From Halostagnicola kamekurae (GTDB taxonomy: Archaea; Halobacteriota; Halobacteria; Halobacteriales; Natrialbaceae), in contig NZ_FOZS01000002.1 of the NCBI RefSeq assembly GCF_900116205.1, forward strand, positions 620,001 to 684,000: DNA of 64,000 nt, given 5' to 3'. Of this stretch, positions 1 through 64,000 are shown piece after piece. Both the position numbers and the translations under genes were made by a program. The notes beneath the pieces were generated by a model that saw only the letters and a list, made by a program, of their open reading frames with translations, did not search any database and was not told the origin of the DNA. Every line of letters begins with the position of its first letter. The first letter of the stretch is position 1.

Positions 1-1
1 A

Positions 2-115
2 ACTGCCCTTCTCGATGCGTTTATCGTCTCCGCACTCCCGTTGATCCCGGGTGACCTGCTCAAGATAGCCGCCGCGGTCGCGATCGTTCGATCCGGCCTC
101 ATCGAGGCGACGTGA
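2..115 (+). CDS. bioY: BioY, biotin ECF transporter S component (3' end only)
   Basis: Only the last 37 codons are in the window. They read ...IVSALPLIPGDLLKIAAAVAIV... and end in TGA at 113-115. The PGDLLK turn followed by a hydrophobic Ala-rich helix is typical of the C-terminus of BioY, the membrane substrate-binding component that captures biotin. The identification is supported by position: bioM (ATPase) starts 22 bp downstream and bioN (transmembrane T component) follows, the usual BioMNY set. The N-terminus lies outside the window. Confidence 0.8.
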   Translation, partial: TALLDAFIVSALPLIPGDLLKIAAAVAIVRSGLIEAT

Positions 116-137
116 GGACACAGACCCACCAACACAC

Positions 138-839
138 ATGATCGAATTCCAATCGGTCACCTACGGCTTCGAGGGCCCCCCGGTGCTCGAGGACTGTTCG
201 CTCGAGATCGACGACGGCGAGTTCGTCCTGCTGGCGGGCGCGAACGGGAGCGGCAAGACGACGCTGCTTCGCCACTGCAACGGGCTCCTCTCGCCCGACT
301 CCGGCGAGGTGCTCGTCGACGGCGTCTCGGTCGCGGACGATCCCGTGGCGGCCCGGACGGCCACCGGCATGGTGTTTCAACACCCACGGGATCAGTTCGT
401 CGCGGCGACCGTCGGCAGCGACGTCGCCTTCGGCCCCGAAAACCTCGGCCTCTCGCACGCGGAGATCGATCGCCGCGTCGAGGACTCGCTCGCGACGGTG
501 AACCTCGAGGGGCGAGGCGACGAACGTATCGATACGCTCTCGGGCGGCGAGCAGTCGCGAGTCGCCATCGCCGGCGCGCTGGCGATGGACCCGACGCACC
601 TGCTGTTGGACGAGCCGTTTACCGGCCTCGACGAACCGTCGCGCGAGGCGGTGCTCGAGCGACTCGAAGCCCTCTCGAGGGACGGAACGGGCGTCGTACT
701 CGCGACCCACGACCTGCGAGACGTCACCCGTCTCGCGGACCGGATCGTCGTGATGCGAGGTGGGGAGATACTCGAGGATGGCCCGCCGTCGCGGGTCGTA
801 GAGCGACTGGACGGCCTCGACGTGCGAGCACCGTCATGA
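138..839 (+). CDS. bioM: BioM, energy-coupling factor ABC transporter ATPase
   Basis: A 233-residue ABC ATPase that would power biotin uptake together with BioN and BioY at the inner face of the membrane. Walker A GANGSGKTT is at residues 34-42, the ABC signature LSGGEQSR lies near residue 135, and Walker B LLLDEP follows near 155 with the switch His in ATHDL. The length is normal for an ECF-type single-domain ATPase. The stop codon TGA (837-839) overlaps an ATG at 836, implying translational coupling with the next reading frame. The BioM name rests on the neighbouring bioY and bioN rather than on specificity residues. Confidence 0.88.
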   Translation: MIEFQSVTYGFEGPPVLEDCSLEIDDGEFVLLAGANGSGKTTLLRHCNGLLSPDSGEVLVDGVSVADDPVAARTATGMVFQHPRDQFVAATVGSDVAFGPENLGLSHAEIDRRVEDSLATVNLEGRGDERIDTLSGGEQSRVAIAGALAMDPTHLLLDEPFTGLDEPSREAVLERLEALSRDGTGVVLATHDLRDVTRLADRIVVMRGGEILEDGPPSRVVERLDGLDVRAPS

Positions 840-988
840 TCGCCAGTACCACCGTGACCCTCAGTCCCGGCGCGACCGCCACCACACAGCGGGCGGGAAC
901 CCTCGAACGCCACCTCGGACGGGGCCTCGAGACATCCCGTCGCACCGTCGAACGAACCGTCTCTGGGGGTGCTCGAGACGGATGCTGA
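836..988 (+). CDS. possible 50-residue protein nested between bioM and bioN
   Basis: This frame begins at the ATG that overlaps the bioM stop (ATGA) and ends in a TGA (986-988) inside the bioN start region (ATGCTGA at 982-988), filling the 142-bp gap between the two genes with start/stop overlaps on both sides. The product begins MIASTTVTLS and is rich in Thr, Arg and Gly, with no Cys motif and no membrane segment. It may be a real small protein or a translated spacer that carries ribosomes from bioM to bioN. An alternative is that bioN is translated from its own signal and this frame is fortuitous. I do not recognise a family. Confidence 0.4.
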   Translation: MIASTTVTLSPGATATTQRAGTLERHLGRGLETSRRTVERTVSGGARDGC

Positions 989-1686
989 CCTACGAACCCG
1001 ACGATACCCTCGCACATCGTCTCGATCCGCGCTCGAAGCTGGCGGTAACGGTCGGATTCGCCGCGACGGCGCTCGCACACACCGACGTCGTCCCGCTGAT
1101 CGCGTTTACCGGCTTCGTGCTGGTCGGGCTCGCCGTCGCGGGTGTGGGGCTCTGGCAAGCCCTGTACGGGTATCGCTTCGCGCTCGTGATCCTGGCGGCC
1201 GCGCCGGCCGTTTCGATGCTCACGCTCGGCGCTCCCTGGATCGTCGTTTCGGACGCAGTCTCACCCGCACTGGCCAGTTACCGCGTCCTCTTGCTCCTCC
1301 TGTTCAGTGCCGCCTACGTGAGATCCACCCCCGCGCGCGACTCTCGAGCGGCGGTGCAACGAACGGTTCCCGGTAAACTCGGCCAACTGCTCGGCATGGG
1401 GGTCGGGCTGGTCTTTCGGTTCGTTCCGGTGGTTCTGGCCGATCTGCGACAGATTCGTCGCGCGATGGCCGTCCGACTCGGAACCGAACGCGGCGTCGTC
1501 GACCGCGTCCGGAGAATCGGCGTCCTCGGCCTCTCGCGAGCGTTCGCTCGAGCCGATCGGTTGTCGCTCGCGATGCAGGCGCGGTGTTTCTCGTGGAATC
1601 CGACGCTCCCCGCCCTTTCGTTCTCGCGGACCGACTGGGCCGCGTGCGCGCTCGGGGCCGCGCTCGCGCTCTCGGCGCTGCTGTAG
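982..1686 (+). CDS. bioN: BioN, energy-coupling factor transporter transmembrane protein (EcfT family)
   Basis: A 234-residue integral membrane protein starting MLTYEPDDTLAHRLDPRSKLA, the standard opening of EcfT/CbiQ-type T components, with several hydrophobic segments (about residues 20-105 and a C-terminal helix). Near residue 195 it carries the conserved cytoplasmic coupling segment (LSLAMQARCFSW) that contacts the ATPase. With BioM and BioY it would form the biotin importer. ATG at 982 is chosen because the family N-terminus begins there; it overlaps the TGA of the preceding small frame, so translation is probably coupled. Confidence 0.85.
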   Translation: MLTYEPDDTLAHRLDPRSKLAVTVGFAATALAHTDVVPLIAFTGFVLVGLAVAGVGLWQALYGYRFALVILAAAPAVSMLTLGAPWIVVSDAVSPALASYRVLLLLLFSAAYVRSTPARDSRAAVQRTVPGKLGQLLGMGVGLVFRFVPVVLADLRQIRRAMAVRLGTERGVVDRVRRIGVLGLSRAFARADRLSLAMQARCFSWNPTLPALSFSRTDWAACALGAALALSALL

Positions 1687-1721
1687 CCCGTTCTTCCGTT
1701 CGCCCTTTGACTTACAGCCTC

Positions 1722-2423
1722 TCAACCCTCACTGACGGGCGTCGGAACGTCGGACTCGTCGGCGAGCCGTCGCTCGAAAAAGCCCCGATTTCGCCTGATC
1801 CGCGCTTCGTCCCAGGTCCACCACTCGAGCTCGAGCAGTTCCTCTCTTACCGCTTTCGGGAACCGCCACTTGATGTGTTCCGCCGGAACGCCACCGACGA
1901 CCGAGTAAGGTTCGACATCGTCTGTGACGACCGAACCGGCCCCGATGACCGCACCGTCGCCGACGGTAACGCCCGAGAGGATCGTCGCGTCGACGCCGAC
2001 CCAGACGTCGTTGCCGATCGTGATCGGGCCGCTCGAGGTCGGGGGTAACTCGCTGTCGAGTACCTCGTCGTACAGCCGGATCTGCAGCGACGGTTTCCGC
2101 GTGTCGTGGTTGGTCTGCTGGAACGTACTGCGCTTTGCGATCGCACAGTACCTGCCGAACTCGACGGCACCGATCACGTCGCAGTTCGGCTCGAAGTTCG
2201 TCCGTTTGCCGACCGTCACCTCGCCGTTGAGAATGCACCCTCGGCTGATTCGCGTCCGCGGCCCGAGATCGACCGAGCCACGGAGGAGACTGCCGTTTGA
2301 GACGCGGGCCGACCGGGCGATCTCGAGGTCGAATCCCTCCGCGTATCGGTTGAGTAGCCCGTGTGTCACCGACGGATACCCCATCGTCGAGAGCACTCGA
2401 TCGAGCGTCGTAGCGAGGTTCAC
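1722..2423 (-). CDS. hexapeptide-repeat (left-handed beta-helix) O-acetyltransferase
   Basis: A 233-residue acetyl-CoA-dependent transferase of the CatB/maltose-acetyltransferase (LbH) superfamily. Hexapeptide-type repeats run from about residue 38 to 195, including GNDVWVGVDATILSGVTVGDGAVIG; His106 in QQTNHDT is the likely catalytic base, and the PYSVVGGVPA turn closes the helix. These enzymes acetylate sugars or antibiotics; the substrate cannot be told here. The reading frame is open far upstream, but the GTG at 2423 is preferred because a TATA-like ACTATA lies about 30 nt upstream (2452-2459), giving a leaderless transcript, and family homology begins soon after. Its stop lies 35 bp from the convergent bioN stop. 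Confidence 0.8.
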   Translation of the reverse strand: MNLATTLDRVLSTMGYPSVTHGLLNRYAEGFDLEIARSARVSNGSLLRGSVDLGPRTRISRGCILNGEVTVGKRTNFEPNCDVIGAVEFGRYCAIAKRSTFQQTNHDTRKPSLQIRLYDEVLDSELPPTSSGPITIGNDVWVGVDATILSGVTVGDGAVIGAGSVVTDDVEPYSVVGGVPAEHIKWRFPKAVREELLELEWWTWDEARIRRNRGFFERRLADESDVPTPVSEG

Positions 2424-2450
2424 ACGTAGTACTCCGCCAACGCCTGTCCG

Positions 2451-2460
2451 GATATAGTTC
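2451..2460 (-). promoter_or_regulatory. TATA-like promoter element of the acetyltransferase gene
   Basis: On the minus strand the sequence reads GAACTATATC, centred about 31 nt before the GTG at 2423. This spacing fits an archaeal TATA box with transcription starting at or next to the start codon, and it decides the choice of start. Confidence 0.5.
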
Positions 2461-2539
2461 ACTGAACGATCGTGAACTGTCCGTTTCGAGAACCCGAGTT
2501 GAGCGCGGGTACTCGAGTCGAGCAACGATCGGGTCCCGG

Positions 2540-2695
2540 CTATTCGTCCAGCGCGGTGTCTCTCCGCGGACCAGACGGGAGTTCGCCGAGGCAGTCCCGG
2601 CAATACGTGAAGACGAAGTCGTTCGTCGTCCCGCAGTACGGACAACTCGCCGGCCGTTCGGCGGTTCGCATACTTTCGGTCGGTTCGGACGTCAT
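2540..2695 (-). CDS. small zinc-ribbon protein
   Basis: A 51-residue protein with one zinc ribbon: CPYCGTTNDFVFTYCRDC (C-x2-C-x10-C-x2-C). Such haloarchaeal micro-proteins are common; most have no known function. The ATG at 2695 is preferred to a GTG 33 nt upstream because a TATA-like GAATATAC (2719-2726) sits about 27 nt before this ATG and would otherwise lie inside the coding sequence. Its C-terminus (GELPSGPRRDTALDE) is acidic. Similar in style, but not clearly homologous, to the zinc ribbon at 32550-32777. Confidence 0.65.
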   Translation of the reverse strand: MTSEPTESMRTAERPASCPYCGTTNDFVFTYCRDCLGELPSGPRRDTALDE

Positions 2696-2931
2696 ACTTC
2701 GTCGTCGGCGACTCGGACGTATATTCACTCTCCGGACGTGTGCAAGCCGCCGCAGCCGGCCACCAGAGTAATCCGTCCTCTCGAGCCGGCGATAAGATTG
2801 ATATGCTCGTACTGGCTATCGAAAGTTGCGTAGGTGGAGGATGGGGGGAATCTGTTGTTGCCAGCAGACTGATCATCGCCGACACACCATTCTTCCCCGA
2901 CGCATCCCCGTTTCTGGGGAACCCAACGTCA

Positions 2932-2949
2932 GGCCCGCTCGGGCCTTTT
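2932..2949 (+). terminator. GC-rich hairpin followed by T4
   Basis: GGCCC (2932-2936), loop GCTC, GGGCC (2941-2945), then TTTT. It looks like an intrinsic terminator on the plus strand, but no plus-strand gene ends upstream of it; between 2696 and 3140 I see no convincing protein gene. It may end an unannotated transcript or be fortuitous. Confidence 0.35.
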
Positions 2950-3140
2950 GCAGACGGGAATCAGGGAATGCCGTTCGATAACGGCGCAAAATCGATCGCC
3001 GTTGAACGGTCTCTTCGATCGGACGCATCCCCACTTGCGAACACGTCTCGAGCGCGAACTGCGTTTCCAGCGCGACGGTTCACGGAACTGGTTGAAATCG
3101 CCGGCAACAGACGTATCCGACCGGATCCGCTGGCCACACT

Positions 3141-3302
3141 ATGGCAACGAAACCGCCGCTCGAGTGTCCGATCTGTCACGCACAGATCAGACACGGTCAC
3201 AAACTGGAGCACCACCTGGTCGACAACCACCGAAAGCGCCAGCTCGCGAAGTTCGTTGCCACCGAAACGGTCGCCATGGAGAACAACGAAATCTCGGAGT
3301 GA
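3141..3302 (+). CDS. 53-residue C2H2 zinc-finger protein
   Basis: A short protein starting MATKPPLECPICH. It holds one classical finger: Cys9-x2-Cys12-x12-His25-x4-His30, followed by a basic patch (RKRQLAKF) and an acidic tail (ENNEISE). The perfect C2H2 spacing and haloarchaeal codon use support a real gene despite its size. It may bind nucleic acid or protein; no function can be assigned. It lies alone, pointing toward the tRNA-Gly gene on the other strand. Confidence 0.7.
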   Translation: MATKPPLECPICHAQIRHGHKLEHHLVDNHRKRQLAKFVATETVAMENNEISE

Positions 3303-3396
3303 AGACTGCGTGCGGCGTTCGACGAACCGTCTCGAACGAAGCTTTTGGACGATTATCTCGAGCCGAGTGAGTCGAAAAGCGCGCGGAACGGGATTG

Positions 3397-3424
3397 CTGC
3401 TGCTCGCGAATTTGCTCGCAGCAG
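3397..3424 (-). repeat. trailer hairpin 3' of tRNA-Gly, containing an 18-bp motif
   Basis: CTGCTGC (3397-3403) pairs with GCAGCAG (3418-3424). The hairpin begins 4 nt beyond the 3' end of tRNA-Gly on the minus strand. Within it, positions 3402-3419 carry an 18-bp motif that recurs identically in the other orientation at 43632-43649, just past the tRNA-Ala attachment site. It may act in tRNA 3' processing or termination. Confidence 0.5.
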
Positions 3425-3427
3425 TAA

Positions 3428-3498
3428 TGCGCGGACCGGGATTTGAACCCGGGCCATGAGCTTGGAAGGCTCAGGTCCTACCACTAGACCATCCGCGC
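3428..3498 (-). tRNA. tRNA-Gly (anticodon UCC)
   Basis: The 71-nt cloverleaf folds fully: acceptor stem GCGCGGA/TCCGCGC, D-arm GTC-TAGTGGTA-GGAC, anticodon stem TGAGC/GCTCA with loop CTTCCAA (anticodon TCC), T-stem CCGGG/CCCGG with TTCAAAT loop, discriminator A. No CCA is encoded. A TATA-like ACTTAAGG about 28 nt upstream overlaps the stop codon of the methyltransferase gene, so the tRNA could be made from its own promoter or co-transcribed with that gene. Confidence 0.96.
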
Positions 3499-3524
3499 TC
3501 CATCAGCCGATTCGAGACTCACCC

Positions 3525-4199
3525 TTAAGTGCCTTCCTTTTTCGATTGTCGGCCTCGAGCGGGTTCCGATCGAGCCACGGTCGCGTAACAGTTACCACTC
3601 GAGAGTTCGAATTCGACGAGTTCGAGGGCGCTCTCCTCGAGCGCGGTTTCGAACGCCGCCGGGGAGTAAATGTGATAGAATCGATCGACCGTTTGGCCGC
3701 CCGGAAGCGTCCACTCGACGGTCGTATCGAACGACTCGGTTTCGTCGAACGTATCGTGTGCCGTCGACCACGTGCTCACCAGCGCCCGCCCGCCGGGAGC
3801 GAGCACGCGAGCCAGTTCGTTCAGGCTCTCCCGCCTATCAGCCTCCGTGGGGAGGTGTTGGATCGTCGCGACGTAGACCGCCAGATCGACCGTTCCCTCG
3901 GCGAGCGGGATGCGAGCGGCGTCTCCCTGGAGGAGATCGACTTCGAAATCGCGGGCGCGAGCCCTCGAGCGCGCGGTCTCGAGCAACCCGCGGCTCGCGT
4001 CGATCCCGAGGACGCGATCGGTTCGCTCGGCGAGGAGTTCGGCGTGCCGACAGTTGCCACAGCCGAGGTCGAGCCCGACGCTCGAGGGCCGTGCGTCCGA
4101 GACGAAGGCTTCGACTTCGGGCCAGGCGTATTCGCGCGTCGAGGCGAAGTGCTCGGCGATCCGATCGTAGGTTCGACGAACGTCGGCGCGGGTGCTCAT
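3525..4199 (-). CDS. Trm9-like SAM-dependent methyltransferase
   Basis: A 224-residue class I methyltransferase. SAM motif I is LDLGCGNC (residues 43-50), motif II LGIDASRGLLE (64-74), then GDAARIPLA (92-100) and the APGGRALVSTW strand (134-144). The N-terminal VRRTYDRIAEHFASTR and the overall order resemble eukaryotic Trm9/ALKBH8, which methyl-esterifies wobble 5-carboxymethyluridine in tRNA and needs Trm112. That similarity is recalled family knowledge, not a search. A Trm112-like gene lies at 10526 and a tRNA-Gly(UCC), a known Trm9 substrate type in yeast, is 26 bp downstream. A generic small-molecule methyltransferase cannot be excluded. TATA-like GCTTTTGAC lies near 4226-4233. Confidence 0.7.
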   Translation of the reverse strand: MSTRADVRRTYDRIAEHFASTREYAWPEVEAFVSDARPSSVGLDLGCGNCRHAELLAERTDRVLGIDASRGLLETARSRARARDFEVDLLQGDAARIPLAEGTVDLAVYVATIQHLPTEADRRESLNELARVLAPGGRALVSTWSTAHDTFDETESFDTTVEWTLPGGQTVDRFYHIYSPAAFETALEESALELVEFELSSGNCYATVARSEPARGRQSKKEGT

Positions 4200-4375
4200 C
4201 CGATAAGTGTCCTCGAGCGAGGACGGTCAAAAGCAGTTCGACCGCGCTCGCGGATCCAGCATCGTCGGTCTCAGAGGTCGATTCGATCGAGAAGGACCGG
4301 CTCCGTGGAGCGATTTCGCGCCGCCGGTGGACGTGACTCGTGCGTTACGTTCATACCGTGTGAAGCCCAAACGAT

Positions 4376-4861
4376 ATGCACGGAATGAGGCGCGAGCACT
4401 TCACGCTAGATGTCAGTAATGTCGACTGGGTCGATACCGATAGCGAACCCCGAAAACCAGAGGTATCGATCGAGTTTACCGGCCCGACGACGGAGCTTCG
4501 TGAACGCCTCACAGGACCGGATGGCACCCTGCTTGCCGCCGACGAGACCGACGCCTCGCTTCGATTGCAATCGCCGCTGGGAAGCGAGGACGACGTCGCA
4601 GGTGTCGTCAGCGTCACGAACAGGATTACGGGGGAGTTCATCCTCGAGCTCAACGAGGAGGCGGCCGACGTCCTCCAGTTCATCCAGGCCGCTCGAGGCT
4701 ATGGGGAACACACCGCCGAGGACGATGGGCGGTACGAGGTCGAGATCAGCATCGACGGCGATCCGTTCGTCAGCTACGACAAGCGGACGTTCCTCGTCTA
4801 CGACGACGAGGGGAGCCTCCTGCGCCAACACAGCTTGATCCCGAGCGGGGTCGAGCTGTAG
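4376..4861 (+). CDS. conserved haloarchaeal hypothetical protein
   Basis: A 161-residue soluble, very acidic protein starting MHGMRREHFTLDV. It has alternating beta-rich stretches (FTLDVSNVDWV, EVSIEFTG, YEVEISIDGDPFVSYDKRTFLVYDD) and a helical middle (ELNEEAADVLQFIQAARGYG). I do not recognise a characterised domain; the regular beta pattern suggests a compact sandwich. No signal peptide, membrane segment or metal motif. An alternative ATG at 4385 is possible; the upstream TATA-like element is weak. It stands alone between two divergent or single genes. Confidence 0.7.
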   Translation: MHGMRREHFTLDVSNVDWVDTDSEPRKPEVSIEFTGPTTELRERLTGPDGTLLAADETDASLRLQSPLGSEDDVAGVVSVTNRITGEFILELNEEAADVLQFIQAARGYGEHTAEDDGRYEVEISIDGDPFVSYDKRTFLVYDDEGSLLRQHSLIPSGVEL

Positions 4862-5001
4862 TGCCGCGGTCGGCGGGAGCCGACCGTGAGTGCGTTCGAT
4901 CGAGGCTGCTACCGTCGAGACGAGTCGAACGCGCCCGTCACGCCGGTTTTGTGAGGGCGTTGCACAAAACTCTTAAATCGAAACCGTTCGTACGGTGGTC
5001 C

Positions 5002-5280
5002 ATGCACAAAGACGAACTCCTCGAGCTCCACGAAGAGCTTGTCGTCATCATGGAGTACTTCTCGCAGCGCGAGAACGTAGACGAGGAGCTATTCGATCCG
5101 TATCGCCAACTCGATGTCGATCCGTCCCACGTACACAAATCGAAGAGCGAACACAAACACGCCGTGTTCGTCCTCGGGAACGCGCTGGCGAGTGCGATGA
5201 GCGAAGACGAGTTCTCGAGCGCCGGCCGAATCGGAAAGCGAATGGCCGAACTCGCCGACGACGCGGAATCGAAAATATAG
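5002..5280 (+). CDS. UPF0058 family protein
   Basis: A 92-residue, mostly helical protein, MHKDELLELHEELVVIMEYFS..., matching the archaeal UPF0058 family (recalled from the characteristic N-terminus and the HKSKSEHKHAVFVLGNALA segment). Function unknown. The ATG at 5002 is selected over longer readings because TTAAAT at 4973-4978 lies 29 nt upstream, the spacing of a leaderless haloarchaeal promoter. It is followed after 37 bp by the long acidic-linker protein in the same direction. Confidence 0.8.
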   Translation: MHKDELLELHEELVVIMEYFSQRENVDEELFDPYRQLDVDPSHVHKSKSEHKHAVFVLGNALASAMSEDEFSSAGRIGKRMAELADDAESKI

Positions 5281-5317
5281 GCGAAACGTATTTGTTCCGG
5301 TTACGGCATGTTGGACT

Positions 5318-7906
5318 ATGGACTCGCGCACGCAAGAGCGCGTCGAACGATGGGATTCTCGTCCCTTTACTGGCGGGTATACCGAACTCTCCACGCTCGC
5401 TGATTCCGATTTCTCCGGCGCGGTAACGGCGGACGGAACGTGGTTGTTCATGCTCAACGGACGCGTCGTCGGCGTTATCGACGGCGAGATCACCGCGTTC
5501 GAGGACGCTTCCGGAACGATTTACGCCGCACCGCACGCGTCGTTACCCCTTCTCTGCTCGATGCAGGCACAGGGCGGCGAAACCAGGGCCAACTACTACA
5601 CGAACGAGACGCCGCTCTCGGAGGTCGATCAGACGCTCAAAGACGGCTCGTTCACCGGGTACATCGAACTGAGCGAGCAGGTTCTCAGCGGGGATTACTA
5701 CGCCGTCTACTACGGCGGCCGACGCATGGCCGCCGCGTACATCGGCAACGCACAGCGGTTGCTCACCGGCGACGAGGCGTTCGAACGCGCCGCCGACGAG
5801 GTCGGGATCTACGAGGTCGTCGACGTGGAAATCGACGTGACGGACGTTCCCAGCGGCGGCCAGTCGTCGTCTTCGGACGAGTCGACCGGCCAGACAAGCG
5901 GTTCACCGGCGACGGGTTCCGATCGACCGTCCGACGCGGAGTCGTCGGCCGCCAGCGTCGATTCGGCGGGACAAGGGAATGTGTCGACAGACGAACCACC
6001 GTCGCCAGCCCAACCGGGGTCGGCGGACACACGGCCGAGTGTGTCGGAATCGGACGGAGCGGAGCCGGCGGCTTATTCGGGGTCGTCTCCGTCGTCCGAG
6101 AATACCACTCGACCAGCCTCGGCATCCGAGCTCCGCGAGATGTCGGACCTGACGAGTCCCGACGACGAGCCCGATCCGGCGGCGGCCAGTTCGTCGCCCG
6201 AACTTCGGGACGAAGCGTCGTCCGACGAAACCGATTCCGAAACGGTCTCGTTCACCGAAGACGCCGGGACCGCGGCTGACGACGCTCCGATCGATGCGAG
6301 CGACTCGAGCGCTGAAAGATCGAAACCAGACACGGACATCGAAGAGACCCAGTCACTCGAGTCGGGCCCACAGACGACCGCGACCGACGACGCTCAGTCG
6401 GCGGCGAATCCGAACGACGCGTCGCTCGAGTCCGACGACGCGCCCGGTTCGAAGTCCGATCACGCGACGAACGCCCCCTCCGTCGAAGTCGCGGCCGACG
6501 CCGACTCGCCCGAACCCGAACCACCGTCCTCCGAGCAGGATGCCGAATCGCCAGCGTCCGAGGCCGAACCGACGGCGTCCGAGGCCGAATCGTCCGAGCC
6601 GACCGACGAAGCCGACGACGCCGAAGAAACGGGCGAACTCGACGCGCGGCTGAAACAGGAAGAACGCTGGCGGGAGACCCGAAGTATTCCCTCGATCGAC
6701 CCGGAGAAGACCGAGTACGCCGGCGGCGTCGAACGCGAACGGGCCGATCGCGCTCCGAGCGAGCATCGCGATCGACCCGAAGCGCGTTCACAGTCGTCCG
6801 ACGGCGAGCGGACGGCAGAAAGTCGACAGCCCCGATCGGGCGCTGACGGCTCGAAAGCGGACGCCGGCGGCGACGAAGGAGTTGGTACCGACCGAGAGAC
6901 GGCCGCCGGTTCCGGACAGCGGCCGACGACGCCAGAAACCGACGCGATGTCGGCCGAGGCGGCGCTCGAGGAGTACGAGCAACGCATCGAGGCGCTTACC
7001 CAGCACGCGCGAGAGCTCGAGTCCGAACGCGACCAGTTGCGAGCCGAAAATCAGGAGCTCTCCGAAACGGTCGAACGGCTTCGCTCGCGGATCGACGAAC
7101 TCGAGGCGGAGTGCGAGCGGCTTCGCGACGTCGACGCGGCCGACGCCGTGGCGGCCGGCGTCGGCGAGTCGACGGCGAGCCAGCAACTCTCGCCGCGCGA
7201 GGCGCTCTCGGGGACGAACCTGTTCGTCAGATACGCCTCGAAGAGCGATCCGACGCTCCAGACGGCCCACGACGGCGCGGGCGAGCAGGGCGAGGTCGCC
7301 GCGAACTTACAGATCGAACAGCACACGACGTTCGATTCGTCGGACGTGACCGTCCTCGGCGAACCGTACGACGAGTTCCTCGCCGACACGATGGAGTACC
7401 GGTTCGTCGACTGGCTCGTCCAGACGCTGCTGTTCGAAATCCGGGAGACGGGCCACGGCGACAAGTTCGGAGACCTCTACGACGCGATTCCGCGGATCGA
7501 CCGGGCGGAGCTACACGCGTCGATCTCGCTCGAGGACGACGAGACGGACGACGTCCCCGACGAAGTGACCTTCGACGTCGTCGCGTTCGACAAGATGGGG
7601 ACCCCGCTAATCGTCGCGAACCTCAACGACTCGCGCGATCCGGCGACCGAGGGGATGCTCTCGGAGCTCGAGGAAGCCGCCTCGGCGGTCACCGCGAACT
7701 ATCCGGACCTCGGGGCCGCGATGGCGGTGACCGCGAGTTACTTCGAACCCGGCGCGCTCGAGGTGACCGAGCAGGCGACCAGCAGCGGCTTTCTCAGCCG
7801 TAGTTCGAAGCTCAGTTACGTCAACCTCTCGCGAAAACAGGGGTACCACCTCGCGCTCGTCGAGTCGCGCTCGAGCGGCTTTCACATGACCGTCCCGGAA
7901 CTCTAA
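5318..7906 (+). CDS. 862-residue multi-domain protein with long acidic Ser/Asp/Glu linker and coiled coil
   Basis: Three parts are visible. Residues 1-185 form a folded beta-rich domain (GGYTELSTLADSDFSGAV..., SFTGYIELSEQVLSGDYY). Residues about 186-440 are a low-complexity Ser/Asp/Glu/Pro linker, likely disordered, then a charged stretch with Arg-rich islands. Residues about 547-606 are a heptad-rich coiled coil (EEYEQRIEALTQHARELE...). Residues 615-862 form a second folded domain containing DWLVQTLLFEIRE and ending in HMTVPEL. No membrane segment or catalytic motif was found. Homologues are, to my knowledge, confined to haloarchaea and uncharacterised; a sensing or scaffold role is a guess. 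Convergent with the winged-helix gene at 7925. Confidence 0.75.
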   Translation: MDSRTQERVERWDSRPFTGGYTELSTLADSDFSGAVTADGTWLFMLNGRVVGVIDGEITAFEDASGTIYAAPHASLPLLCSMQAQGGETRANYYTNETPLSEVDQTLKDGSFTGYIELSEQVLSGDYYAVYYGGRRMAAAYIGNAQRLLTGDEAFERAADEVGIYEVVDVEIDVTDVPSGGQSSSSDESTGQTSGSPATGSDRPSDAESSAASVDSAGQGNVSTDEPPSPAQPGSADTRPSVSESDGAEPAAYSGSSPSSENTTRPASASELREMSDLTSPDDEPDPAAASSSPELRDEASSDETDSETVSFTEDAGTAADDAPIDASDSSAERSKPDTDIEETQSLESGPQTTATDDAQSAANPNDASLESDDAPGSKSDHATNAPSVEVAADADSPEPEPPSSEQDAESPASEAEPTASEAESSEPTDEADDAEETGELDARLKQEERWRETRSIPSIDPEKTEYAGGVERERADRAPSEHRDRPEARSQSSDGERTAESRQPRSGADGSKADAGGDEGVGTDRETAAGSGQRPTTPETDAMSAEAALEEYEQRIEALTQHARELESERDQLRAENQELSETVERLRSRIDELEAECERLRDVDAADAVAAGVGESTASQQLSPREALSGTNLFVRYASKSDPTLQTAHDGAGEQGEVAANLQIEQHTTFDSSDVTVLGEPYDEFLADTMEYRFVDWLVQTLLFEIRETGHGDKFGDLYDAIPRIDRAELHASISLEDDETDDVPDEVTFDVVAFDKMGTPLIVANLNDSRDPATEGMLSELEEAASAVTANYPDLGAAMAVTASYFEPGALEVTEQATSSGFLSRSSKLSYVNLSRKQGYHLALVESRSSGFHMTVPEL

Positions 7907-7924
7907 AGTCGTTGTAGAATCCTT

Positions 7925-8230
7925 CTAGCCTTCGATTTCGGTCGCGTCTTCGATCTTCATGCCTTCGAGTTTGTCGACGATCTCGTCCATCTTACCGTCG
8001 AGTTCGTCGACGAACTCGACCGTCCGCTCGGTCTTGATCGCGCCCTGGCTCGAGGGCTCGATGAGGTTCTCCTCTTCGAGGACTCGAAGCGAGTAGCGGA
8101 CTTTGTGATGTGGGTACCCGGTTTCGTTCGACATCTTGACGATCCCGATCGGCTCGTTTTCGATAACCATCTTCAGGACCTGCAGATGTCGTTCCAGCAT
8201 ATCGACTTCCTTCTCAAGTCGGTCTATCAT
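7925..8230 (-). CDS. small winged-helix transcriptional regulator
   Basis: A 101-residue protein: an N-terminal helix (MIDRLEKEVDMLERHLQVL) probably for dimerisation, then a winged helix-turn-helix (residues about 20-70: GIVKMSNETGYPHHKVRYSLRVLEEENLIEPS) and a short C-terminal helix. The HTH reads like archaeal DNA-binding proteins that recognise promoters; target unknown. A palindromic TATA-like TTTTAAAA (8257-8264) lies 27 nt before the ATG. Confidence 0.8.
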   Translation of the reverse strand: MIDRLEKEVDMLERHLQVLKMVIENEPIGIVKMSNETGYPHHKVRYSLRVLEEENLIEPSSQGAIKTERTVEFVDELDGKMDEIVDKLEGMKIEDATEIEG

Positions 8231-8583
8231 GGCATTTGTTAACTTGTCTTTCCGCCTTTTAAAAGTTACTCTCCGAAACCGACTGGAACGTGTCCACCCG
8301 CCGATGGGTCTTGCGAGTAGTTAACGGTTCGTGTTTCGGTATTCATCTCCGATACGATTCCCGTACTACGAGCGTATTTGTCGAATAGCAGCCGATTACG
8401 GCGTGAACGGCAGATACGAAGAGTAGATAGTGATACTCACAGCGGTTCGTTCGCCGCTTCACCCCAGCGGAACAGAGAAATACTCACGTCGGTGAACACT
8501 ATTCACGTTCCTGTTCATCTTCGCCGATCTCACCCGGCAATACCGTAATCGGTTTATCGGCCGGGCAAGAATCCGCCGCTGTT
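8231..8583. promoter_or_regulatory. divergent intergenic region between the regulator gene and purA
   Basis: This 353-bp stretch holds the regulator promoter (TTTTAAAA, 8257-8264) and the purA promoter (TTTATC, 8553-8558, 26-31 nt before the purA ATG). Between them is an inverted repeat GTGAA-CACTA-TTCAC at 8492-8506, 47 bp before the purA TATA box, that could be an operator, and the octamer ATACTCAC occurs twice (near 8433 and 8480). I see no gene in it. Confidence 0.5.
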
Positions 8584-9948
8584 ATGACCGTCACAATCGT
8601 CGGGTCGCAACTCGGCGACGAAGGCAAGGGCGGCGTCGTCGACATCTACGGCGACGCCGTCGACGTGGTCGCTCGCTATCAGGGCGGCGACAACGCTGGA
8701 CACACCGTCGTTCACGACGGCACGAAGTACAAACTCTCGCTCGTCCCCTCTGGCGCGGTCCGGGGGAAAGTCGGCGTTCTCGGAAACGGTTGCGTGGTCA
8801 ACCCCGAAACGCTGTTCGACGAGATCGACACACTCCGCGAACGCGGCCTCGATCCGGACGTTCGAGTGGCCGAGCGAGCGCACGTGATCCTGCCGTACCA
8901 CCGCGCGCTCGACGGCATCGAGGAGGACGAAAAAGCGGACCTCGCCGCCGGGACGACCAAGCGCGGCATCGGTCCGACCTACGAGGACAAGGCGGGCCGT
9001 CGCGGGGTCCGCGTCGGCGACCTCCTCGAGCCGGACGTGCTCCGAGAACGACTCGAGTACGTCGTCCCCCAGAAGAAAGCCCTCGCGGAGGAGGTCTTCG
9101 GCAAGGAGACCGGCGAGGCGTTCGACGTCGAGCACCTCTTCGAGACCTACAGCGAATACGGCGAGCGCCTCGCCGAGGAGGGGATGACCGTCGACTGCGG
9201 AACCTACCTCCAGAAGCGAATCGATGCCGGCGACAACGTCATGCTCGAGGGCGCACAGGGAACGTCGATCGACATCGATCACGGGATCTATCCTTACGTG
9301 ACCTCCTCGAACCCGACCGCGGGCGGCGCGAGCGTCGGCAGCGGCCTCGGGCCGACCGTCGTCGGCCAGGGTGAAGTGATCGGGATCGTCAAGGCCTACC
9401 TCTCCCGGGTCGGAACCGGACCGCTCCCGACCGAACTGGGCGGCGTCGACGGCCAGACGCCGAACTACGACGCCGCGAGCGCAACGAGCGAAGACGAGGA
9501 GGACCTCGCGACGTACATCCGTGACGAGGGAGGGGAGTACGGCACCGTTACCGGTCGCCCTCGCCGCGTCGGCTGGCTCGACATGCCGATGCTACGCCAC
9601 GCCGCGCGCGCGAACGGTTTCACTGGACTCGCGATCAACCACATCGACGTGCTCGCCGGCCTCGAGGAAGTCGAGGTCGGCCACAGCTACCGCCTCGACG
9701 GCGAGGAAACGCTCACGATGCCCCCGACCACCGAAGCCTGGGGCCGCTGTGAGGCGACCCTGAAGACGTTCGATGGCTGGTCGGACGTCGACTGGACGGC
9801 GGTCGCGGCCGAGGGCTACGACGCGATCCCCGAAGCCGCCCGCACGTACCTCGAGTACATCGCCGACGAACTCGAGACGCCGATCTACGCGGTCGGCGTC
9901 GGGCCGGGCCGAGAGGAGACCGTCATCGTCGAAGATCCGTACGAATAG
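8584..9948 (+). CDS. purA: adenylosuccinate synthetase
   Basis: A 454-residue enzyme that joins IMP and aspartate using GTP, the first committed step from IMP to AMP. The N-terminal P-loop/catalytic segment IVGSQLGDEGKGGVVD (residues 5-20) with GGDNAGHTVV (near 37-46), the EGAQGTSIDIDHGIYPYVTSSNP switch region (from about 222) and GTGPLPTEL are all present. Length is normal. The ATG at 8584 is supported by a TATA-like TTTATC at 8553-8558. It is monocistronic in appearance: the next gene points the other way. Confidence 0.96.
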   Translation: MTVTIVGSQLGDEGKGGVVDIYGDAVDVVARYQGGDNAGHTVVHDGTKYKLSLVPSGAVRGKVGVLGNGCVVNPETLFDEIDTLRERGLDPDVRVAERAHVILPYHRALDGIEEDEKADLAAGTTKRGIGPTYEDKAGRRGVRVGDLLEPDVLRERLEYVVPQKKALAEEVFGKETGEAFDVEHLFETYSEYGERLAEEGMTVDCGTYLQKRIDAGDNVMLEGAQGTSIDIDHGIYPYVTSSNPTAGGASVGSGLGPTVVGQGEVIGIVKAYLSRVGTGPLPTELGGVDGQTPNYDAASATSEDEEDLATYIRDEGGEYGTVTGRPRRVGWLDMPMLRHAARANGFTGLAINHIDVLAGLEEVEVGHSYRLDGEETLTMPPTTEAWGRCEATLKTFDGWSDVDWTAVAAEGYDAIPEAARTYLEYIADELETPIYAVGVGPGREETVIVEDPYE

Positions 9949-9971
9949 CCGATCGCGACCGTTTTCGCGAG

Positions 9972-10397
9972 TCAGGCCTCGACAATCTCGATCAGGTTCC
10001 CCTCCGGATCGCGCAGGAACATGATCGTCGTCCCGCTCGCGGTCGTCCGCGGGCCGCTCAGTCGCTCGGCGTCGTCGGGGATCGAGTCCGCGAATGCCTC
10101 GAGGTCCGCGACCGCGAAACTGACGTGGGCCGCTCCCGGCTGATTGATCGATTCCGCCCGACTCGCCGGCGCCTCCGGTTCGTACTCGACGAGTTCGAGT
10201 CTGACGTCCCCGCCCTCGGACTCGAGGTGGACGAACGAGCCGGCCGCGTTCGGCACGTCGACGGCCTCCTCGAACCCGGTTCCGGAGACGCTGAAGGTGT
10301 CGACGACGGACAGGCCGAGGACGCGCTCGTAGAACGAACGAACCGTCTCGAGGTCCCTGACCGTGATCCCGACGTGGTGTGTACGCAGTACTGACAT
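9972..10397 (-). CDS. VOC-family (glyoxalase/bleomycin-resistance fold) protein
   Basis: A 141-residue protein with the paired beta-alpha-beta-beta-beta modules of the vicinal oxygen chelate superfamily: first module HHVGITVRDLETVRSFYERVLGLSVV (residues 7-32) and second AAHVSFAVADLEAFADSIP (88-106), ending FLRDPEGNLIEIVEA. Metal-ligand candidates are His8, Glu in LELVEYE, His90 and the terminal Glu. Family members include glyoxalase I, methylmalonyl-CoA epimerase and dioxygenases; the substrate is not determinable here. It ends 24 bp from the purA stop (convergent). Confidence 0.85.
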   Translation of the reverse strand: MSVLRTHHVGITVRDLETVRSFYERVLGLSVVDTFSVSGTGFEEAVDVPNAAGSFVHLESEGGDVRLELVEYEPEAPASRAESINQPGAAHVSFAVADLEAFADSIPDDAERLSGPRTTASGTTIMFLRDPEGNLIEIVEA

Positions 10398-10525
10398 CGG
10401 CCCCTACTGGGTCGACGCGAAAGAAGTGTCCGTCGAAACGCCCGTCGTTTCCTCACGGTCGTCCGCAAACACGCCGATCGATCGGTTTCCCGAAACCTTT
10501 TGCTCTCGGCCGACACCCTTCAACT

Positions 10526-10720
10526 ATGAAGGAGTCGCTGCTTGAGATCCTCTGCTGTCCGCTCGATAAACACGATCTGGAACTCGAGGACGCCCAGTAC
10601 GACGGCGACGAGGTCGTCTCCGGTGACCTCGTCTGCTCGGAGTGTGGCGAGACCTATCCCATCGAGGACGGCATTCCGAACCTGCTGCCGCCGGACATGC
10701 GCGAACAGACGCCAGCGTAG
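10526..10720 (+). CDS. Trm112-like methyltransferase-activating zinc protein
   Basis: A 64-residue protein MKESLLEILCCPLDKHDLELE... with Cys10/Cys11 and Cys37-x2-Cys40 as zinc ligands and the YPIEDGIPNLLP terminus typical of the Trm112/UPF0434 family. In eukaryotes and in Haloferax, Trm112 binds and activates several methyltransferases (established knowledge); the Trm9-like enzyme at 3525-4199 is a candidate partner. CCTTTTGC at 10496-10503 is a promoter-like element 27 nt upstream of the ATG. The next gene starts 10 bp downstream, so the two are probably one operon. Confidence 0.8.
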   Translation: MKESLLEILCCPLDKHDLELEDAQYDGDEVVSGDLVCSECGETYPIEDGIPNLLPPDMREQTPA

Positions 10721-10730
10721 GTGAGAGAAC

Positions 10731-11303
10731 GTGTCCGGGACCGAACTCACCCTCGAGATCAACCGCGAGACGGGTGAATCGCTCGAGCCGAACTCGCGGT
10801 CGATCGAGACCGAGGGATCGTTCGCGATTCGGCTCCGCGGCCACACCGTCCCGGCCCACGCCCACTGCCGACTCGAGGGCGAACTGTCCCGCGTCGGCTC
10901 GCTCAAGCAACCCAATTACTACGTCGAACCGGACGAGGAAGTCGTGGTCCCGGTCTCGGTTCCCGAAGTCGACGAACCGGTCTCGGGCACACTCGAAATC
11001 TCGATCGGCTACGGCGCGGAAGTCGCCCGGATAGCCGTCGAGGTCGTCCCCGGACCCCCGGAAGTCGACGTCGACGACTCGCTCGGCGAACCGCACCGTC
11101 CGGAACCCGAACCGTCGCTTCTCGAGTCGATATCGAACGCCGTCGGCGCGAACCCGGCCACGCTCGGCGTCGTCGCGCTGGCGTGTATCGCGCTCGCGGT
11201 CGCCGCCCTGACCGCCGGGTCGATCGGCGGCCCCGTCGCGCTCGTCGGCGTTCTCATCGTCGCGGCCGGCATCGTGATCGCTGCGGGACTCTTGTACTAC
11301 TGA
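10731..11303 (+). CDS. membrane-anchored haloarchaeal protein with two C-terminal helices
   Basis: A 190-residue protein starting at GTG (MSGTELTLEINRETG). Residues 1-115 look like a beta-sandwich domain (repeated short strands, VEPDEEVVVPVSVPEVDEPVSGTLEIS), then an acidic Pro-rich hinge, then two hydrophobic helices (about 139-160 and 165-187) ending LLYY. The soluble part probably faces the cytoplasm since there is no signal peptide. No known catalytic motif. It follows the Trm112-like gene by 10 bp and its stop overlaps the end of the convergent DR2241-family gene by 7 bp. Confidence 0.75.
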   Translation: MSGTELTLEINRETGESLEPNSRSIETEGSFAIRLRGHTVPAHAHCRLEGELSRVGSLKQPNYYVEPDEEVVVPVSVPEVDEPVSGTLEISIGYGAEVARIAVEVVPGPPEVDVDDSLGEPHRPEPEPSLLESISNAVGANPATLGVVALACIALAVAALTAGSIGGPVALVGVLIVAAGIVIAAGLLYY

Positions 11304-12427
11304 TCGTCGGACTCAGCGGCGTTCAGGGAACCGTCTTCGAAGCGCTTCGCTCGAAGATATCGCGCCCGGTAGCGGTTCGCTCCGTCGTTGACGTCCGCCT
11401 CGCGGACCTCGTCGACGCGCCCGTCGGCGACCGCGTCGATCAGTTCCTCGAGCTGGTTGAGTTCGCTCGTCGTCAACTCGAGTTCGTAGGTCCGCTCCGT
11501 TTCCGACTCGAGGATCGCCCACTTTCGGGCCGCGGCGATCACGAGCGAGCAGGGCTCTCGACAGGGGAAGACGCCGTCCCCGCCGTCGACCTCGATCTCG
11601 TCGTCGGCCGAGTACTCCCACTCCCGTCGTCTGAGACACTGCGAGTCGACACAGCAGGCTTCGGTCAGCCACTCGAGAGCCTCTCGGGGTAGCTCGTCGA
11701 CGACCTCGTAGATGCCGGACTGGCGTTCCGCGGCGTCGATCCAGTGATCGATGTCGAGGTCGCCCTCGCGCTCGCGGTGCCAGTTGGCGACCGTCGCCGG
11801 GTAGAAGAAATCGACTGCGTCGACGAGTTCCGATCCCGAGAGGCCGGTAAACGCCCATCCCGATGCGAGCGTCGGGGCGGTCTTGAGCGGCCGATAGCGC
11901 CCGTCGTCGTCGGCCGTCGCGATCTCTCGGGCCTGTCTGGGTTCGTCGTAGACCTCGAGTTCGGAGAGCGGCGTGTCCGCGTCGTCGACGTGCCAGAGGT
12001 CGTAGACGCGTATGCCGTCCGGTTCGTCGACGTCGAGGAATCGTGCGGTGATCCGGAGTTGGCCCCACGTTCGATCGACGCCGTCCCGAAGCGCGTCGTA
12101 GCGCTCCGGAACCGACAGCGGTTCCGTTCGCTGGCTCTCGAAAGCGGCGCTTCCCTCCACGGGTGCCCGCTCGCACCATCGGAGGAACGCTCGGCTCGCC
12201 TGCCCCTCGTCGCCGACGGTTTCCCGCCAGTAGCGCCAGTTCGTGACGTACTCGTCGACGGCCTCGAGCGCCGTTCGGAACTCGTCCGGATCGAGCCCCG
12301 TTCGAGTCTCGATCGGCGTTTCGAGGACGTAGCCGCCGTCCGCCCGCTCGAGGCGGAGTCCATCGAACTCGACGCCGTTGTCGGCGGCGGTTCGAAGCGT
12401 TTCGAACGTCTCGTCTTCGAGTCCCAC
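11297..12427 (-). CDS. DR2241-family iron-sulfur protein
   Basis: A 376-residue protein of the DR2241 family, recognised by its context next to CbiX and by the Cys set CCVDSQC and CREPC in the C-terminal half (about residues 268-305), a plausible 4Fe-4S site. The N-terminal half is an acidic alpha/beta domain. The family is thought to assist metal chelation in tetrapyrrole synthesis; the exact role is not established. Its ATG lies 3 bp downstream of the cbiX stop, so the two are co-translated from one mRNA. Confidence 0.75.
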   Translation of the reverse strand: MGLEDETFETLRTAADNGVEFDGLRLERADGGYVLETPIETRTGLDPDEFRTALEAVDEYVTNWRYWRETVGDEGQASRAFLRWCERAPVEGSAAFESQRTEPLSVPERYDALRDGVDRTWGQLRITARFLDVDEPDGIRVYDLWHVDDADTPLSELEVYDEPRQAREIATADDDGRYRPLKTAPTLASGWAFTGLSGSELVDAVDFFYPATVANWHREREGDLDIDHWIDAAERQSGIYEVVDELPREALEWLTEACCVDSQCLRRREWEYSADDEIEVDGGDGVFPCREPCSLVIAAARKWAILESETERTYELELTTSELNQLEELIDAVADGRVDEVREADVNDGANRYRARYLRAKRFEDGSLNAAESDDQ

Positions 12428-12430
12428 GGG

Positions 12431-13309
12431 TCAGTCACCCGCGACGTTGGCGTCGGTCGATCGCGTTCGACCCTCGTGATCGATCGAGCTACCGATATCG
12501 GCCCCGGCGTCGGCCGCGCGCTCCATGACGACGTCCGCCATCAGCTCTTCGGTGCCGACCGCGCCCGTGTACCAGATTCGATGGCCGTCGACGACGCCGG
12601 GAACGTCCCAGCCGTTTCGGTAGTCGTCGGTGAGCCCCATATCTTCGGGAATGTCCTCCTGCGTGTGGAAGCCGTCGGCGATGAAAAGCGGGACGACCAC
12701 GATGTCGTCGCTCTCGAAGTAGTCGGTGACGTCGTCGACCTCCGGCTCCTCGTCCATGAACAGCGCTTTCGTCTCGTCGAACCGGTCCATCTCGCGGATT
12801 CGTTCGGTGTGGTACCGGACCGCCTTTGCCGAGTTTTCGTTCCGGTCGGTGCCGTGGCCGACGACCGCCAGTCCGAAGCCCTCGCCGACGTCCGGGTCGC
12901 CGGTCACGCTCTCGGCTCTGCCCACGATCACGTCCGTCATCGCGTCGTGCGTGCCGACCGGCCCGCAGTAGTGGATCGTCTTCTCGACGTCTCCGGCCGT
13001 CAGCGTCGCCTGGGAGGCGTCGATGCCGTCGGAGTCCCACAGGTCGGGGTCCCACCCCTCGAGGCGAAGCTCTCGAGGGATAACCTGCTCCGTGAAGTAG
13101 CCCTCGCTGATGAAAAGCGGGACGACGAAGATCTCGTCGGCCTCGACGGTTCTGATCACCTCTCGGAAGTGCGGTTCCTCCTTCCAGAACGTTTCGCGAA
13201 CGACGTCGAACGCACCCGTCTCGCGGATCGCGTCCGCGTGGGCGTACGTCGGATTCGACGCGTTCGGGTTGAGGTGTGACCCGTGTGCCGCGATGACCAG
13301 CGCTTGCAT
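12431..13309 (-). CDS. cbiX: CbiX-type sirohydrochlorin chelatase, tandem two-domain form
   Basis: A 292-residue protein made of two CbiX-like halves. Half one starts LVIAAHGSHLNPN with catalytic His9; half two starts LAVVGHGTDRN near residue 150. Each contains the matching segment VVPLFI-(S/A)-(E/D)-G near residues 62 and 205, so the gene is an internal duplication of the short archaeal CbiX-S form. It inserts cobalt (or iron or nickel) into sirohydrochlorin on the way to cobalamin or heme. A GATAAA-type promoter element sits about 25-30 nt before the ATG. Confidence 0.88.
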   Translation of the reverse strand: MQALVIAAHGSHLNPNASNPTYAHADAIRETGAFDVVRETFWKEEPHFREVIRTVEADEIFVVPLFISEGYFTEQVIPRELRLEGWDPDLWDSDGIDASQATLTAGDVEKTIHYCGPVGTHDAMTDVIVGRAESVTGDPDVGEGFGLAVVGHGTDRNENSAKAVRYHTERIREMDRFDETKALFMDEEPEVDDVTDYFESDDIVVVPLFIADGFHTQEDIPEDMGLTDDYRNGWDVPGVVDGHRIWYTGAVGTEELMADVVMERAADAGADIGSSIDHEGRTRSTDANVAGD

Positions 13310-13443
13310 ATCCGCGGGTTAGGAGTCGAACGGTTTATCCACTTCGCTGTCGGCGACGGTCGCCGCGGGCCGCGAGCCGCGTCCGTGCGACCCCCGCCGG
13401 TGAGAACGCTACGTCTATACGAACTCGGTTCGAACTGGAACCC

Positions 13444-14196
13444 GTGCAACTGGTCGGGTACGAACGGTCGGGAAAGGGGTCCTCGCTGCTCTGTAGCGAC
13501 GGTACCGACCTGAGCCGGGAATCGCTCGAGCCCGGAACCGAGCTATCCTACACGCTCGGCTCGCGCCACTGCGCCGGCGTCATCGACGACGAGAGCCACG
13601 TTCCGTGCGACCGACCGAGCGCCCCCTACTGCGAGTTCCACACGAGCACGTGGGTCTGTGCGCGTTGTACTGGCACCTGCCTCAAAGACGAGATGGACTG
13701 TTACGAGGATCACGCCGTCTATATCGCCGCGTTCGCGCCGGAGACGTTCAAAGTCGGCGTCACGAAACTGTGGCGACTCGAGACCCGGCTCAGAGAGCAA
13801 GGAGCCGACCGCGCGGCCCACGTTCACACCGTCTCGAACGGTCGGATCGCCCGCGAACTCGAGGCCGAAATCGCCGAGGAACTGGTCGACCGCGTCCGAA
13901 CGCGATCGAAGGTCGCCTCGCTCGCGGCGACCGTCGACGACGCGGCGTGGGTGGACGTTCTCGCAGAATTCGACGTCATCGATCGGTTCGAGTTCGATTA
14001 CGGACTCGACCTCGAGACGCGACCGGTTCGCGAGACAATCGCCTCGGGCACCGTCGTCGGCGTCAAGGGGCGGCTTCTGGTCGTCGAGAACGGCGGGACG
14101 ACCTACGCGGTCGACATGCGCGACCTCGTGGGCTACGACCTTCTCGAGGAGTCGTCGAGCCGGGATCTGCAGTCGTCGTTGGGATCGTTCGGGTAG
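13444..14196 (+). CDS. DUF2797 family protein
   Basis: A 250-residue protein. The N-terminal half has a Cys/His-rich zinc-like region (HCAGVIDDESHVPCDRP, YCEFHTSTWVCARCTGTC, residues about 41-77). Residues 90-115 (YIAAFAPETFKVGVTKLWRLETRL) resemble the GIY-YIG nuclease core, which is how DUF2797 proteins are often described; catalysis is unproven. The GTG start at 13444 is supported by TCTATAC at 13414-13420, 28 nt upstream. It stands alone, divergent from cbiX. Confidence 0.75.
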   Translation: MQLVGYERSGKGSSLLCSDGTDLSRESLEPGTELSYTLGSRHCAGVIDDESHVPCDRPSAPYCEFHTSTWVCARCTGTCLKDEMDCYEDHAVYIAAFAPETFKVGVTKLWRLETRLREQGADRAAHVHTVSNGRIARELEAEIAEELVDRVRTRSKVASLAATVDDAAWVDVLAEFDVIDRFEFDYGLDLETRPVRETIASGTVVGVKGRLLVVENGGTTYAVDMRDLVGYDLLEESSSRDLQSSLGSFG

Positions 14197-14339
14197 GTCG
14201 GTTCCGACCGCCGAGCGCGCAGCGTCGGTCCTTCCCTCGCGTGGACATTAGCTCTCGAGACCCACCTCCGCCGGCGGGAGACTGTCGCGTCGTTCGAGAC
14301 ATGGCAATCCTTTTCCGCGGGCGTCCAGAACCCGAGGGT

Positions 14340-14723
14340 ATGTCCGACGAAAACGAACCCGACGAGAACGCAGACGACAGCGAGGAGAAGTCGTTCCGCG
14401 AGCGCGTCGAGGAAATCCGCGAAAAGCGCGCCGAAGAAGGCGAGGGCGAGGGAGAGCCACCGGAAAGCCCCTTCGGCGGCGGCGGTGGCGGTCCGGGCGG
14501 TCCCGGCGGCATGGGTGGCGGCGGCAACCCGTTTGCCCAGATGATGGGCGGCATGATGGGCGGCGGTCCGGGCGGTCCCGGCGGCGCACCCGGCGGTCCC
14601 GGCGGACGCGGCGAGGAAGTCGGCAACGAGGAACTCGTACAGGAGGTTCGCCAAATGCGCGACGAGATGCGCGATCAGACGCGGGCGCTCAAGCGGATCG
14701 CCGACGCGCTCGAAAACGAGTAA
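14340..14723 (+). CDS. Gly-rich acidic small protein
   Basis: A 127-residue protein with three zones: a charged helical N-terminus (residues 1-38, EEKSFRERVEEIREKRAEE), a Gly/Pro/Met-rich low-complexity middle (about 45-90, GGGGPGG and MMGGMMGGG runs) and a helical C-terminus (VRQMRDEMRDQTRALKRIADALENE). The flanking helices could oligomerise. No known domain. A second ATG 39 nt upstream (14301) is in frame and possible. The Gly repeats resemble chaperone or RNA-binding low-complexity tails, but no function can be inferred. Confidence 0.65.
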   Translation: MSDENEPDENADDSEEKSFRERVEEIREKRAEEGEGEGEPPESPFGGGGGGPGGPGGMGGGGNPFAQMMGGMMGGGPGGPGGAPGGPGGRGEEVGNEELVQEVRQMRDEMRDQTRALKRIADALENE

Positions 14724-14900
14724 CGCTGGCGTAACGCAGTAGCCGTCGAATCGATCACGCCACCGCGGTTTTTGTCGGCTCGCTTCGCATCGGTGACTCT
14801 CGAGTGTGCGAGTCGCCCGTCTGCAAGACGGAGAGCAATCAGGTTCGACCGAGTTGGAACGCGATCGTCTCGAGGGTGATCGATCTCCGGCTCTGAGGTG

Positions 14901-15785
14901 CTATCGGAGGGGTGATCGAAGGCGCACCCACGCGTCGGCGAGCCACCCGCGGAGTTCGGCGAGCGTCGGCAGGTGTTCTGAACTCCGTTTCCAGAGTTCC
15001 CAGCGCTCGACGACGACCACCGACACGGACACACAGAAGATTGCGAGGACGGTCCCCGCCACGACGTCGATCGCCCAGTGAATTGCGAGGTACATCGTCG
15101 AGAGCGGAACGCAGATCGCGAAAAAGAGAGCGATGGGTGCCCACAGCGGGTATTCGTCTCGAGTCCGTAACGCGAAGATGCCGACGGTGACCGCCATCGA
15201 GGTGTGCAACGACGGGAAGACGTTCCTGTAATCGTTGACCTGCCGCGTGAGGTGTTGGTATCGCGGCTGGAAGTTGTACAGGGTCGTATCGAACACCTCC
15301 GGCATCACGTTTCGCGGTCCGAACGCGATGGCGAGGAAGTAGATGATCACACCGATACTGTAATTGAGCGCGTACGCCGTGAGCAACTGTCTGAACGGGC
15401 GGTTATCGGAGAGTGCAAAGTACGCGAGAACCGGAAAGACCAGCACGAAGACGTAGGCGTATATGTACACAAACGAGAAAAATTGGGTCACTATCGTGTA
15501 ATCGAACGCCTGAAAGACGGAGATGAAATCGCCCTCGAGTTCGTAGAACACCGTGGTCATGTCGACGCCGTACTCCCGTGACATCGCCGTCAGCGTCTCG
15601 CGACCGTAGCGGTTGAACAGCATGACGACGAGCAACAGCGCGATGACCGGCAGCGAGATTCGAATTCGCGAGCGCCACTCGGACAACGTCGTCCGGATGC
15701 GATCGAACCCGATAATAAGCGGGATCGCGATCGCGAGCATCGCGACGACGACGATGACGACGTCGGTCAGGACATCTAGTAACAT
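14901..15785 (-). CDS. PAP2-family membrane phosphatase / inositolphosphotransferase-like protein
   Basis: A 294-residue protein with about six membrane helices. The PAP2 signature is split normally: FPSLHTSMA (residues 190-198, catalytic His194) and YLAIHWAIDVVAG (232-244, His236, Asp240). The size and the FGPRNVMP segment recall the PAP2_3 branch that includes inositol-phosphotransferases. It probably acts on a lipid phosphate or lipid head group at the outer face. The ATG overlaps the stop of the upstream lipoprotein gene (TAATG), so the pair is translationally coupled. Confidence 0.8.
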   Translation of the reverse strand: MLLDVLTDVVIVVVAMLAIAIPLIIGFDRIRTTLSEWRSRIRISLPVIALLLVVMLFNRYGRETLTAMSREYGVDMTTVFYELEGDFISVFQAFDYTIVTQFFSFVYIYAYVFVLVFPVLAYFALSDNRPFRQLLTAYALNYSIGVIIYFLAIAFGPRNVMPEVFDTTLYNFQPRYQHLTRQVNDYRNVFPSLHTSMAVTVGIFALRTRDEYPLWAPIALFFAICVPLSTMYLAIHWAIDVVAGTVLAIFCVSVSVVVVERWELWKRSSEHLPTLAELRGWLADAWVRLRSPLR

Positions 15786-17704
15786 TAGTTGTCAACGAGC
15801 ACGCCGTCTTCGTTGAACTGGAAGCCGGCCGACTCGAACACTCGACGCGCCTGATCGAAGTCGACCCGTCCTTGCTGCATCGATTCGTTCCCGCAGAAGG
15901 GAGCAAACGGCTGGCTCTCGTCTATCCTGCCGTTGCGTTCGATTCCGCGTTGATCCATCCACTCGGTCGCCTCCCGCTCTAGTTCGTCGTCGCTGACGGG
16001 GTGATCGCGAACGGGCGTCCAGATCGGATCGGCGTGTCCAGAGAAGATCGAGTCGACGATCCACTCCCGGTCGAGGATTCGCGCAACCGCGTGTCGAAAC
16101 TCCTGTTCCGAACACGGGAGGACGTTGTCGTTGAATCCGATGTGATAGAACGACCAGGATCGATGGTCACTGAGTATGTCGTCGTCGCCGCCCGCTGTGA
16201 TGTCCTCGATGACGTGTGGCTCGATTCGCGAGGTCGTCACGTCCACGACGCCGCCTTCGACCTGCTGGATCGCCGACGCGCTGCTCGTGTCGTTCAGGAA
16301 TTCCACCGTTTGCGGGGTCACTTGCGGGTACTCGACCCCGTCGTTGTCGTACGTGAAGTGGTCCTCGAATCGCTCGAGCGAGAACTGATTGTCTTCGACA
16401 CGGTTAGCGAACTCGTAGGGCCCACTGCCGACGATGAGATCCGTCTCGTCCGATCCCAGCAGGCTCCAGTGCCCCTGACGGGACGGTATCTGATTTTGTT
16501 CGAGCTCTCCGAGAGCGCCCTGCTGGTCCGTCTCCGAGCCGTTGCCGAGTCCCCACACGTGTTTTGGAAGGATCGGGACGAGGAGGGCTCGCTCGGCGAC
16601 CGCCTGATTCGTCTCGAAGGTGATCGTAACCTCGTGATCGCCCGCGGTCGTCACCGACTCGACTGTCGCGGCGTGTCGTCGATAGTTCGTCGCCGGAAGG
16701 TCGACGGATTGTCCGCCCGAGACGGCCGTTCCCATCGAGGTATCCGCGATGAATTCGTAGGTGAACTTGACGTCCTCGGCGGTGAGCGCCGTGCCGTCGT
16801 GAAACTGCACGTCGTCCCGGAGCGCCAGCGTCAGTTCGGAGTCGCCCACGTCGATCGACTCTGCGAGCCAGGGGCGGACGGCGGTCTCGAGTTCGCTGTC
16901 GAACTCCGCGAGACCCTCTTCGTCGGCGATCAGCGAACCGTCGATCGCCAGCGAATCGTAAATGAGATCGATGTACGTCCCGTGGCTCCGGTACGCCGTC
17001 GAAAACGGGTTGAGATTCTGCGTCGGCTGCGAACTCATGATGATCGACGTGAGCGTCTCGGGTGCCTCTTCGTCGCCGAAGTAGGCGAGCCGCGAGTGAG
17101 GGTGGTACCGTTCCCACGGCGAGGCCATCGCGTCCCCGACCGCCCGGTCGCCGCTGGGCAGGCAGATCGGGATAAACGGCTTTTTCTTCGCGACCTCGAA
17201 GAGCAGCCGTTTGATCTGGGTTTCGCGTTCTGCGCCGCTTTCTTGGCGCTGGGCCGTGAGCAGCGAATCGATATCGAAGTCGATGAATCCGAACGGGTTC
17301 TGCCAGCCCTCCTCGGTCGCGAACGACGAGTGCAACAGCTCGTAGAGGAAATCCGGGTCCGGACCGATCGGATACGTACCGACGTACATATCGAAGTCCT
17401 GCTCGAGAAAGACGGTTTTCTGGAACTCGGTCGTCGAGCGCATATCGAGCGAAACGTCGAATCCGAGCGTCTCGAGATTCGCCTCGAGTTCGCGAACGAT
17501 CTGGATCGACTGTCCATCGTCGTCGGCGGGGACGGTGGTGATCTGCAGGGCGGACTTGTCCGCGTTGAGGTTGGTGGTACTGTTGACGAGACTCTGTACC
17601 CGATTCATACAGCCGGCCGTCGCCGCAGTCAGACCCGCCGCTCCGGCGGTCAGAAGCGACCGGCGGCTAATCCGTTCGGGGGGACCGTCCGAACTTCCTG
17701 TCAT
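15785..17704 (-). CDS. family 5 extracellular solute-binding lipoprotein (peptide/nickel type), orphan
   Basis: A 639-residue ABC substrate-binding protein of the SBP_bac_5 fold, with DDVQFHDGTALTAEDVKFTYEF as the family hallmark (about residues 312-333). The N-terminus has a Tat motif (RRSLL at 14-18) and a lipobox ending at Cys32 (TAGC), so the protein would be exported folded and lipid-anchored. No permease or ATPase genes are nearby; it is instead coupled to a PAP2 gene. The promoter TATATAA at 17734-17740 is 30 nt before the ATG. Confidence 0.85.
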   Translation of the reverse strand: MTGSSDGPPERISRRSLLTAGAAGLTAATAGCMNRVQSLVNSTTNLNADKSALQITTVPADDDGQSIQIVRELEANLETLGFDVSLDMRSTTEFQKTVFLEQDFDMYVGTYPIGPDPDFLYELLHSSFATEEGWQNPFGFIDFDIDSLLTAQRQESGAERETQIKRLLFEVAKKKPFIPICLPSGDRAVGDAMASPWERYHPHSRLAYFGDEEAPETLTSIIMSSQPTQNLNPFSTAYRSHGTYIDLIYDSLAIDGSLIADEEGLAEFDSELETAVRPWLAESIDVGDSELTLALRDDVQFHDGTALTAEDVKFTYEFIADTSMGTAVSGGQSVDLPATNYRRHAATVESVTTAGDHEVTITFETNQAVAERALLVPILPKHVWGLGNGSETDQQGALGELEQNQIPSRQGHWSLLGSDETDLIVGSGPYEFANRVEDNQFSLERFEDHFTYDNDGVEYPQVTPQTVEFLNDTSSASAIQQVEGGVVDVTTSRIEPHVIEDITAGGDDDILSDHRSWSFYHIGFNDNVLPCSEQEFRHAVARILDREWIVDSIFSGHADPIWTPVRDHPVSDDELEREATEWMDQRGIERNGRIDESQPFAPFCGNESMQQGRVDFDQARRVFESAGFQFNEDGVLVDN

Positions 17705-18018
17705 TGGGTTCTATCACTCCGATACGCGTCCGATATATAACAATATTGTGTACTCTGTTCGGACATATGTGTCTCTGGTCTCGCGCGATACCACGCCTTG
17801 ATACAAGTAGACATGGTGGCAGTTGGTAGAAGGGGGGTGGAGGGTATTGTCATCAGCACATCTCATCGAAACTACCGGGTAGGTATAAAACTCGTCGGAA
17901 TTCGCGAGAGAATGATAAATATGAACGTGGGGCTTTCCCACACGGTGGCAGTTACTCTGGGTCCGTGCGGAACACAAGAGCGCAACTGCCATAGGAGCCG
18001 CGACGAAACACCGACACG
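17705..18018. promoter_or_regulatory. 314-bp divergent intergenic region with a structured leader before rnp4
   Basis: Besides the lipoprotein promoter (17733-17740, minus strand), the plus strand has two TATA-like boxes, GTATAAAA (17883-17890) and GATAAATA (17914-17921), which lie 98-136 nt before the rnp4 ATG, longer than the leaderless norm. A weak CATAGG at 17990-17995 is an alternative. Two inverted repeats follow: GTGGG/CCCAC (17927-17941) and TGGCAGTT/AACTGCCA (17946-17953 with 17984-17991). No protein gene is evident. Confidence 0.45.
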
Positions 18019-18345
18019 ATGAGTATCGCCGCCGAGCGCATCGATCGACTGCACGAGCTCGCTCGAGCGGCGGCCGCGAGGTCCGACGACGAGCGCGCTC
18101 GCGAGTACGTCAGACTCGCGCGCAGAGTCGCAGAGCGCAACCGACTGCAACTGCCGCGGACGTTTCGCCGGTTCACCTGCGATCGGTGTGACCGATACGT
18201 TCGCCCGGGAACGAACGCTCGGGTTCGGTTGCGAGACGGTCACGTCGTAATTACGTGTACGTGCGGTTCGCACGCCCGATATCCGTACGGCGATGCCGGT
18301 GGGAACGAGGGGACGGAAAACACCGACGGGGCCGAGTCCGAATGA
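18019..18345 (+). CDS. rnp4: ribonuclease P protein component 4 (Rpr2/Rpp21)
   Basis: A 108-residue protein subunit of archaeal RNase P, which removes tRNA 5' leaders. The helical N-terminus (AAERIDRLHELARAAAARSDDERAREYVRLARRVAERNRLQLP) and the zinc-ribbon CDRCDRYVRPG...CTCGSHARYPY (Cys pairs near residues 54/57 and 81/83) are those of Rpp21. The acidic tail (residues 92-108) is a haloarchaeal extension. First gene of a likely operon with the YhbY-like and MscS genes. Confidence 0.9.
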   Translation: MSIAAERIDRLHELARAAAARSDDERAREYVRLARRVAERNRLQLPRTFRRFTCDRCDRYVRPGTNARVRLRDGHVVITCTCGSHARYPYGDAGGNEGTENTDGAESE

Positions 18346-18429
18346 GGAGCGTGATCACGCGCCGTGGCTCGAGTTGTCTGGCTGACCCAGTTCACGAAGG
18401 TTGAAACCAATCGACCCGCTAACGGGGCT

Positions 18430-18678
18430 ATGGATCGACAGGAGCGAAAACGGAAGGCCCACGACCTCGACGTGACCGTCTGGGTCGGGAAAAGCGGAAT
18501 CGACGCGGTCGTCGACGAACTCAACGACCAGCTCGCGGATCGCGAACTCGTCAAAGTCAAGTTCCTCCGTGCCGCTCGAGCGGGCAGTTCGACCGAAGAA
18601 AAGGCGGCTGATCTCGCCGACCGCGTGAACGCGACGGTGTTCGATACGCGAGGTCACACCGCAGTGATGTACCGATGA
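18430..18678 (+). CDS. YhbY/CRS1-type RNA-binding protein
   Basis: An 82-residue single CRM (CRS1-YhbY) domain: MDRQERKRKAHDLDVTVWVGKSGI, then VVDELNDQLADRELVKVKFL and the closing strand FDTRGHTAVMYR. In bacteria YhbY associates with the pre-50S ribosome; plant CRM proteins act in splicing. The ATG at 18430 is chosen because the domain begins there; an upstream extension is open but not family-like. Its stop overlaps the ATG of the MscS gene by 4 nt. Confidence 0.85.
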   Translation: MDRQERKRKAHDLDVTVWVGKSGIDAVVDELNDQLADRELVKVKFLRAARAGSSTEEKAADLADRVNATVFDTRGHTAVMYR

Positions 18679-19580
18679 CAGGGACCGCCCGAGCGGTGCT
18701 GGCGACCGGCCCAATCGGCGCACGGTTGCAAGATACCGGCATCTCCTCGGAGATTGCGACGAGCGCTGCTGGCGTGATCCGGTTTATCGTCGCGTTTCTG
18801 GCCATCTATTTCATCGGTCGGGCCGTCGTCGTGCCGCTGGTCAACCGGGCGATGACGCGACGGAATCTCGACGCACACGCACAGAAACCGCTTACGCTGA
18901 TTACGCAGTTCGGTATTATCTTCGTTGCGATCGCGGTCGCGTTCGGCTTCGGCGGGTACGGAAACTTCCTCGTCTCCATGGCCGGTATCGCCGCCGCGGG
19001 GGCGCTCGCGATCGGACTGGCGGCCCAGAACGTGATCTCGAACTTCGTCGCCGGCGTCTTCATCTACACGGACAAGCCGTTCAAGATCGGTGACTGGATC
19101 GAGTGGGACGGATACGCCGGAACCGTCGAGGACATTAGCCTGCGGGTGACTCGAGTTCGGACCTTCGACAACGAGTTGCTGACGGTGCCGAACTCGGAGC
19201 TCACGAACGGCGTTCTCAAGAACCCGGTCGAGAGCGACAAACTCCGGCTGAAGTTCGTCTTCGGCATCGGGTACGACGACGACATCGAACAGGCGTCCGA
19301 CATCATCGTCGAGGAGGCGATGGACCACCCCGACATTCTCGACGACCCGGCCCCGTCGGTCCGACTCACCGAACTCGGCAGTTCGGACGTCGGCCTCCAG
19401 TCGCGGTTCTGGATCGCCGACCCCGGCCGCGCCGATTTCGTCCGCATTCGCGGCGAGTACGTGACCAGCGTCAAACAGCGCTTCGACGAGGAGGGGATCG
19501 ACATCCCGTATCCGGTCCGGACGCTCGAGGGCGGCCTCGAACTCGGAAACGGCCAACAGGTCGTCGAACCCGCGGAGTGA
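18675..19580 (+). CDS. MscS-family mechanosensitive ion channel
   Basis: A 301-residue small-conductance channel that would release solutes on osmotic downshock. Three hydrophobic helices span about residues 30-125; the pore-lining third helix is GIAAAGALAIGLAAQNVISNFVAGVFI (110-136), followed by the conserved beta domain FKIGDWIEWDGYAGTVEDISLRVTRVRTFDNELLTVPNS. The gene begins at the ATGA overlap with the yhbY-like gene. Confidence 0.92.
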   Translation: MTGTARAVLATGPIGARLQDTGISSEIATSAAGVIRFIVAFLAIYFIGRAVVVPLVNRAMTRRNLDAHAQKPLTLITQFGIIFVAIAVAFGFGGYGNFLVSMAGIAAAGALAIGLAAQNVISNFVAGVFIYTDKPFKIGDWIEWDGYAGTVEDISLRVTRVRTFDNELLTVPNSELTNGVLKNPVESDKLRLKFVFGIGYDDDIEQASDIIVEEAMDHPDILDDPAPSVRLTELGSSDVGLQSRFWIADPGRADFVRIRGEYVTSVKQRFDEEGIDIPYPVRTLEGGLELGNGQQVVEPAE

Positions 19581-19650
19581 TCGACTGAGTATTTGGGAAA
19601 ACGGAGCAAGAAACGCCCTCTCGAGGGAATTAAAAGCAGTAGTACTCGGG

Positions 19651-20802
19651 TTAGAAGCCTTTTCCGAGCAGTTCGCGGGCGATGACGTTCTTCTGTATTT
19701 CGGACGTGCCCTCGTAGATCTGCGTGATCTTGGCGTCCCGGTAGAACCGCTCGACCGGGAAGTCGTTGACGTAGCCGGCACCGCCGTGGATCTGGACGGC
19801 CTCGTCGGCGACCTCCACGGCGACGCGGGAGGCGTACTCCTTGGCCATCGAAGCGAGTTTCGTGACGTCGCCGCCCTGATCGACGTTCCAGGCGGACTTG
19901 TAGGTCAGGTTGCGTGCGGCCTCGGTGTTCGTCGCCATTTCGGCCAGTTTGTGCTGGATCGCCTGGAACTCCGAGATCGACTTCCCGAACTGTTCGCGGT
20001 CCTGAGCGTACTCGAGGGCCGCTCGCGTCGCGCCTTTCGCGATCCCGACGCCCTGTGCGGCGACGGCGGTTCGGGTTTCGTCGAAGAACTGCATCTGTTG
20101 CATGAACGCGGCGTCCTCGGTGCCGACGAGGTTCTCCTCGGGGACGCGAACGTTGTCGAAGACGAGTTCGGCGGTGTCCGACGCGCGAATACCGAGTTTT
20201 CCGGTTATCTTGTCGGCCTGGAACCCGTCGCGGTCGGATTCGACGATTATCTGACTGAAGCCGTTGTACCGGCCCTCGGCGTCGGGGTTCGTCTTACAGA
20301 GCACGACGAAGAAGTCGCCGACGGTCCCGTTGGTGATCCACATCTTGTTGCCGTTGATGACCCACTCGTCGCCGTCCTTCTCCGCGCGAGTCGAGACCGA
20401 AGAGACGTCGGAGCCGGTGTCGGGTTCGGAGATCGCTGCGCCCGAGATCTTCTCGCCCAGTGCGACGGGCTCTAGGAAGCGCTCTTTCTGGTCTTCGGTT
20501 CCGAAGTTCATGATCGCCTCGCAGCCGAACGACGTCGAGACGATAGAGAGGGCGATGCCCGGATCGTAGGAGAACAGTTCCTCTGTGATGATCGCGGTGT
20601 CGAGAATCGAGTAGCCCGCGCCGCCGTACTCCATCGGGATGTACGACCCTGTCAGTCCCATTTTCGCCGCCTCGTCGACGACGTCGTGAGGGTACTTCTC
20701 CTCGACGTCGTACTCCTCGGCGACCGGCACGATCTCGTTCTCTGCGAACCGCGTTACCTCTTCGCGGATTTGCTGTTGTTCGTCGGATAGCCCAAACTCC
20801 AT
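19651..20802 (-). CDS. acyl-CoA dehydrogenase
   Basis: A 383-residue FAD enzyme that introduces the alpha-beta double bond in acyl-CoA. The N-terminal helical domain starts [29 protein letters not shown] is the FAD/substrate loop (near residue 130), and [22 protein letters not shown] plus [34 protein letters not shown] (catalytic Glu region near 365) are family signatures. The ATG at 20802 is preferred over a GTG 9 nt earlier: TTTATC (20825-20830, minus strand) lies 23-28 nt upstream. Divergent from the beta-oxidation fusion gene, probably one regulon. Confidence 0.95.
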
Positions 20803-20916
20803 GCGAACCACTTCTTTCGTGAACGATAAAGAACTTCGTAACCGGACATAAACTCAAATAGAGTTTCTTTCCTTTTCGAGGGAAACGTTAAAACCGGTAC
20901 GGATTGACAATCCACC

Positions 20917-22890
20917 ATGGATCTCGAAGATATCAACACCGTCGCAGTTCTTGGCGCTGGTAATATGGGCCACGGAATCGCGGAGGTCGCCGCGATGGCG
21001 GGCTACGACGTGCGAATGCGTGACATCAACGACGAGTTCGTGACCAACGGCTATGAACAGATCGAATGGTCGTTGAACAAACTCGCCGAAAACGATCAGC
21101 TCACGCAGGACGAAGCGGACGCCGCCCTCGAGCGTGTGACGCCGCTCGTCGACATGGAGGAAGCCGTCGGCGACGCGGATATCGTCATCGAGGCGGTTCC
21201 CGAGAAGATGGAGATCAAAACGGACGTCTACGGCGATCTCGAGGCGGCCGCCCCGGAGGAAGCGATCTTCGCGACCAACACCTCGAGCCTCTCGATCACC
21301 GACCTCTCGGAGGTCACCGATCGCCCGGAGCGCTTCTGTGGCATGCACTTTTTCAACCCGCCGGTCCGGATGCCGCTGGTCGAGGTCATCACCGGCGAAC
21401 ACACCGACGAATCGGTGCTCGAGGTCACCGAAGCGCTGGCCGAGGACTTCGGAAAGTCGCCCGTGCGCGTACACAAGGATACCCCCGGGTTCATCGTCAA
21501 CCGGATCCTCGTCCCCCTGATGAACGAGGCGTCGTGGCTCGTCAGTACCGACCAGGCGACCATCGCCGAGGTCGACTCGACGACGAAATTCGACATGGGG
21601 CTGCCGATGGGGAGTTTCGAACTCGGCGACCAGGTCGGAAACGACGTCAGTTACCACGTCCTCGAGTACATGCACGAGGTGCTGGGCGACGCCTACGAGC
21701 CGGCACCGCTGCTCGAAGAGAAAGTCGAGAACGAGGAGTTGGGCAAGAAGACGGGCAAGGGATTCTACGACTACGAGGACGGTGACGGCGTCGATATTCC
21801 GACGGACGAACAGTCGGAGCTAGTCAAGCGGCGACTGACCGCCTCGATGGCCAACGAGATCGCGAAGCTGATCGGCGACGACGTGGCCCCGCCGGAGTCG
21901 ATCGACGAGGCCGTCATGCTCGGGGCCGGTTTCCCGGACGGTCCGGTCACCGTGGTCGACGAGTTCGGCCTCGAGGCGGCCCTTGAGACGCTCGAGTCGG
22001 CTCACGAAGAGACGGGTCACGCCCGGTACGAGCCCGCGTCGTACCTGCGAGAGCGAGCGGACGTCGGCACGTTCTACGATCCGGCCGGCGGTGACGACGA
22101 CGTCGACTTCGAGGCGATCCGGGTCGAGTACCCCGGCGAGATGGTCGGTCACATCGTCTTCGACCGACCCCACCGGATGAACACCGTCAGCGAGCAACTC
22201 ATCGACGAGGTCGTCGACGCGGTCGAACTGTTCGAGGACGACGAGGACGTCCGTGCGATTCTCGTCACCGGCGAAGGCGACAAGGCGTTCTCCGCGGGCG
22301 CCGACATCCAGAGCATGGCCGCCGGGGGCGCGGATCCGCTCCACGGGACCGAACTCTCGAGGAAGGGCCAATCCGCGTTCGGAACGCTCGAGTCGAGCGA
22401 CCTGCCCGTCGTCGCCGGCATCGACGGCTACTGTCTCGGCGGCGGCATGGAACTCGCCGCCTGTGCGGACCTGCGCGTCGCCAGCGAGCGCTCGGAGTTC
22501 GGCCAGCCCGAACTCGACCTCGGATTGATCCCCGGCTGGGGCGGGACCCAGCGGCTGCCGAAAATCGTCGGCGAAGGTCGGGCGAAGGAGATCATCCTCA
22601 CCGCGGATCGATACGACGCCGAGACGATGGAATCGTACGGGTTCGTCAACGAGGTGTCCGAGAACGACGACCTCGAAGAGCGCGCGTTCGAACTCGCCGC
22701 GAGCCTCGCCGGCGGACCGCCGATCGCGTCCAAATACACCAAACGCGCGATGCTCGCCGGTCGAAACGACACGAACGCCGGCCTCGAGTACGAAGCCGCC
22801 GCGTTCGGCCAGCTCATGGGCACGGACGACCTGATGGAAGGAATCACGGCATTCATGAGCGACGGCGACGCCGAGTTCGAAGGCAAGTAG
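20917..22890 (+). CDS. fused 3-hydroxyacyl-CoA dehydrogenase / enoyl-CoA hydratase
   Basis: A 657-residue fusion carrying two beta-oxidation activities. Residues 1-380 are the dehydrogenase: NAD-binding GAGNMGHGIAE (13-23), VIEAVPE and the catalytic segment GMHFFNPP (near 143). Residues about 395-657 are a crotonase: FSAGADI and DGYCLGGGMELAACADLRVAS form the oxyanion hole, and FGQPELDLGLIPGWGGTQRLPK is the family hallmark. The order (HAD first, ECH second) is the reverse of bacterial FadB. Promoter GTTAAAAC at 20887-20894 is 30 nt before the ATG. Confidence 0.94.
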   Translation: MDLEDINTVAVLGAGNMGHGIAEVAAMAGYDVRMRDINDEFVTNGYEQIEWSLNKLAENDQLTQDEADAALERVTPLVDMEEAVGDADIVIEAVPEKMEIKTDVYGDLEAAAPEEAIFATNTSSLSITDLSEVTDRPERFCGMHFFNPPVRMPLVEVITGEHTDESVLEVTEALAEDFGKSPVRVHKDTPGFIVNRILVPLMNEASWLVSTDQATIAEVDSTTKFDMGLPMGSFELGDQVGNDVSYHVLEYMHEVLGDAYEPAPLLEEKVENEELGKKTGKGFYDYEDGDGVDIPTDEQSELVKRRLTASMANEIAKLIGDDVAPPESIDEAVMLGAGFPDGPVTVVDEFGLEAALETLESAHEETGHARYEPASYLRERADVGTFYDPAGGDDDVDFEAIRVEYPGEMVGHIVFDRPHRMNTVSEQLIDEVVDAVELFEDDEDVRAILVTGEGDKAFSAGADIQSMAAGGADPLHGTELSRKGQSAFGTLESSDLPVVAGIDGYCLGGGMELAACADLRVASERSEFGQPELDLGLIPGWGGTQRLPKIVGEGRAKEIILTADRYDAETMESYGFVNEVSENDDLEERAFELAASLAGGPPIASKYTKRAMLAGRNDTNAGLEYEAAAFGQLMGTDDLMEGITAFMSDGDAEFEGK

Positions 22891-22896
22891 TCGGGT

Positions 22897-22930
22897 TCGC
22901 CGGCAGTGGGAAACCGGCGACTCCGTTTTT
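22897..22930 (+). terminator. intrinsic-type terminator after the beta-oxidation fusion gene
   Basis: TCGCCGG (22897-22903) pairs with CCGGCGA (22914-22920), with a 10-nt loop, followed by TTTTT at 22926-22930. It starts 7 bp after the stop codon. Confidence 0.6.
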
Positions 22931-23027
22931 CCGTCCGGGCGGCCCTCGGCATCTCCGCCACGAGTGAAATTTATTTTACATGTGGTCACGAGCTTTATGA
23001 CAGGGAAGAACCATTGGTGATTCGTGG

Positions 23028-23465
23028 GTGACTGAGACGATGAGACAGGGGACGGCGGACGATTCGAACGGAGACGTGCTCGTCGTAGACGATGATCCTC
23101 GACTCGCGGATCTATTCGCCGCGTGGCTCGAGCCGAACTGGACCGTGCAGACCGCCTACGATGGCGAACAGGCCCTCGAGACCGTAGACGACTCGACCGA
23201 GGTAGTCTTGCTCGATCGTCGAATGTCGGGACTATCCGGTGACGAAGTACTCTCGTTGCTCAGGGCAAGCGGCTACGACTGCTACGTGATTATCGTCTCT
23301 GCGATCGACCCCTCGACCGAACGCCTCGAGGCTGACTGGGACGACTATCTCGTCAAACCGATTTCGAAAGCGACCCTTCTCGAGAAAATCGAACGCGTCA
23401 CGGCCCAGCGGGCCTGTCGGACCACCGATCGGGAGGGGAATCCGGTCGATTCGCCGGTCAATTAG
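23028..23465 (+). CDS. single-domain response regulator (receiver only)
   Basis: A 145-residue receiver domain: acidic pocket Asp21/Asp22 (VLVVDDDPRL), phospho-acceptor Asp63 (VVLLDRRMSG), the Ser in IIVSAID and Lys110 in YLVKPI. Haloarchaeal relatives usually continue into a HalX output domain; here the protein ends 35 residues after the conserved Lys with no output domain. It could transfer phosphate or act by protein contact. GTG at 23028 is 30-35 nt after CTTTATG (22993-22999); ATG at 23040 is the alternative. No histidine kinase gene is adjacent. Confidence 0.85.
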   Translation: MTETMRQGTADDSNGDVLVVDDDPRLADLFAAWLEPNWTVQTAYDGEQALETVDDSTEVVLLDRRMSGLSGDEVLSLLRASGYDCYVIIVSAIDPSTERLEADWDDYLVKPISKATLLEKIERVTAQRACRTTDREGNPVDSPVN

Positions 23466-23582
23466 TTCGTTCGCGTTCGAGTGGCGTCCCGGGCCGGCTC
23501 CCGAGTGAGACCGACGATCGATATCGACTCCACTCGGCGGTCCGGATTGAAACGCTCTCGATTTCCGTCCTTTTCTGTCGCT

Positions 23583-24020
23583 TCACGACGACGGGTCGTT
23601 CCCAGTGGCGATCCACTCGAGTGCCTCCCGGCCGCTTTCGGTGACGCGGTAGCCCCGCTCGTCGGCGACCGTCGTCTCCTCGAGAAGATCCGACGCGGTG
23701 AGAACGGTGAGCGTGCCGTGCAGATCGCTCTCGCAGAAGTCTGTGGCGTCGAGGAGCGTTCGGACGCCGGTCGGACCACGTTCAGTCAACTCGAAGAGGA
23801 GACCGAGGGCCTTCTCGTCGTGGACGTTCGTCACGAGCCGTCGGACCGGTTCGGGAACAGCGCTCGCGGCCGTCTCGAGCGGCGATCGGTCGACGATCTC
23901 GAGTCGGTCGTTTCGGACGTAACACTCGTTGCCGGTCGCTGGATCGCGGACGAGACTCGCGTCGTCGGATCGTTTCAGGAGAACGTAGTCCGTTCCGTCG
24001 TCGGCGCGTACGGTTTTCAT
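23583..24020 (-). CDS. haloarchaeal winged-helix-like regulator
   Basis: A 145-residue protein. The first 50 residues form a small beta domain (MKTVRADDGTDYVLLKRSDDASLVRDP); residues 60-135 look like a winged HTH (VTNVHDEKALGLLFELTERGPTGVRTLLDATDFCESDLHGTLTVLTASDLLEETTVADERGYRVTESGREAL read as helices, then wing). That combination is common in uncharacterised haloarchaeal regulators. It lies 9 bp downstream of the small membrane-protein gene on the same strand and so is probably in its operon. Confidence 0.7.
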   Translation of the reverse strand: MKTVRADDGTDYVLLKRSDDASLVRDPATGNECYVRNDRLEIVDRSPLETAASAVPEPVRRLVTNVHDEKALGLLFELTERGPTGVRTLLDATDFCESDLHGTLTVLTASDLLEETTVADERGYRVTESGREALEWIATGNDPSS

Positions 24021-24029
24021 AGTAGTGAG

Positions 24030-24425
24030 TTAGGGGTCTGCAGTCGGCGTCGGATCGGATCCCTCGAGCGACTGGAGCGTCCTGTATCGACGGAGCGCGA
24101 GCCCGAGGAGGACGAACCCGCCGACGGCCAGCGTCCCGCCCGTCGTGAGCATCCCCTCGAAGAGTACCAACATCGATCCGAGCGACACCGCGAGCAACGC
24201 GGCGTTGAGAACGAGTACGAGGATCCAGAAGTGCTGGAGAATCGGCTCCGGGACGTCCGTTTCCGCGACCGTCACTTCCGGAGTCGAGATCTTCGGTGGC
24301 GTAACCGTTTTCTCCTCCGGCTCCTCCGGCTGCACGTCGGGAATCGTGATCGCGTCGCTCTCGGGGTCCGCGAACTCCGCCTCCGGATCGTACTCCTCCG
24401 GCTCGAGGTCGGATCGATCGGCCAC
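24030..24425 (-). CDS. small acidic membrane protein with two helices
   Basis: A 131-residue protein: acidic N-terminus with Pro-rich stretch (ADRSDLEPEEYDPEAEF..., IPDVQPEEPEEKTV), then two hydrophobic helices (about residues 66-90 and 93-112) and a short tail. The frame is open further upstream, but only to a TTG; GTG at 24425 is preferred because CCTTTTG lies about 28 nt before it. No recognised domain. Likely co-transcribed with the downstream regulator gene. Confidence 0.65.
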   Translation of the reverse strand: MADRSDLEPEEYDPEAEFADPESDAITIPDVQPEEPEEKTVTPPKISTPEVTVAETDVPEPILQHFWILVLVLNAALLAVSLGSMLVLFEGMLTTGGTLAVGGFVLLGLALRRYRTLQSLEGSDPTPTADP

Positions 24426-24505
24426 ATCAGTTGGGACGGATAGGAAGGTCAAAAGGATTCGCGTTCGTCGGTCACACTATCGCTCTCTCGGACACACTGT
24501 CGCTC

Positions 24506-24688
24506 TCAGACGAACTCTTTGAGAGGGAGCGTCCGGGACGTTTCGACCCAGGCGAGAGGATTCTCGGCGTCGTAGAAGACGACGCCGTCCTCGATTTCGT
24601 ACGATTCGATCGTTTCCGTGCCCGTCAGTTCGCTACGCGGTGCGTCGGCCGTCGTATCGTCAGTACCTCGAGTGGACACTTCGATCAC
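24506..24688 (-). CDS. 60-residue haloarchaeal protein
   Basis: A short acidic protein ending YEIEDGVVFYDAENPLAWVETSRTLPLKEFV, a C-terminal pattern that I recall as conserved among haloarchaeal small proteins of unknown function. The GTG at 24688 is supported by ATATAA (24715-24720, minus strand), 27-32 nt upstream. Divergent from polB; the two promoters share about 150 bp. Confidence 0.6.
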   Translation of the reverse strand: MIEVSTRGTDDTTADAPRSELTGTETIESYEIEDGVVFYDAENPLAWVETSRTLPLKEFV

Positions 24689-24839
24689 CGTGGCCTGTGC
24701 TATGTGTTACCAAGTTATATGTCTTATTGCCTCGGCACTATCACGTTCGGACCGAAAGGCGGGGCCGGCGTTCCGTTCCCGGGCGGCGGAACGGTCGGTA
24801 TGCGGGGGTTTTTATCCGCCCCCTTCAAACCCAACAGCA

Positions 24840-27560
24840 ATGACCGACGCGGCACAGACCGGCCTCGACTCGTTTTCTCCCGAGTCCGACGAGCGGCCGG
24901 CGGAAGAAGCGATGGCCGTCGCTGGGAACGGCGGAGCGGATCGTTCGGAAGTGGTCGACGTCGTCGAGGAAACGATCCCCGAGGCCACGGGCGAACTCGA
25001 CCTCGCCGTGATGCAGGTCGATTATACGATCGACGGCTACGGCGACGACGAGCGCGTGATCATGAACGTGTTCGGTCGAACTCCCGACGGAACGCTCGAG
25101 CACGTCCGCGTTCTCGGGTTCCGGCCGTACTTTTACGCGCCCACAGAGTCGCTCGAGCACCCGCCGGAAGAGGAGTACGACCGGTTGACCGGCCACGAAG
25201 AGACCGACGAAGACGACGAGCCCTACGAGAGTATCCGCGGCGAGAAACTGACGAAGATATTCGGCCAGACGCCGCGAGACGTCGGGAAAGTCAGAGACGA
25301 GTTCGAGCACTTCGAGGCCGACGTCCTGTTCCCGAACCGGTTTCTCATCGACAAGGACGTTCGAAGCGGGATCACGGTCGCCGAACGACGGGCCGACGAC
25401 GGGACGCTCCACGTTCCACACGACGAAGTGGCCGCGGCCGACGTCGACGCCGACCCGCGCGTCTGTACCTTCGACATCGAGGTCAACGACCGGGCCGGGT
25501 TCCCCGAAGACGGCGAGGAACCCATCGTCTGTCTCACGAGCCACGACTCCTACCGCGACGAGTACGTGATGTGGCTCTACGAGGCACCGGTCGGCGACGG
25601 GGCGACCCCGACGGCGATCGAGGAGTACGAACCGATCGAAGGCGACATCGACCACGAGGTCCGAAGCTTCGCCGACGAGGAGGCGATGCTCGAGGCGTTT
25701 CTCGATTACGTCGACGACACCGATCCGGATATCCTCACGGGTTGGAACTTCGAGGACTTCGACTGCCCGTACTTCCTCGATCGGCTCGAGGAACTCGAGG
25801 GACCGCACCACGACTACGACCTGAACCCGGATCGCCTCTCGCGCGTCGACGAGGTCTGGCGAAGCGGCTGGGGCGGTCCCGACGTGAAAGGCCGCGTCGT
25901 GTTCGACCTGCTGTATGCGTACCAGCGGATGGTCTTCTCGGAACTCGACTCCTACCGGCTCGACGCCGTCGGCGAGGCCGAACTCGGCGTCGGCAAGGAA
26001 CGCTACGCCGGCTCGATCGGCGACCTCTGGGAGGACGACCCGACGCGCCTGCTCGAGTACAACCTCCGGGACGTCGAACTCTGCGTCGAACTCGATCGCC
26101 AACAGGAGATCATCGCCTTCTGGGACGAGGTGCGCTCGTTCGTCGGCTGTAAACTCGAGGACGCCCCGACGCCCGGCGATACCGTCGACATGTACGTCCT
26201 TCATCAGGCCCATGGCCAGTTCGCGCTTCCCTCGAAAGGCCAGCAGGAAGCCGACGAGGAGTACGAGGGCGGGGCCGTCTTTGAGCCGATTACGGGCGTT
26301 CGAGAGAACGTCACCGTCCTCGACCTGAAGAGCCTGTATCCGATGTGTATGGTGACGATCAACGCCTCGCCGGAGACGAAAGTCGACCCCGAAACCTACG
26401 ACGGCGAGACCCACGTCGCGCCCTCTGGAACGCACTTCCGGAAGAAGCCCGACGGCGTGATGCGAGAGATGATCAACGAACTGCTCGCAGAGCGAGAGGA
26501 GAAGAAGTCGCTCCGAAACGAGTACGAACCCGGCACTCGCGAGTACGAGCAGTACGACCGCCAGCAAGGGGCCGTGAAGGTCATCATGAACAGCCTCTAC
26601 GGCGTGTCGGGGTGGGAGCGGTTCCGTCTCTACGACAAGGATGCAGCATCGGCGATCACCGCCACGGGACGAGAGGTCATCGAGTTCACCGAAACCGCAG
26701 CGAGCGAGCTCGATCACACCGTCGCCTACGGGGACACAGACTCGGTCATGCTCGAGCTCGGACCGGACGTTACGAAAGAGGACGCGCTCGAGCAGTCGTT
26801 CGACATCGAGGATTACGTCAACGACCGCTACGACGACTTCGCGCGCGAGGAACTGAACGCAGACTCCCATCGCTTCCAGATCGAGTTCGAGAAGCTCTAC
26901 CGGCGCTTCTTCCAGGCGGGAACGAAGAAACGCTACGCGGGCCACATCGTCTGGAAGGAGGGTAAAGACGTCGACGACATCGACATCACCGGCTTCGAGT
27001 ACAAGCGATCGGACATCGCCCCGATCACGAAGGAGGTCCAGCATCAGGTCATCGAGATGATCGTCCGCGAGGGCGACATCGAGGGCGTCAAAGAGTACGT
27101 CAACGGGATCATCGAGGACTTCGAATCCGGGAACGTCAACCCCGAAGAGATCGCCATTCCGGGAGGCATCGGAAAACGACTCGACAACTACGACACCGAC
27201 ACCGCACAGGTTCGCGGCGCGAAGTACGCGAACCTCCTGCTTGGAACCAACTTCGACCGCGGATCCAAGCCCAAGCGACTCTACCTCGAGCGGGTCGATC
27301 CCGCCTTCTTCCGGCGACTCGAGGACGAAGACGAGTTCGACGCCCGCCGTGACCCCCTCTACGGCGCGTTCAAACGCGACCCGGACGTCATCTGCTTCGA
27401 GTACGACGACCAGATCCCGCCCGAGTTCGAGATCGACTACGATACGATGCTCGAGAAGACGTTGAAGGGACCGATCGAACGAATCCTCGAGGCGCTCGAC
27501 GTGTCGTGGGAGGAGGTCAAATCCGGACAGGAACAGACCGGCCTCGACAGCTTCATGTGA
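24840..27560 (+). CDS. polB: replicative DNA polymerase, family B
   Basis: A 906-residue polymerase with 3'-5' exonuclease. Exo I is FDIEV (residues 211-215), Exo II lies near NFEDFDCPYF (about 302), polymerase motif A is DLKSLYP (about 494-500), motif B region KVIMNSLYGVSG (near 580), motif C YGDTDS (about 630), and KKRYAG near 697. There is no intein, although inteins are frequent at these motifs in haloarchaeal relatives. The last eight residues QTGLDSFM form a PCNA-interacting (PIP) box; the same QTGLDSF heptad also occurs at residues 6-12. ATG at 24840 is placed by TTTATC at 24811-24816. Confidence 0.96.
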   Translation: MTDAAQTGLDSFSPESDERPAEEAMAVAGNGGADRSEVVDVVEETIPEATGELDLAVMQVDYTIDGYGDDERVIMNVFGRTPDGTLEHVRVLGFRPYFYAPTESLEHPPEEEYDRLTGHEETDEDDEPYESIRGEKLTKIFGQTPRDVGKVRDEFEHFEADVLFPNRFLIDKDVRSGITVAERRADDGTLHVPHDEVAAADVDADPRVCTFDIEVNDRAGFPEDGEEPIVCLTSHDSYRDEYVMWLYEAPVGDGATPTAIEEYEPIEGDIDHEVRSFADEEAMLEAFLDYVDDTDPDILTGWNFEDFDCPYFLDRLEELEGPHHDYDLNPDRLSRVDEVWRSGWGGPDVKGRVVFDLLYAYQRMVFSELDSYRLDAVGEAELGVGKERYAGSIGDLWEDDPTRLLEYNLRDVELCVELDRQQEIIAFWDEVRSFVGCKLEDAPTPGDTVDMYVLHQAHGQFALPSKGQQEADEEYEGGAVFEPITGVRENVTVLDLKSLYPMCMVTINASPETKVDPETYDGETHVAPSGTHFRKKPDGVMREMINELLAEREEKKSLRNEYEPGTREYEQYDRQQGAVKVIMNSLYGVSGWERFRLYDKDAASAITATGREVIEFTETAASELDHTVAYGDTDSVMLELGPDVTKEDALEQSFDIEDYVNDRYDDFAREELNADSHRFQIEFEKLYRRFFQAGTKKRYAGHIVWKEGKDVDDIDITGFEYKRSDIAPITKEVQHQVIEMIVREGDIEGVKEYVNGIIEDFESGNVNPEEIAIPGGIGKRLDNYDTDTAQVRGAKYANLLLGTNFDRGSKPKRLYLERVDPAFFRRLEDEDEFDARRDPLYGAFKRDPDVICFEYDDQIPPEFEIDYDTMLEKTLKGPIERILEALDVSWEEVKSGQEQTGLDSFM

Positions 27561-27693
27561 CTATCGCCGGTCACAGTTTCCCCTAAACCCGCGTGACAGC
27601 CGCGTCGCTACACCCGTTCGATGATCGATTTCGGTGGTCGTCATCGCGGCGACTGCTTTCCCTTTCAAAAAATTATCTTCCGAAATCGGAACC

Positions 27694-27709
27694 GTATCCA
27701 ATTAGATAC
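27694..27709. promoter_or_regulatory. inverted repeat upstream of the suf operon
   Basis: GTATC-CAATTA-GATAC, 5-6-5 symmetry, lies immediately before the CTTATC TATA-like element (27716-27721) of sufC. Its position suits an operator or activator site; the regulator is unknown. Confidence 0.35.
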
Positions 27710-27763
27710 CAAACCCTTATCACTCACACGACCCACCGTTTGGATGACAGAGGTATTCGTACT

Positions 27764-28675
27764 ATGGCACGCTTAGAGCTTCAAAACTTGCATGCAGAAG
27801 TGGCGGAAGGCGACGAACAGATCCTGCGCGGTGTCGACCTCGAGGTCGAGTCGGGCGAGATCCACGCGCTGATGGGACCGAACGGTTCCGGGAAGTCGAC
27901 CACCGCGAAAGTCATCGCGGGTCACCCGGCCTACGAGGTCACGGAGGGGGAAGTCCTCCTCCACCTCGAGGAAGACGAGTTCGGCGGCGAGTTCGAGATT
28001 CCCGAGGACAAACGCACGTGGAACATCCTCGATCTCGAACCCAACGAGCGCGCGGCCCTCGGCATCTTCCTCGCGTTCCAGTACCCGGCCGAGATCGAAG
28101 GCGTCACGATGACGAACTTCCTCCGGACGGCGCTCAACGCGAAACTCGAGGAGCGCGAAGAACTCTTCGAGGAAGGCGACGACGAGGCCGAGGCCGAGGA
28201 AGAAGACGAGGGATTCGAGTCCTCGCCGATGGAAGGTCCCGCCGACGACGGCGAGATCGGCGTCGCCGAGTTCCAGGAGATTCTCGCGGAGAAGATGGAG
28301 GAACTGGACATGGACGAGCAGTTCGCCCAGCGCTACCTCAACGCCGGCTTCTCCGGCGGCGAGAAGAAACAGAACGAGGTCCTGCAGGCCGCGATCCTCG
28401 AGCCCTCGATCGCCGTCCTCGACGAGATCGACTCCGGGCTCGACATCGACCGACTGCAGGACGTCTCGAAGGGCATCAACACGCTTCGCGACGAGCAGGG
28501 AACGGGCGTCCTCCAGATCACCCACTACCAGCGCATCCTCGACTACGTCGAACCCGACACGGTCCACATCATGCTCGACGGCAAAGTCGTCAAGAGCGGC
28601 GACGCCTCGCTGGCAGCCGAACTCGAGGACAAAGGGTACGACTGGGTCCGAGAGGAAGTCTACGAGACGGCGTAA
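27764..28675 (+). CDS. sufC: SufC, Fe-S cluster assembly ATPase
   Basis: A 303-residue ABC-type ATPase that works with the SufB-SufD scaffold in iron-sulfur cluster assembly. Walker A GPNGSGKST lies at about residues 38-46, the signature FSGGEKKQNE near 200, Walker B VLDEIDSGLD near 220 and the switch His in ITHYQRIL. Between about residues 129 and 166 it has a very acidic insertion (EEGDDEAEAEEEDEGFESS), which makes it longer than the usual 250-residue SufC. ATG at 27764 is where family homology begins; the 5' UTR would be about 20 nt. Confidence 0.96.
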   Translation: MARLELQNLHAEVAEGDEQILRGVDLEVESGEIHALMGPNGSGKSTTAKVIAGHPAYEVTEGEVLLHLEEDEFGGEFEIPEDKRTWNILDLEPNERAALGIFLAFQYPAEIEGVTMTNFLRTALNAKLEEREELFEEGDDEAEAEEEDEGFESSPMEGPADDGEIGVAEFQEILAEKMEELDMDEQFAQRYLNAGFSGGEKKQNEVLQAAILEPSIAVLDEIDSGLDIDRLQDVSKGINTLRDEQGTGVLQITHYQRILDYVEPDTVHIMLDGKVVKSGDASLAAELEDKGYDWVREEVYETA

Positions 28676-28736
28676 CCGAATCCAACTAGAACAACGGTAA
28701 TAACGCTACAGCCGTAAACACGAATACATACAAATT

Positions 28737-30167
28737 ATGAGTTCCGAACAAGATCACCTCAAGGAGACCGACACCGAAGCGCGCTTCGAGTTCAAAAAGG
28801 AAGAGCGCTCGGCCGTCAAGTCCGACGCAGGCCTCACCGAAGAAGTCGTCCGACTGATCAGTGAGGACAAAGACGAACCGGACTGGATGCTCGAGCGACG
28901 GCTCCGCGCGCTACAGCAGTATCACGCGATGCCGATGCCGACGGACTGGCCGGGTCAGCCGGACCTGACCGAACTCGACATCGAAGAGATCGTTCCGTAC
29001 ATCCGCCCGGACGTCGACAAACGCGAAGGCGTCGACGACTGGACGGAGCTTCCAGACGAGATCAAAGACACGTTCGACAAGCTCGGCATTCCGGAAGCCG
29101 AGAAGAACGCGCTCTCGGGCGTCGGCGCGCAGTACGAGTCCGAGGTCGTCTACCAGAACATGCAAGACCAGTGGGAGGAGAAGGGCGTGGTCTTCATGAA
29201 CATGGACCGCGCCGTCAAAGAGCACCCGGAGCTCGTCAAGGAGTACTTCATGACGAGCTGCGTTCCCCCGAGCGACAACAAGTTCGCGGCGCTTCACGGC
29301 GCCGTCTGGTCCGGCGGTTCGTTCGTCTACGTTCCAGAAGACGTCACCGTCGAGATGCCCGTCCAGGCGTACTTCCGCATGAACTCGGAAGGGATGGGCC
29401 AGTTCGAGCACACGCTCATCGTCGCCGAAGAGGGCTCGGAAGTCCACTACATCGAGGGCTGTTCCGCGCCGAAGTACGGCTCGCACAACCTGCACTCGGG
29501 CTGTGTCGAGGTCTTCGTCGAAGACGACGCCCACGTTCAGTACTCGACGGTCCAAAACTGGTCGAAGAACACGTTCAACCTGAACACCAAACGCGCCATC
29601 GTCGAAGAAAACGGCACGATGGAGTGGGTGTCGGGCAGCATGGGATCGAAAGCGACCATGCTCTACCCGTGTACCATCCTCAAGGGTCGCGGCGCGACGG
29701 ACACTCACATCACCATCGCCTTCGCCGGCGAGGGACAGAACATCGACACCGGCGCGAAGGTCTATCACAACGCGCCGAACACGAGTTCGACGATCGAATC
29801 GAAGTCGATCTCGAAAGACGGCGGCCGCACCAACTACCGCGGGCTCGTCCACATCGCCGACGGTGCCGAGAACTCGAGTACGGCAGTCGAGTGTGACGCC
29901 CTGATGTTCGACAACGAGTCGACCTCCGATACCATGCCGTACATGGAGATCGAGGAGTCGAAGGTCGACGTCGCTCACGAAGCGACGGTCGGCAAGATCG
30001 GTGACGAGGACATCTTCTACCTCCAGAGCCGCGGACTGGACGACGACGACGCGAAGAAGATGATCGTCGCCGGCTTCATCGAGCCGATCACCGAAGAGCT
30101 CCCGATCGAATACGCAGTCGAACTGAATCGCTTGATCGAACTCGAGATGGAGGGAAGCCTCGGATAG
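28737..30167 (+). CDS. sufB: SufB, Fe-S cluster assembly scaffold
   Basis: A 476-residue scaffold on which nascent Fe-S clusters are built. Recognisable SufB segments are DWMLERRLRAL near the N-terminus, SCVPPSDNKFAALHGAVWSGG, EGCSAPKYGSHNLHSGCVEVF and the C-terminal YLQSRGL. It lies between sufC and sufD in one operon: 61 bp after sufC and 2 bp before sufD. Cysteine desulfurase and carrier (SufS/SufU) are not encoded nearby. Confidence 0.96.
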   Translation: MSSEQDHLKETDTEARFEFKKEERSAVKSDAGLTEEVVRLISEDKDEPDWMLERRLRALQQYHAMPMPTDWPGQPDLTELDIEEIVPYIRPDVDKREGVDDWTELPDEIKDTFDKLGIPEAEKNALSGVGAQYESEVVYQNMQDQWEEKGVVFMNMDRAVKEHPELVKEYFMTSCVPPSDNKFAALHGAVWSGGSFVYVPEDVTVEMPVQAYFRMNSEGMGQFEHTLIVAEEGSEVHYIEGCSAPKYGSHNLHSGCVEVFVEDDAHVQYSTVQNWSKNTFNLNTKRAIVEENGTMEWVSGSMGSKATMLYPCTILKGRGATDTHITIAFAGEGQNIDTGAKVYHNAPNTSSTIESKSISKDGGRTNYRGLVHIADGAENSSTAVECDALMFDNESTSDTMPYMEIEESKVDVAHEATVGKIGDEDIFYLQSRGLDDDDAKKMIVAGFIEPITEELPIEYAVELNRLIELEMEGSLG

Positions 30168-30169
30168 AC

Positions 30170-31381
30170 ATGAGCACGCAGGTACACGCCAATCTGACGG
30201 ACGAACAGGTACGCGAGATCAGCGATCGGCTCGACGAGCCCGACTGGCTCCTAGAGACCCGTCTCGAGGCGCTTGAGGCGCTCGAAGAGCTGGAAATGCC
30301 CGACGTGATCCGAACGCCGGGACAGAACTGGACCAACCTCTACGAACTGGATTTCGAGTCGCTCGTCGATCCGTTGAATACCGCCGAAGACAAAGACCAG
30401 GTCGGTCCCGAAAACGCCGAGGTCCTCTCGTGGGCCGAGGCCGTCGACGAACACGAGTCGCTACTCGAGGAGCACTTCGGTTCCATGGTCGATCCTCAGG
30501 AGAACTACCTCACGGCGCTCTCGACGGCGCTTTTCTCCACGGGAACGGTCATCTACGTCCCCGAAGGCGTCGACGCCGAGGACGTGACGATCCGGACCGA
30601 GATGAACTCCCGATCGCTGTTTAACTACACGCTCGTCGTCACCGAGGAATCCTCGTCGGTGACGATCCTCGAGCGCCAGTCAACTGGTACCGATCTCGAG
30701 GACGAGCAGTATTACAGCGGTATCGTCGAAGTCGCCGCGGCCGAAAACAGCTATGTACAGTACGGATCGCTTCAGGACCTCTCCGAGGAGACGTACAACT
30801 TCACCGCCAAACGCGGCGACGCCGACACCTACGCCACGATCAACTGGATCGAAGGTAACGTCGGCTCGAAGCTAACCAAGACGGGGGTCTCGACTGAGCT
30901 CAATGGCGACGGTGCGGAAACACAGATCATCGGTGCGTTCTACGGACACAACGACCAGCACTTCGATCTGGACTTCAAGGTCTGGCACCGCGCCGAACAC
31001 ACGACGGCAGATCTCGTCACCCGCGGGGTCACCGACGACGTCGCGCGATCGGTCTACGAGGGCGTCCAGGACGTCGGCGACGTCGCCTGGGATACGAGTT
31101 CCTACCAGCGAGAGAACACGCTCATGCTCTCCGACGAGAGCGAAGCCGACGCCTCGCCGAAGCTCATCATCAACAACCACGACACGGAAGCCTCCCACAG
31201 CGCCACCGTCGGGCAGGTCGACCAGGAGGACCTCCTGTATATGACCTCCCGAGGCGTCACGCCGGAGGCGGCTCGCAACATGCTCGTCGAGGGCTTCTTC
31301 GTCCCCGTTCTCGAGGAAGTCGCCGTCGACGAACTCCGAACGGACTTCGAGTCGCTCGTCAACACGCGTCTCCGAAACTAA
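30170..31381 (+). CDS. sufD: SufD, Fe-S cluster assembly scaffold partner
   Basis: A 403-residue homologue of SufB that pairs with it. The beta-helix core (FSTGTVIYVPEGVDAEDVTIRTEMN, NWIEGNVGSKLTKTGVSTELNGDGAE) and the closing MTSRGVTPEAARNMLVEGFF are shared features. It has no SufB-type Cys cluster. The N-terminal DEPDWLLETRLEALEALEEL repeats the motif seen at the SufB N-terminus, as expected for paralogues. ATG at 30170 follows the sufB stop by 2 bp. Confidence 0.95.
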   Translation: MSTQVHANLTDEQVREISDRLDEPDWLLETRLEALEALEELEMPDVIRTPGQNWTNLYELDFESLVDPLNTAEDKDQVGPENAEVLSWAEAVDEHESLLEEHFGSMVDPQENYLTALSTALFSTGTVIYVPEGVDAEDVTIRTEMNSRSLFNYTLVVTEESSSVTILERQSTGTDLEDEQYYSGIVEVAAAENSYVQYGSLQDLSEETYNFTAKRGDADTYATINWIEGNVGSKLTKTGVSTELNGDGAETQIIGAFYGHNDQHFDLDFKVWHRAEHTTADLVTRGVTDDVARSVYEGVQDVGDVAWDTSSYQRENTLMLSDESEADASPKLIINNHDTEASHSATVGQVDQEDLLYMTSRGVTPEAARNMLVEGFFVPVLEEVAVDELRTDFESLVNTRLRN

Positions 31382-31531
31382 CGCCTACTACGCTTTCTTC
31401 GCGTTCGATCACACCAACGTACTCGAGCGACTGCCCGACGGTTGGTCATCACTTCGAAAGCGAGCCGACTACCCAGACGACTCCCGACGAGAAAACGGGA
31501 AGTTAAGTAACGCGACCACCCACAGACGTGT

Positions 31532-32026
31532 ATGAGCTTGGGACAGCGTGTCTCGACCGACCACCAACTGACCCGCCTTCTCCAGATCGGCGTGGTCCTA
31601 GAGGAAGTCGTCGAGTCGCGTGCTGCCCATCACCTCGAGTCACTCCCCGCCGAGGCGCGAGCGGAGATCGACAGAGAGGTCAGGGAGCTACTTACGGACG
31701 CAACGGAAGAGTCGGCCGATCACCGCGATCGGCTCGAAACGTTGATCGACGACCTCGAGGCGGAAACGGTCGGATACGAGGAGATCAATCAGCTCGTCGA
31801 CGCCCAGTACGGCCCACCAGAGGATACCGACGGCGTGTTGTACGACCAACTCTGCAACGAGGAAACGGCCTACAAGTTCTACGACGATCTCATCGAGGCG
31901 ATCGAAGCCGCCGACGCGACGTTCGCCGTCGATCGGGAACGAGTTCTCGAGACCCTCCGAGAGATCCGCGCGGAAGAAAAAGAGGGCGTCGAGGAAGTCA
32001 CAGAAATTATGGAGCGGCGGGCATGA
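31532..32026 (+). CDS. ferritin-like / rubrerythrin-type helical protein
   Basis: A 164-residue, almost entirely helical acidic protein. Helix patterns carry paired carboxylates and His typical of ferritin-like di-iron bundles (EEVVESRAAHHLE, ESADHRDRLETLIDDLE, EETAYKFYDDLIEAIE). The assignment is a fold-level inference from these motifs and from the setting between sufCBD and a DtxR-type metal regulator. TATA-like AAGTTAAG lies about 30 nt before the ATG. A role in iron storage or oxidative defence is plausible. Confidence 0.6.
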   Translation: MSLGQRVSTDHQLTRLLQIGVVLEEVVESRAAHHLESLPAEARAEIDREVRELLTDATEESADHRDRLETLIDDLEAETVGYEEINQLVDAQYGPPEDTDGVLYDQLCNEETAYKFYDDLIEAIEAADATFAVDRERVLETLREIRAEEKEGVEEVTEIMERRA

Positions 32027-32102
32027 TCGGGATACGCACCACTCACGAGCGCCAGACGAGTCGGACCGATCGACGACCAAGACACCACACGAAGGGTTGG
32101 CG

Positions 32103-32531
32103 ATGAACACAGCAGATCAATATCTCAAGGCGATCTATCTCGCACAGCGAATGGAGGAGGGACCGGCCTCGACGGGCACGCTCGCGGACCTCCTCGGCGT
32201 GAGTCCGGCGAGTGTCAACGAAATGATCGGGAAACTCCAGGACAAAGACCTCGTCGATCACGAAAAGTACAAAGGCGCGAGTCTCACGGAGGAGGGGCTC
32301 GAACGCGCCCACGAGGCGCTCCAGACGTACTGTATCATCGAGCGATTCCTCGCGAACGTCCTCGAGGTCGACGAGTTTCGCGACGAAGCCCGCGCGCTCG
32401 AGAGCGTCATCGACGATACGGTCGCCGAGAGACTCGATACGATCATCGACCGCCCGGAGCAGTGTCCGGACTGTTTCGACCCCGAAGCCGACTGCTGTAG
32501 TCTGCTCGAGGTTTGCGGGCCGGCGAACTAA
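32103..32531 (+). CDS. DtxR/MntR-family metal-dependent transcriptional regulator
   Basis: A 142-residue regulator. Residues 1-62 are the winged HTH of DtxR-type proteins (QYLKAIYLAQRMEEGPASTGTLADLLGVSPASVNEMIGKLQDKDLVDHEKYKGASLTEEG in outline); residues 63-120 are the metal-binding dimerisation helices (ERFLANVLEVDEF). The C-terminus carries a Cys cluster CPDC...CCSLLEVC seen in haloarchaeal SirR/Idr-type proteins. It has no SH3-like domain. The ATG at 32103 is used; an in-frame TTG precedes it. Iron or manganese control of the adjacent suf and ferritin-like genes is an inference. Confidence 0.88.
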   Translation: MNTADQYLKAIYLAQRMEEGPASTGTLADLLGVSPASVNEMIGKLQDKDLVDHEKYKGASLTEEGLERAHEALQTYCIIERFLANVLEVDEFRDEARALESVIDDTVAERLDTIIDRPEQCPDCFDPEADCCSLLEVCGPAN

Positions 32532-32549
32532 CCGTCCATCGCGAGAGTT

Positions 32550-32777
32550 CTACTCGATCAGTTCGTCGTATCGGATCCGTTCGATACGGTACGATCCACA
32601 CTCCGGACAGTACTGTCTATTCAGTCTGAACCGACGATCGCAGTTTCCACAGTGGTATACTCGGTCCTGACTCTCGAACCGGCGAGAGCCGACGAACCGA
32701 CCGATCCACGTGAACCATCCCGTGAACCGGCCACCATCCGTAACCCGCTCTCCCAGCTTTTCGATAATAGATCTCAT
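32550..32777 (-). CDS. small zinc-ribbon protein coupled to the exported PLD gene
   Basis: A 75-residue protein with a helical N-terminus (MRSIIEKLGERVTDGG), an aromatic stretch (WFTWIGRFVGSRRF) and a C-terminal zinc ribbon CGNCDRRFRLNRQYCPECG. Its ATG overlaps the stop codon of the lamin-tail/PLD gene (ATGA), so it is made from the same mRNA. The function is unknown; the coupling suggests it serves the same process. Confidence 0.7.
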   Translation of the reverse strand: MRSIIEKLGERVTDGGRFTGWFTWIGRFVGSRRFESQDRVYHCGNCDRRFRLNRQYCPECGSYRIERIRYDELIE

Positions 32778-34771
32778 TCGTCGGACCGGCGACGTTCGAC
32801 GTCACGAGCGATCGAGTGAGCCGTTTCTGTCGTGTCCGGGTCGAGAGAGTCGTCCTCGAGCGGTGGGGGTTCGACCGGACTCGCGTCCTCGTCGTACTCG
32901 AGGCGATCCCGACCAACACCGTCGATCGTCGGACGGCGCGAATCGCCGAACGAGATGTATCGCCGGCCGAGTGCTGCGGCCCCGAGGAGGGCGAGCGCGA
33001 CGACAGCAGCGAGTCCGACCGGAAGCGACCACGTCCCGCCGTTCCAGTCGGCATCGAAGACCCCCTCGTAATAGGCGGCCGGTTCCTCGCCGTGGATCGC
33101 GAGAACGACCTCGCGGTTGTTTCGAAGCGAGTTGTCGTTCCAGTTGATGCTCCCGACGACCGTCGTCTCGCCGTCGATTACGACTCCTTTGGCGTGAATT
33201 TTCTCGAACCTGTTTTTCGGTTCGACGAGGGCGACCTCGAGCGGGAGGTCTTCCGCGGCCGCCGTCTCCTCGAGGACCGATTTCACTCTGGCGTTTTCCT
33301 CTTCGACGTACCACGACGAATCGAGCAGGATGCGGACCTCGACGCCGCGGCGTGCCGCGTCGACCGTTTCCTCGACGAGCGACACGTCGGGCCCGCCGAG
33401 ACTCGCCTGTTTGACGAGGATCTCGTCCTCGGCGGACGCGAGGAGTTCGCGGAGTCTCGGCTCGGCGTTGTCGGGAGCGAGCAGGAGTTCAGCGCTCTCG
33501 ACGTCGACGGATTCGGGCGGGTGGTTCGACGGGAACTCGGTGGGGGTCTGGACCTGACCCGCTGGGTCGCTGAACGAAGCGTCCTCGAGATAGGCCGTCC
33601 CGGACTCCGTGTCGGGCCCGCTGAAGTCGGCGTCGAACACGGTCTCGAGGTCCGTCGCGAGCGCCGTGTTCTCCAGAGAAATTCCCCAGCCGCGACTCGA
33701 CTCGCCGCCGACGCCGGACGGTTTCCAGTTTTCGGTCATGATGAGCACCGTGTCGTCGGCGATCGCGTACTTTGGGTGGTGGTAGCGATAGCGCGCGTTC
33801 TCCCCGCCGGTCATTCGAACGTCGACGCCGCCGTCTTCGAGGGTCGAGAGGGGCGCTTCGGTCGCGGACGACGCGCCGCCGACGGGACCGGACTCGAGCA
33901 GCACGTCGACCTCGACGCCGCGTTCGCTCGCCGCGACGAGTTCCGAGGCGACCGCCTCGGACGTGAACGTATACCCAGCCAGTGAGAGATTCTCCTCTGC
34001 ATTTCGGATCGTCTCCAGCGGAATCTCTGGGCTATCGGGGAGAACGAACGTCGTCGCGTTCTCCGCAGCGACGCGCGTCGACGGAAGACAGGTCGCGCCC
34101 CTTGGCCACCATCGGCCAGTCGCGTCCCCACTCGAGCGGGCGCTCGCGCTCGGGTTCGACTGGTCGCCCGATTCGTTCGCCCGTTCGGTCCGATACCACT
34201 GTTCGGCGACCGGCGCATCCTCGTAACTGACCGCGTCGATTCGGTCGGAGCCGTTCCGGATCTCGAGGCGGTCTCCGTCCGTCGCGAGGCGGAGATGCCC
34301 CTCGAGTTCGAGGGTGGGTTCGTCGGTGAGTGACGCCGTTTCGTTGGGATTGATCGTGACGGCGACCGCGCCCGAGACTGTTTCGTTCGGAAACGACGCG
34401 GTCGTGTGACCGTCCGTGACCGTCCAGTTCTCGAGCGAGGTCTCCGGCGGCGTCTCGAGGACGAAAAACTCGCCGACGTTCTCGGGCGTCGTCGGGTTCG
34501 GATACAGTTCGACGATCCGGGCCTCGGAGACGTTGCGGTGGCTGTCGTCCGACCGCGCGGCGACCGGGCACGCAAGCGCCTGGGCGGAAGATACGTCTCC
34601 CGGCGTGGCTTCCGCCGATGTGGAGGGCTCTGCCCGTTCGCTCGAGGCGGATTCGCCGGGGACGGACGATCGCACGTCGACGCCCGGAGGCGCGCCGACG
34701 AACGCGACGGCACACGCGCTGGCGACGAGTCCGCAAACGAGGACCGCGGCGAGGAGGACCCTGGCACGCAT
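32774..34771 (-). CDS. exported lamin-tail / tandem phospholipase D-like protein with C-terminal membrane anchor
   Basis: A 665-residue protein. Residues 1-27 are a signal peptide or N-terminal anchor. Residues about 83-180 match a lamin-tail (LTD) domain (ARIVELYPNPTTPENVGEFFVLE). Two phospholipase D half-sites follow: HPKYAIAD (His332, Lys334) with TENWKPSG, and HAKGVVID (His526, Lys528) with GSINWND. A membrane helix (582-602) and a 60-residue acidic tail end it. PLD-fold proteins cut phosphodiesters in DNA or lipid; LTD domains occur in secreted nucleases. An outward-facing nuclease is therefore likely. Promoter-like TATGTAAATC is at 34796-34805. Confidence 0.85.
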   Translation of the reverse strand: MRARVLLAAVLVCGLVASACAVAFVGAPPGVDVRSSVPGESASSERAEPSTSAEATPGDVSSAQALACPVAARSDDSHRNVSEARIVELYPNPTTPENVGEFFVLETPPETSLENWTVTDGHTTASFPNETVSGAVAVTINPNETASLTDEPTLELEGHLRLATDGDRLEIRNGSDRIDAVSYEDAPVAEQWYRTERANESGDQSNPSASARSSGDATGRWWPRGATCLPSTRVAAENATTFVLPDSPEIPLETIRNAEENLSLAGYTFTSEAVASELVAASERGVEVDVLLESGPVGGASSATEAPLSTLEDGGVDVRMTGGENARYRYHHPKYAIADDTVLIMTENWKPSGVGGESSRGWGISLENTALATDLETVFDADFSGPDTESGTAYLEDASFSDPAGQVQTPTEFPSNHPPESVDVESAELLLAPDNAEPRLRELLASAEDEILVKQASLGGPDVSLVEETVDAARRGVEVRILLDSSWYVEEENARVKSVLEETAAAEDLPLEVALVEPKNRFEKIHAKGVVIDGETTVVGSINWNDNSLRNNREVVLAIHGEEPAAYYEGVFDADWNGGTWSLPVGLAAVVALALLGAAALGRRYISFGDSRRPTIDGVGRDRLEYDEDASPVEPPPLEDDSLDPDTTETAHSIARDVERRRSDE

Positions 34772-34907
34772 TGGGCGGTCTGGCCGCGTCTCGGTATGTA
34801 AATCCTCACCCGTCGAGGGGGTCGATACACTGTGAAAATACCGTCTCCGAATCGCCGCACGAACAGAAACCGATTAGGCAGCGAAACGGAACTGTCTGCT
34901 CATCTAC

Positions 34908-36380
34908 CTACGCAGCGGGCTCGAAATCCGCCTTCTCGGCTTCGGCCTGCACGAGATACGCGCGGTCGCCGGCAGCGTCCGCAGCGACCTCGAGGGCGCG
35001 TTCGGTGCCGATCTGGGTGAGCGCCCAGACGGCGCTCGCACGCACCGTGTCTTCGTCGTCTTCGTCGATCCGTTCGGCGAGTGGTTCGATCGCGCGGGTG
35101 TCGCCGATCAGTCCCAGCGCGCGGGCGGCGGAGCTTCGGACGGCAGCCTCCTCGGCGACCAACTGGTTCGCGATCGGCTGTACCGCCTCTTCGCTGCCGA
35201 CTTCGCCGAGCGCTCGCATCGCGGGGCGCTGCAGTTGCGGGTTCGAATCGACGTACTCGAGGAGCGTCTCGACGACGTCCTCGTCGTCGTTGCCGATCTT
35301 TCCGAGGATCGACATCGCGGTCGTATCCCGACGGTTCGCCCGCTGGAGCATCGGTTCGGTCGCTTCCTCGGGCCCCATCCGCTCTAGAGACTCGAGACAG
35401 TGTTCTTCCATGAAGTCCGAACCCAGCGACTCGAGTGCGAGCAGGATCATGTCGGCGTTGCCGCGTTTCTCGTGGACTTTCAGCGCGTGCCACTCCGGGG
35501 GGAAGTCCTTGACGTGATCGAGGACGTCGTAGAACCCCTCGCGTCGGAGCTGTTCGCGCACCTGCAGGTCGTCCCAGGCCGTCGCGTCGTCGACGCCGGA
35601 CTGTAACACGTCGGTGATCTCGAGCAGCGAGGCGATATCCTCGGCGTCCTCGTCGGGGTCCAGTTCCGCGGCCTCGATTTCGGCTTCGAGGCGTTCGAGC
35701 GCATCGACCAGCGCGTCGAGCAGGGGTTCGTCTGCCGAAATCGAAACCGACGTTCCAAGCACGGCGTTGCTATCCTCGAGTGTCTCCTCGACCGCTTCTC
35801 GCAGTTCTTCCTCGCCCTCCTCGGTCCAGCGGGTGCTCTCGAGGTCACCTTTGGCGCTCTCGACTTCGTCGATGACGTCCGTCGCGTACGGCCCCCGCTG
35901 GTCGTCGACGTCGGACTGGATGTCGTCGACCTCGTCCTCGAGGTCCTCGATTTCTCCCTCGAGATCGTCGAGTTTCTCCTCGAGCGCCTCCTGTTCGGCC
36001 TCGAGTTCCGCGATCGGTCCGTCGGGAGCGTCGTCGTCTTCCCCATCGCTCGCCTCCTCCTCCTCGTCGTCCTCGTCCGTTTCGGGTTCCGGAAGCTCGA
36101 TCTCGTCGAACTCCTCGCGGACGGCGTCGAACGCCTCGCGAACGTCCTCGAGGTCCGATCGAACCGGCTCGAGTTCCGCCTCGACGTCGTCGAGGTCGTC
36201 TTCGGTCTCGGCGGCCGCTAGGGTGTCGTGGACCGGTTCGATCTCGTCTCGAATCGGATCCAGATCGTCGCGGATGGGGCCGAACTCGGCTTCGATCGAT
36301 GCGAACTCCTCGCGGATCTCGTCGGCCCGCTCCTCGAGATCCTGTGTCTGCTCGGAGTCGGGAGCGTCCTCGTCGCTCAT
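34908..36380 (-). CDS. coiled-coil plus HEAT-repeat protein
   Basis: A 490-residue, very acidic protein. Residues 1-190 are heptad-rich with an evident repeat (EFGPIRDDLDPIRDEIEPVHDTL..., LEDVREAFDAVREEFDEIE), interrupted by a poly-acidic linker (EDDEEEEASDGEDDD). Residues about 270-490 are HEAT/PBS-lyase-like repeats (RAL-GEVGSEEAVQPIANQLV, ARALGLIGDTRAIEPLAERI, VWALTQIGTERALEVA). Such proteins are scaffolds. No obvious promoter box was found close to the ATG. Confidence 0.8.
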   Translation of the reverse strand: MSDEDAPDSEQTQDLEERADEIREEFASIEAEFGPIRDDLDPIRDEIEPVHDTLAAAETEDDLDDVEAELEPVRSDLEDVREAFDAVREEFDEIELPEPETDEDDEEEEASDGEDDDAPDGPIAELEAEQEALEEKLDDLEGEIEDLEDEVDDIQSDVDDQRGPYATDVIDEVESAKGDLESTRWTEEGEEELREAVEETLEDSNAVLGTSVSISADEPLLDALVDALERLEAEIEAAELDPDEDAEDIASLLEITDVLQSGVDDATAWDDLQVREQLRREGFYDVLDHVKDFPPEWHALKVHEKRGNADMILLALESLGSDFMEEHCLESLERMGPEEATEPMLQRANRRDTTAMSILGKIGNDDEDVVETLLEYVDSNPQLQRPAMRALGEVGSEEAVQPIANQLVAEEAAVRSSAARALGLIGDTRAIEPLAERIDEDDEDTVRASAVWALTQIGTERALEVAADAAGDRAYLVQAEAEKADFEPAA

Positions 36381-36525
36381 CCCACCACCCGGCGAGGTGC
36401 CGCCTGTCTCCTGACTGCGTTCATACGAGGGTATCGTGTCAGGACGCTCCTAAGCGTTTCCATGCAGAGTCCGGACGAATTCGTCCAGCCCGCAAACACA
36501 GGTGAGTAGACGTAAGTGGGTTCGA

Positions 36526-37281
36526 TCAGACGTTTCCGTGCATCTCCGCACTCTCGGGCTCTTCGGCATCGGCCGGATCGGCGTGGGTATCCTCGCGCCA
36601 GTAAAACCACGGACTGAGCGTCATGTACGCGATTCCGAGCGTGAGCAGGGCGTAGGGAAACGTTCGGCCGGCAAAGCCCGGAATGAGGATCGCGAGCGCG
36701 TGAACCACGCCCATTATGAGCGTATCCCGAACCAGCAAGTCCGGGTACTGGATCCGGGAGACCATGAGATAACAGAACATACCGGTAATCGTCAGTACGA
36801 GCCACGGCTCGGCGGCCGGTTTGTGCGCCAGGATCGCAGATCCGATGATCGTCGCGGCGAGCGTCGTCTGAATCCCTTCCGTGTAATTGGTCGCCGTATC
36901 GTAGGCGGTGTACATCCCGAGTCTCGCGATGGCCATCGCGACGAACAGCGCACAGACGCCGGTGACGACGAGCAACTCGAGCGATACCGTCTCGAATCCG
37001 ATACCGAACCCGTCCGTGACGACGACGAACGCGAGGACGGCGGGGGCGACGCCGAAAGAAGCGACGTCGGCCAGCGAGTCGAGGTACGGTCCCGCTTCAG
37101 TTCCGCCGTACCGGCGTGCGAGGATGCCGTCGAGTCCGTCAGCGATCGCAGCGAAGAGGATAAGTCGAGCGGCGAGGTCGATATCGACGAACGCGATGAC
37201 GACCGCGAGAAAGCCCAGCGCTCCGTTCGCGATCGTCACTGCGTCGGCGGCGCCGAGCCGACCGACGAACCGGGGAAGCAT
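36526..37281 (-). CDS. pssA: CDP-alcohol phosphatidyltransferase, probable archaetidylserine synthase
   Basis: A 251-residue integral membrane enzyme of the CDP-alcohol phosphotransferase family. The catalytic motif is complete: Asp48-x2-Asp51-Gly52-x2-Ala55-Arg56-x7-Gly64-x3-Asp68-x3-Asp72. About eight hydrophobic segments follow the family pattern and the tail is acidic. The PssA-like sequence start (ADAVTIANGALGFLAVV) points to transfer of serine to CDP-archaeol. In Haloferax the PssA/PssD pair supports lipid attachment of archaeosortase substrates (established knowledge); pssD and artA are not in this window. Confidence 0.82.
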   Translation of the reverse strand: MLPRFVGRLGAADAVTIANGALGFLAVVIAFVDIDLAARLILFAAIADGLDGILARRYGGTEAGPYLDSLADVASFGVAPAVLAFVVVTDGFGIGFETVSLELLVVTGVCALFVAMAIARLGMYTAYDTATNYTEGIQTTLAATIIGSAILAHKPAAEPWLVLTITGMFCYLMVSRIQYPDLLVRDTLIMGVVHALAILIPGFAGRTFPYALLTLGIAYMTLSPWFYWREDTHADPADAEEPESAEMHGNV

Positions 37282-37372
37282 ACTCCGGCATTCGATGGGC
37301 AGTTACCTTACGTGTTTTCGTTTTTCGACGGTCGCACTATTGGGAAACGTCGAGTGGGAATCGAACCGGGGG

Positions 37373-37380
37373 CTTATATT
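37373..37380 (+). promoter_or_regulatory. TATA box of the halocyanin gene
   Basis: CTTATATT lies 23-30 nt before the ATG at 37403, an archetypal leaderless haloarchaeal promoter spacing. Confidence 0.6.
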
Positions 37381-37402
37381 CGGTCTGTCCCAACCCCCGT
37401 CT

Positions 37403-37846
37403 ATGAACCGCCGTGCCTATCTCGCGTCCCTGGGAACGGTCTCGACAGTCGGGGTCGCGGGTTGTTCAACGGTCACCGGAACGCTCAGAGGCGAGCCCTG
37501 TAGCGGGAACGACTGCGACATCGGAATGACTCGGACCGAGTTCGTTCCCGAAACGTACGAGATTTCCGTCGGCGAGACCGTCGTCTGGAAGAACACGAGC
37601 GAAGCGATCCACACGGTCACAGCCTACGACTCCTCCCTTTTCGAGGACAAGGGAGCGGAGTACTTCGCGACGGGCGACTACGACGACTTCGAAACGGCAC
37701 ACGAGGAGTTCTGGAACGAGAACAACGGTGCGCTCCACACTCGAGAAACGTTCGAACACACGTTCGAGGTTCCCGGAACGTATCACTACGCCTGCTTACC
37801 GCACGAGGAAGGCGGTATGATTGGCCTCATCAAAGTAACCGAGTAA
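37403..37846 (+). CDS. halocyanin-like blue copper lipoprotein
   Basis: A 147-residue plastocyanin-fold protein for electron transfer at the cell surface. The N-terminus has a twin-Arg start (MNRRAYLASLG) and a lipobox ending at Cys21 (GVAGC). Type I copper ligands are His70 (SEAIHTV), Cys131, His134 and Met139 in YACLPHEEGGM. The ATG at 37403 is fixed by CTTATATT at 37373-37380. It is alone, with the convergent rps3ae gene 66 bp after it. Confidence 0.92.
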   Translation: MNRRAYLASLGTVSTVGVAGCSTVTGTLRGEPCSGNDCDIGMTRTEFVPETYEISVGETVVWKNTSEAIHTVTAYDSSLFEDKGAEYFATGDYDDFETAHEEFWNENNGALHTRETFEHTFEVPGTYHYACLPHEEGGMIGLIKVTE

Positions 37847-37912
37847 GCCGCACTCCGCGTCGAAAAACAGTCTTCCGATCGAAACTCGAATCGAATCGCG
37901 CCAGTCCGCAGT

Positions 37913-38554
37913 CTATTCGTCCGTCGCGACGTCCTCTTCGTCGACGTCGACGGCCGTCGCCTGCTCTTCTGCGACTTCTTCCGGATGCGCCTCGAGGGTC
38001 GTCTTCTGGATCTCGACCCGGCGAAGCGGGTAGATCGGCTTCGCTTCGCCGTAGATCGCAGAGGAGAGACGGCCTTCGACGACGCCGTCGATCAGGTCCT
38101 CGAAGGTTCGCTCCTGGGCCGCTTCCTCGACCATTTCGACCATCTTCTCGCGGATGGCCTTCTCCTGGCTCGCGTCGGCTTTCTTCGTCGTGAACGCGAC
38201 CGGCTGGATCTGAACGCGGTAGTCGTCCGTCGTCAGGACGGTGACGTAGGCCTCGATCTTCGAGGCGCCGCGTCGAACCAGCGAGCGCAGGTAATCCCGC
38301 GTCAGCGAGTGTTCGACGAAGTCCGTGTAGGCGCTGTCGCTGCCCACGTCGGTGATCTTGAACGTGAGCTTCGTGTTGTTTTCGCTGGCGCTGTTGGTCA
38401 GGTCGCCGAGCGTCGTTTCGATGGTCCGTCCGTAGACCTTGTCCGGTTCGTCTGCGGGTGTCTCACCGAGCACTTCCCGGTCGAACTGCGCCGGGGCGTG
38501 GACGGTGTACCACCGCTTTTCTTGTTTCGCGCGTGAAACTGATCGTTCACTCAT
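37913..38554 (-). CDS. rps3ae: 30S ribosomal protein S3Ae (eS1)
   Basis: A 213-residue archaeal/eukaryotic-type small-subunit protein. Family segments: KRWYTVHAPAQFDREVLGE at the N-terminus, GRTIETTLGDLTNSA, HSLTRDYLRSLVRRGASKIEAY and QPVAFTTKKADASQEKAIREKM. The acidic tail is haloarchaeal. Its ATG overlaps the pcc1 stop by 4 nt, so it is last in the operon rps15, recJ-like, pcc1, rps3ae. Confidence 0.95.
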   Translation of the reverse strand: MSERSVSRAKQEKRWYTVHAPAQFDREVLGETPADEPDKVYGRTIETTLGDLTNSASENNTKLTFKITDVGSDSAYTDFVEHSLTRDYLRSLVRRGASKIEAYVTVLTTDDYRVQIQPVAFTTKKADASQEKAIREKMVEMVEEAAQERTFEDLIDGVVEGRLSSAIYGEAKPIYPLRRVEIQKTTLEAHPEEVAEEQATAVDVDEEDVATDE

Positions 38555-38859
38555 TGTGTGTTAGGTTCGTGGTTCGTGTCGGATCTCGCCGCGGTCGAGA
38601 CGCCGTGTCCGTCCGCGCTCGAGTCTGCATCCGAAGGGTTGGGTGTCTGTCTATCGATACTACAGGCGACGTCGAGGTTGACGACGTAATCGTCGACCGT
38701 CGATTGTAACCCACTAGTCGTCTCGCGTTCGATCCGCGTGACGAGCGTTCGAGCGTCCTCGACGGCCGTCTCCATCTCCTCGGTATTGTCGGGACAGAGC
38801 GCCCGGGCGAGGAGCTCCGGATCGTCGTGTGTCGTCCGAATCGTCGCGTGTCTCGTCAT
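38551..38859 (-). CDS. pcc1: KEOPS complex subunit Pcc1
   Basis: A 102-residue protein, dimeric subunit of KEOPS, which makes t6A37 in ANN-decoding tRNAs. It has the Pcc1 arrangement: N-terminal strand HATIRTTHDDPELLARALCPDN, then a Glu-rich helix and the strand pair VTRIERETTSGLQSTVDDYVVNLDVA. The C-terminus (from about residue 73) is a Ser/Asp-rich tail. A Shine-Dalgarno-like GGAGGTG lies about 9 nt before the ATG, unusual in a genome of leaderless genes but expected inside an operon. Confidence 0.88.
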   Translation of the reverse strand: MTRHATIRTTHDDPELLARALCPDNTEEMETAVEDARTLVTRIERETTSGLQSTVDDYVVNLDVACSIDRQTPNPSDADSSADGHGVSTAARSDTNHEPNTQ

Positions 38860-38878
38860 CGGTGTCCACCTCCAATCG

Positions 38879-40120
38879 TCATAGTTGCCCTCGTACTGCC
38901 GCGATGATCGTCGAATCGTCCACGTCCGAGCCGTAGGCCAGGTATCCCCGGCGACGACCCACGTCGTAGCCGCACTCGACTCCGTCGTCGTCGAGATCCC
39001 GTGTGACCGCCTCGAGCGTCGACCCGAGAGCGCGGTCCTCGCGCGTCGAGATCCCGGCTTCGCCGTCGCCGATCACGAGAACGGTCGGCTCCGGCGACCG
39101 GTAGGCTACAGCGAGTCGAGCGACGGTTTCGACAGGACCGTCGTCGACATCGACGACGAAGACGCCGTCGTAGCGGCCGGTCGACCCGGATTCGAGCGCG
39201 TCGTGGGCGCTCCGGCCGTGTTCCCGCCACGCCTCGAGCGCCGGCTCGCGTGCGTCGTGGCCGATCGCCAGCGCGATACCGGTTCCCGGCTCGACGCGTG
39301 CGGTCGCCTCGAGCACGTCGGCGTAGCCGCCGACGGTCTCGAAGGGACGGTCGGTGCGAGTCTGCCGAGTCGATTCGGGTGCGTCGCCCGAATCGCCGGG
39401 TCGCGCGTACGGACTCAGCGCTCGCGTGACCGAGTGCGCTGCGCTGTCGACGGCGTTCGGTGCGCCGACGGCGTCGATCGCGACGAGCGAGCCGATCTTC
39501 CGGTGGGTCTCCCGCTCCAGCGTGGCCGGCTCGGCGTCTGTCCCCGATTCGGTGACGATCGCCGAAAACGCATCTCGAGTCGCCTCGAGGTCGCCGGACC
39601 ACGGGGCGAGCACGCGGGTCGAGTAGGCGAGCCCGTCGATCGGGTCCGCGGTCGGCACCGAAACGCCCGGTCGCTGCTCGAGCAGGTTGCGCTCGAGAGC
39701 GTCCGTGAGGAGCCACTCCGTCTCGCCGGCACCGGGCTCGACGCCGGCGGCGGCGACGCCCGCGAGCGCGAGCACCGGGTTCGGCGTCGAACCCAGCTCT
39801 TGGACGAGATCGCAGGCCTCGAGGGTGGCCGGCCGGTCCGCGGAGCCGAGTCGCGTCGCGTCGCCGTCGACCGCACCGACGACGAGCGTTCGATCGGCCG
39901 GGCCTCGATCCAGACTCTCCTCGGCAAGGGTCGTCCGCTCGCCGACCGTCCGGACGGCGCTCACCTGATACGGAATCTCCCGCTCGGCGAGCGCGTCCAC
40001 GACGACCCCGCAGGCGGCGAACGCGTCGCCGGCCGGTCGCGTGACCAGCCGGACGAAGCTCGCGCTCTCGAGGTCGTCGGTGGCGGTTTCGGCGTCGATC
40101 GAACGACCCTCGGTGGACAT
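38879..40120 (-). CDS. RecJ/Cdc45-like protein lacking the DHH motif
   Basis: A 413-residue acidic protein in the operon position where haloarchaea carry a RecJ-like gene. The layout fits a DHH/DHHA1-type fold: an N-terminal Rossmann-like start (VRLVTRPAGDAFAACGVVVDAL) and a C-terminal domain (GYADVLEATARVEPGTGIALAIGHDARE...). The usual nuclease motifs (DxD and DHH) are not present, so catalytic activity is doubtful; a GINS- or CMG-associated role like Cdc45/GAN is an inference. It starts 6 bp after the rps15 stop and ends 19 bp before pcc1. Confidence 0.65.
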   Translation of the reverse strand: MSTEGRSIDAETATDDLESASFVRLVTRPAGDAFAACGVVVDALAEREIPYQVSAVRTVGERTTLAEESLDRGPADRTLVVGAVDGDATRLGSADRPATLEACDLVQELGSTPNPVLALAGVAAAGVEPGAGETEWLLTDALERNLLEQRPGVSVPTADPIDGLAYSTRVLAPWSGDLEATRDAFSAIVTESGTDAEPATLERETHRKIGSLVAIDAVGAPNAVDSAAHSVTRALSPYARPGDSGDAPESTRQTRTDRPFETVGGYADVLEATARVEPGTGIALAIGHDAREPALEAWREHGRSAHDALESGSTGRYDGVFVVDVDDGPVETVARLAVAYRSPEPTVLVIGDGEAGISTREDRALGSTLEAVTRDLDDDGVECGYDVGRRRGYLAYGSDVDDSTIIAAVRGQL

Positions 40121-40126
40121 GACGAG

Positions 40127-40594
40127 TTACTCCTCGAGCAGCGTCTTGGCGACGTCGTAGGAGTAGGTGAACTCGGGCTCGAGTTCCTTCCCACGGTAGT
40201 AATCGACCAGTCGGCGCACCTTCGATTCGGTGTTCTGCAGCGCGCGCTTGTTCTGGTAGTCCTGTGGGTTCTCCTGGACGTGCTCGCGCAGGCGGATCGC
40301 GCGTTGCATCAGGCTCCGGAGGTCCTCTGGGAGTTCGGACTTCGCGTCGTTCTCCTCGAGGATCTCGGTGACCTTCTTGCCGGTCGCCAGTTTGACGTCC
40401 GGAATCGGCGTGCCGGTGACGCCCTCGTCACGCAGCTTGATGCCGATCTGGCTCGGGTCGTGGCCCTGTTCTGCCAGTTCAACGACTCGCTGTTCGATCT
40501 GCTCCGAGTCGACGTCGCTCCACTCCGGTGGTTCGTCTGCCGCGGGCTTGTCCGATCCGGACGAGCCTCGGCGGCGCGTATGCATTCGTGCCAT
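40127..40594 (-). CDS. rps15: 30S ribosomal protein S15 (uS15)
   Basis: A 155-residue archaeal S15: MARMHTRRRGSSGSDKP at the start, then helices with EQRVVELAEQGHDPSQIGIKLRDEGVTG and the rRNA-binding segment RAIRLREHVQENPQDYQNKRALQNTESKVRRLVDYYRGK. The ATG at 40594 is chosen as the family N-terminus; an open frame continues upstream without homology. A TATA-like ACATATGC is about 33 nt upstream. First gene of the rps15 operon. Confidence 0.95.
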   Translation of the reverse strand: MARMHTRRRGSSGSDKPAADEPPEWSDVDSEQIEQRVVELAEQGHDPSQIGIKLRDEGVTGTPIPDVKLATGKKVTEILEENDAKSELPEDLRSLMQRAIRLREHVQENPQDYQNKRALQNTESKVRRLVDYYRGKELEPEFTYSYDVAKTLLEE

Positions 40595-40879
40595 TGTTGA
40601 GGATAGGAAACGCACTGACCGCCGCATATGTCCGGCTCTCGCCGGGTTGCACTTCCGCAATCTCGAGTCACCCAAAGAGAGCGGGCGACGGGGTCAGATT
40701 TGCGGCCGTGCGGTTCCCACTGGTACCTATTCGGTCAGCGACTAAAGGGTTTCTACCTCGAGTTACGCGGACCACCTCCGTGATAACGGAGATGTCCATC
40801 GGCAGCATTTATGTGTTTTTGGAATGAAATATTCACATCCGAACCGGTGTGCTCACCGCCGTCACTGAATGCCCCCTTC

Positions 40880-41677
40880 ATGACCGAACGAGAACTCGAG
40901 CGGACGACTGAAGCCGATGAAAGTGAGAACAGCGACAGCGATCGACGCGACGCACACGAAACCGAATCCGATTTCGACGGCCGTGATCCCAGCCGGGAGT
41001 ACGACCAATCCGCGGATTCCTTTCTCGACCTCGAGGCGGCCGTCTCCCCCGAATCGCTCTCCGACTCGGAGACGTACGCCCAGATCGTCGGAACGGACCG
41101 CGTTTCGGCGTCGGCGGTGCCCGATTCATATCCGTGGTCGATCGCTACCGCGGACGCGCTCGCACTGGATCTCGAGATCGACGATCGAGGAACCGAGGTG
41201 ACGGTCTACTTCGAATGGCCCGTCCCCGATTCGGACGCTCGACTCTCGAGATTGCTGGGCACACTCGAGGTGTCCCCGGACGCTGTTGCTGACCTGCACG
41301 GCAAACAAGTGCTCGTTGAGAGAGCGGACGGCCACTGGGTGCCAGTAGTTCCGCCCCAGCAGTCCGCCGGTAGCCCGCTCGGCTTCTACGGTCTTCTCGG
41401 TGGCGTACTGTTCAACGTGACCGTCCTGACAGCGTTCGTGTTGAACCTCGGCGTGTCCGAGGGACTACTCCTGTCGCTGTTTATGGTGTTTAACCTCCTC
41501 GTGCTACCGGTTTCGACGTTTCTCGATGCGGGATATCTTCGGTCGCACACCGATTGGGGTGGCCCGTTCAGTCGCTGGGGCTGGACCATCCTCAACGCCG
41601 CACCCGGTCTCAACGCGGTGACTGCGCTGTGTTACCTGTCCCTCCGGCGACGGGCGTCGTGGATCCGAAAGCGGTGA
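40880..41677 (+). CDS. membrane protein with acidic soluble N-terminus
   Basis: A 265-residue protein: residues 1-75 are acidic and probably disordered (ERTTEADESENSDSDRRDAHETESD), residues 80-180 look beta-rich (LALDLEIDDRGTEVTVYFEW), and three hydrophobic segments follow (about 191-212, 214-233, 240-258). No known domain. The start at 40880 is inferred; AAATATTC (40828-40835) is a possible TATA box giving a short 5' UTR. The stop is 113 bp before tRNA-Ala. Confidence 0.65.
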   Translation: MTERELERTTEADESENSDSDRRDAHETESDFDGRDPSREYDQSADSFLDLEAAVSPESLSDSETYAQIVGTDRVSASAVPDSYPWSIATADALALDLEIDDRGTEVTVYFEWPVPDSDARLSRLLGTLEVSPDAVADLHGKQVLVERADGHWVPVVPPQQSAGSPLGFYGLLGGVLFNVTVLTAFVLNLGVSEGLLLSLFMVFNLLVLPVSTFLDAGYLRSHTDWGGPFSRWGWTILNAAPGLNAVTALCYLSLRRRASWIRKR

Positions 41678-41750
41678 ATCGCTCAGCCGGCTGCGACTCG
41701 AGCACCCGTCAGGTGTGTCAGCCGGTCTCGCCGGCACGCCTAATTCGAGG

Positions 41751-41758
41751 GGTTTATC
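41751..41758 (+). promoter_or_regulatory. promoter box of tRNA-Ala
   Basis: TTTATCTA-type element about 33-40 nt before the mature 5' end of tRNA-Ala, allowing a short leader for RNase P removal. Confidence 0.45.
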
Positions 41759-41790
41759 TATTCCCGTAGGAAAGCAGCAAGTGCGCTCGA

Positions 41791-41862
41791 GGGCTCGTAG
41801 ATCAGTGGTAGATCACTCCCTTGGCATGGGAGAGGCCCCGGGTTCAAATCCCGGCGAGTCCA
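41791..41862 (+). tRNA. tRNA-Ala (anticodon GGC)
   Basis: The 72-nt gene folds with acceptor stem GGGCTCG/CGAGTCC (one G-U pair), anticodon stem CTCCC/GGGAG and loop TTGGCAT (anticodon GGC), T-arm CCGGG-TTCAAAT-CCCGG and discriminator A; CCA is not encoded beyond the discriminator. Its 3' end is the attachment site of the integrated element. The intact gene is kept because the element supplies the same 3' sequence. Confidence 0.96.
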
Positions 41863-41864
41863 CT
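41840..41864 (+). repeat. attL, 25-bp direct repeat at the tRNA-Ala 3' end
   Basis: The 25 bp from the T-arm through the discriminator and two flanking bases (starting GGGTTCAAATCCCGG) recur exactly at 43597-43621. The base before the repeat differs (C at 41839, T at 43596), marking the limit of identity. Confidence 0.85.
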
Positions 41865-41905
41865 CGAACGTAGTGAGAGTGGACGAGCCGGCCTTCTGCC
41901 GGTTT
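41860..41905 (+). terminator. hairpins directly after tRNA-Ala
   Basis: CCACTC (41860-41865) pairs with GAGTGG (41877-41882), overlapping the tRNA end, and CCGGC (41888-41892) pairs with GCCGG (41898-41902) followed by TTT. The second looks like a terminator for the tRNA transcript and belongs to the integrated DNA. Confidence 0.5.
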
Positions 41906-42043
41906 CGTCCCTTGCCTTATCTTCTGCGCACAACGATTTCGAGTGAATTTCCGGCATTTTTCTCGCTGTGATTTGAAGCGGTGGCCTCTCTCGGTCGTCG
42001 TCTGCTGGCGGTAACTCCCATTAGAACAATGGAATAGATAAAA

Positions 42044-42412
42044 TCAATCCTGCTGGTGGGGTAGGCTTGGTGGTTCTGGTCTTGCCCCCTCATTTCTGTG
42101 AATCCAGTAATCACCTAATGCAGACAGACCTAAGGCGGCGCTTATGGGCATAGTTTCTGGTACTGCAATTCCTATCATTATTGAGAACCCTTGGCCAAGT
42201 AACCAGAACACAGGAATCAAAACACCAATTACTCCAACTAATCGTTCGATCCTTGTCCAGTCAACAGCAGTTTGATATATATTGACCTGTGAACCAGCGC
42301 CCATCCCTCCAGTTAATTCTTCAACTTGTTCATGCCTTTGCTGTCGCTGGAGCAAGTCACGCGCAAACTCTTCTGCTGATTGGTCTTCTGAAGGTTCACT
42401 CTCTTTGGGCAT
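42044..42412 (-). CDS. small membrane protein of the integrative element
   Basis: A 122-residue protein. Residues 1-40 are helical and charged (EEFARDLLQRQQRHEQVEELTGG), then a short strand (SQVNIYQTAVDW) and two hydrophobic helices (about 58-80 and 84-102), ending in a Pro-rich tail. No family recognised. An AT-rich TTTATTTTAC element (about 42431-42440, minus strand) lies about 25 nt before the ATG. It is transcribed in the same direction as the integrase, 36 bp downstream of it, and may be its operon partner. Confidence 0.6.
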   Translation of the reverse strand: MPKESEPSEDQSAEEFARDLLQRQQRHEQVEELTGGMGAGSQVNIYQTAVDWTRIERLVGVIGVLIPVFWLLGQGFSIMIGIAVPETMPISAALGLSALGDYWIHRNEGARPEPPSLPHQQD

Positions 42413-42448
42413 AATGACGAAAAATGTACCTGTAAAATAAAAAATTGG

Positions 42449-43447
42449 CTATAGACGATCGAGGAATTCTGCTCGTCGCTGGCGCTTCTCGCTGATCGAG
42501 GCCTTATCGTAATGTTTGTCCAACACTTCCTGACTCACATCAGCTCGGTCACTGACTGCCTCAACTGGCCAACCCTTGTTCCGATGGTAGGTGATCGACC
42601 CCTTACGAATTGCGTGAGGACTGACGGAGGAGGGACAAAAGTTGGCCTTCGAGCTGTTAACGGCCTCGCACTCGTCCATGTCGCGGTCGTGGGGGCACTT
42701 ATTGGAATAGTGGCAGGGACGAGTAATCTTGTAGACGTGTGAACGGATCGTTGTCTCGTGGGCGCGTCCGTGGGACGTACAGATTAGCGGCATTCGACCG
42801 TGATCGTCCTCGACGCGAGGGTGTTGATCGTGAACCCAGTCATTGAGGGTTTGAACGAGGCCACTTCCCAGGTTAATCTCCCTCTCGCCCTGGGTTCGGT
42901 TTTTTAGTGGTGTTCCTGTGGACTCTCGATTAACCGCTTTAATATAGCCTTCTCCCGGGTGAAAGTCGGTCACGTCGAATGCACGTAGCGTGCTGGTCCG
43001 GATACCAGTATGCCACAGCAAGTGAAATATGACGTGGCGAAGCGTCGCATATTCGTACTTATTCAAGTACTCCAAGATCAACTCGGCTTCTTCCGGGGTG
43101 ATCGCCGTGTCATTAACGTCCTCGTTCATACCGAGCTTAGGAAGCTCGACCTTCTCGCTTAATCCGGGCGGAACCGCGTCGATTCGCTCACAGAACACGA
43201 GGAACTGACGGATGGTTCCGAGCTGGTTCTGAAGCGTGACGTTATTCACTTCCTCTGATCTCCAGACCTTAAACTCGTGGAGTTTTCGGCCAGTAAGTTC
43301 GTTGAGGTTATCCAGATCGGTTTCCTCGCACCATTCTACGAATCGTTCGACCCGGTATCCGTGATTCTGCTTTGAGGTGACGCTGAGGTCAGTACGGTCT
43401 TCAAGGTACAATTCTTTGGCCTGTCGTGGTGTGATTGGTTCGAGCAT
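42449..43447 (-). CDS. tyrosine recombinase / integrase (XerC-like)
   Basis: A 332-residue site-specific recombinase. The N-terminal SAM-like core-binding domain spans about residues 1-100; the catalytic domain holds Arg150 (HTGIRTSTLR), His278-x2-Arg281 (SPHAIRKGS), His312 and nucleophile Tyr313 (LDKHYDKAS). An inserted Cys set, C245, C251, C260 and C271, may bind zinc. It would recombine the tRNA-Ala 3' end with the element's att site. The gene starts about 150 bp from attR and reads inward. All catalytic residues are intact, so activity is possible. Confidence 0.92.
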   Translation of the reverse strand: MLEPITPRQAKELYLEDRTDLSVTSKQNHGYRVERFVEWCEETDLDNLNELTGRKLHEFKVWRSEEVNNVTLQNQLGTIRQFLVFCERIDAVPPGLSEKVELPKLGMNEDVNDTAITPEEAELILEYLNKYEYATLRHVIFHLLWHTGIRTSTLRAFDVTDFHPGEGYIKAVNRESTGTPLKNRTQGEREINLGSGLVQTLNDWVHDQHPRVEDDHGRMPLICTSHGRAHETTIRSHVYKITRPCHYSNKCPHDRDMDECEAVNSSKANFCPSSVSPHAIRKGSITYHRNKGWPVEAVSDRADVSQEVLDKHYDKASISEKRQRRAEFLDRL

Positions 43448-43508
43448 GGTTTCTCTTGAACCACCGGCAGACCGACGCTCGGGCGGTCACCGCGAGAGGA
43501 GCGAGCGG

Positions 43509-43521
43509 GTGGACTCGCCGG
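43509..43521 (-). repeat. inverted 13-bp copy of the tRNA-Ala att core
   Basis: Read on the minus strand, CCGGCGAGTCCAC equals the tRNA-Ala 3' end (within attL and attR). It lies 62 bp upstream of the integrase ATG and 76 bp before attR in opposite orientation. Confidence 0.55.
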
Positions 43522-43571
43522 ACAGACTGAGATCCATTCCAGATCACAGCCCATGCATTGGTTGAAGCGGA

Positions 43572-43587
43572 GTACGCGTCAGCGTAC
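43572..43587. repeat. perfect inverted repeat next to attR
   Basis: GTACGC-GTCA-GCGTAC, a 6-bp stem with 4-nt spacer, lies 10 bp before attR. Its place between the integrase promoter and the crossover site suits an arm-type binding site for integrase or an accessory protein. Confidence 0.45.
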
Positions 43588-43596
43588 ACGACGCTT

Positions 43597-43621
43597 GGGT
43601 TCAAATCCCGGCGAGTCCACT
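43597..43621 (+). repeat. attR, 25-bp direct repeat
   Basis: An exact copy of 41840-41864. The sequence immediately beyond (TATTTTACGTC, then the 18-bp motif at 43632-43649) probably represents the original downstream flank of tRNA-Ala, since a like arrangement follows tRNA-Gly. Confidence 0.85.
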
Positions 43622-43631
43622 ATTTTACGTC

Positions 43632-43649
43632 GCGAGCAAATTCGCGAGC
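43632..43649 (+). repeat. 18-bp tRNA-trailer motif, second copy
   Basis: Identical in sense orientation to the motif downstream of tRNA-Gly (3402-3419, minus strand). It starts 13 nt after the discriminator-equivalent base of attR; the tRNA-Gly copy starts 9 nt after its discriminator. Confidence 0.6.
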
Positions 43650-43670
43650 GGCGCATATAGTCGGCGAAGG

Positions 43671-43752
43671 CGGGATTTGAAGCCCTATTAGTCCCAGATC
43701 GCGAGTGAGCGAAGCGAACGAGCAGGAACGTCTAATTCCGGGTTCAAATCCC
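43671..43752. repeat. inverted pair of tRNA T-arm-like sequences
   Basis: GGGATTTGAAGCCC near 43672-43685 and CCGGGTTCAAATCCC at 43738-43752 are inverted copies of a tRNA T-arm (the first has one extra G). The second matches 15 bp of tRNA-Ala. No complete tRNA can be folded around either; they look like scars of earlier integrations or decayed tRNA ends. The 43448-43988 stretch otherwise holds no gene. Confidence 0.5.
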
Positions 43753-43988
43753 TGGTAGAAACGATCCATCGAAAAGTGGACGCCAGCAGGAACGCTTCGG
43801 GTCGTCATGTTCACCGACGCAACAGGCGAAAGACGGTCTATCGCTTCCGCGATACTGGTCACGTGCACAAGTATTTCGGCGATAGCGAGCCGTCCGAGAA
43901 AGCACAATTCTCGGATACAACGTTCGCGGTAACTACGTCTGCGTATTTACTGCCGAGAATTTATGTAATTCTACCTGTTAGTCCAACT

Positions 43989-44219
43989 ATGAGTGATTAT
44001 CTCGAGGAAGTTCCGTGGGGTAATCTTTGGCGCTGGGGAGTAAGTTCGTTGTTGTTTTTCTTCGTTTTCGTTTTCTTACTTATTCTCGCCACCAGTGCAG
44101 GGGCTCTCAATGACGGAACGATAAACTCGATACTTCAACTGGTGATAATTGTATCCAGTATCATTATCGGTGCCATTGTGGTCTGGTCGGACGAAATTCC
44201 GTGGCCCGGTGACCCTTGA
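43989..44219 (+). CDS. 76-residue membrane protein
   Basis: Two hydrophobic helices (about residues 17-37 and 46-66: SSLLFFFVFVFLLILATSAG and ILQLVIIVSSIIIGAIVVW) with short acidic, Trp-containing ends (EEVPWGNLWRWG, SDEIPWPGDP). TTTATG at 43960-43965 is 29 nt before the ATG, supporting expression as a leaderless mRNA. No family recognised. It lies in the lower-GC tract beyond attR. Confidence 0.6.
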   Translation: MSDYLEEVPWGNLWRWGVSSLLFFFVFVFLLILATSAGALNDGTINSILQLVIIVSSIIIGAIVVWSDEIPWPGDP

Positions 44220-44317
44220 GACGAAAGTAGAATTCGGTGCCGAATGGTAGAATCATTCCATTGTACTGAACGATATGTGAGTTCTCTGTATCTCCCGTTG
44301 CGTCATGATCCTGTCCG

Positions 44318-44518
44318 TCATTGCTCTACTTCTCGGACAGAGGGAGCCAAGAACGAAGGAACTTCAGAAGGCGAGTACTCCTCAACCAGCTCGTCGTAGA
44401 TATCACAGTGACGATCCATATCTCGTTTGACGATAAACCGGAGCATGCGCTCACGGACCTCGTCAGGGTCCATGTCCTCGGGCGCGCTTGAAACCGATTG
44501 ATCTGGTTGACTCGTCAT
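44318..44518 (-). CDS. 66-residue acidic helical protein
   Basis: The sequence MTSQPDQSVSSAPEDMDPDEVRERMLRF... is acidic and mainly helical, ending PSFLAPSVREVEQ. The ATG at 44518 is favoured by an excellent Shine-Dalgarno AAGGAG at 44523-44528, 4 nt upstream. The frame stays open to a TTG at 44659, which would add a hydrophobic stretch, but lacks a good start. Function unknown. Confidence 0.5.
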   Translation of the reverse strand: MTSQPDQSVSSAPEDMDPDEVRERMLRFIVKRDMDRHCDIYDELVEEYSPSEVPSFLAPSVREVEQ

Positions 44519-44522
44519 ATTA

Positions 44523-44528
44523 CTCCTT
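44523..44528 (-). promoter_or_regulatory. Shine-Dalgarno that decides the start of the 66-residue gene
   Basis: AAGGAG on the minus strand, 4 nt before the ATG at 44518. Strong ribosome sites are unusual for isolated haloarchaeal genes, so the mRNA probably has a leader. Confidence 0.5.
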
Positions 44529-44668
44529 ACTTTGGTCGCCACCGGGATAGCGTTTCGTGCTTGCTCCTCGAGGGCGAAAAAGCCGAGAATAGCGGCCTGG
44601 ACAGCACTCACCCAACCAAACGCATTGTTATCGACAGATTGACCTAAACCCTCAGTCAAATATAATGC

Positions 44669-44902
44669 ATGTCAAGTGACCTATCTACTAGAGATTTTTA
44701 TCGAGGGATTGCAATGCTAGCCATTCCGCTTGCAATGCTTCTCCTAGTACAAACAGCGTCGTTATACGCACTCAACCGACAGGCGAACATCACTAATGGT
44801 TTACTTATATTCCCATCACTCATAATTGGTATTGTGGCACTATTCTTTTCATTATTTTATCTTCTACAAGGGTCACTATCTGATACTACTCCCCAAGAGT
44901 AA
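44669..44902 (+). CDS. 77-residue membrane protein, AT-rich gene
   Basis: Two hydrophobic helices (about residues 15-35 and 44-68: AMLAIPLAMLLLVQTASLYAL and LLIFPSLIIGIVALFFSLFYLL) joined by a short polar loop, with an acidic tail. The gene is markedly lower in GC than the rest of the window, a sign of recent acquisition. Similar in architecture to the protein at 43989-44219 but not obviously homologous. From 44903 to 45194 (292 bp) I see no gene. Confidence 0.55.
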   Translation: MSSDLSTRDFYRGIAMLAIPLAMLLLVQTASLYALNRQANITNGLLIFPSLIIGIVALFFSLFYLLQGSLSDTTPQE

Positions 44903-45038
44903 CTGTTCCTACTGACTCCAAAATCTCATTTCGAATACTCATCAGTGACCAATTAGGGAGAGAACGCCCAGAGGGAGACTCGTTTCTCCTCTCGGCCAGT
45001 AATCCCGCCTACAGAACGTGAAGCTGCCTACTGAACGA

Positions 45039-45049
45039 CGGCGAGTCCA
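45039..45049 (+). repeat. 11-bp copy of the tRNA-Ala 3' end
   Basis: CGGCGAGTCCA matches the final 11 nt of tRNA-Ala (41852-41862) in the same orientation. If not chance, it could be the worn outer boundary of an older element spanning 43622-45049. Confidence 0.35.
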
Positions 45050-45194
45050 TATGGGGCCGGTAATCTTTCGGTTGGAGTAGTTCCAGACCACTTGCCTACA
45101 CCCGCATCTATCGAGAATCAACGGACGAGGAACGGAACCCGTTCGTGGAACAGCGCTCTGACGGACCAGTGATTTTCACTGCACGGGTTTGCAA

Positions 45195-46001
45195 TCAGTT
45201 TCCGCCCTGATGAATGCCGGTGTCCTTTAGCTTGTCAGCATCTGCAAACGGACTTCGGCCGGAGACACGCTCGGAGCCCCTGTCTTTCCGAATCTCTTTG
45301 CCGAACGCTGGTCGTTGACTCGTGGAATTCGTGCTCGAGGACTTCGAAGACGGCTTTTCGTCGCAATTTCGCTTCTCGTGGACCCGTAAACTGAGTTTCT
45401 TGCTGAAAGACTCGTCGCAGTATTCACAGGAGTATTCTGTCTCGTCGGGTGACGTCGTCGTCTGCGTCTCAGTCTGACGCGGCGCACATTCGGAGCGATG
45501 GTCGCTCAACGCATCCGCAGTCCCGTATTCGGTACCGCAGTGGTCGCCTTCGAACTCCCTCGAGTGGTTCTCAAGAAACAGCGACTCGTCGATCTCCGTC
45601 CGGGATGCAGATCGTATTCGATTCGCGTTCGACTCGCCCGCTGCCGGCGGCTGATTTAAGCTCGAGGCTTCGCATAACAGACCGACGCGCCGTTTCTCGT
45701 GGCTGCTCAAGTGGTCGGTATGATTGGAGAGCAACCATCTGACTCGCGAGAGGGTCTGCGGTGGAACGACGGCCGTCGACGCGGACCCGATGTCGATCGT
45801 TTCGGGATCGATTTCGAACGCGTCCGATGCCGGTTCGACGTGTCGGGAGAGGGCTCCGAGTTCGATAATCGGCGCCGGAACCGGACAGTTTTCGGGGAGC
45901 GTCTCGACGACAGCTCCAAATGCGGCCGAACAGCGCAGGTCCGGACCCTCACCACGAGAGCGGAGCGTCGACGAGTTGTCCTCCGTCGCGACTCGATACA
46001 T
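45195..46001 (-). CDS. zinc-finger protein with CCHC-type finger
   Basis: A 268-residue hydrophilic protein. The clear motif is YSCEYCDESFSKKLSLRVH...C (C-x2-C-x12-H-x4-C, about residues 193-213); upstream, HCGTEYGTADALSDHRSEC looks like a degenerate second finger. The rest is Ser/Thr/Arg-rich and probably disordered. A very strong TATA (ATTATATAAT, 46020-46029) lies about 20-28 nt before the ATG. It may be a DNA-binding regulator; it borders the accessory region. Confidence 0.65.
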   Translation of the reverse strand: MYRVATEDNSSTLRSRGEGPDLRCSAAFGAVVETLPENCPVPAPIIELGALSRHVEPASDAFEIDPETIDIGSASTAVVPPQTLSRVRWLLSNHTDHLSSHEKRRVGLLCEASSLNQPPAAGESNANRIRSASRTEIDESLFLENHSREFEGDHCGTEYGTADALSDHRSECAPRQTETQTTTSPDETEYSCEYCDESFSKKLSLRVHEKRNCDEKPSSKSSSTNSTSQRPAFGKEIRKDRGSERVSGRSPFADADKLKDTGIHQGGN

Positions 46002-46109
46002 ACGACAAATTGTGTCAGGTAATTATATAATATTGTCGGTCAGGAGAACCCCATCTGTGACGTACGTACGCGTTCGATCAGTACGCTGGTCGAACAGCCA
46101 TGCTCGCCG

Positions 46110-47258
46110 TTACAAGTAGCCTTCCTCGACCAGCCGGCCAATCCCCTCGCGAAGCCGTTCCTCGCTCGCGGCGTAGGAGATGCGAGCGTAGCCCGGTGTG
46201 CCGAACGCGCTGCCGGGAACCGTCGCGACGTGGGCGTCTTCGATCGCGCCCTCACACCACGCCTGATCATCTTCGTCGACCGGGAGCATCATGTAGAACG
46301 CGCCCTCCGGAACCGCCACGTCGACGCCTTCGTCCTCGAGCAGTTCTACGACGAGGTCTCGGCGTTGCTCGAACGCCTCGGTCATCTCGACGACCGCCTC
46401 GTCGGTGTTTTCGAGCGCCTCGAGACCCGCGTGCTGGACGAAGTTGACGGCCGAGGAGACCGAGTGGCTGTGGAGTTTGCCCGCCTGATCGACCAGTTCC
46501 TCGGGACCGGCGAAGTAGCCCAGTCGCCAGCCGGTCATCGAGTAGGCCTTCGAGAAGCCGTTGACGGTGATCGTCCGGTCGGCCATCCCCTCGAGGGTAC
46601 CTAGGCTCGTCGGCTCGACGCCGTAGGTAATCTCCTTGTAGATCTCGTCGGAGATGACGGTGATATCATGTTCGACGGCCAGATCGCGAACGCCCTCGAG
46701 CGCCGCGTCGGAGTAGACCGCGCCGGTCGGGTTCGACGGCGAGTTGACGATCAGCAGTTCGGTGTCGTCGGAGACGGCGGCGCCGAGGTCGTCGAGTGCC
46801 GGCTCGAGCTGGAAGTCGTGTGCGGAGAGGTCGACGCGCGTGAGGTCGCCGCCGGCCATCTTGACCATCGCCTCGTAGGAAACCCAGGCGGGGTCGAGCA
46901 GTGCGACTTCGTCTCCGTCCTCGATCAGCGCTTGTACGATTTCGTACAGCGCCTGCTTCGCCCCGGGGGTGACGATGATGTTCTCGGGGCCATGATCGAG
47001 GCCGTCGTCGGCCAGTTTGTCGGCGATCGCCTCCCGAAGCTCGAGGATGCCCGCGGAGGTCGTGTAGCCGGTGTGGCCGGCGTCCATCGCGTCCTGTCCG
47101 GCCTCGATGACGTTCTCGGGCGTCGGGAAGTCGGGTTCGCCGACGGAGAGGTCGACGACGTCCTTGCCTTCGGCCTCGAGTTCGGTCGCAAGCGCGGAAA
47201 TCGCGAGCGTTGCTGACGGTTCGACTCGGGTTACGCGGTCGGTGAATTCCAGGGTCAT
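46110..47258 (-). CDS. class I pyridoxal-phosphate aminotransferase (aspartate aminotransferase type)
   Basis: A 382-residue enzyme of the AspB/Ib subgroup. PLP is bound by Lys237 in NGFSKAYSMTGWRLGY; NSPSNPTGAVY (about 172-182) and SDEIYKEI (203-210) are the cofactor-pocket motifs, and ARISYAAS provides the substrate-carboxylate Arg. It transfers amino groups between aspartate or other amino acids and 2-oxoglutarate. The ATG overlaps the ribH stop by 4 nt (ATGA), so it is second in that operon. Confidence 0.93.
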   Translation of the reverse strand: MTLEFTDRVTRVEPSATLAISALATELEAEGKDVVDLSVGEPDFPTPENVIEAGQDAMDAGHTGYTTSAGILELREAIADKLADDGLDHGPENIIVTPGAKQALYEIVQALIEDGDEVALLDPAWVSYEAMVKMAGGDLTRVDLSAHDFQLEPALDDLGAAVSDDTELLIVNSPSNPTGAVYSDAALEGVRDLAVEHDITVISDEIYKEITYGVEPTSLGTLEGMADRTITVNGFSKAYSMTGWRLGYFAGPEELVDQAGKLHSHSVSSAVNFVQHAGLEALENTDEAVVEMTEAFEQRRDLVVELLEDEGVDVAVPEGAFYMMLPVDEDDQAWCEGAIEDAHVATVPGSAFGTPGYARISYAASEERLREGIGRLVEEGYL

Positions 47259-47755
47259 TGGTAATCTCCGTTTGAATCGGTGTCTACGTTTGAATCGGTG
47301 TCTACGTTTGAATCGGTGTTCGGATCGGGACCGTCTGTGTTCGGGTCCGGATCGGGGAGTTCCTCGACGAGGTCGAGCGCGCCGTCGACTGCTTTCGCGG
47401 CGTTCTCGACTCGTTCGCGCGCTTCTGCGGCGGACATACCGGGACCCGTTACGCCGAGTGTAACGGGCGTGTCGCGCTCGAGGCTGACGTCGGAGAGGCG
47501 CTGGGCCGTCGCGTCGGTGATCACCTGATCGTGATCGGTATCGCCGGTGATCACCGCGCCGACGACGACCACGGCGTCGATCGCCTCGCGGCGAGCGAGC
47601 CGGTCGGCCGCCAGCGGCGCGTCGTACACGCCGGGGACCTGAACGGTGCGGTCGACCGTCGCGCCCGCCGCGCGTGCGGCTTCCAGCGCCTCTCGTTCCA
47701 TCTGCTCGGTGATCGGGCGGTTGAACTCCGCGACCACCACTCCGAGCGCGGTCAT
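47255..47755 (-). CDS. ribH: 6,7-dimethyl-8-ribityllumazine synthase with repetitive C-terminal tail
   Basis: A 166-residue protein; the first 133 residues are a normal lumazine synthase (LGVVVAEFNRPITEQM, VQVPGVYDAPLAADRL, VGAVITGDTDHDQVI), the penultimate step of riboflavin synthesis. The tail from about residue 134 is repetitive and acidic (DPDPNTDG, then DTDSNV repeated) and is encoded in part by an 18-bp tandem repeat. The ATG at 47755 is fixed by the family start and by TCTTTTAC (47778-47785, minus strand). Confidence 0.93.
   Translation of the reverse strand: MTALGVVVAEFNRPITEQMEREALEAARAAGATVDRTVQVPGVYDAPLAADRLARREAIDAVVVVGAVITGDTDHDQVITDATAQRLSDVSLERDTPVTLGVTGPGMSAAEARERVENAAKAVDGALDLVEELPDPDPNTDGPDPNTDSNVDTDSNVDTDSNGDYQ
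47269..47319. repeat. 18-bp tandem repeat inside ribH
   Basis: The unit CGTTTGAATCGGTGTCTA occurs twice in full and a third time for 15 bp. Eighteen bp equals six codons, so each copy adds the hexapeptide DTDSNV without shifting the frame; copy number could vary between strains. Confidence 0.85.
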
Positions 47756-47909
47756 ACGCCAGCGGTAGTGAGGGCGGGTAAAAGAGGTACCGTTCTCGCG
47801 CGACTTCGAGGGGGCTCGAGTCGAGATCGACCCGTGTCTACCGACCGGGCGTCGATTGACCCTAGCCGATTGCCAATCCTTAAGCGGAGTCGCGGACAAC
47901 CGCCGCTCG

Positions 47910-49148
47910 ATGACGACGCTACAGTCGCCAGGACCGACGCTCGGGATCGTCGGCGGCGGCCAGCTCGGACGGATGCTCGCCGAGGCGGCCGGCCCGCTCG
48001 GGGTCGACGTGATCGTGCTCGATCCGACGCCGGATTGTCCCGCGGCATCGCTCGCTCGAGACCAGATCGTCGCCGACTTCGACGACGAAGCAGCGATCTC
48101 CGAACTCGCGGATAGCGCCGACGTGTTGACCTTCGAGATCGAACTCGCCGATCAGGACGTCTTAGAGCGTGTGAGCGAGGACACCGGAACGCCGGTTCAC
48201 CCGAAACCGTCGACGCTCGAGACGATCCACGACAAACTCGTCCAGAAGCGCGAACTCGCCGACGCCGGGATCCCGATCCCGCCGTTTCGCGCCGTCGAGG
48301 ACGCGGCCGACGTTCGGGCGGCGATCGACGACTACGGCGCGCCGGTGATGCTCAAGGCCCGAACCGGGGGCTACGACGGGCGCGGCAACGTCCCCGTCGA
48401 CTCGAAAGCCGACGCGGAGTCGGCCCTCGAGTCGGTCGCCGGACCGGCGATGGTCGAATCGTTCGTGGACTTCGCCCGCGAGGTGTCGGTTATCGCCGTC
48501 AAGGGTGACGGCGAGACGGCGACGTTCCCCGTCGGCGAGAACGTCCACGAGGAGGAGATCCTCCGCGAGACGCTGGTCCCTGCCCGCTCGGACCCCGAAG
48601 TCCGAGAGCGAGCGGCCGAACTCGCGACGGACGTACTCGAGGTGATGGACGGCCGCGGCGTCTACGGGATCGAACTGTTCGAGACCCGCGACGGCGAGCT
48701 GTTGTTAAACGAGATCGCCCCGCGACCGCACAACTCCGGACACTGGTCGATCGAGGGCGCACAGAGCTCGCAGTTCGAGCAACACGTTCGCGCCGTGCTG
48801 GGCTGGCCGCTGGCCTCGACGGCCCTTCGCTCTCCCACGGTCTCGACGAACCTGCTCGGCGACGTCGACGAGAACCAGGAGGCGACCCTACACGACGTCG
48901 ACCGAATCCTCGAGACGCCGGCGGCCCACCTCCACTGGTACGGGAAAGCGCAGGTCCGACCGCTCCGGAAGATGGGCCACGTGACGGTCAGTTCGGACGA
49001 CCCCATCGACTTCGAGCCGTCGACGACGGACCGGTCGACGACCGAGGGCGACGGTTCCGGGCGGGGAAGAACGGACGACGACCTCCTCGAGTCCCACCTC
49101 GAGACCGCTCGAGCCCTGCGGGATGCGGTAACGTTCCGGACCGAGTAA
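47910..49148 (+). CDS. purK: N5-carboxyaminoimidazole ribonucleotide synthase
   Basis: A 412-residue ATP-grasp enzyme that carboxylates AIR with bicarbonate in purine synthesis. GIVGGGQLGRML (residues 12-23) begins the N-terminal domain; VMLKARTGGYDGRGN is the ATP-grasp loop and EIAPRPHNSGHWSIEGAQSSQFEQHVRAVLGWPL the signature. The C-terminus has a Thr/Ser/Gly-rich acidic insert (about 371-390). CCTTAAGC at 47878-47885 is 25-32 nt before the ATG. purE follows 41 bp later. Confidence 0.95.
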   Translation: MTTLQSPGPTLGIVGGGQLGRMLAEAAGPLGVDVIVLDPTPDCPAASLARDQIVADFDDEAAISELADSADVLTFEIELADQDVLERVSEDTGTPVHPKPSTLETIHDKLVQKRELADAGIPIPPFRAVEDAADVRAAIDDYGAPVMLKARTGGYDGRGNVPVDSKADAESALESVAGPAMVESFVDFAREVSVIAVKGDGETATFPVGENVHEEEILRETLVPARSDPEVRERAAELATDVLEVMDGRGVYGIELFETRDGELLLNEIAPRPHNSGHWSIEGAQSSQFEQHVRAVLGWPLASTALRSPTVSTNLLGDVDENQEATLHDVDRILETPAAHLHWYGKAQVRPLRKMGHVTVSSDDPIDFEPSTTDRSTTEGDGSGRGRTDDDLLESHLETARALRDAVTFRTE

Positions 49149-49189
49149 CTCCGGACCGACTAACTACCTCGAACGCGGTAGCCTCGGTA

Positions 49190-49828
49190 ATGGCAGATTC
49201 TGTGACAACCCTCATCGATCGGTTGCACGACGAAGCGGATAAGGACCGCCCGACCGAGGAGACTCCGGACATCGGTGTCGTCATGGGAAGCGATTCGGAC
49301 CTCGAGGTGATGATGACCGGCGGTCGTCGGCCCGGCGCGTACGACGCCCTGGTCGAAGAGCTCGATTTCGCCGAGCAGACCGACTACGAGAGCGCCCCGG
49401 AAGAGCGGTTCACCTTCGAGACGTACGTGACCTCCGCGCATCGAACGCCGGATCTGATGACGGCCTACGCGGAGACGGCAGAAGCGCGCGGGATCGAGGT
49501 TATCATCGCGGGCGCGGGCGGGAAGTCGGCGGACCTCCCGAACATGACGGCGTCGATCGCGTACCCGCTCCCCGTCATCGGCGTTCCGGTCCAGGAGAAG
49601 TCCGTCGACAGCGTGATCGGCATGCCGACGGGTGCGCCGCTCGTCGCGGTCGACGCGGGGAAATCGTTCAACGCAGCCTTATCGGCCGCCCAGATCCTCG
49701 CACGGCAACACGAAGATGTCCGAGACCGACTCGTCGCCTACCACGAGTCGCTCCAATCGGACGTTGGAACAGTGTCTCGAGCCCTCCACGACGACGGAGT
49801 CGCGGCGTATCGGTCCGATACTCAGTAG
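49190..49828 (+). CDS. purE: N5-carboxyaminoimidazole ribonucleotide mutase
   Basis: A 212-residue PurE: VVMGSDSDLEVM (residues 30-41), SAHRTPD (83-89, substrate-binding His) and the AGAGGKSADLPNM and GVPVQEKSVDSVIGMPTGAP loops. It rearranges N5-CAIR made by PurK into CAIR. The N-terminal 28 residues and an insertion after VM (about residues 43-70, TGGRRPGAYDALVEELDFAEQTD) make it longer than bacterial PurE. Same operon as purK. Confidence 0.95.
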   Translation: MADSVTTLIDRLHDEADKDRPTEETPDIGVVMGSDSDLEVMMTGGRRPGAYDALVEELDFAEQTDYESAPEERFTFETYVTSAHRTPDLMTAYAETAEARGIEVIIAGAGGKSADLPNMTASIAYPLPVIGVPVQEKSVDSVIGMPTGAPLVAVDAGKSFNAALSAAQILARQHEDVRDRLVAYHESLQSDVGTVSRALHDDGVAAYRSDTQ

Positions 49829-49973
49829 GGACCCGCTCGAGCCGACTCGAGCGGCTAATAACTCATTACCATCGGGTTTCGGTCGGGAGTTATTTGTGGA
49901 CGATTGTTCGTCACTGAAACCCATCCGTACGGCCGTCTCCGGGCAAATCAACCGGAAAGCGCAAGAATCAACC

Positions 49974-49981
49974 CTTATATG
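49974..49981 (+). promoter_or_regulatory. promoter box of the nuo operon
   Basis: CTTATATG lies 32-39 nt before the nuoA ATG, leaving a short 5' UTR of roughly 10 nt that holds ACGGAG next to the start codon. It is the only good promoter seen for the whole nuo cluster. Confidence 0.55.
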
Positions 49982-50012
49982 CGTGCGGTTTGAACCTGCG
50001 AACGTTACGGAG

Positions 50013-50426
50013 ATGAATGAATGGATCGCTGTGGGGATGCTGGCGCTCGTGGGATTACTGATTCCGCTCGCGATGATGGCGGTGTCGTATCTCATCCGGC
50101 CAAGCGTTCCCGAAACGAGCAAACGCGCCACCTACGAGAGTGGCGAGGTCCCGACCGGTGGGACACGCATTCGGTTTAACATCCAGTACTACATGGTCGC
50201 ACTTCTCTTTCTCGTCTTCGACATCGAAACCGTCCTCCTGTTCCCGTGGGCGGTCGTCTACCTGGATGCCGTCGAATCGGATGCCGTGTCGCTTCTCGAG
50301 ATACTCGGTCCGATGCTGGTGTTCGTCGCAATCCTCCTCGTCGGACTCGCCTGGGCGTGGCGCAGCGGTGCAGTACAGTGGGCGCGAAGCCCGTACCAGG
50401 TCGAAACTGAGGCTGACCGACCATGA
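50013..50426 (+). CDS. nuoA: NADH dehydrogenase-like complex subunit A
   Basis: A 137-residue membrane subunit of the complex I-like enzyme. Three helices are visible (about residues 5-28, 65-85, 95-117), and the family loop YESGEVPTGGTRIRFNIQYYMVALLFLVFDIETVLLFPWA is nearly canonical. The C-terminus is Trp-containing and acidic. The ATG at 50013 is the family start; the frame is open upstream without homology. The stop overlaps the nuoB ATG by 4 nt. Confidence 0.94.
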   Translation: MNEWIAVGMLALVGLLIPLAMMAVSYLIRPSVPETSKRATYESGEVPTGGTRIRFNIQYYMVALLFLVFDIETVLLFPWAVVYLDAVESDAVSLLEILGPMLVFVAILLVGLAWAWRSGAVQWARSPYQVETEADRP

Positions 50427-51127
50427 GCAACGAACCACGCCAACAGATACACGACAGTACCGCACCCTCGACCGACACCCGAGACGCGCGGATCGGCGAG
50501 GGACTCGATAACCGATTCAACTCGAAGCTTCGAGAGGCCTTCGGCGCGTCGCCGTTCATCCTCACGAAGTTCGACAAGTTCATGAACTGGGTCCGGGGGA
50601 ACTCGATGTTCATGCTCCAGTTCGGAATCGCGTGCTGTAGCATCGAGATGATGTCCACGTACGCGATCAAACACGACATCGATCGCTTCGGTGCGGGCGT
50701 TCCCCGGGCGTCGCCGCGACAGGCCGACGTGATGATCGTCCCCGGAACGATCGTCTCGAAGTTCGGCCCGCGGATGAAACGCGTCTACGATCAGATGCCC
50801 GAACCGAAGTTCGTCGTCGGCATGGGATCGTGTACGATCTCCGGCGGCCCCTTCCAGGAGGGTTATAACGTCGTGAAGGGTGCCGAGGAGATCATTCCCG
50901 TCGACATCCACGTGCCGGGTTGTCCGCCGCGGCCGGAAGCGCTCGTGTACGGAGTCTTGAAACTCCAGGAACGGATCAAAAACAGCGAATCGTCCCCCGT
51001 CGTCGTCAAACCGTACGAACTCGAGCAGTTCGGCGACCTTCCGCAGGACGAACTCGTCCAGAAACTGGCCAGTGAGATCGACGAGGACGACCTCGTCATG
51101 CGATACAACTGGGCTGATTCACCATGA
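50423..51127 (+). CDS. nuoB: NADH dehydrogenase-like complex subunit B
   Basis: A 234-residue peripheral subunit carrying the N2 4Fe-4S cluster that passes electrons to quinone. Cys ligands are in [10 protein letters not shown] (adjacent pair), [10 protein letters not shown] and PGCPPRPEA. An N-terminal extension of about 50 residues precedes the conserved region. Overlaps nuoCD by 4 nt. Confidence 0.95.
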
Positions 51128-52779
51128 GCACGGACATCGAACCGCCACGAACCGCAGAAACCACCGAGGACGAACTCGAGGCGCTGATCGGCGACCGCGC
51201 GATCGCACGCGACAATCACCTGAACGCGCCAGGGTTCGTCATCAACCCCGACGACGTCCAGGACGTCCTCGCTGATCTGCGCGATGAGGCCGGGTTCGAC
51301 CACCTCTCCTGTCTCACCGCACAGCAGTACGAGGACCGGTACGAGTCGATCTACCACATGAAGAAGTACGCCGACCCCACCCAGGAGGTCAGCGTCGTCG
51401 TCCCGACGACCCTCGACGAGCCGACGAGCCAGTCCGCGGAACCGGTCTTTCGGACCGCAGACTGGCACGAACGCGAGGCGTTCGACTTGGTCGGCATCGA
51501 TTACGAGGGACACCCGGACCCGCGTCGGATCCTCCTCCCGGAGACCTGGCAGGGTCACCCGCTAAGCCTCGACTACGATCAGACGAAACCGCAGGTCGTC
51601 ACGCTCTCGGAGTACGAGAACCCGATTCAGCCGGACCATATCGACTCCGAGTCGGACACGATGTTCCTCAACGTGGGGCCACACCACCCGGCGACCCACG
51701 GCGTCTTGCACATCAAGACGGTGCTGGACGGCGAGACGGTCCTCGACGTCGACCCCGATATCGGCTATCTGCACCGCTGTGAGGAGCAGATGTGCCAGCA
51801 GGGGACCTACCGCCACCAGATCATGCCCTACCCCGACCGCTGGGACTACGTCTCATCGGGGCTGTTGAACGAGTGGGCGTACGCTCGAGTGGCCGAGGAC
51901 CTCGCGGACATCGAGGTGCCGGAGTACGCACAGGTTATCCGGACGATGGGTGCGGAACTCTGCCGGATCGCCTCGCACATGCTGGCGCTCGGAACGTTCG
52001 CGCTCGACGTCTACGGCGACTTTACGGCCGTCTTCCAGTACGCCTTCCGCGACCGCGAGGTCATCCAGGACATCCTCGAGGACCTGACCGGCCAGCGGCT
52101 GATGTTCAACTACTTTAGACTCGGCGGCGTCGCCTGGGATCTGCCCGAACCCCGCGAGGAGTTCATCGCACAGACGCGGGACTTCCTCGACGAACTCCCG
52201 GCGAAGGTCGACGAGTACAACGACCTACTCACGACCAACGAGATCTTCCAGATCCGCTGTGTCGACACCGGGATTCTCGAGCCCGAAGTCGCCAAAGAGT
52301 ACGGCTGTACGGGTCCGGTCGCCCGCGGTTCGGGGATCGACTACGACCTCCGGCGCGACGACCCCTACGGCTACTACGAAAATCTCGAGTGGGACGTCGT
52401 CACCGAGGACGGCTGTGACAACTACAGCCGCGTCCTCGTCCGGATGCGGGAAGTCGAGGAATCCGCGAAGATCATCGAACAGTGTCTCGACCTGATCGAG
52501 GAGTGGCCCGAAGACGAACGAGAGGTACAGGCCAACGTGCCGCGCACGTTGAAGCCGGATCCCGATACGGAAGTGTACCGTGCCGTCGAAGGTGCGAAAG
52601 GCGAACTCGGGATCTACATCCGATCGGACGGGACGGACAAGCCCGGCCGCTTCAAGATTCGGAGCCCGTGTTACCACAACCTCTCGGTCCTAGAGCAGAT
52701 GGTACAGGGAGAGTACATTCCTGACCTGGTCGCGTCCCTGGGCAGCCTAGATATCGTGCTCGGCGAGGTGGATCGATGA
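51124..52779 (+). CDS. nuoCD: NADH dehydrogenase-like complex fused subunit C-D
   Basis: A 551-residue fusion. Residues about 1-160 are the NuoC domain ([34 protein letters not shown]); residues about 170-551 are NuoD ([45 protein letters not shown] at the end). NuoD helps form the quinone site facing the N2 cluster. C-D fusions are known from several lineages. Overlaps nuoH by 4 nt. Confidence 0.95.
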
Positions 52780-53867
52780 GCCGGGGCGCGCCCGAAATGG
52801 TGCTTCAGGTGGGCGAGCCGATGCTCCCCGAGCGGATCGGTGACCTCACCGGACTCGGCGAGTTCGGCGTGGCCGGCGAGCTGATCGCCGCGTTTCTCGC
52901 GGCCTTCATCGTCGGCAACTTGATGCTCGCGATGACCGGCCTCGCCGGGCCGTGGGCGAAACGGAAGATCACCGCCGCCTTCACCGATCGGATCGCGGTC
53001 AACCAGATCGGCCCGGCCGGCGTCGGCATCATCGTCGCCGACGCGGTTCGATTGCTCTCGAAGGAGAACATCATTCCCGAGAACGTCGACCGGCCGGCCT
53101 ACGACGTCGCACCGATCGTCGTCGCCTCTTCGGCTATGCTCGGGTTCGCCGTGATCCCGATGGGGACCGGAATTCAACTCGCGGACCCCGAAGTCGGTCT
53201 GGCGTTCGTCTTCGCCGTTTCCGGGATCGCGAGCCTCGGACTGGTGATGGCGGGCTACGCATCGTCGAACAAGTACTCGCTGCTGGGCGGGCTTCGTGCG
53301 GTCGCACAGAACGTCGCCTACGAGATTCCGCTGGTCGTCACGGGGATGTCCGTCGTGATCTTTGCGGGATCCTTACAGATGAGCACGATCGTCGAGGCGC
53401 AGTCGCAGGCGCTGATCGATCTCGGCGTCGTCTCGATTCCCCAATGGTACGCGCTCGTCAACCCCTTCGCGTTCGTGTTGTTCCTCGTCGCGAACTTCGC
53501 GGAGGTCGGGCGCAACCCCTTCGACACCCCGGAGGCACCGACCGAGATCGTCGCCGGCTATCAGACGGAGTACTCGTCAGTGTACTTCGTCCTGATCTAC
53601 CTCGGGGAGTTCTTGCACATCTTCCTCGGCGGCGCCATCATCGCGACGATCTTCCTCGGCGGTCCCGCCGGACCCGGGCCCGCGTTCCTGGGGATCGTCT
53701 GGTTCCTGCTCAAAATCTGGGGCGTCTTCATGATGACCCAGTGGCTCCGTTCTGCGGTGCCGCGAGTCCGGATCGACCAGTTGATCGAGATCGGCTGGAA
53801 GGGCCTGCTGGTCCTTTCGTTCGCGAACCTCTTGCTCACCGCGATTATCGTGGGGCTGATAGCATGA
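52776..53867 (+). CDS. nuoH: NADH dehydrogenase-like complex subunit H
   Basis: A 363-residue membrane subunit with about eight helices, lining the quinone channel. Family segments: [55 protein letters not shown] and the closing [27 protein letters not shown]. The N-terminal 30 residues ([21 protein letters not shown]) are acidic. Overlaps nuoI by 4 nt. Confidence 0.95.
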
Positions 53868-54325
53868 TTGGGATACTCAAATCGATGGCAACGACGATGA
53901 AACACGCGCTGGATGGCTCTACGTTCACCGTGGAGTATCCCGAGACGGCACCGGACGTCTCGCCGCGGTTTCGCGGCGTCCACAAGTTCAGTCAGGAACG
54001 CTGTATCTGGTGTCGTCAGTGTGAGAACGTCTGTCCGAACGACACGATTCAGATCGTGATGGACGACAAGCGAAACGGCGAACAGTACAACCTCCATATC
54101 GGCCAGTGTATCTACTGTCGACTCTGCGAGGAGGTCTGTCCCGTCGACGCGATTTTGCTCACGCAGAACTTCGAGTTCACGGGCGATACGAAAAACGACC
54201 TCGTCTACAACAAAGAACAGCTCAAGGCGGTCCCGTGGTACAAGGACATCGACCCGCTCGAGTCCCGAGAACCCGACCGGGGCGCCTGGATCGGCGAGGG
54301 CGAAGGGGAGGTCGATTACCAATGA
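53864..54325 (+). CDS. nuoI: NADH dehydrogenase-like complex subunit I (2x[4Fe-4S])
   Basis: A 153-residue ferredoxin-type subunit. Two cluster motifs: Cys47, 50, 53, 57 (CIWCRQCENVCP) and Cys82, 85, 88, 92 (CIYCRLCEEVCP). Since NuoEFG is absent here, NuoI is the probable entry point for electrons from an unknown donor, as proposed for FpoI-like systems. Overlaps nuoJ1 by 4 nt. Confidence 0.95.
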   Translation: MIGILKSMATTMKHALDGSTFTVEYPETAPDVSPRFRGVHKFSQERCIWCRQCENVCPNDTIQIVMDDKRNGEQYNLHIGQCIYCRLCEEVCPVDAILLTQNFEFTGDTKNDLVYNKEQLKAVPWYKDIDPLESREPDRGAWIGEGEGEVDYQ

Positions 54326-54597
54326 TGGAAACGATCGCCTTCGCGCTGTTCGCAGCCATCACGCTCTCGAGCGCACTGGGGGTCGTCCTCTTCGAGGACC
54401 CCTGGCACTCGGCGCTCGCGCTCGGCATCTCGCTGTTGAGCGTCGCGGTGTACTACATCATGCTCGCGGCCGAATTCGTCGCGATGATGCAGATCCTCGT
54501 CTACGTGGGCGGCGTGCTCATCCTCATCACGTTCGCCGTGATGTTGACTCAGGACGAGACGTCCGATATCGACGAGACGGAGGTGACCCAGTCGTGA
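54322..54597 (+). CDS. nuoJ1: NADH dehydrogenase-like complex subunit J, N-terminal half
   Basis: A 91-residue membrane protein equal to the first part of bacterial NuoJ: FALFAAITLSSALGVVLFEDPWHSALALGISLLSVAVYYIMLAAEFVAMMQILVYVGGVLILITFAVML in outline, three helices. It ends with an acidic tail and TGA, and the rest of NuoJ is supplied by the next gene. Start ATGATG; the first ATG overlaps the nuoI stop. Confidence 0.9.
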   Translation: MMETIAFALFAAITLSSALGVVLFEDPWHSALALGISLLSVAVYYIMLAAEFVAMMQILVYVGGVLILITFAVMLTQDETSDIDETEVTQS

Positions 54598-55091
54598 CGA
54601 CGCGTCCGAAGCTACGGCTCGGAAAAACTCTCGTCCCCGGCCTGCTCGCAGTGGCCCTGTTCGGCCTGATGGCCGCGGTCGTGTTCAACACCACGTTTTC
54701 CGGATCGCTGCAAGGGTTTTCCGGCGTCTCCTCGATCACCGCCGAAATCGGCTACGCGCTGTTCGACCTTGAGGCCTTGCAGCCGACCGAGGGGCCGATG
54801 ACGAATACCGAACCGTTCCTCGTCTCGTTCCTGTTGATCGCGATCGTGCTGGACGCCGCACTCGACGCCGCGCTCGTCCTCGCCAAACGCGAAGACGAGG
54901 GCCAGACGGTCGCGGCGCTCTCGAGTGCCACGGCTGACGCAGAACCCAGTTCGACGCAGACGGGAACCAGCCGTCGCGGGAATCTCGGGGCGGCGACCGA
55001 CGGCGGCGAGAGTTTCCGGTCCGATTCGGGGCCGAGCTCAGCGAAGACCGACGACGATGTGGTCGCTTCCGACGGAGGTGAGAGCGCGTGA
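54594..55091 (+). CDS. nuoJ2: NADH dehydrogenase-like complex subunit J, C-terminal half
   Basis: A 165-residue protein starting at GTG (GTGA overlap with nuoJ1). Two helices are seen (about 12-32 and 75-97) with the ITAEIGYALFDLEAL and EPFLVSFLLIAIVLDAALDAALVLAKRE segments of the NuoJ C-terminal part, followed by a 65-residue Ser/Asp/Glu-rich tail that looks disordered. Overlaps nuoK by GTGA. Confidence 0.82.
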   Translation: MTTRPKLRLGKTLVPGLLAVALFGLMAAVVFNTTFSGSLQGFSGVSSITAEIGYALFDLEALQPTEGPMTNTEPFLVSFLLIAIVLDAALDAALVLAKREDEGQTVAALSSATADAEPSSTQTGTSRRGNLGAATDGGESFRSDSGPSSAKTDDDVVASDGGESA

Positions 55092-55393
55092 GCGTTGGGA
55101 TCGAACACTACGTCCTGCTGTCGATGGCCCTGTTCTGTATCGGGCTGTTCGGCGTGCTCACGCGGCGGAACGCGCTGCTTTTCTTGATGTCCGTCGAGTT
55201 GATGCTCAACGCGGCGAACGTCAATCTGATCGCGTTCTCGTTCTACCACGGCAACCTCACGGGGCAGGTGTTCGCGCTGTTTACGATGGCGCTGGCGGCC
55301 GCGGAAGTGGCCGTCGGCCTCGGCATCATTCTGGTACTGTATCGCAACTTCCGTGACGTCGACGTCACGGTCCCGTCGACGATGAGGTGGTAA
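55088..55393 (+). CDS. nuoK: NADH dehydrogenase-like complex subunit K
   Basis: A 101-residue, three-helix subunit with buried Glu residues of the proton path (SVELMLNAANVNLIAF and AAAEVAVGLGIILVLYRN). Starts at GTG within a GTGA overlap. It ends 4 bp before nuoL, the only true gap in the chain. Confidence 0.94.
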   Translation: MSVGIEHYVLLSMALFCIGLFGVLTRRNALLFLMSVELMLNAANVNLIAFSFYHGNLTGQVFALFTMALAAAEVAVGLGIILVLYRNFRDVDVTVPSTMRW

Positions 55394-55397
55394 GAAG

Positions 55398-57437
55398 ATG
55401 GAAGGGATCTTTACCTACGCACCGGCGATAGCACTGCTCCCGCTCGCGGCCTTCGTGGTCGCACTCTGCTTTGGCAACGCGATGCCGAAGAAGGGTGCCA
55501 TCGCGGGTATCTTCGCGACGGCCGGTTCCCTCGGCCTCTCGCTGTTGATGCTCGCGGCCGTCGCGAGCGGCGAGGTACACCACGAAACGTACTACCAGTG
55601 GGCCGCCGGCGAGACAGCGGGCCACAGCGCCACTCAGGGGATCGAGTTCACGTTCGGCATCCTGATCGATCCGCTCTCGGCGCTGATGCTCGTGATCGTC
55701 TCGCTGATCGCGCTGCTCGTCCACGTCTTCAGCCTCGGCTACATGAACGCCGAGGGCGAGACGGGACTGCCGCGATACTACGCCGAGCTCGGGCTGTTCA
55801 CGTTCAGCATGCTCGCATTCGTCTACGCGGACAACCTGCTGATGGCGTTCATGTTCTTCGAGCTGGTCGGGCTCTGCTCGTATCTCTTGATCGGCTTCTG
55901 GTTCAGAACCGAGTCCGCGCCTTCGGCCGCGAAGAAGGCGTTTCTGGTCACCCGCTTCGGTGACTACTTCTTCCTCGTCGGCGTCGTCGCGATCGGCGCG
56001 ACGTTCGGCACGCTCGCGTTCGCGGGCGACAACTCGTTCGTCGCCCAGGCGGAAGCCGCCTTAGACGGCGGCGAGACGCTGTTCGGGTTCGACGCCCGGA
56101 CGTGGATCACGATCACCGGCCTGCTCGTGTTGGGCGGCGTGATCGGCAAATCCGCGCAGTTCCCGCTCCAGACCTGGTTGCCCGACGCGATGGAAGGCCC
56201 GACCACCGTGTCGGCGCTCATCCACGCGGCGACGATGGTCGCGGCCGGCGTCTACCTCGTCGCACGGATGTTCGGATACTACGTGCTCTCGCCGACCGCG
56301 CTCGGCATCATCGCCTTCGTCGGCGGCTTTACCGCGCTGTTCGCGGCGTCGATGGCGGTCGTCAAAGACGACATCAAACAGGTGCTGGCGTACTCGACGA
56401 TCAGCCAGTACGGCTACATGATGCTCGGCCTCGGCGTCGGCGGCTACGTCGCCGGGGTCTTCCACCTGATGAACCACGCCTTCTTCAAGGCGCTCCTGTT
56501 CCTCGGTGCCGGCGCCGTCATCATCCTCATGCACCACGAACAGGACATGTGGAAGATGGGCGGGCTGAAAGAGAAGGCTCCCGTCACCTACTACACCTTC
56601 CTCGCGGGCGCGCTCGCGCTCGCCGGGATCATCCCGTTCTCGGGCTTCTGGTCCAAAGACGAGGTGCTCTACGACGCGCTCATCCTCGGCCTCGAGAACG
56701 AGGTCTACCTCGCGGCCTACGCGATGGGGCTGATCGCGGTCTTTTTCACCGGGTTTTACACCTTCCGCATGGTGGTTCTCACGTTCCACGGAGAGCCGCG
56801 CTCGGAAGCGGCCGAGGACCCACACGACATCGGCTGGAGCGTCAAAGCGCCGCTGATCGTCCTCGGGCTCCTCTCGCTGACCGCCGGGATCGCGAACCTC
56901 GCGCCCGTCGGGAAGCTACTTGACATGGACATCATGTTCCTCGAGATGTGGCTCGACGGCCACTACGGCGGTCTCGAGGAGCTGACCTACGGTGCCTACA
57001 GCGACACGCTGGCCCACGAGACGGGAGCGATCGCCGGCTCCGAACAGACGACGTTGCTCGTCGGAGCGGCGCTCTCGCTCGGGCTGGCTCTGAGCGGCGC
57101 GGGACTCGCGTGGACGCTCTACAGCGGCTCCGATCCCGCACAGCACACCCAGCGGTTGGGTTCGGTTCGCGAACTCCTCCGGAGTAACTACTACCAAGAC
57201 GAGTTCCAGGTGTGGCTCGCGGAGGGCGTGACGCTGCCGATCGCCCGAACGGCCGATCGGTTCGACCAGTCGGTCATCGACGGCGTCGTCGACGGCGTCT
57301 CGAGCGTGAGCCTGTTCGGAAGCGGCTGGATCAAGCGGATCCAGACGGGAATCGTGACTAACTACGCCGCGTTGATCGTCGGCGGATTCGTCGGGTTACT
57401 TGTCGTGCTTGGCGTGTACGGAGGGTGGTTCGTATGA
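55398..57437 (+). CDS. nuoL: NADH dehydrogenase-like complex subunit L
   Basis: A 679-residue antiporter-like subunit with about 15-16 helices. The GPTTVSALIHAATMVAAGVYLVAR, KDDIKQVLAYSTISQYGYMMLGLG and ALAGIIPFSGFWSKDEVL segments are the family hallmarks, with the key Lys and Glu residues of the proton pathway present. The long C-terminal amphipathic region follows. Overlaps nuoM by 4 nt. Confidence 0.95.
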   Translation: MEGIFTYAPAIALLPLAAFVVALCFGNAMPKKGAIAGIFATAGSLGLSLLMLAAVASGEVHHETYYQWAAGETAGHSATQGIEFTFGILIDPLSALMLVIVSLIALLVHVFSLGYMNAEGETGLPRYYAELGLFTFSMLAFVYADNLLMAFMFFELVGLCSYLLIGFWFRTESAPSAAKKAFLVTRFGDYFFLVGVVAIGATFGTLAFAGDNSFVAQAEAALDGGETLFGFDARTWITITGLLVLGGVIGKSAQFPLQTWLPDAMEGPTTVSALIHAATMVAAGVYLVARMFGYYVLSPTALGIIAFVGGFTALFAASMAVVKDDIKQVLAYSTISQYGYMMLGLGVGGYVAGVFHLMNHAFFKALLFLGAGAVIILMHHEQDMWKMGGLKEKAPVTYYTFLAGALALAGIIPFSGFWSKDEVLYDALILGLENEVYLAAYAMGLIAVFFTGFYTFRMVVLTFHGEPRSEAAEDPHDIGWSVKAPLIVLGLLSLTAGIANLAPVGKLLDMDIMFLEMWLDGHYGGLEELTYGAYSDTLAHETGAIAGSEQTTLLVGAALSLGLALSGAGLAWTLYSGSDPAQHTQRLGSVRELLRSNYYQDEFQVWLAEGVTLPIARTADRFDQSVIDGVVDGVSSVSLFGSGWIKRIQTGIVTNYAALIVGGFVGLLVVLGVYGGWFV

Positions 57438-58969
57438 TGATCGAGTTACTAATCGGCGTCGCACTGCTCGGCGCGCTCGTCACGTTCGTCGCGCCGAATC
57501 GTATCGCAGGAAAGCTCGCGTTCGCGATTAGCCTCGTACCCGCGGTACTGAGCGTCTACATGTTCACCGCGTTCGACGGCAGCGGGAACGCCTTGCTCGC
57601 CGACGGCGGCGTGATCGCCTTCGAATCCTCGACGGAGTGGATTCAACTCGGCGAGTACACGATTTCGTGGTTCGTCGGCCTCGACGGCATCAGCCTGCCG
57701 CTGGTCGTCCTCACGACGGTGTTGATTACGCTCGCGATCGTGAGTTCGTGGACACCGATCGACGACCGAGAGTCCCAGTTCTACGGACTGCTCCTGTTCA
57801 TCGAGGCGAACCTGATCGGCGTCTTCACGGCGCTGGATTTCTTCCTCTGGTTCATCTTCTGGGAGGCGGTCCTCATCCCGATGTACCTGCTGATCGGGAT
57901 CTGGGGCGGTCCGCGCCGGAAGTACGCCGCGATCAAGTTCTTCGTCTACACGAACGTGGCGTCGCTCGTGATGTTCGGCGCGTTCGTTACGCTCGTGTTC
58001 AGCCTCGACGTGACGACGTTCGCGCTGCCCGCCATCACGACGGCGATGCTCGAGACCGGCCCGCAGGCGGAAATCTTCGGCCTCGGCGGGACGGCGCTCG
58101 CCTCGGCGGTCTTCCTCGCGATGTTCCTCGGATTCGCGGTGAAGGTGCCGATCGTTCCGTTCCACACGTGGCTGCCGGACGCCCACGTCGAAGCGCCGAC
58201 GCCGGCGTCGGTGCTGCTGGCGGGCGTCCTGCTGAAGATGGGGACCTACGCGCTCTTGCGGTTCAACTTCACGATGTTCCCCGAGGAAGTTATCAGCGCG
58301 TTCGCCGTCCCGATCGCGGCCATCGCCGCGATCAGCGTCATCTACGGCGCGCTGTTGGCGCTCGCACAGACGGACCTCAAACGCGTGGTCGCGTACTCCT
58401 CTGTCTCCTCGATGGGCTACGTGATCCTCGGATTGGTCGCGTTCACCCAGTTCGGCGTGGGCGGTGCGACCTTCCAGATGGTCTCACACGGCCTCGTCTC
58501 GGGGCTGATGTTCATGGCGGTCGGCGTCATCTACAACGCGACCCACACCCGGATGCTCACCGATATGTCCGGGCTGGCCGACAAGATGCCCCTCGCCGTC
58601 GGCGTGCTCATCGCCGGCTCGTTCGCCTACATGGGCCTGCCGCTGATGAGCGGATTCGCCGCGGAGTACTTCATCTTCTTCGGCTCGTTCGGCTCGGAGT
58701 TCCTCGAGTACGCACCGCTGATCACCGCGGTGGCGATGTTCGGCATCGTCATCGTGGCCGGCTACTTGCTGTTTGCGCTCCAGCGGGCCGTCTTCGGCCC
58801 CTATCTGCTGGAGACCGACTACGAAATCGGTCGCGCGCCGCTGCACGACATCGCGCCGATGTTCGTGTTGCTCGCGATCATTATCGCGCTCGGCGTCGCC
58901 CCGGAGTTGATCTTCGACATGATAACCGACGCAGTCGATCCGATCCTCGAGAACGGAGGTGAGTGGTGA
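57434..58969 (+). CDS. nuoM: NADH dehydrogenase-like complex subunit M
   Basis: A 511-residue antiporter-like subunit. FIFWEAVLIPMYLLIGIWGG (Glu of the proton channel), PFHTWLPDAHVEAPTPASVLLAGVLLKMGTYALLRF and QTDLKRVVAYSSVSSMGYVILG are diagnostic. ATG at 57434 overlaps the nuoL stop (ATGA); an earlier in-frame GTG at 57425 is less likely. Confidence 0.95.
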   Translation: MMIELLIGVALLGALVTFVAPNRIAGKLAFAISLVPAVLSVYMFTAFDGSGNALLADGGVIAFESSTEWIQLGEYTISWFVGLDGISLPLVVLTTVLITLAIVSSWTPIDDRESQFYGLLLFIEANLIGVFTALDFFLWFIFWEAVLIPMYLLIGIWGGPRRKYAAIKFFVYTNVASLVMFGAFVTLVFSLDVTTFALPAITTAMLETGPQAEIFGLGGTALASAVFLAMFLGFAVKVPIVPFHTWLPDAHVEAPTPASVLLAGVLLKMGTYALLRFNFTMFPEEVISAFAVPIAAIAAISVIYGALLALAQTDLKRVVAYSSVSSMGYVILGLVAFTQFGVGGATFQMVSHGLVSGLMFMAVGVIYNATHTRMLTDMSGLADKMPLAVGVLIAGSFAYMGLPLMSGFAAEYFIFFGSFGSEFLEYAPLITAVAMFGIVIVAGYLLFALQRAVFGPYLLETDYEIGRAPLHDIAPMFVLLAIIIALGVAPELIFDMITDAVDPILENGGEW

Positions 58970-60477
58970 TGTTGCCGATAGAGTTCGCCGGCTGGGCGGG
59001 ACTCGCACCGGTGTACGTGCTGGTGGCGACCGCCCTCGTCCTCTTCGTCGTCGATAGCATCGATCCGCGGAAAACGAACCGCACGCTGCTGGCGGGGACG
59101 GCGACCGCGGGGTCGCTCGTCGCGCTCGCCGTCGCCGTCTGGTTCCTGCTCGCGGGCGTCGGAACGCCCCAGGCCGACGGCGGCTTCGGCGTCATCGAAC
59201 TCCACGAGGGCCAGCTCGTCGTCGACCAGCTGGCGCTTTTCTTCATGGTCGTCGTCGCGACCGTCACGTCGCTCGTGTCCGTCGCGAGCTACGACTACAT
59301 GGAGGGCCACACCTACCAAGCCGAGTACTACTCGCTCACGCTGCTTGCGGCGACCGGGATGGCGACGATGGCGGCCTCGAACAGCCTCGTCACCATCTTC
59401 GTCGCCCTCGAGCTCACGAGTCTCCCCTCGTACGCGCTCGTCGCGATCTTAAAGGACAATCGCGGCAGCGTCGAAGCCGGGCTGAAGTACTTCCTCATCG
59501 GAGCGCTCTCCTCGGCGATCTTCGTGTACGGGGTGAGCCTCGTCTATGGCGCGACCGGCTTCTTGCAACTCGAGGCGATCGCGAACAACCTCGAGGCGGG
59601 GTACGGACCGCTGCTCGGACTCGGCGTCCTCATGTTACTCGGCGGCTTCGCGTTCAAGACCGCGAGCGTTCCGGTCCACTTCTGGGCGCCCGAGGCCTAC
59701 GAGGGAGCGCCCGCGCCGATCGCGGCGTTTCTCTCCTCGGCCTCGAAGGCCGCCGGCTTCGTCATCGCGTTCCGCGTGTTCACGACGGCGTTCCCGCTCG
59801 AGACAACGACCGCCGTCATCGGCATCGACTGGTCGGTCCTGTTCATGGTACTGGCTATCGCCACGATGACGATCGGGAACTTCGCAGCGGCCACCCAGGA
59901 GAACGTAAAGCGGATGCTGGCGTACTCCTCGGTCGGTCACGCCGGCTACGCGCTGATCGGACTGGCCGGACTCGGAGCCGGCGTAAACGACGTCGTGATG
60001 GGTGCGGCGTTGATGCATCTGTTCGTCTACGGCTTCATGAACACCGGCGCGTTCCTGTTCGTCGGCCTGGCCGAGTACTGGGGCGTCGGCCGGACCTTCG
60101 AGGACTACAACGGGCTGTCGGCGAAGGCGCCGGTTGCCTGCGCCGCCATGACGGTATTCATGTTCAGCCTCGCCGGAATCCCGCCCTTCGGCGGCTTCTT
60201 CAGCAAGTACTTCCTGTTCACCGCGTCGATCGACGCGGGGATGTTCGCCGTCGCCGCCGCGCTCGTGATAAACAGCGCGCTGTCGCTGTACTACTACTCG
60301 CGGCTCATCAAGGCGCTCTGGATCGAAGAGCCGGTCGACGAGCGCGACGCGCTCTCCCAACCGCTCGGGCTCTACGCCGCGGTCGTCTTCGCGGCCGTGA
60401 TGACGGTCGTCGTCCTGCCCGGATTCGGCCCGGTCGCCGACGTCGCCGTCGACGCCGCCGCGGCACTCGCCGCCTAA
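58969..60477 (+). CDS. nuoN: NADH dehydrogenase-like complex subunit N
   Basis: A 502-residue antiporter-like subunit, last of the operon. LVTIFVALELTSLPSYALVAIL, VPVHFWAPEAYEGAPAPIAAFLSSASKAAGF and QENVKRMLAYSSVGHAGYALIGL are family signatures. The ATG at 58969 shares one base with the nuoM stop (TGATG) and has GGAGGTG 7 nt upstream (58955-58961); GTG at 58966 is an alternative. Confidence 0.94.
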   Translation: MLPIEFAGWAGLAPVYVLVATALVLFVVDSIDPRKTNRTLLAGTATAGSLVALAVAVWFLLAGVGTPQADGGFGVIELHEGQLVVDQLALFFMVVVATVTSLVSVASYDYMEGHTYQAEYYSLTLLAATGMATMAASNSLVTIFVALELTSLPSYALVAILKDNRGSVEAGLKYFLIGALSSAIFVYGVSLVYGATGFLQLEAIANNLEAGYGPLLGLGVLMLLGGFAFKTASVPVHFWAPEAYEGAPAPIAAFLSSASKAAGFVIAFRVFTTAFPLETTTAVIGIDWSVLFMVLAIATMTIGNFAAATQENVKRMLAYSSVGHAGYALIGLAGLGAGVNDVVMGAALMHLFVYGFMNTGAFLFVGLAEYWGVGRTFEDYNGLSAKAPVACAAMTVFMFSLAGIPPFGGFFSKYFLFTASIDAGMFAVAAALVINSALSLYYYSRLIKALWIEEPVDERDALSQPLGLYAAVVFAAVMTVVVLPGFGPVADVAVDAAAALAA

Positions 60478-60488
60478 AACCCGGTAGC

Positions 60489-60496
60489 TTTTATCC
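60489..60496 (+). promoter_or_regulatory. TATA box of the TrkA-N/DHH gene
   Basis: TTTTATCC ends 21 nt before and begins 29 nt before the ATG at 60518, consistent with a leaderless transcript separate from the nuo operon. Confidence 0.55.
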
Positions 60497-60517
60497 GCAG
60501 GAGTCACAATCCGCGGT

Positions 60518-62017
60518 ATGGTTTTTCGGCTCGTGCTCGGCTGTGGCTCCGTCGGCCAGCCGATCGTCGAGCAACTCGCGACCAGCGACGGCCGGTTGCT
60601 CGTCATCGCGGACGGTCCGAGCCTCGTCGAGACGCTTCGAGACGAGAGCGTTCCGGCGCGTCTCGACGACCCCACCGATCCGGCCGTCCTCGACGGGCTC
60701 GAGACGCCCGACGAGATTTTCATCGCGGGCGATCGGACCGACGTCAACCGGACCGCACTCGAGCGGGCCCGCGAGCGGTTTCCGGTCGCCTCGATCGTCG
60801 CCTACCTCGGCGGAAACGCGACGGCGTCCGATCGGGAGGCATTCGAATCCCGAGCCGACAGGATCGTCGACCCGACCGAAGCGCTGGCCGCAGACATCGT
60901 CGACAAGACGGCCAGCCGGTCGGCGAAACACGCGATCGATCTCCGCGCGCAACTCTCGAGCATCGACGGCCGACTCGGCGTGTTCATGCACGACAACCCG
61001 GATCCCGACGCCATCGCGAGCGCGGTCGCGCTCGTCGAGATCGCAGAGCGCGTCGGCCTCGAGGCCGACGCGTGTTACTTCGGCGAGATTTCCCACCAGG
61101 AAAACAGGGCCATGGTGAACCTCCTCGAGTTAGAGCTCACGAACTTCACGCGAGACGATCCTCTCGGGGCGTACGACGCGTTCGCGCTGGTCGATCACGC
61201 CCGTCCCGGCGTCAACGATCAACTCCCGGAGGAACTCCACGTCGACATCGTGATCGATCACCACCCGCCGCGAGGGCCCGTCGCTGGCGAGTTCGTCGAC
61301 CTCCGCGAGGAGGCCGGCGCGACGAGTACGATCATGACCGAGTACCTAGAGCGGTTCGGGTTCGAAATCGGATCGCGGATCGCGACGGCGCTGCTCTATG
61401 GCATCCGGATCGATACCAACGACTTCGCTCGCGAGGTCTCGGCGATGGACTTCGAGGCGGCCTCGACGCTGTTTCCGTCGGTCGATCAGACCAAAATCGA
61501 TCAGATCGAACAGCCGACGATCGGCGGCGACACGCTCGAGATAATCGCCCGCGCGATCAAGAACCGCGACCAACGCGAGTCGGTCGCCGTCGCGGGCGTC
61601 GGGCGCATCGCGGACCGAGACGCGCTCCCGCAGGCGGCGGATCAACTCCTCGCGATGGACGGCGTGAGTACGACGCTCGTCTTCGGGTTTCGCGACGAGA
61701 TGGTCTTTCTGTCGGCCCGGTCTCGAGCGAGCAACGTCGACCTCGGCGAGACGCTCCGAGACGCGTTCGATCCGATCGGCAGCGCCGGCGGCCACGCCGA
61801 CATGGCCGGCGCGCAACTCGAGATCGGAATCCTCGGCGGGGCCGACGACGAGGACGAACTGAACTCGATCTTCAGCGTCATCGAGGAGGTCATCACCGAT
61901 CGCTTCTTCGAAGCGATTCGGACGCGACCCGGCACGCCGGTCGGGGCCTACGACCGGACCAGCGAGTGGCTGTTTCAGCCGGACGACGGAGAGCGAAACG
62001 ACGGCGAGTCGGCGTGA
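60518..62017 (+). CDS. TrkA-N plus DHH/DHHA1 phosphoesterase
   Basis: A 499-residue protein. Residues 1-115 are a Rossmann RCK/TrkA-N domain (RLVLGCGSVGQPIVEQL). Residues about 145-320 are the DHH domain: HDNPDPDAIAS (His158, Asp162, Asp164), DHARPG (Asp226), IDHHP (247-249) and Asp299/Asp302-type ligands. DHHA1 carries GSAGGHADMAGAQ near 432. DHH-DHHA1 proteins hydrolyse oligoribonucleotides or cyclic dinucleotides (NrnA, GdpP). The nucleotide-binding TrkA-N front suggests ligand control; c-di-AMP turnover is a reasonable guess, not shown. Confidence 0.88.
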   Translation: MVFRLVLGCGSVGQPIVEQLATSDGRLLVIADGPSLVETLRDESVPARLDDPTDPAVLDGLETPDEIFIAGDRTDVNRTALERARERFPVASIVAYLGGNATASDREAFESRADRIVDPTEALAADIVDKTASRSAKHAIDLRAQLSSIDGRLGVFMHDNPDPDAIASAVALVEIAERVGLEADACYFGEISHQENRAMVNLLELELTNFTRDDPLGAYDAFALVDHARPGVNDQLPEELHVDIVIDHHPPRGPVAGEFVDLREEAGATSTIMTEYLERFGFEIGSRIATALLYGIRIDTNDFAREVSAMDFEAASTLFPSVDQTKIDQIEQPTIGGDTLEIIARAIKNRDQRESVAVAGVGRIADRDALPQAADQLLAMDGVSTTLVFGFRDEMVFLSARSRASNVDLGETLRDAFDPIGSAGGHADMAGAQLEIGILGGADDEDELNSIFSVIEEVITDRFFEAIRTRPGTPVGAYDRTSEWLFQPDDGERNDGESA

Positions 62018-62083
62018 AGCAACTCGATCCCAGATCGGCGGGAACGCACAGTACTTTTGCGGTCCGGCAGCGAACGAACGCGT

Positions 62084-62890
62084 ATGGACGTTGTTCCGGA
62101 GGGGAAACCGCCGGTCAAAGAGTACATGACACGAGAGGTCGAAACGGTATCGCCCGATTCGACCGTCTACGATGTCGCATCGCGGATCGCCGAGAGCGAC
62201 GAGCACAGCGGCTTTCCGGTCTGTGACCGGCGTCGGGTCGAAGGGTTCATCAGCGCGCGGGATCTCCTGTTGGCCGACGACAACGAGCCGATTTTCAAGG
62301 TGATGACGACCGATATTCTGGTCGCCCATCCCGAGATGAAACTGACCGATGCCGCCCGAGTCATCCTGCGGTCGGGAATCCAGAAACTGCCCGTCGTCGA
62401 CGACGCCGGCAACCTCGTGGGGATCGTTTCGAACGCCGACGTGATCCGGAGCCAGATCGAGCGGGCCACCCCCGAGAAAGTCGGGAAGCTGATCCGGACC
62501 TTAGAGCAGATCCACGAAATCGACCTCACACAGGAGCGACGGACGGTTCCGCTGGCCGACCTGATCCCGACCCAGGGACGGGTCTACGCCGACGAACTCG
62601 AGGGACGACGGTACGAACTCGAGAACGGGTTGGCCGAACCGCTCGTCGTCATCGATAACGACGGCACGTTGCTGCTCGCCGACGGGCATCATCGAGTGCT
62701 CGCTGCAGACCGGTTATCGATCGACGAAATGGACGCGTACGTCATCGTGACGGACCGAGAGATCGACCTCGGAATGGCGAAGACGGCGGCAAAGGAAGAC
62801 CTCGAGGGGATCGGCGACATCGACGTCGTCGACTACGCGCGCCACCCGCTCGTCGAGACGACCGAACGATTACAGCCCGACGACGAGTAG
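62084..62890 (+). CDS. CBS-domain pair fused to a ParB/sulfiredoxin-like domain
   Basis: A 268-residue protein. Residues about 15-135 are two CBS motifs (KEYMTREVETVSPDSTVYDVASRIAES; VMTTDILVAHPEMKLTDAARVIL...GIQKLPVVDDAGNLVGIVSNADV), which typically bind adenosyl ligands. Residues about 155-240 are ParB/Srx-like, with EPLVVIDNDGTLLLADGHHRVLAA matching the nucleotide-binding GHHR/GxxR motif. ATG at 62084 is the domain start. It follows the TrkA-N/DHH gene by 66 bp in the same direction; a joint role in nucleotide signalling is an inference. Confidence 0.85.
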   Translation: MDVVPEGKPPVKEYMTREVETVSPDSTVYDVASRIAESDEHSGFPVCDRRRVEGFISARDLLLADDNEPIFKVMTTDILVAHPEMKLTDAARVILRSGIQKLPVVDDAGNLVGIVSNADVIRSQIERATPEKVGKLIRTLEQIHEIDLTQERRTVPLADLIPTQGRVYADELEGRRYELENGLAEPLVVIDNDGTLLLADGHHRVLAADRLSIDEMDAYVIVTDREIDLGMAKTAAKEDLEGIGDIDVVDYARHPLVETTERLQPDDE

Positions 62891-62960
62891 ACGGAGGGTG
62901 AAACCGTAGCGCACTCTCGACCACGCGACCGCGGGACGCGACGACAGCCGATTCGCGTCA

Positions 62961-63050
62961 GCGATTCTCGACGGACTCTCTCCCACGGTGACGATTCTCG
63001 AAGGATACTCACTCGCATCGACGATTCCCGAAGGATTACACCCTCGAGTG
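62961..63050 (+). repeat. three imperfect 30-bp tandem repeats upstream of the peptidase gene
   Basis: Units at 62961, 62991 and 63021 share (G/A)CGATT(C)(T/C)CG-A-(C/A)GGA followed by a diverged 13-16 bp part; the exact 30-bp spacing is kept. The third unit ends 13 bp before the ATG of the M28 peptidase. Thirty bp is near three helical turns, as for operator arrays read on one DNA face. Confidence 0.6.
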
Positions 63051-63063
63051 CGTAGCCGTCGCC

Positions 63064-64000
63064 ATGAGCACGTGGATCGGTGAGACGTTCACGAGCGACG
63101 CCGGCTGGAATCATCTCGAGGAACTAGTCGACATCGGGTCTCGGATGGCGGGCAGCGACGGCGAGCGCGAGGCCGCGGAACGGACGCGGGGGGCGCTCGC
63201 CAGCGCCGGCGCGCGAAACGCGCGCCTCGAGTCGTTTGACGTGCAGGGGTGGACCCGCGGCGAAAGTTCGATTCGGAGCGAACAGTCCTCGTCGTCGCTC
63301 GGCCTCGAGCACGCCTCGATCGCGCTCCCGCGGAGTCCGTCGGCGACCGCCACCGCCGAACTGGTCGACCTCGGATACGGGCTCCCGGAATCGTTCGCCG
63401 AGACGGATATAGACGGGAAGATCGTCATGGTCAGAAGCGACGTTCCGGACCACTACGAGCGCTACGTTCACCGGCGAGAGAAGTACTACCACGCGGTCGA
63501 CAGCGGTGCGGTCGGGTTCATCTACCGAAACCACGTCGAAGGCTGTCTGCCGCCGACCGGAAGCGTCGGAACGCCGGCCGATCCGATCGGGGAGATCCCG
63601 GCGCTGGGCGTCTCGAGCGAGCTCGGCGCGCGACTCGCTCGCCGGTTCGACGGCGAAGAGATCGCGATCGAGGTCGAAGCCGACATCGGCGACGCGACGA
63701 GCCAGAACGTCCACGCCGAACTCGGCCCCGAAACGGACGAGCGCGTTCTCGTGACGAGCCACGTCGACGCACACGACATCGCCGAAGGGGCCCTCGACAA
63801 CGGTGCGGGGACCGCCATGGTCATCGAACTGGCGAACGCCCTCTCTCGGCGCGAGGACGACCTCGAGACGCGAGTGGAGTTCGTCGCCTACGGCGCGGAG
63901 GAGGTCGGGCTCGTCGGGTCGGAACACTACGCCGAGCAAGCTACCCACGACGACATCGTTGCCGTCGTCAACAACGACGGCGTCGTCGGCGATCGAACGC
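63064..64000 (+). CDS. M28-family metallopeptidase (5' part; runs off the window)
   Basis: The first 312 codons of a zinc aminopeptidase. After a short N-terminal helix (MSTWIGETFTSDAGWNHLEELVDIGSRMAGSDGERE), a PA-type inserted domain (about residues 100-200, DIDGKIVMVRSDVPDHYERY) precedes the catalytic core: SHVDAHDIAEGALDNGAG (first His/Asp), YGAEEVGLVGSEHY (catalytic Glu and ligand Glu) and VVNNDGVVGDR (Asp). No signal peptide is seen, so it is probably cytoplasmic. The 30-bp repeat array lies directly upstream. Confidence 0.88.
   Translation, partial: MSTWIGETFTSDAGWNHLEELVDIGSRMAGSDGEREAAERTRGALASAGARNARLESFDVQGWTRGESSIRSEQSSSSLGLEHASIALPRSPSATATAELVDLGYGLPESFAETDIDGKIVMVRSDVPDHYERYVHRREKYYHAVDSGAVGFIYRNHVEGCLPPTGSVGTPADPIGEIPALGVSSELGARLARRFDGEEIAIEVEADIGDATSQNVHAELGPETDERVLVTSHVDAHDIAEGALDNGAGTAMVIELANALSRREDDLETRVEFVAYGAEEVGLVGSEHYAEQATHDDIVAVVNNDGVVGDRT

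Follow-up and report, generated by a model that had tools for sequence, protein, structure and literature searches.

The window, by which we mean the whole 64,000-nucleotide stretch of DNA from Halostagnicola kamekurae (a haloarchaeon of the family Natrialbaceae) analysed here, contains on its minus strand an ORF (3525–4199, 224 aa) annotated as trm9, encoding a putative tRNA wobble-uridine cm5U methyltransferase of the Trm9/ALKBH8-MT type, an assignment based on searches, a reciprocal best hit and conserved residues. Its TAA stop codon (3525–3527) is followed, after a gap of 26 bp (3499–3524), by the gene for tRNA-Gly(UCC) (3428–3498, minus strand; anticodon TCC), which was detected by ARAGORN and by Rfam RF00005 (70.8 bits) and is present in a single copy in the genome. 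A sequence-only reading of this DNA had placed a Trm9-like gene 26 bp before a same-strand tRNA-Gly(UCC), and the coordinates agree, the range 3428–4199 spanning both genes. As that reading also noted, a tRNA promoter box overlaps the methyltransferase stop: the TAA lies inside the hexamer CTTAAG (3524–3529), some 28 nt 5' of the tRNA gene. This hexamer is preceded by GAAAAAGGAAG, so that the element as a whole (GAAAAAGGAAG...CTTAAG, 3524–3543, minus strand) reads as a haloarchaeal BRE and box A, with the putative promoter overlapping not only the stop but also the last codons of trm9, which encode the residues SKKEGT.

Upstream of trm9 lies a divergent gene for a DUF5793 protein (4376–4861, plus strand), which belongs to the same ancestral gene block. 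The gene for the putative activator subunit, trm112 (10526–10720, plus strand; NF038101 and PF03966), scores 111 bits with the NCBIfam model Trm112_arch, whose cut-off is 77, and is 6.3 kb from the trm9 start, in keeping with the Trm112-like gene that the sequence-only reading placed 6 kb away. The Elp3 gene (802 bits) is outside the window, at 609095–610693 of the contig, 13 kb from trm9.

Searches of Pfam and NCBIfam returned only generic methyltransferase names for the trm9 product. The predicted model (pLDDT 89) shows the fold of a class I SAM methyltransferase, extended by further strands at the C-terminus, and its structural alignment with Trm9 of Yarrowia lipolytica (PDB 5cm2; Z 22.0, rmsd 2.3 over 175 residues) is equalled by many class I methyltransferases, the VIA-align Z-scores giving no separation of Trm9 from other members of this class. 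Such results are compatible with an unrelated class I methyltransferase (e.g. UbiE/MenG-like) that merely resembles Trm9. However, the sequence, profile and reciprocal searches favour Trm9 by many orders of magnitude: the best relative of the ORF in the PDB was 5cm2_Z, the Yarrowia Trm9, both by phmmer (E-value 1e-18, versus 4e-11 for the next, unrelated methyltransferase) and by hmmsearch with a profile (5e-25 versus 3e-13), and with Yarrowia Trm9 as the query the ORF was recovered from the genome at 4e-19 (next gene, 2e-4), making the two reciprocal best hits. Foldseek likewise gave 5cm2_Z as the top match, so that Trm9 ranked ahead of other methyltransferases in all three kinds of search, in line with the Trm9-like label of the sequence-only reading. 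In addition, the similarity to Trm9 covers almost the full length of the protein and takes in the RFYHIY and GN motifs at the C-terminus. We consider an unrelated methyltransferase very improbable.

Five residues of Saccharomyces cerevisiae Trm9 that matter by mutation (R29, H115, R241, Y243 and N271), as reported in PMC5372719, align with R22, H115, R173, Y175 and N202 of the trm9 product, the equivalences being taken from alignments rather than from superposition. R22, H115, R173 and Y175 are invariant in 23 orthologues, and N202 is conserved in the rows that reach this position. The nearest protein by sequence is from Halostagnicola (81% identity). Matches to trm9 were found in 293 of the 293 genomes searched in the order, with the best match in a few incomplete genomes too weak for an orthologue; outside the order, the gene is uncommon in the phylum. 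The ORF at 3525–4199 is thus assigned, by sequence comparison, as the haloarchaeal Trm9 orthologue. In the review PMC5372719, HVO_1032 was already proposed as the Haloferax volcanii Trm9, the better-scoring orthologue in that species, with relatives in Halobacteriales, so that the protein described here is a known archaeal Trm9, apparently little tested biochemically.

H. volcanii belongs to the same order and has the same enzyme set (Elp3 and Trm112). The Trm9-Trm112 complex of Saccharomyces and Yarrowia (PDB 5cm2) resembles the putative haloarchaeal pair in fold, in active-site residues and in the presence of the partner gene, and tRNA-Gly(UCC) is among the yeast substrates. The haloarchaeal Trm9 shares about 29–33% identity with its yeast counterparts, and of the six subunits of the Elongator that forms cm5U in yeast, archaea have only Elp3.

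Both Elp3 and Trm112 are present in all 44 genomes tested. Elp3 would be expected to add a carboxymethyl group to the wobble uridine (cm5U34), and Trm9 with Trm112 would methylate this group to give mcm5U or a related derivative; the targets would be several U34 tRNAs including tRNA-Gly(UCC). We infer this reaction and its substrate for an enzyme whose family is established by the comparisons above. Since U34 of the H. volcanii tRNA-Gly(UCC) is reported to be modified, on the evidence of Gupta's tRNA sequences as cited by Grosjean et al. (2008, PMC2584109), this tRNA is a plausible candidate substrate of Trm9. Together with the orthology of the enzyme, this bears out the proposal that a Trm9-Trm112 enzyme set and a plausible substrate are encoded here.

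Grosjean et al. record the chemistry of the H. volcanii U34 as unidentified. The isoleucine tRNAs of haloarchaea are reported to contain 5-cyanomethyluridine (cnm5U; Mandal 2014, as cited in PMC7668247), so that mcm5U might be an intermediate. It is conceivable, then, that an enzyme of the Trm9 clade performs a different reaction in haloarchaea, acting on another cm5U-derived acid or on an intermediate towards ncm5U or cnm5U, or serving mainly tRNAs other than Gly(UCC); the H. volcanii Trm112 has further methyltransferase partners, e.g. Hvo_0019 (PDB 6f5z). Yet every known catalytic and tRNA-orienting residue of yeast Trm9 is retained, and the co-occurrence of Elp3 and Trm112 in all genomes tested also speaks against such a departure, which we regard as unlikely.

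The linkage of trm9 to tRNA-Gly(UCC) is widespread. In 84 of 114 genomes sampled from the order and the phylum, representing twelve families, trm9 is followed within 5 kb by tRNA-Gly(UCC) in the same orientation, some of the genomes without the pairing having been read over a flank of only 1.5 kb; the gap is below 350 bp in 48 of the 84. In a collection of named loci, the pairing was present within about 2.5 kb in 69 of 80, a set that leans to close relatives because the loci were chosen as best matches. Spacing varies from a 28-nt overlap to more than 3,600 bp (>3.6 kb), with the two genes on the same strand in nearly all genomes. The pairing persists in three families (f2, f12 and f15) in which trm9 is only about 46–52% identical; in families f9, f10, f11 and f16, and in those genomes of the outgroup f26 that have trm9, the sequence read did not contain it. 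The adjacency is beyond chance and is ancestral in the order Halobacteriales. The available literature passages on archaeal Trm9 contained no mention of it.

Two other linkages do not extend as far. The idea that Elp3 and Trm9 (13 kb apart here) form a pathway cluster was rejected, since the two genes lie within 20 kb of each other in only 2 of 44 genomes. Within the same family, 16 of 24 genomes have Trm112 and Trm9 no more than 20 kb apart, as against 0 of 20 outside it, and closeness confined to the family indicates family-level gene order rather than function. In Sulfolobus solfataricus, by contrast, trm9 and elp3 are clustered (PMC2584109); there too an archaeal trm9 stands beside something of its own pathway, although the neighbour is the upstream enzyme, whereas here it is a candidate substrate tRNA, with Elp3 13 kb away at a distance that is not conserved.

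Since most haloarchaeal tRNA genes retain their upstream neighbour, a conserved adjacency between an enzyme gene and a tRNA gene needs a base-rate control. Each of the 42 tRNA loci of this genome was set against those of two genomes that belong to other families. The upstream gene is retained at 26 and 29 of the 42 loci (62–69%), and the downstream gene at just 5 and 7; these rates are slightly lowered by the inclusion in the denominator of two tRNAs called by ARAGORN alone, tRNA-Pro(GGG) and tRNA-Ser(CGA), neither of which has conserved neighbours. (These two calls, at 24887–24965 and 63257–63354, lack Rfam support and have better copies elsewhere in the genome, and are likely to be false positives.) At 22 loci the upstream gene is kept in both comparisons, trm9-tRNA-Gly(UCC) being one of them. 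The asymmetry between the upstream and downstream sides fits the insertion of mobile DNA at tRNA 3' ends.

A control for adjacency of an enzyme and a tRNA without function is provided by trm5, which in this genome lies about 100 bp before tRNA-Thr(CGU) on the same strand, a pair conserved in three families and as firmly linked as trm9 and tRNA-Gly(UCC). Like trm9, it is a tRNA methyltransferase gene upstream of a tRNA. Trm5 makes m1G37, and since tRNA-Thr(CGU) has A37, this tRNA is not a Trm5 substrate. Other conserved neighbours of this kind are the CCA-adding enzyme by tRNA-Asn and a TruB/Cbf5-type synthase before tRNA-Pro. With about 7 U34-modified tRNAs among about 45, we estimate at roughly one in six the chance that the tRNA adjoining a U34 enzyme is one of them. 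Because about two thirds of tRNA genes keep their upstream neighbour, the trm9 pairing looks mostly like inherited gene order, and the linkage is special only mildly.

The flanks on the other side of the tRNA genes yielded observations of their own, which we find more surprising than the trm9 pairing. Directly 3' of tRNA-Gly(UCC) is a hairpin (3395–3426, minus strand) with a GA-RC-N6-GY-GA tip, an example of an element that is general in the 3' flanks of haloarchaeal tRNAs. Genome-wide, hairpins 3' of tRNA genes share a stem with covarying pairs and a conserved tip, GA-RC-N(3-6)-GY-GA, with tandem G-A pairs. A model of this hairpin (R1), trained on 16 sequences of which seven are from this genome, gave 18 matches with E<0.5 in 4.1 Mb, of which 15 are no more than 300 nt 3' of a same-strand tRNA gene; the other three are 1.8–5.3 kb downstream of a tRNA gene. 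At the tip pair, which was left out of the selection, 9 of the 16 sequences have G-C and 7 have A-U. A limited literature search found no description of a hairpin 3' of haloarchaeal tRNAs. Many haloarchaeal tRNA genes are followed by tandem units of about 75–165 nt, each ending in a copy of the 3'-terminal 18 nt of that tRNA and often followed by the hairpin. Such units were found at 13 of 42, 23 of 44 and 18 of 42 tRNAs in three genomes from three families, compared with 0–1 in the 5' flank and 0.1–0.4 for the tails of other tRNAs. They resemble the tyrT repeats of E. coli, and could be integration remnants or a processing or termination array. Also in the window, a small integrated element is present in tRNA-Ala(GGC) (region 41791–43653). 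It carries an integrase-like ORF (42449–43447, minus strand), and the tRNA 3' end is duplicated near 43600–43622; behind the second copy of the tRNA end stands the original hairpin, displaced, while the hairpin that now follows the tRNA comes from the element. A S15-Halobacteria ribosomal protein leader (RF03143, 71.6 bits) is located at 40649–40720 (minus strand).

How tRNA-Gly(UCC) is transcribed bears on whether the pairing is functional. In most genomes of the same family, a purine-rich/CTTAAA element is found about 27 nt upstream of tRNA-Gly(UCC), at gaps from 12 bp to 1.4 kb, and since it is kept at any gap length, even with more than 1 kb of intervening DNA, the element belongs to the tRNA; no box A was seen at this position in some other families. 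On the other hand, a T5 run occurs in the trm9-tRNA gap at only 2 of the 48 loci with a gap below 350 bp, and in five species (Natrialba asiatica, N. taiwanensis, N. aegyptia, Natrinema mahii and Natronolimnohabitans innermongolicus) a TGA that lies 28 nt into tRNA-Gly(UCC) closes the trm9 frame, such that RNase P would cut the stop codon off a read-through mRNA. These features, together with the nearly constant strand, are what would be expected if transcription of trm9 continued into tRNA-Gly(UCC), making the substrate tRNA the 3' end of the mRNA of its own enzyme, with the result that RNase P cleavage, or binding of Trm9 to the embedded tRNA, tied the enzyme level to tRNA supply. Against this stand the spacing, which varies between −28 and over 3,600 bp while the tRNA has its own conserved promoter in the family, the many tRNAs that keep unrelated neighbours, the position of trm5 before a tRNA that is not its substrate, and the need for Trm9 to serve several tRNAs encoded elsewhere. 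We regard functional adjacency of this kind as unlikely. The more specific proposal, in which the trm9 mRNA ends in its own substrate tRNA-Gly(UCC) and RNase P maturation sets the mRNA 3' end, coupling Trm9 output to the supply or modification state of that tRNA, is improbable.

The explanation that we favour, and hold to be probably correct, is that a haloarchaeal Trm9 acting on cm5U34 tRNAs is encoded in an ancestral gene order next to a tRNA gene with its own promoter. Most likely the two genes are transcribed independently and Trm9 acts in trans. tRNA-Gly(UCC) would be transcribed from its own BRE and box A, which overlaps the trm9 stop, presumably through compaction; the gene order would be kept because the gene 5' of a haloarchaeal tRNA is generally retained and mobile DNA comes in at the 3' side; and no local coupling of enzyme and substrate would be needed, since Trm9 would act on several tRNAs. 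It counts against this explanation that the trm9-tRNA-Gly(UCC) linkage ranks with the more persistent ones, both genes almost always sharing a strand, and that cnm5U is on record for haloarchaeal tRNAs. The suggestion in the sequence-only reading that the pairing of enzyme and candidate substrate could be functional therefore stands in part: the Trm9 orthology, the plausible substrate and the strong conservation hold, but adjacency as evidence of function does not, given the tRNA base rate, the trm5 control, the promoter that the tRNA often has of its own, and Trm112 and Elp3 distances that hold only in close relatives. A specific functional link between trm9 and tRNA-Gly(UCC) is possible.

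Close gaps without a T-run terminator and the frame overlap in five species make co-transcription a testable new idea, and if true it would mean that a tRNA and the enzyme that modifies it are joined in a feedback of an unusual kind. With trm9 present throughout the order and a clear candidate substrate adjoining it, the long-unidentified haloarchaeal U34 modification becomes directly testable in Haloferax.
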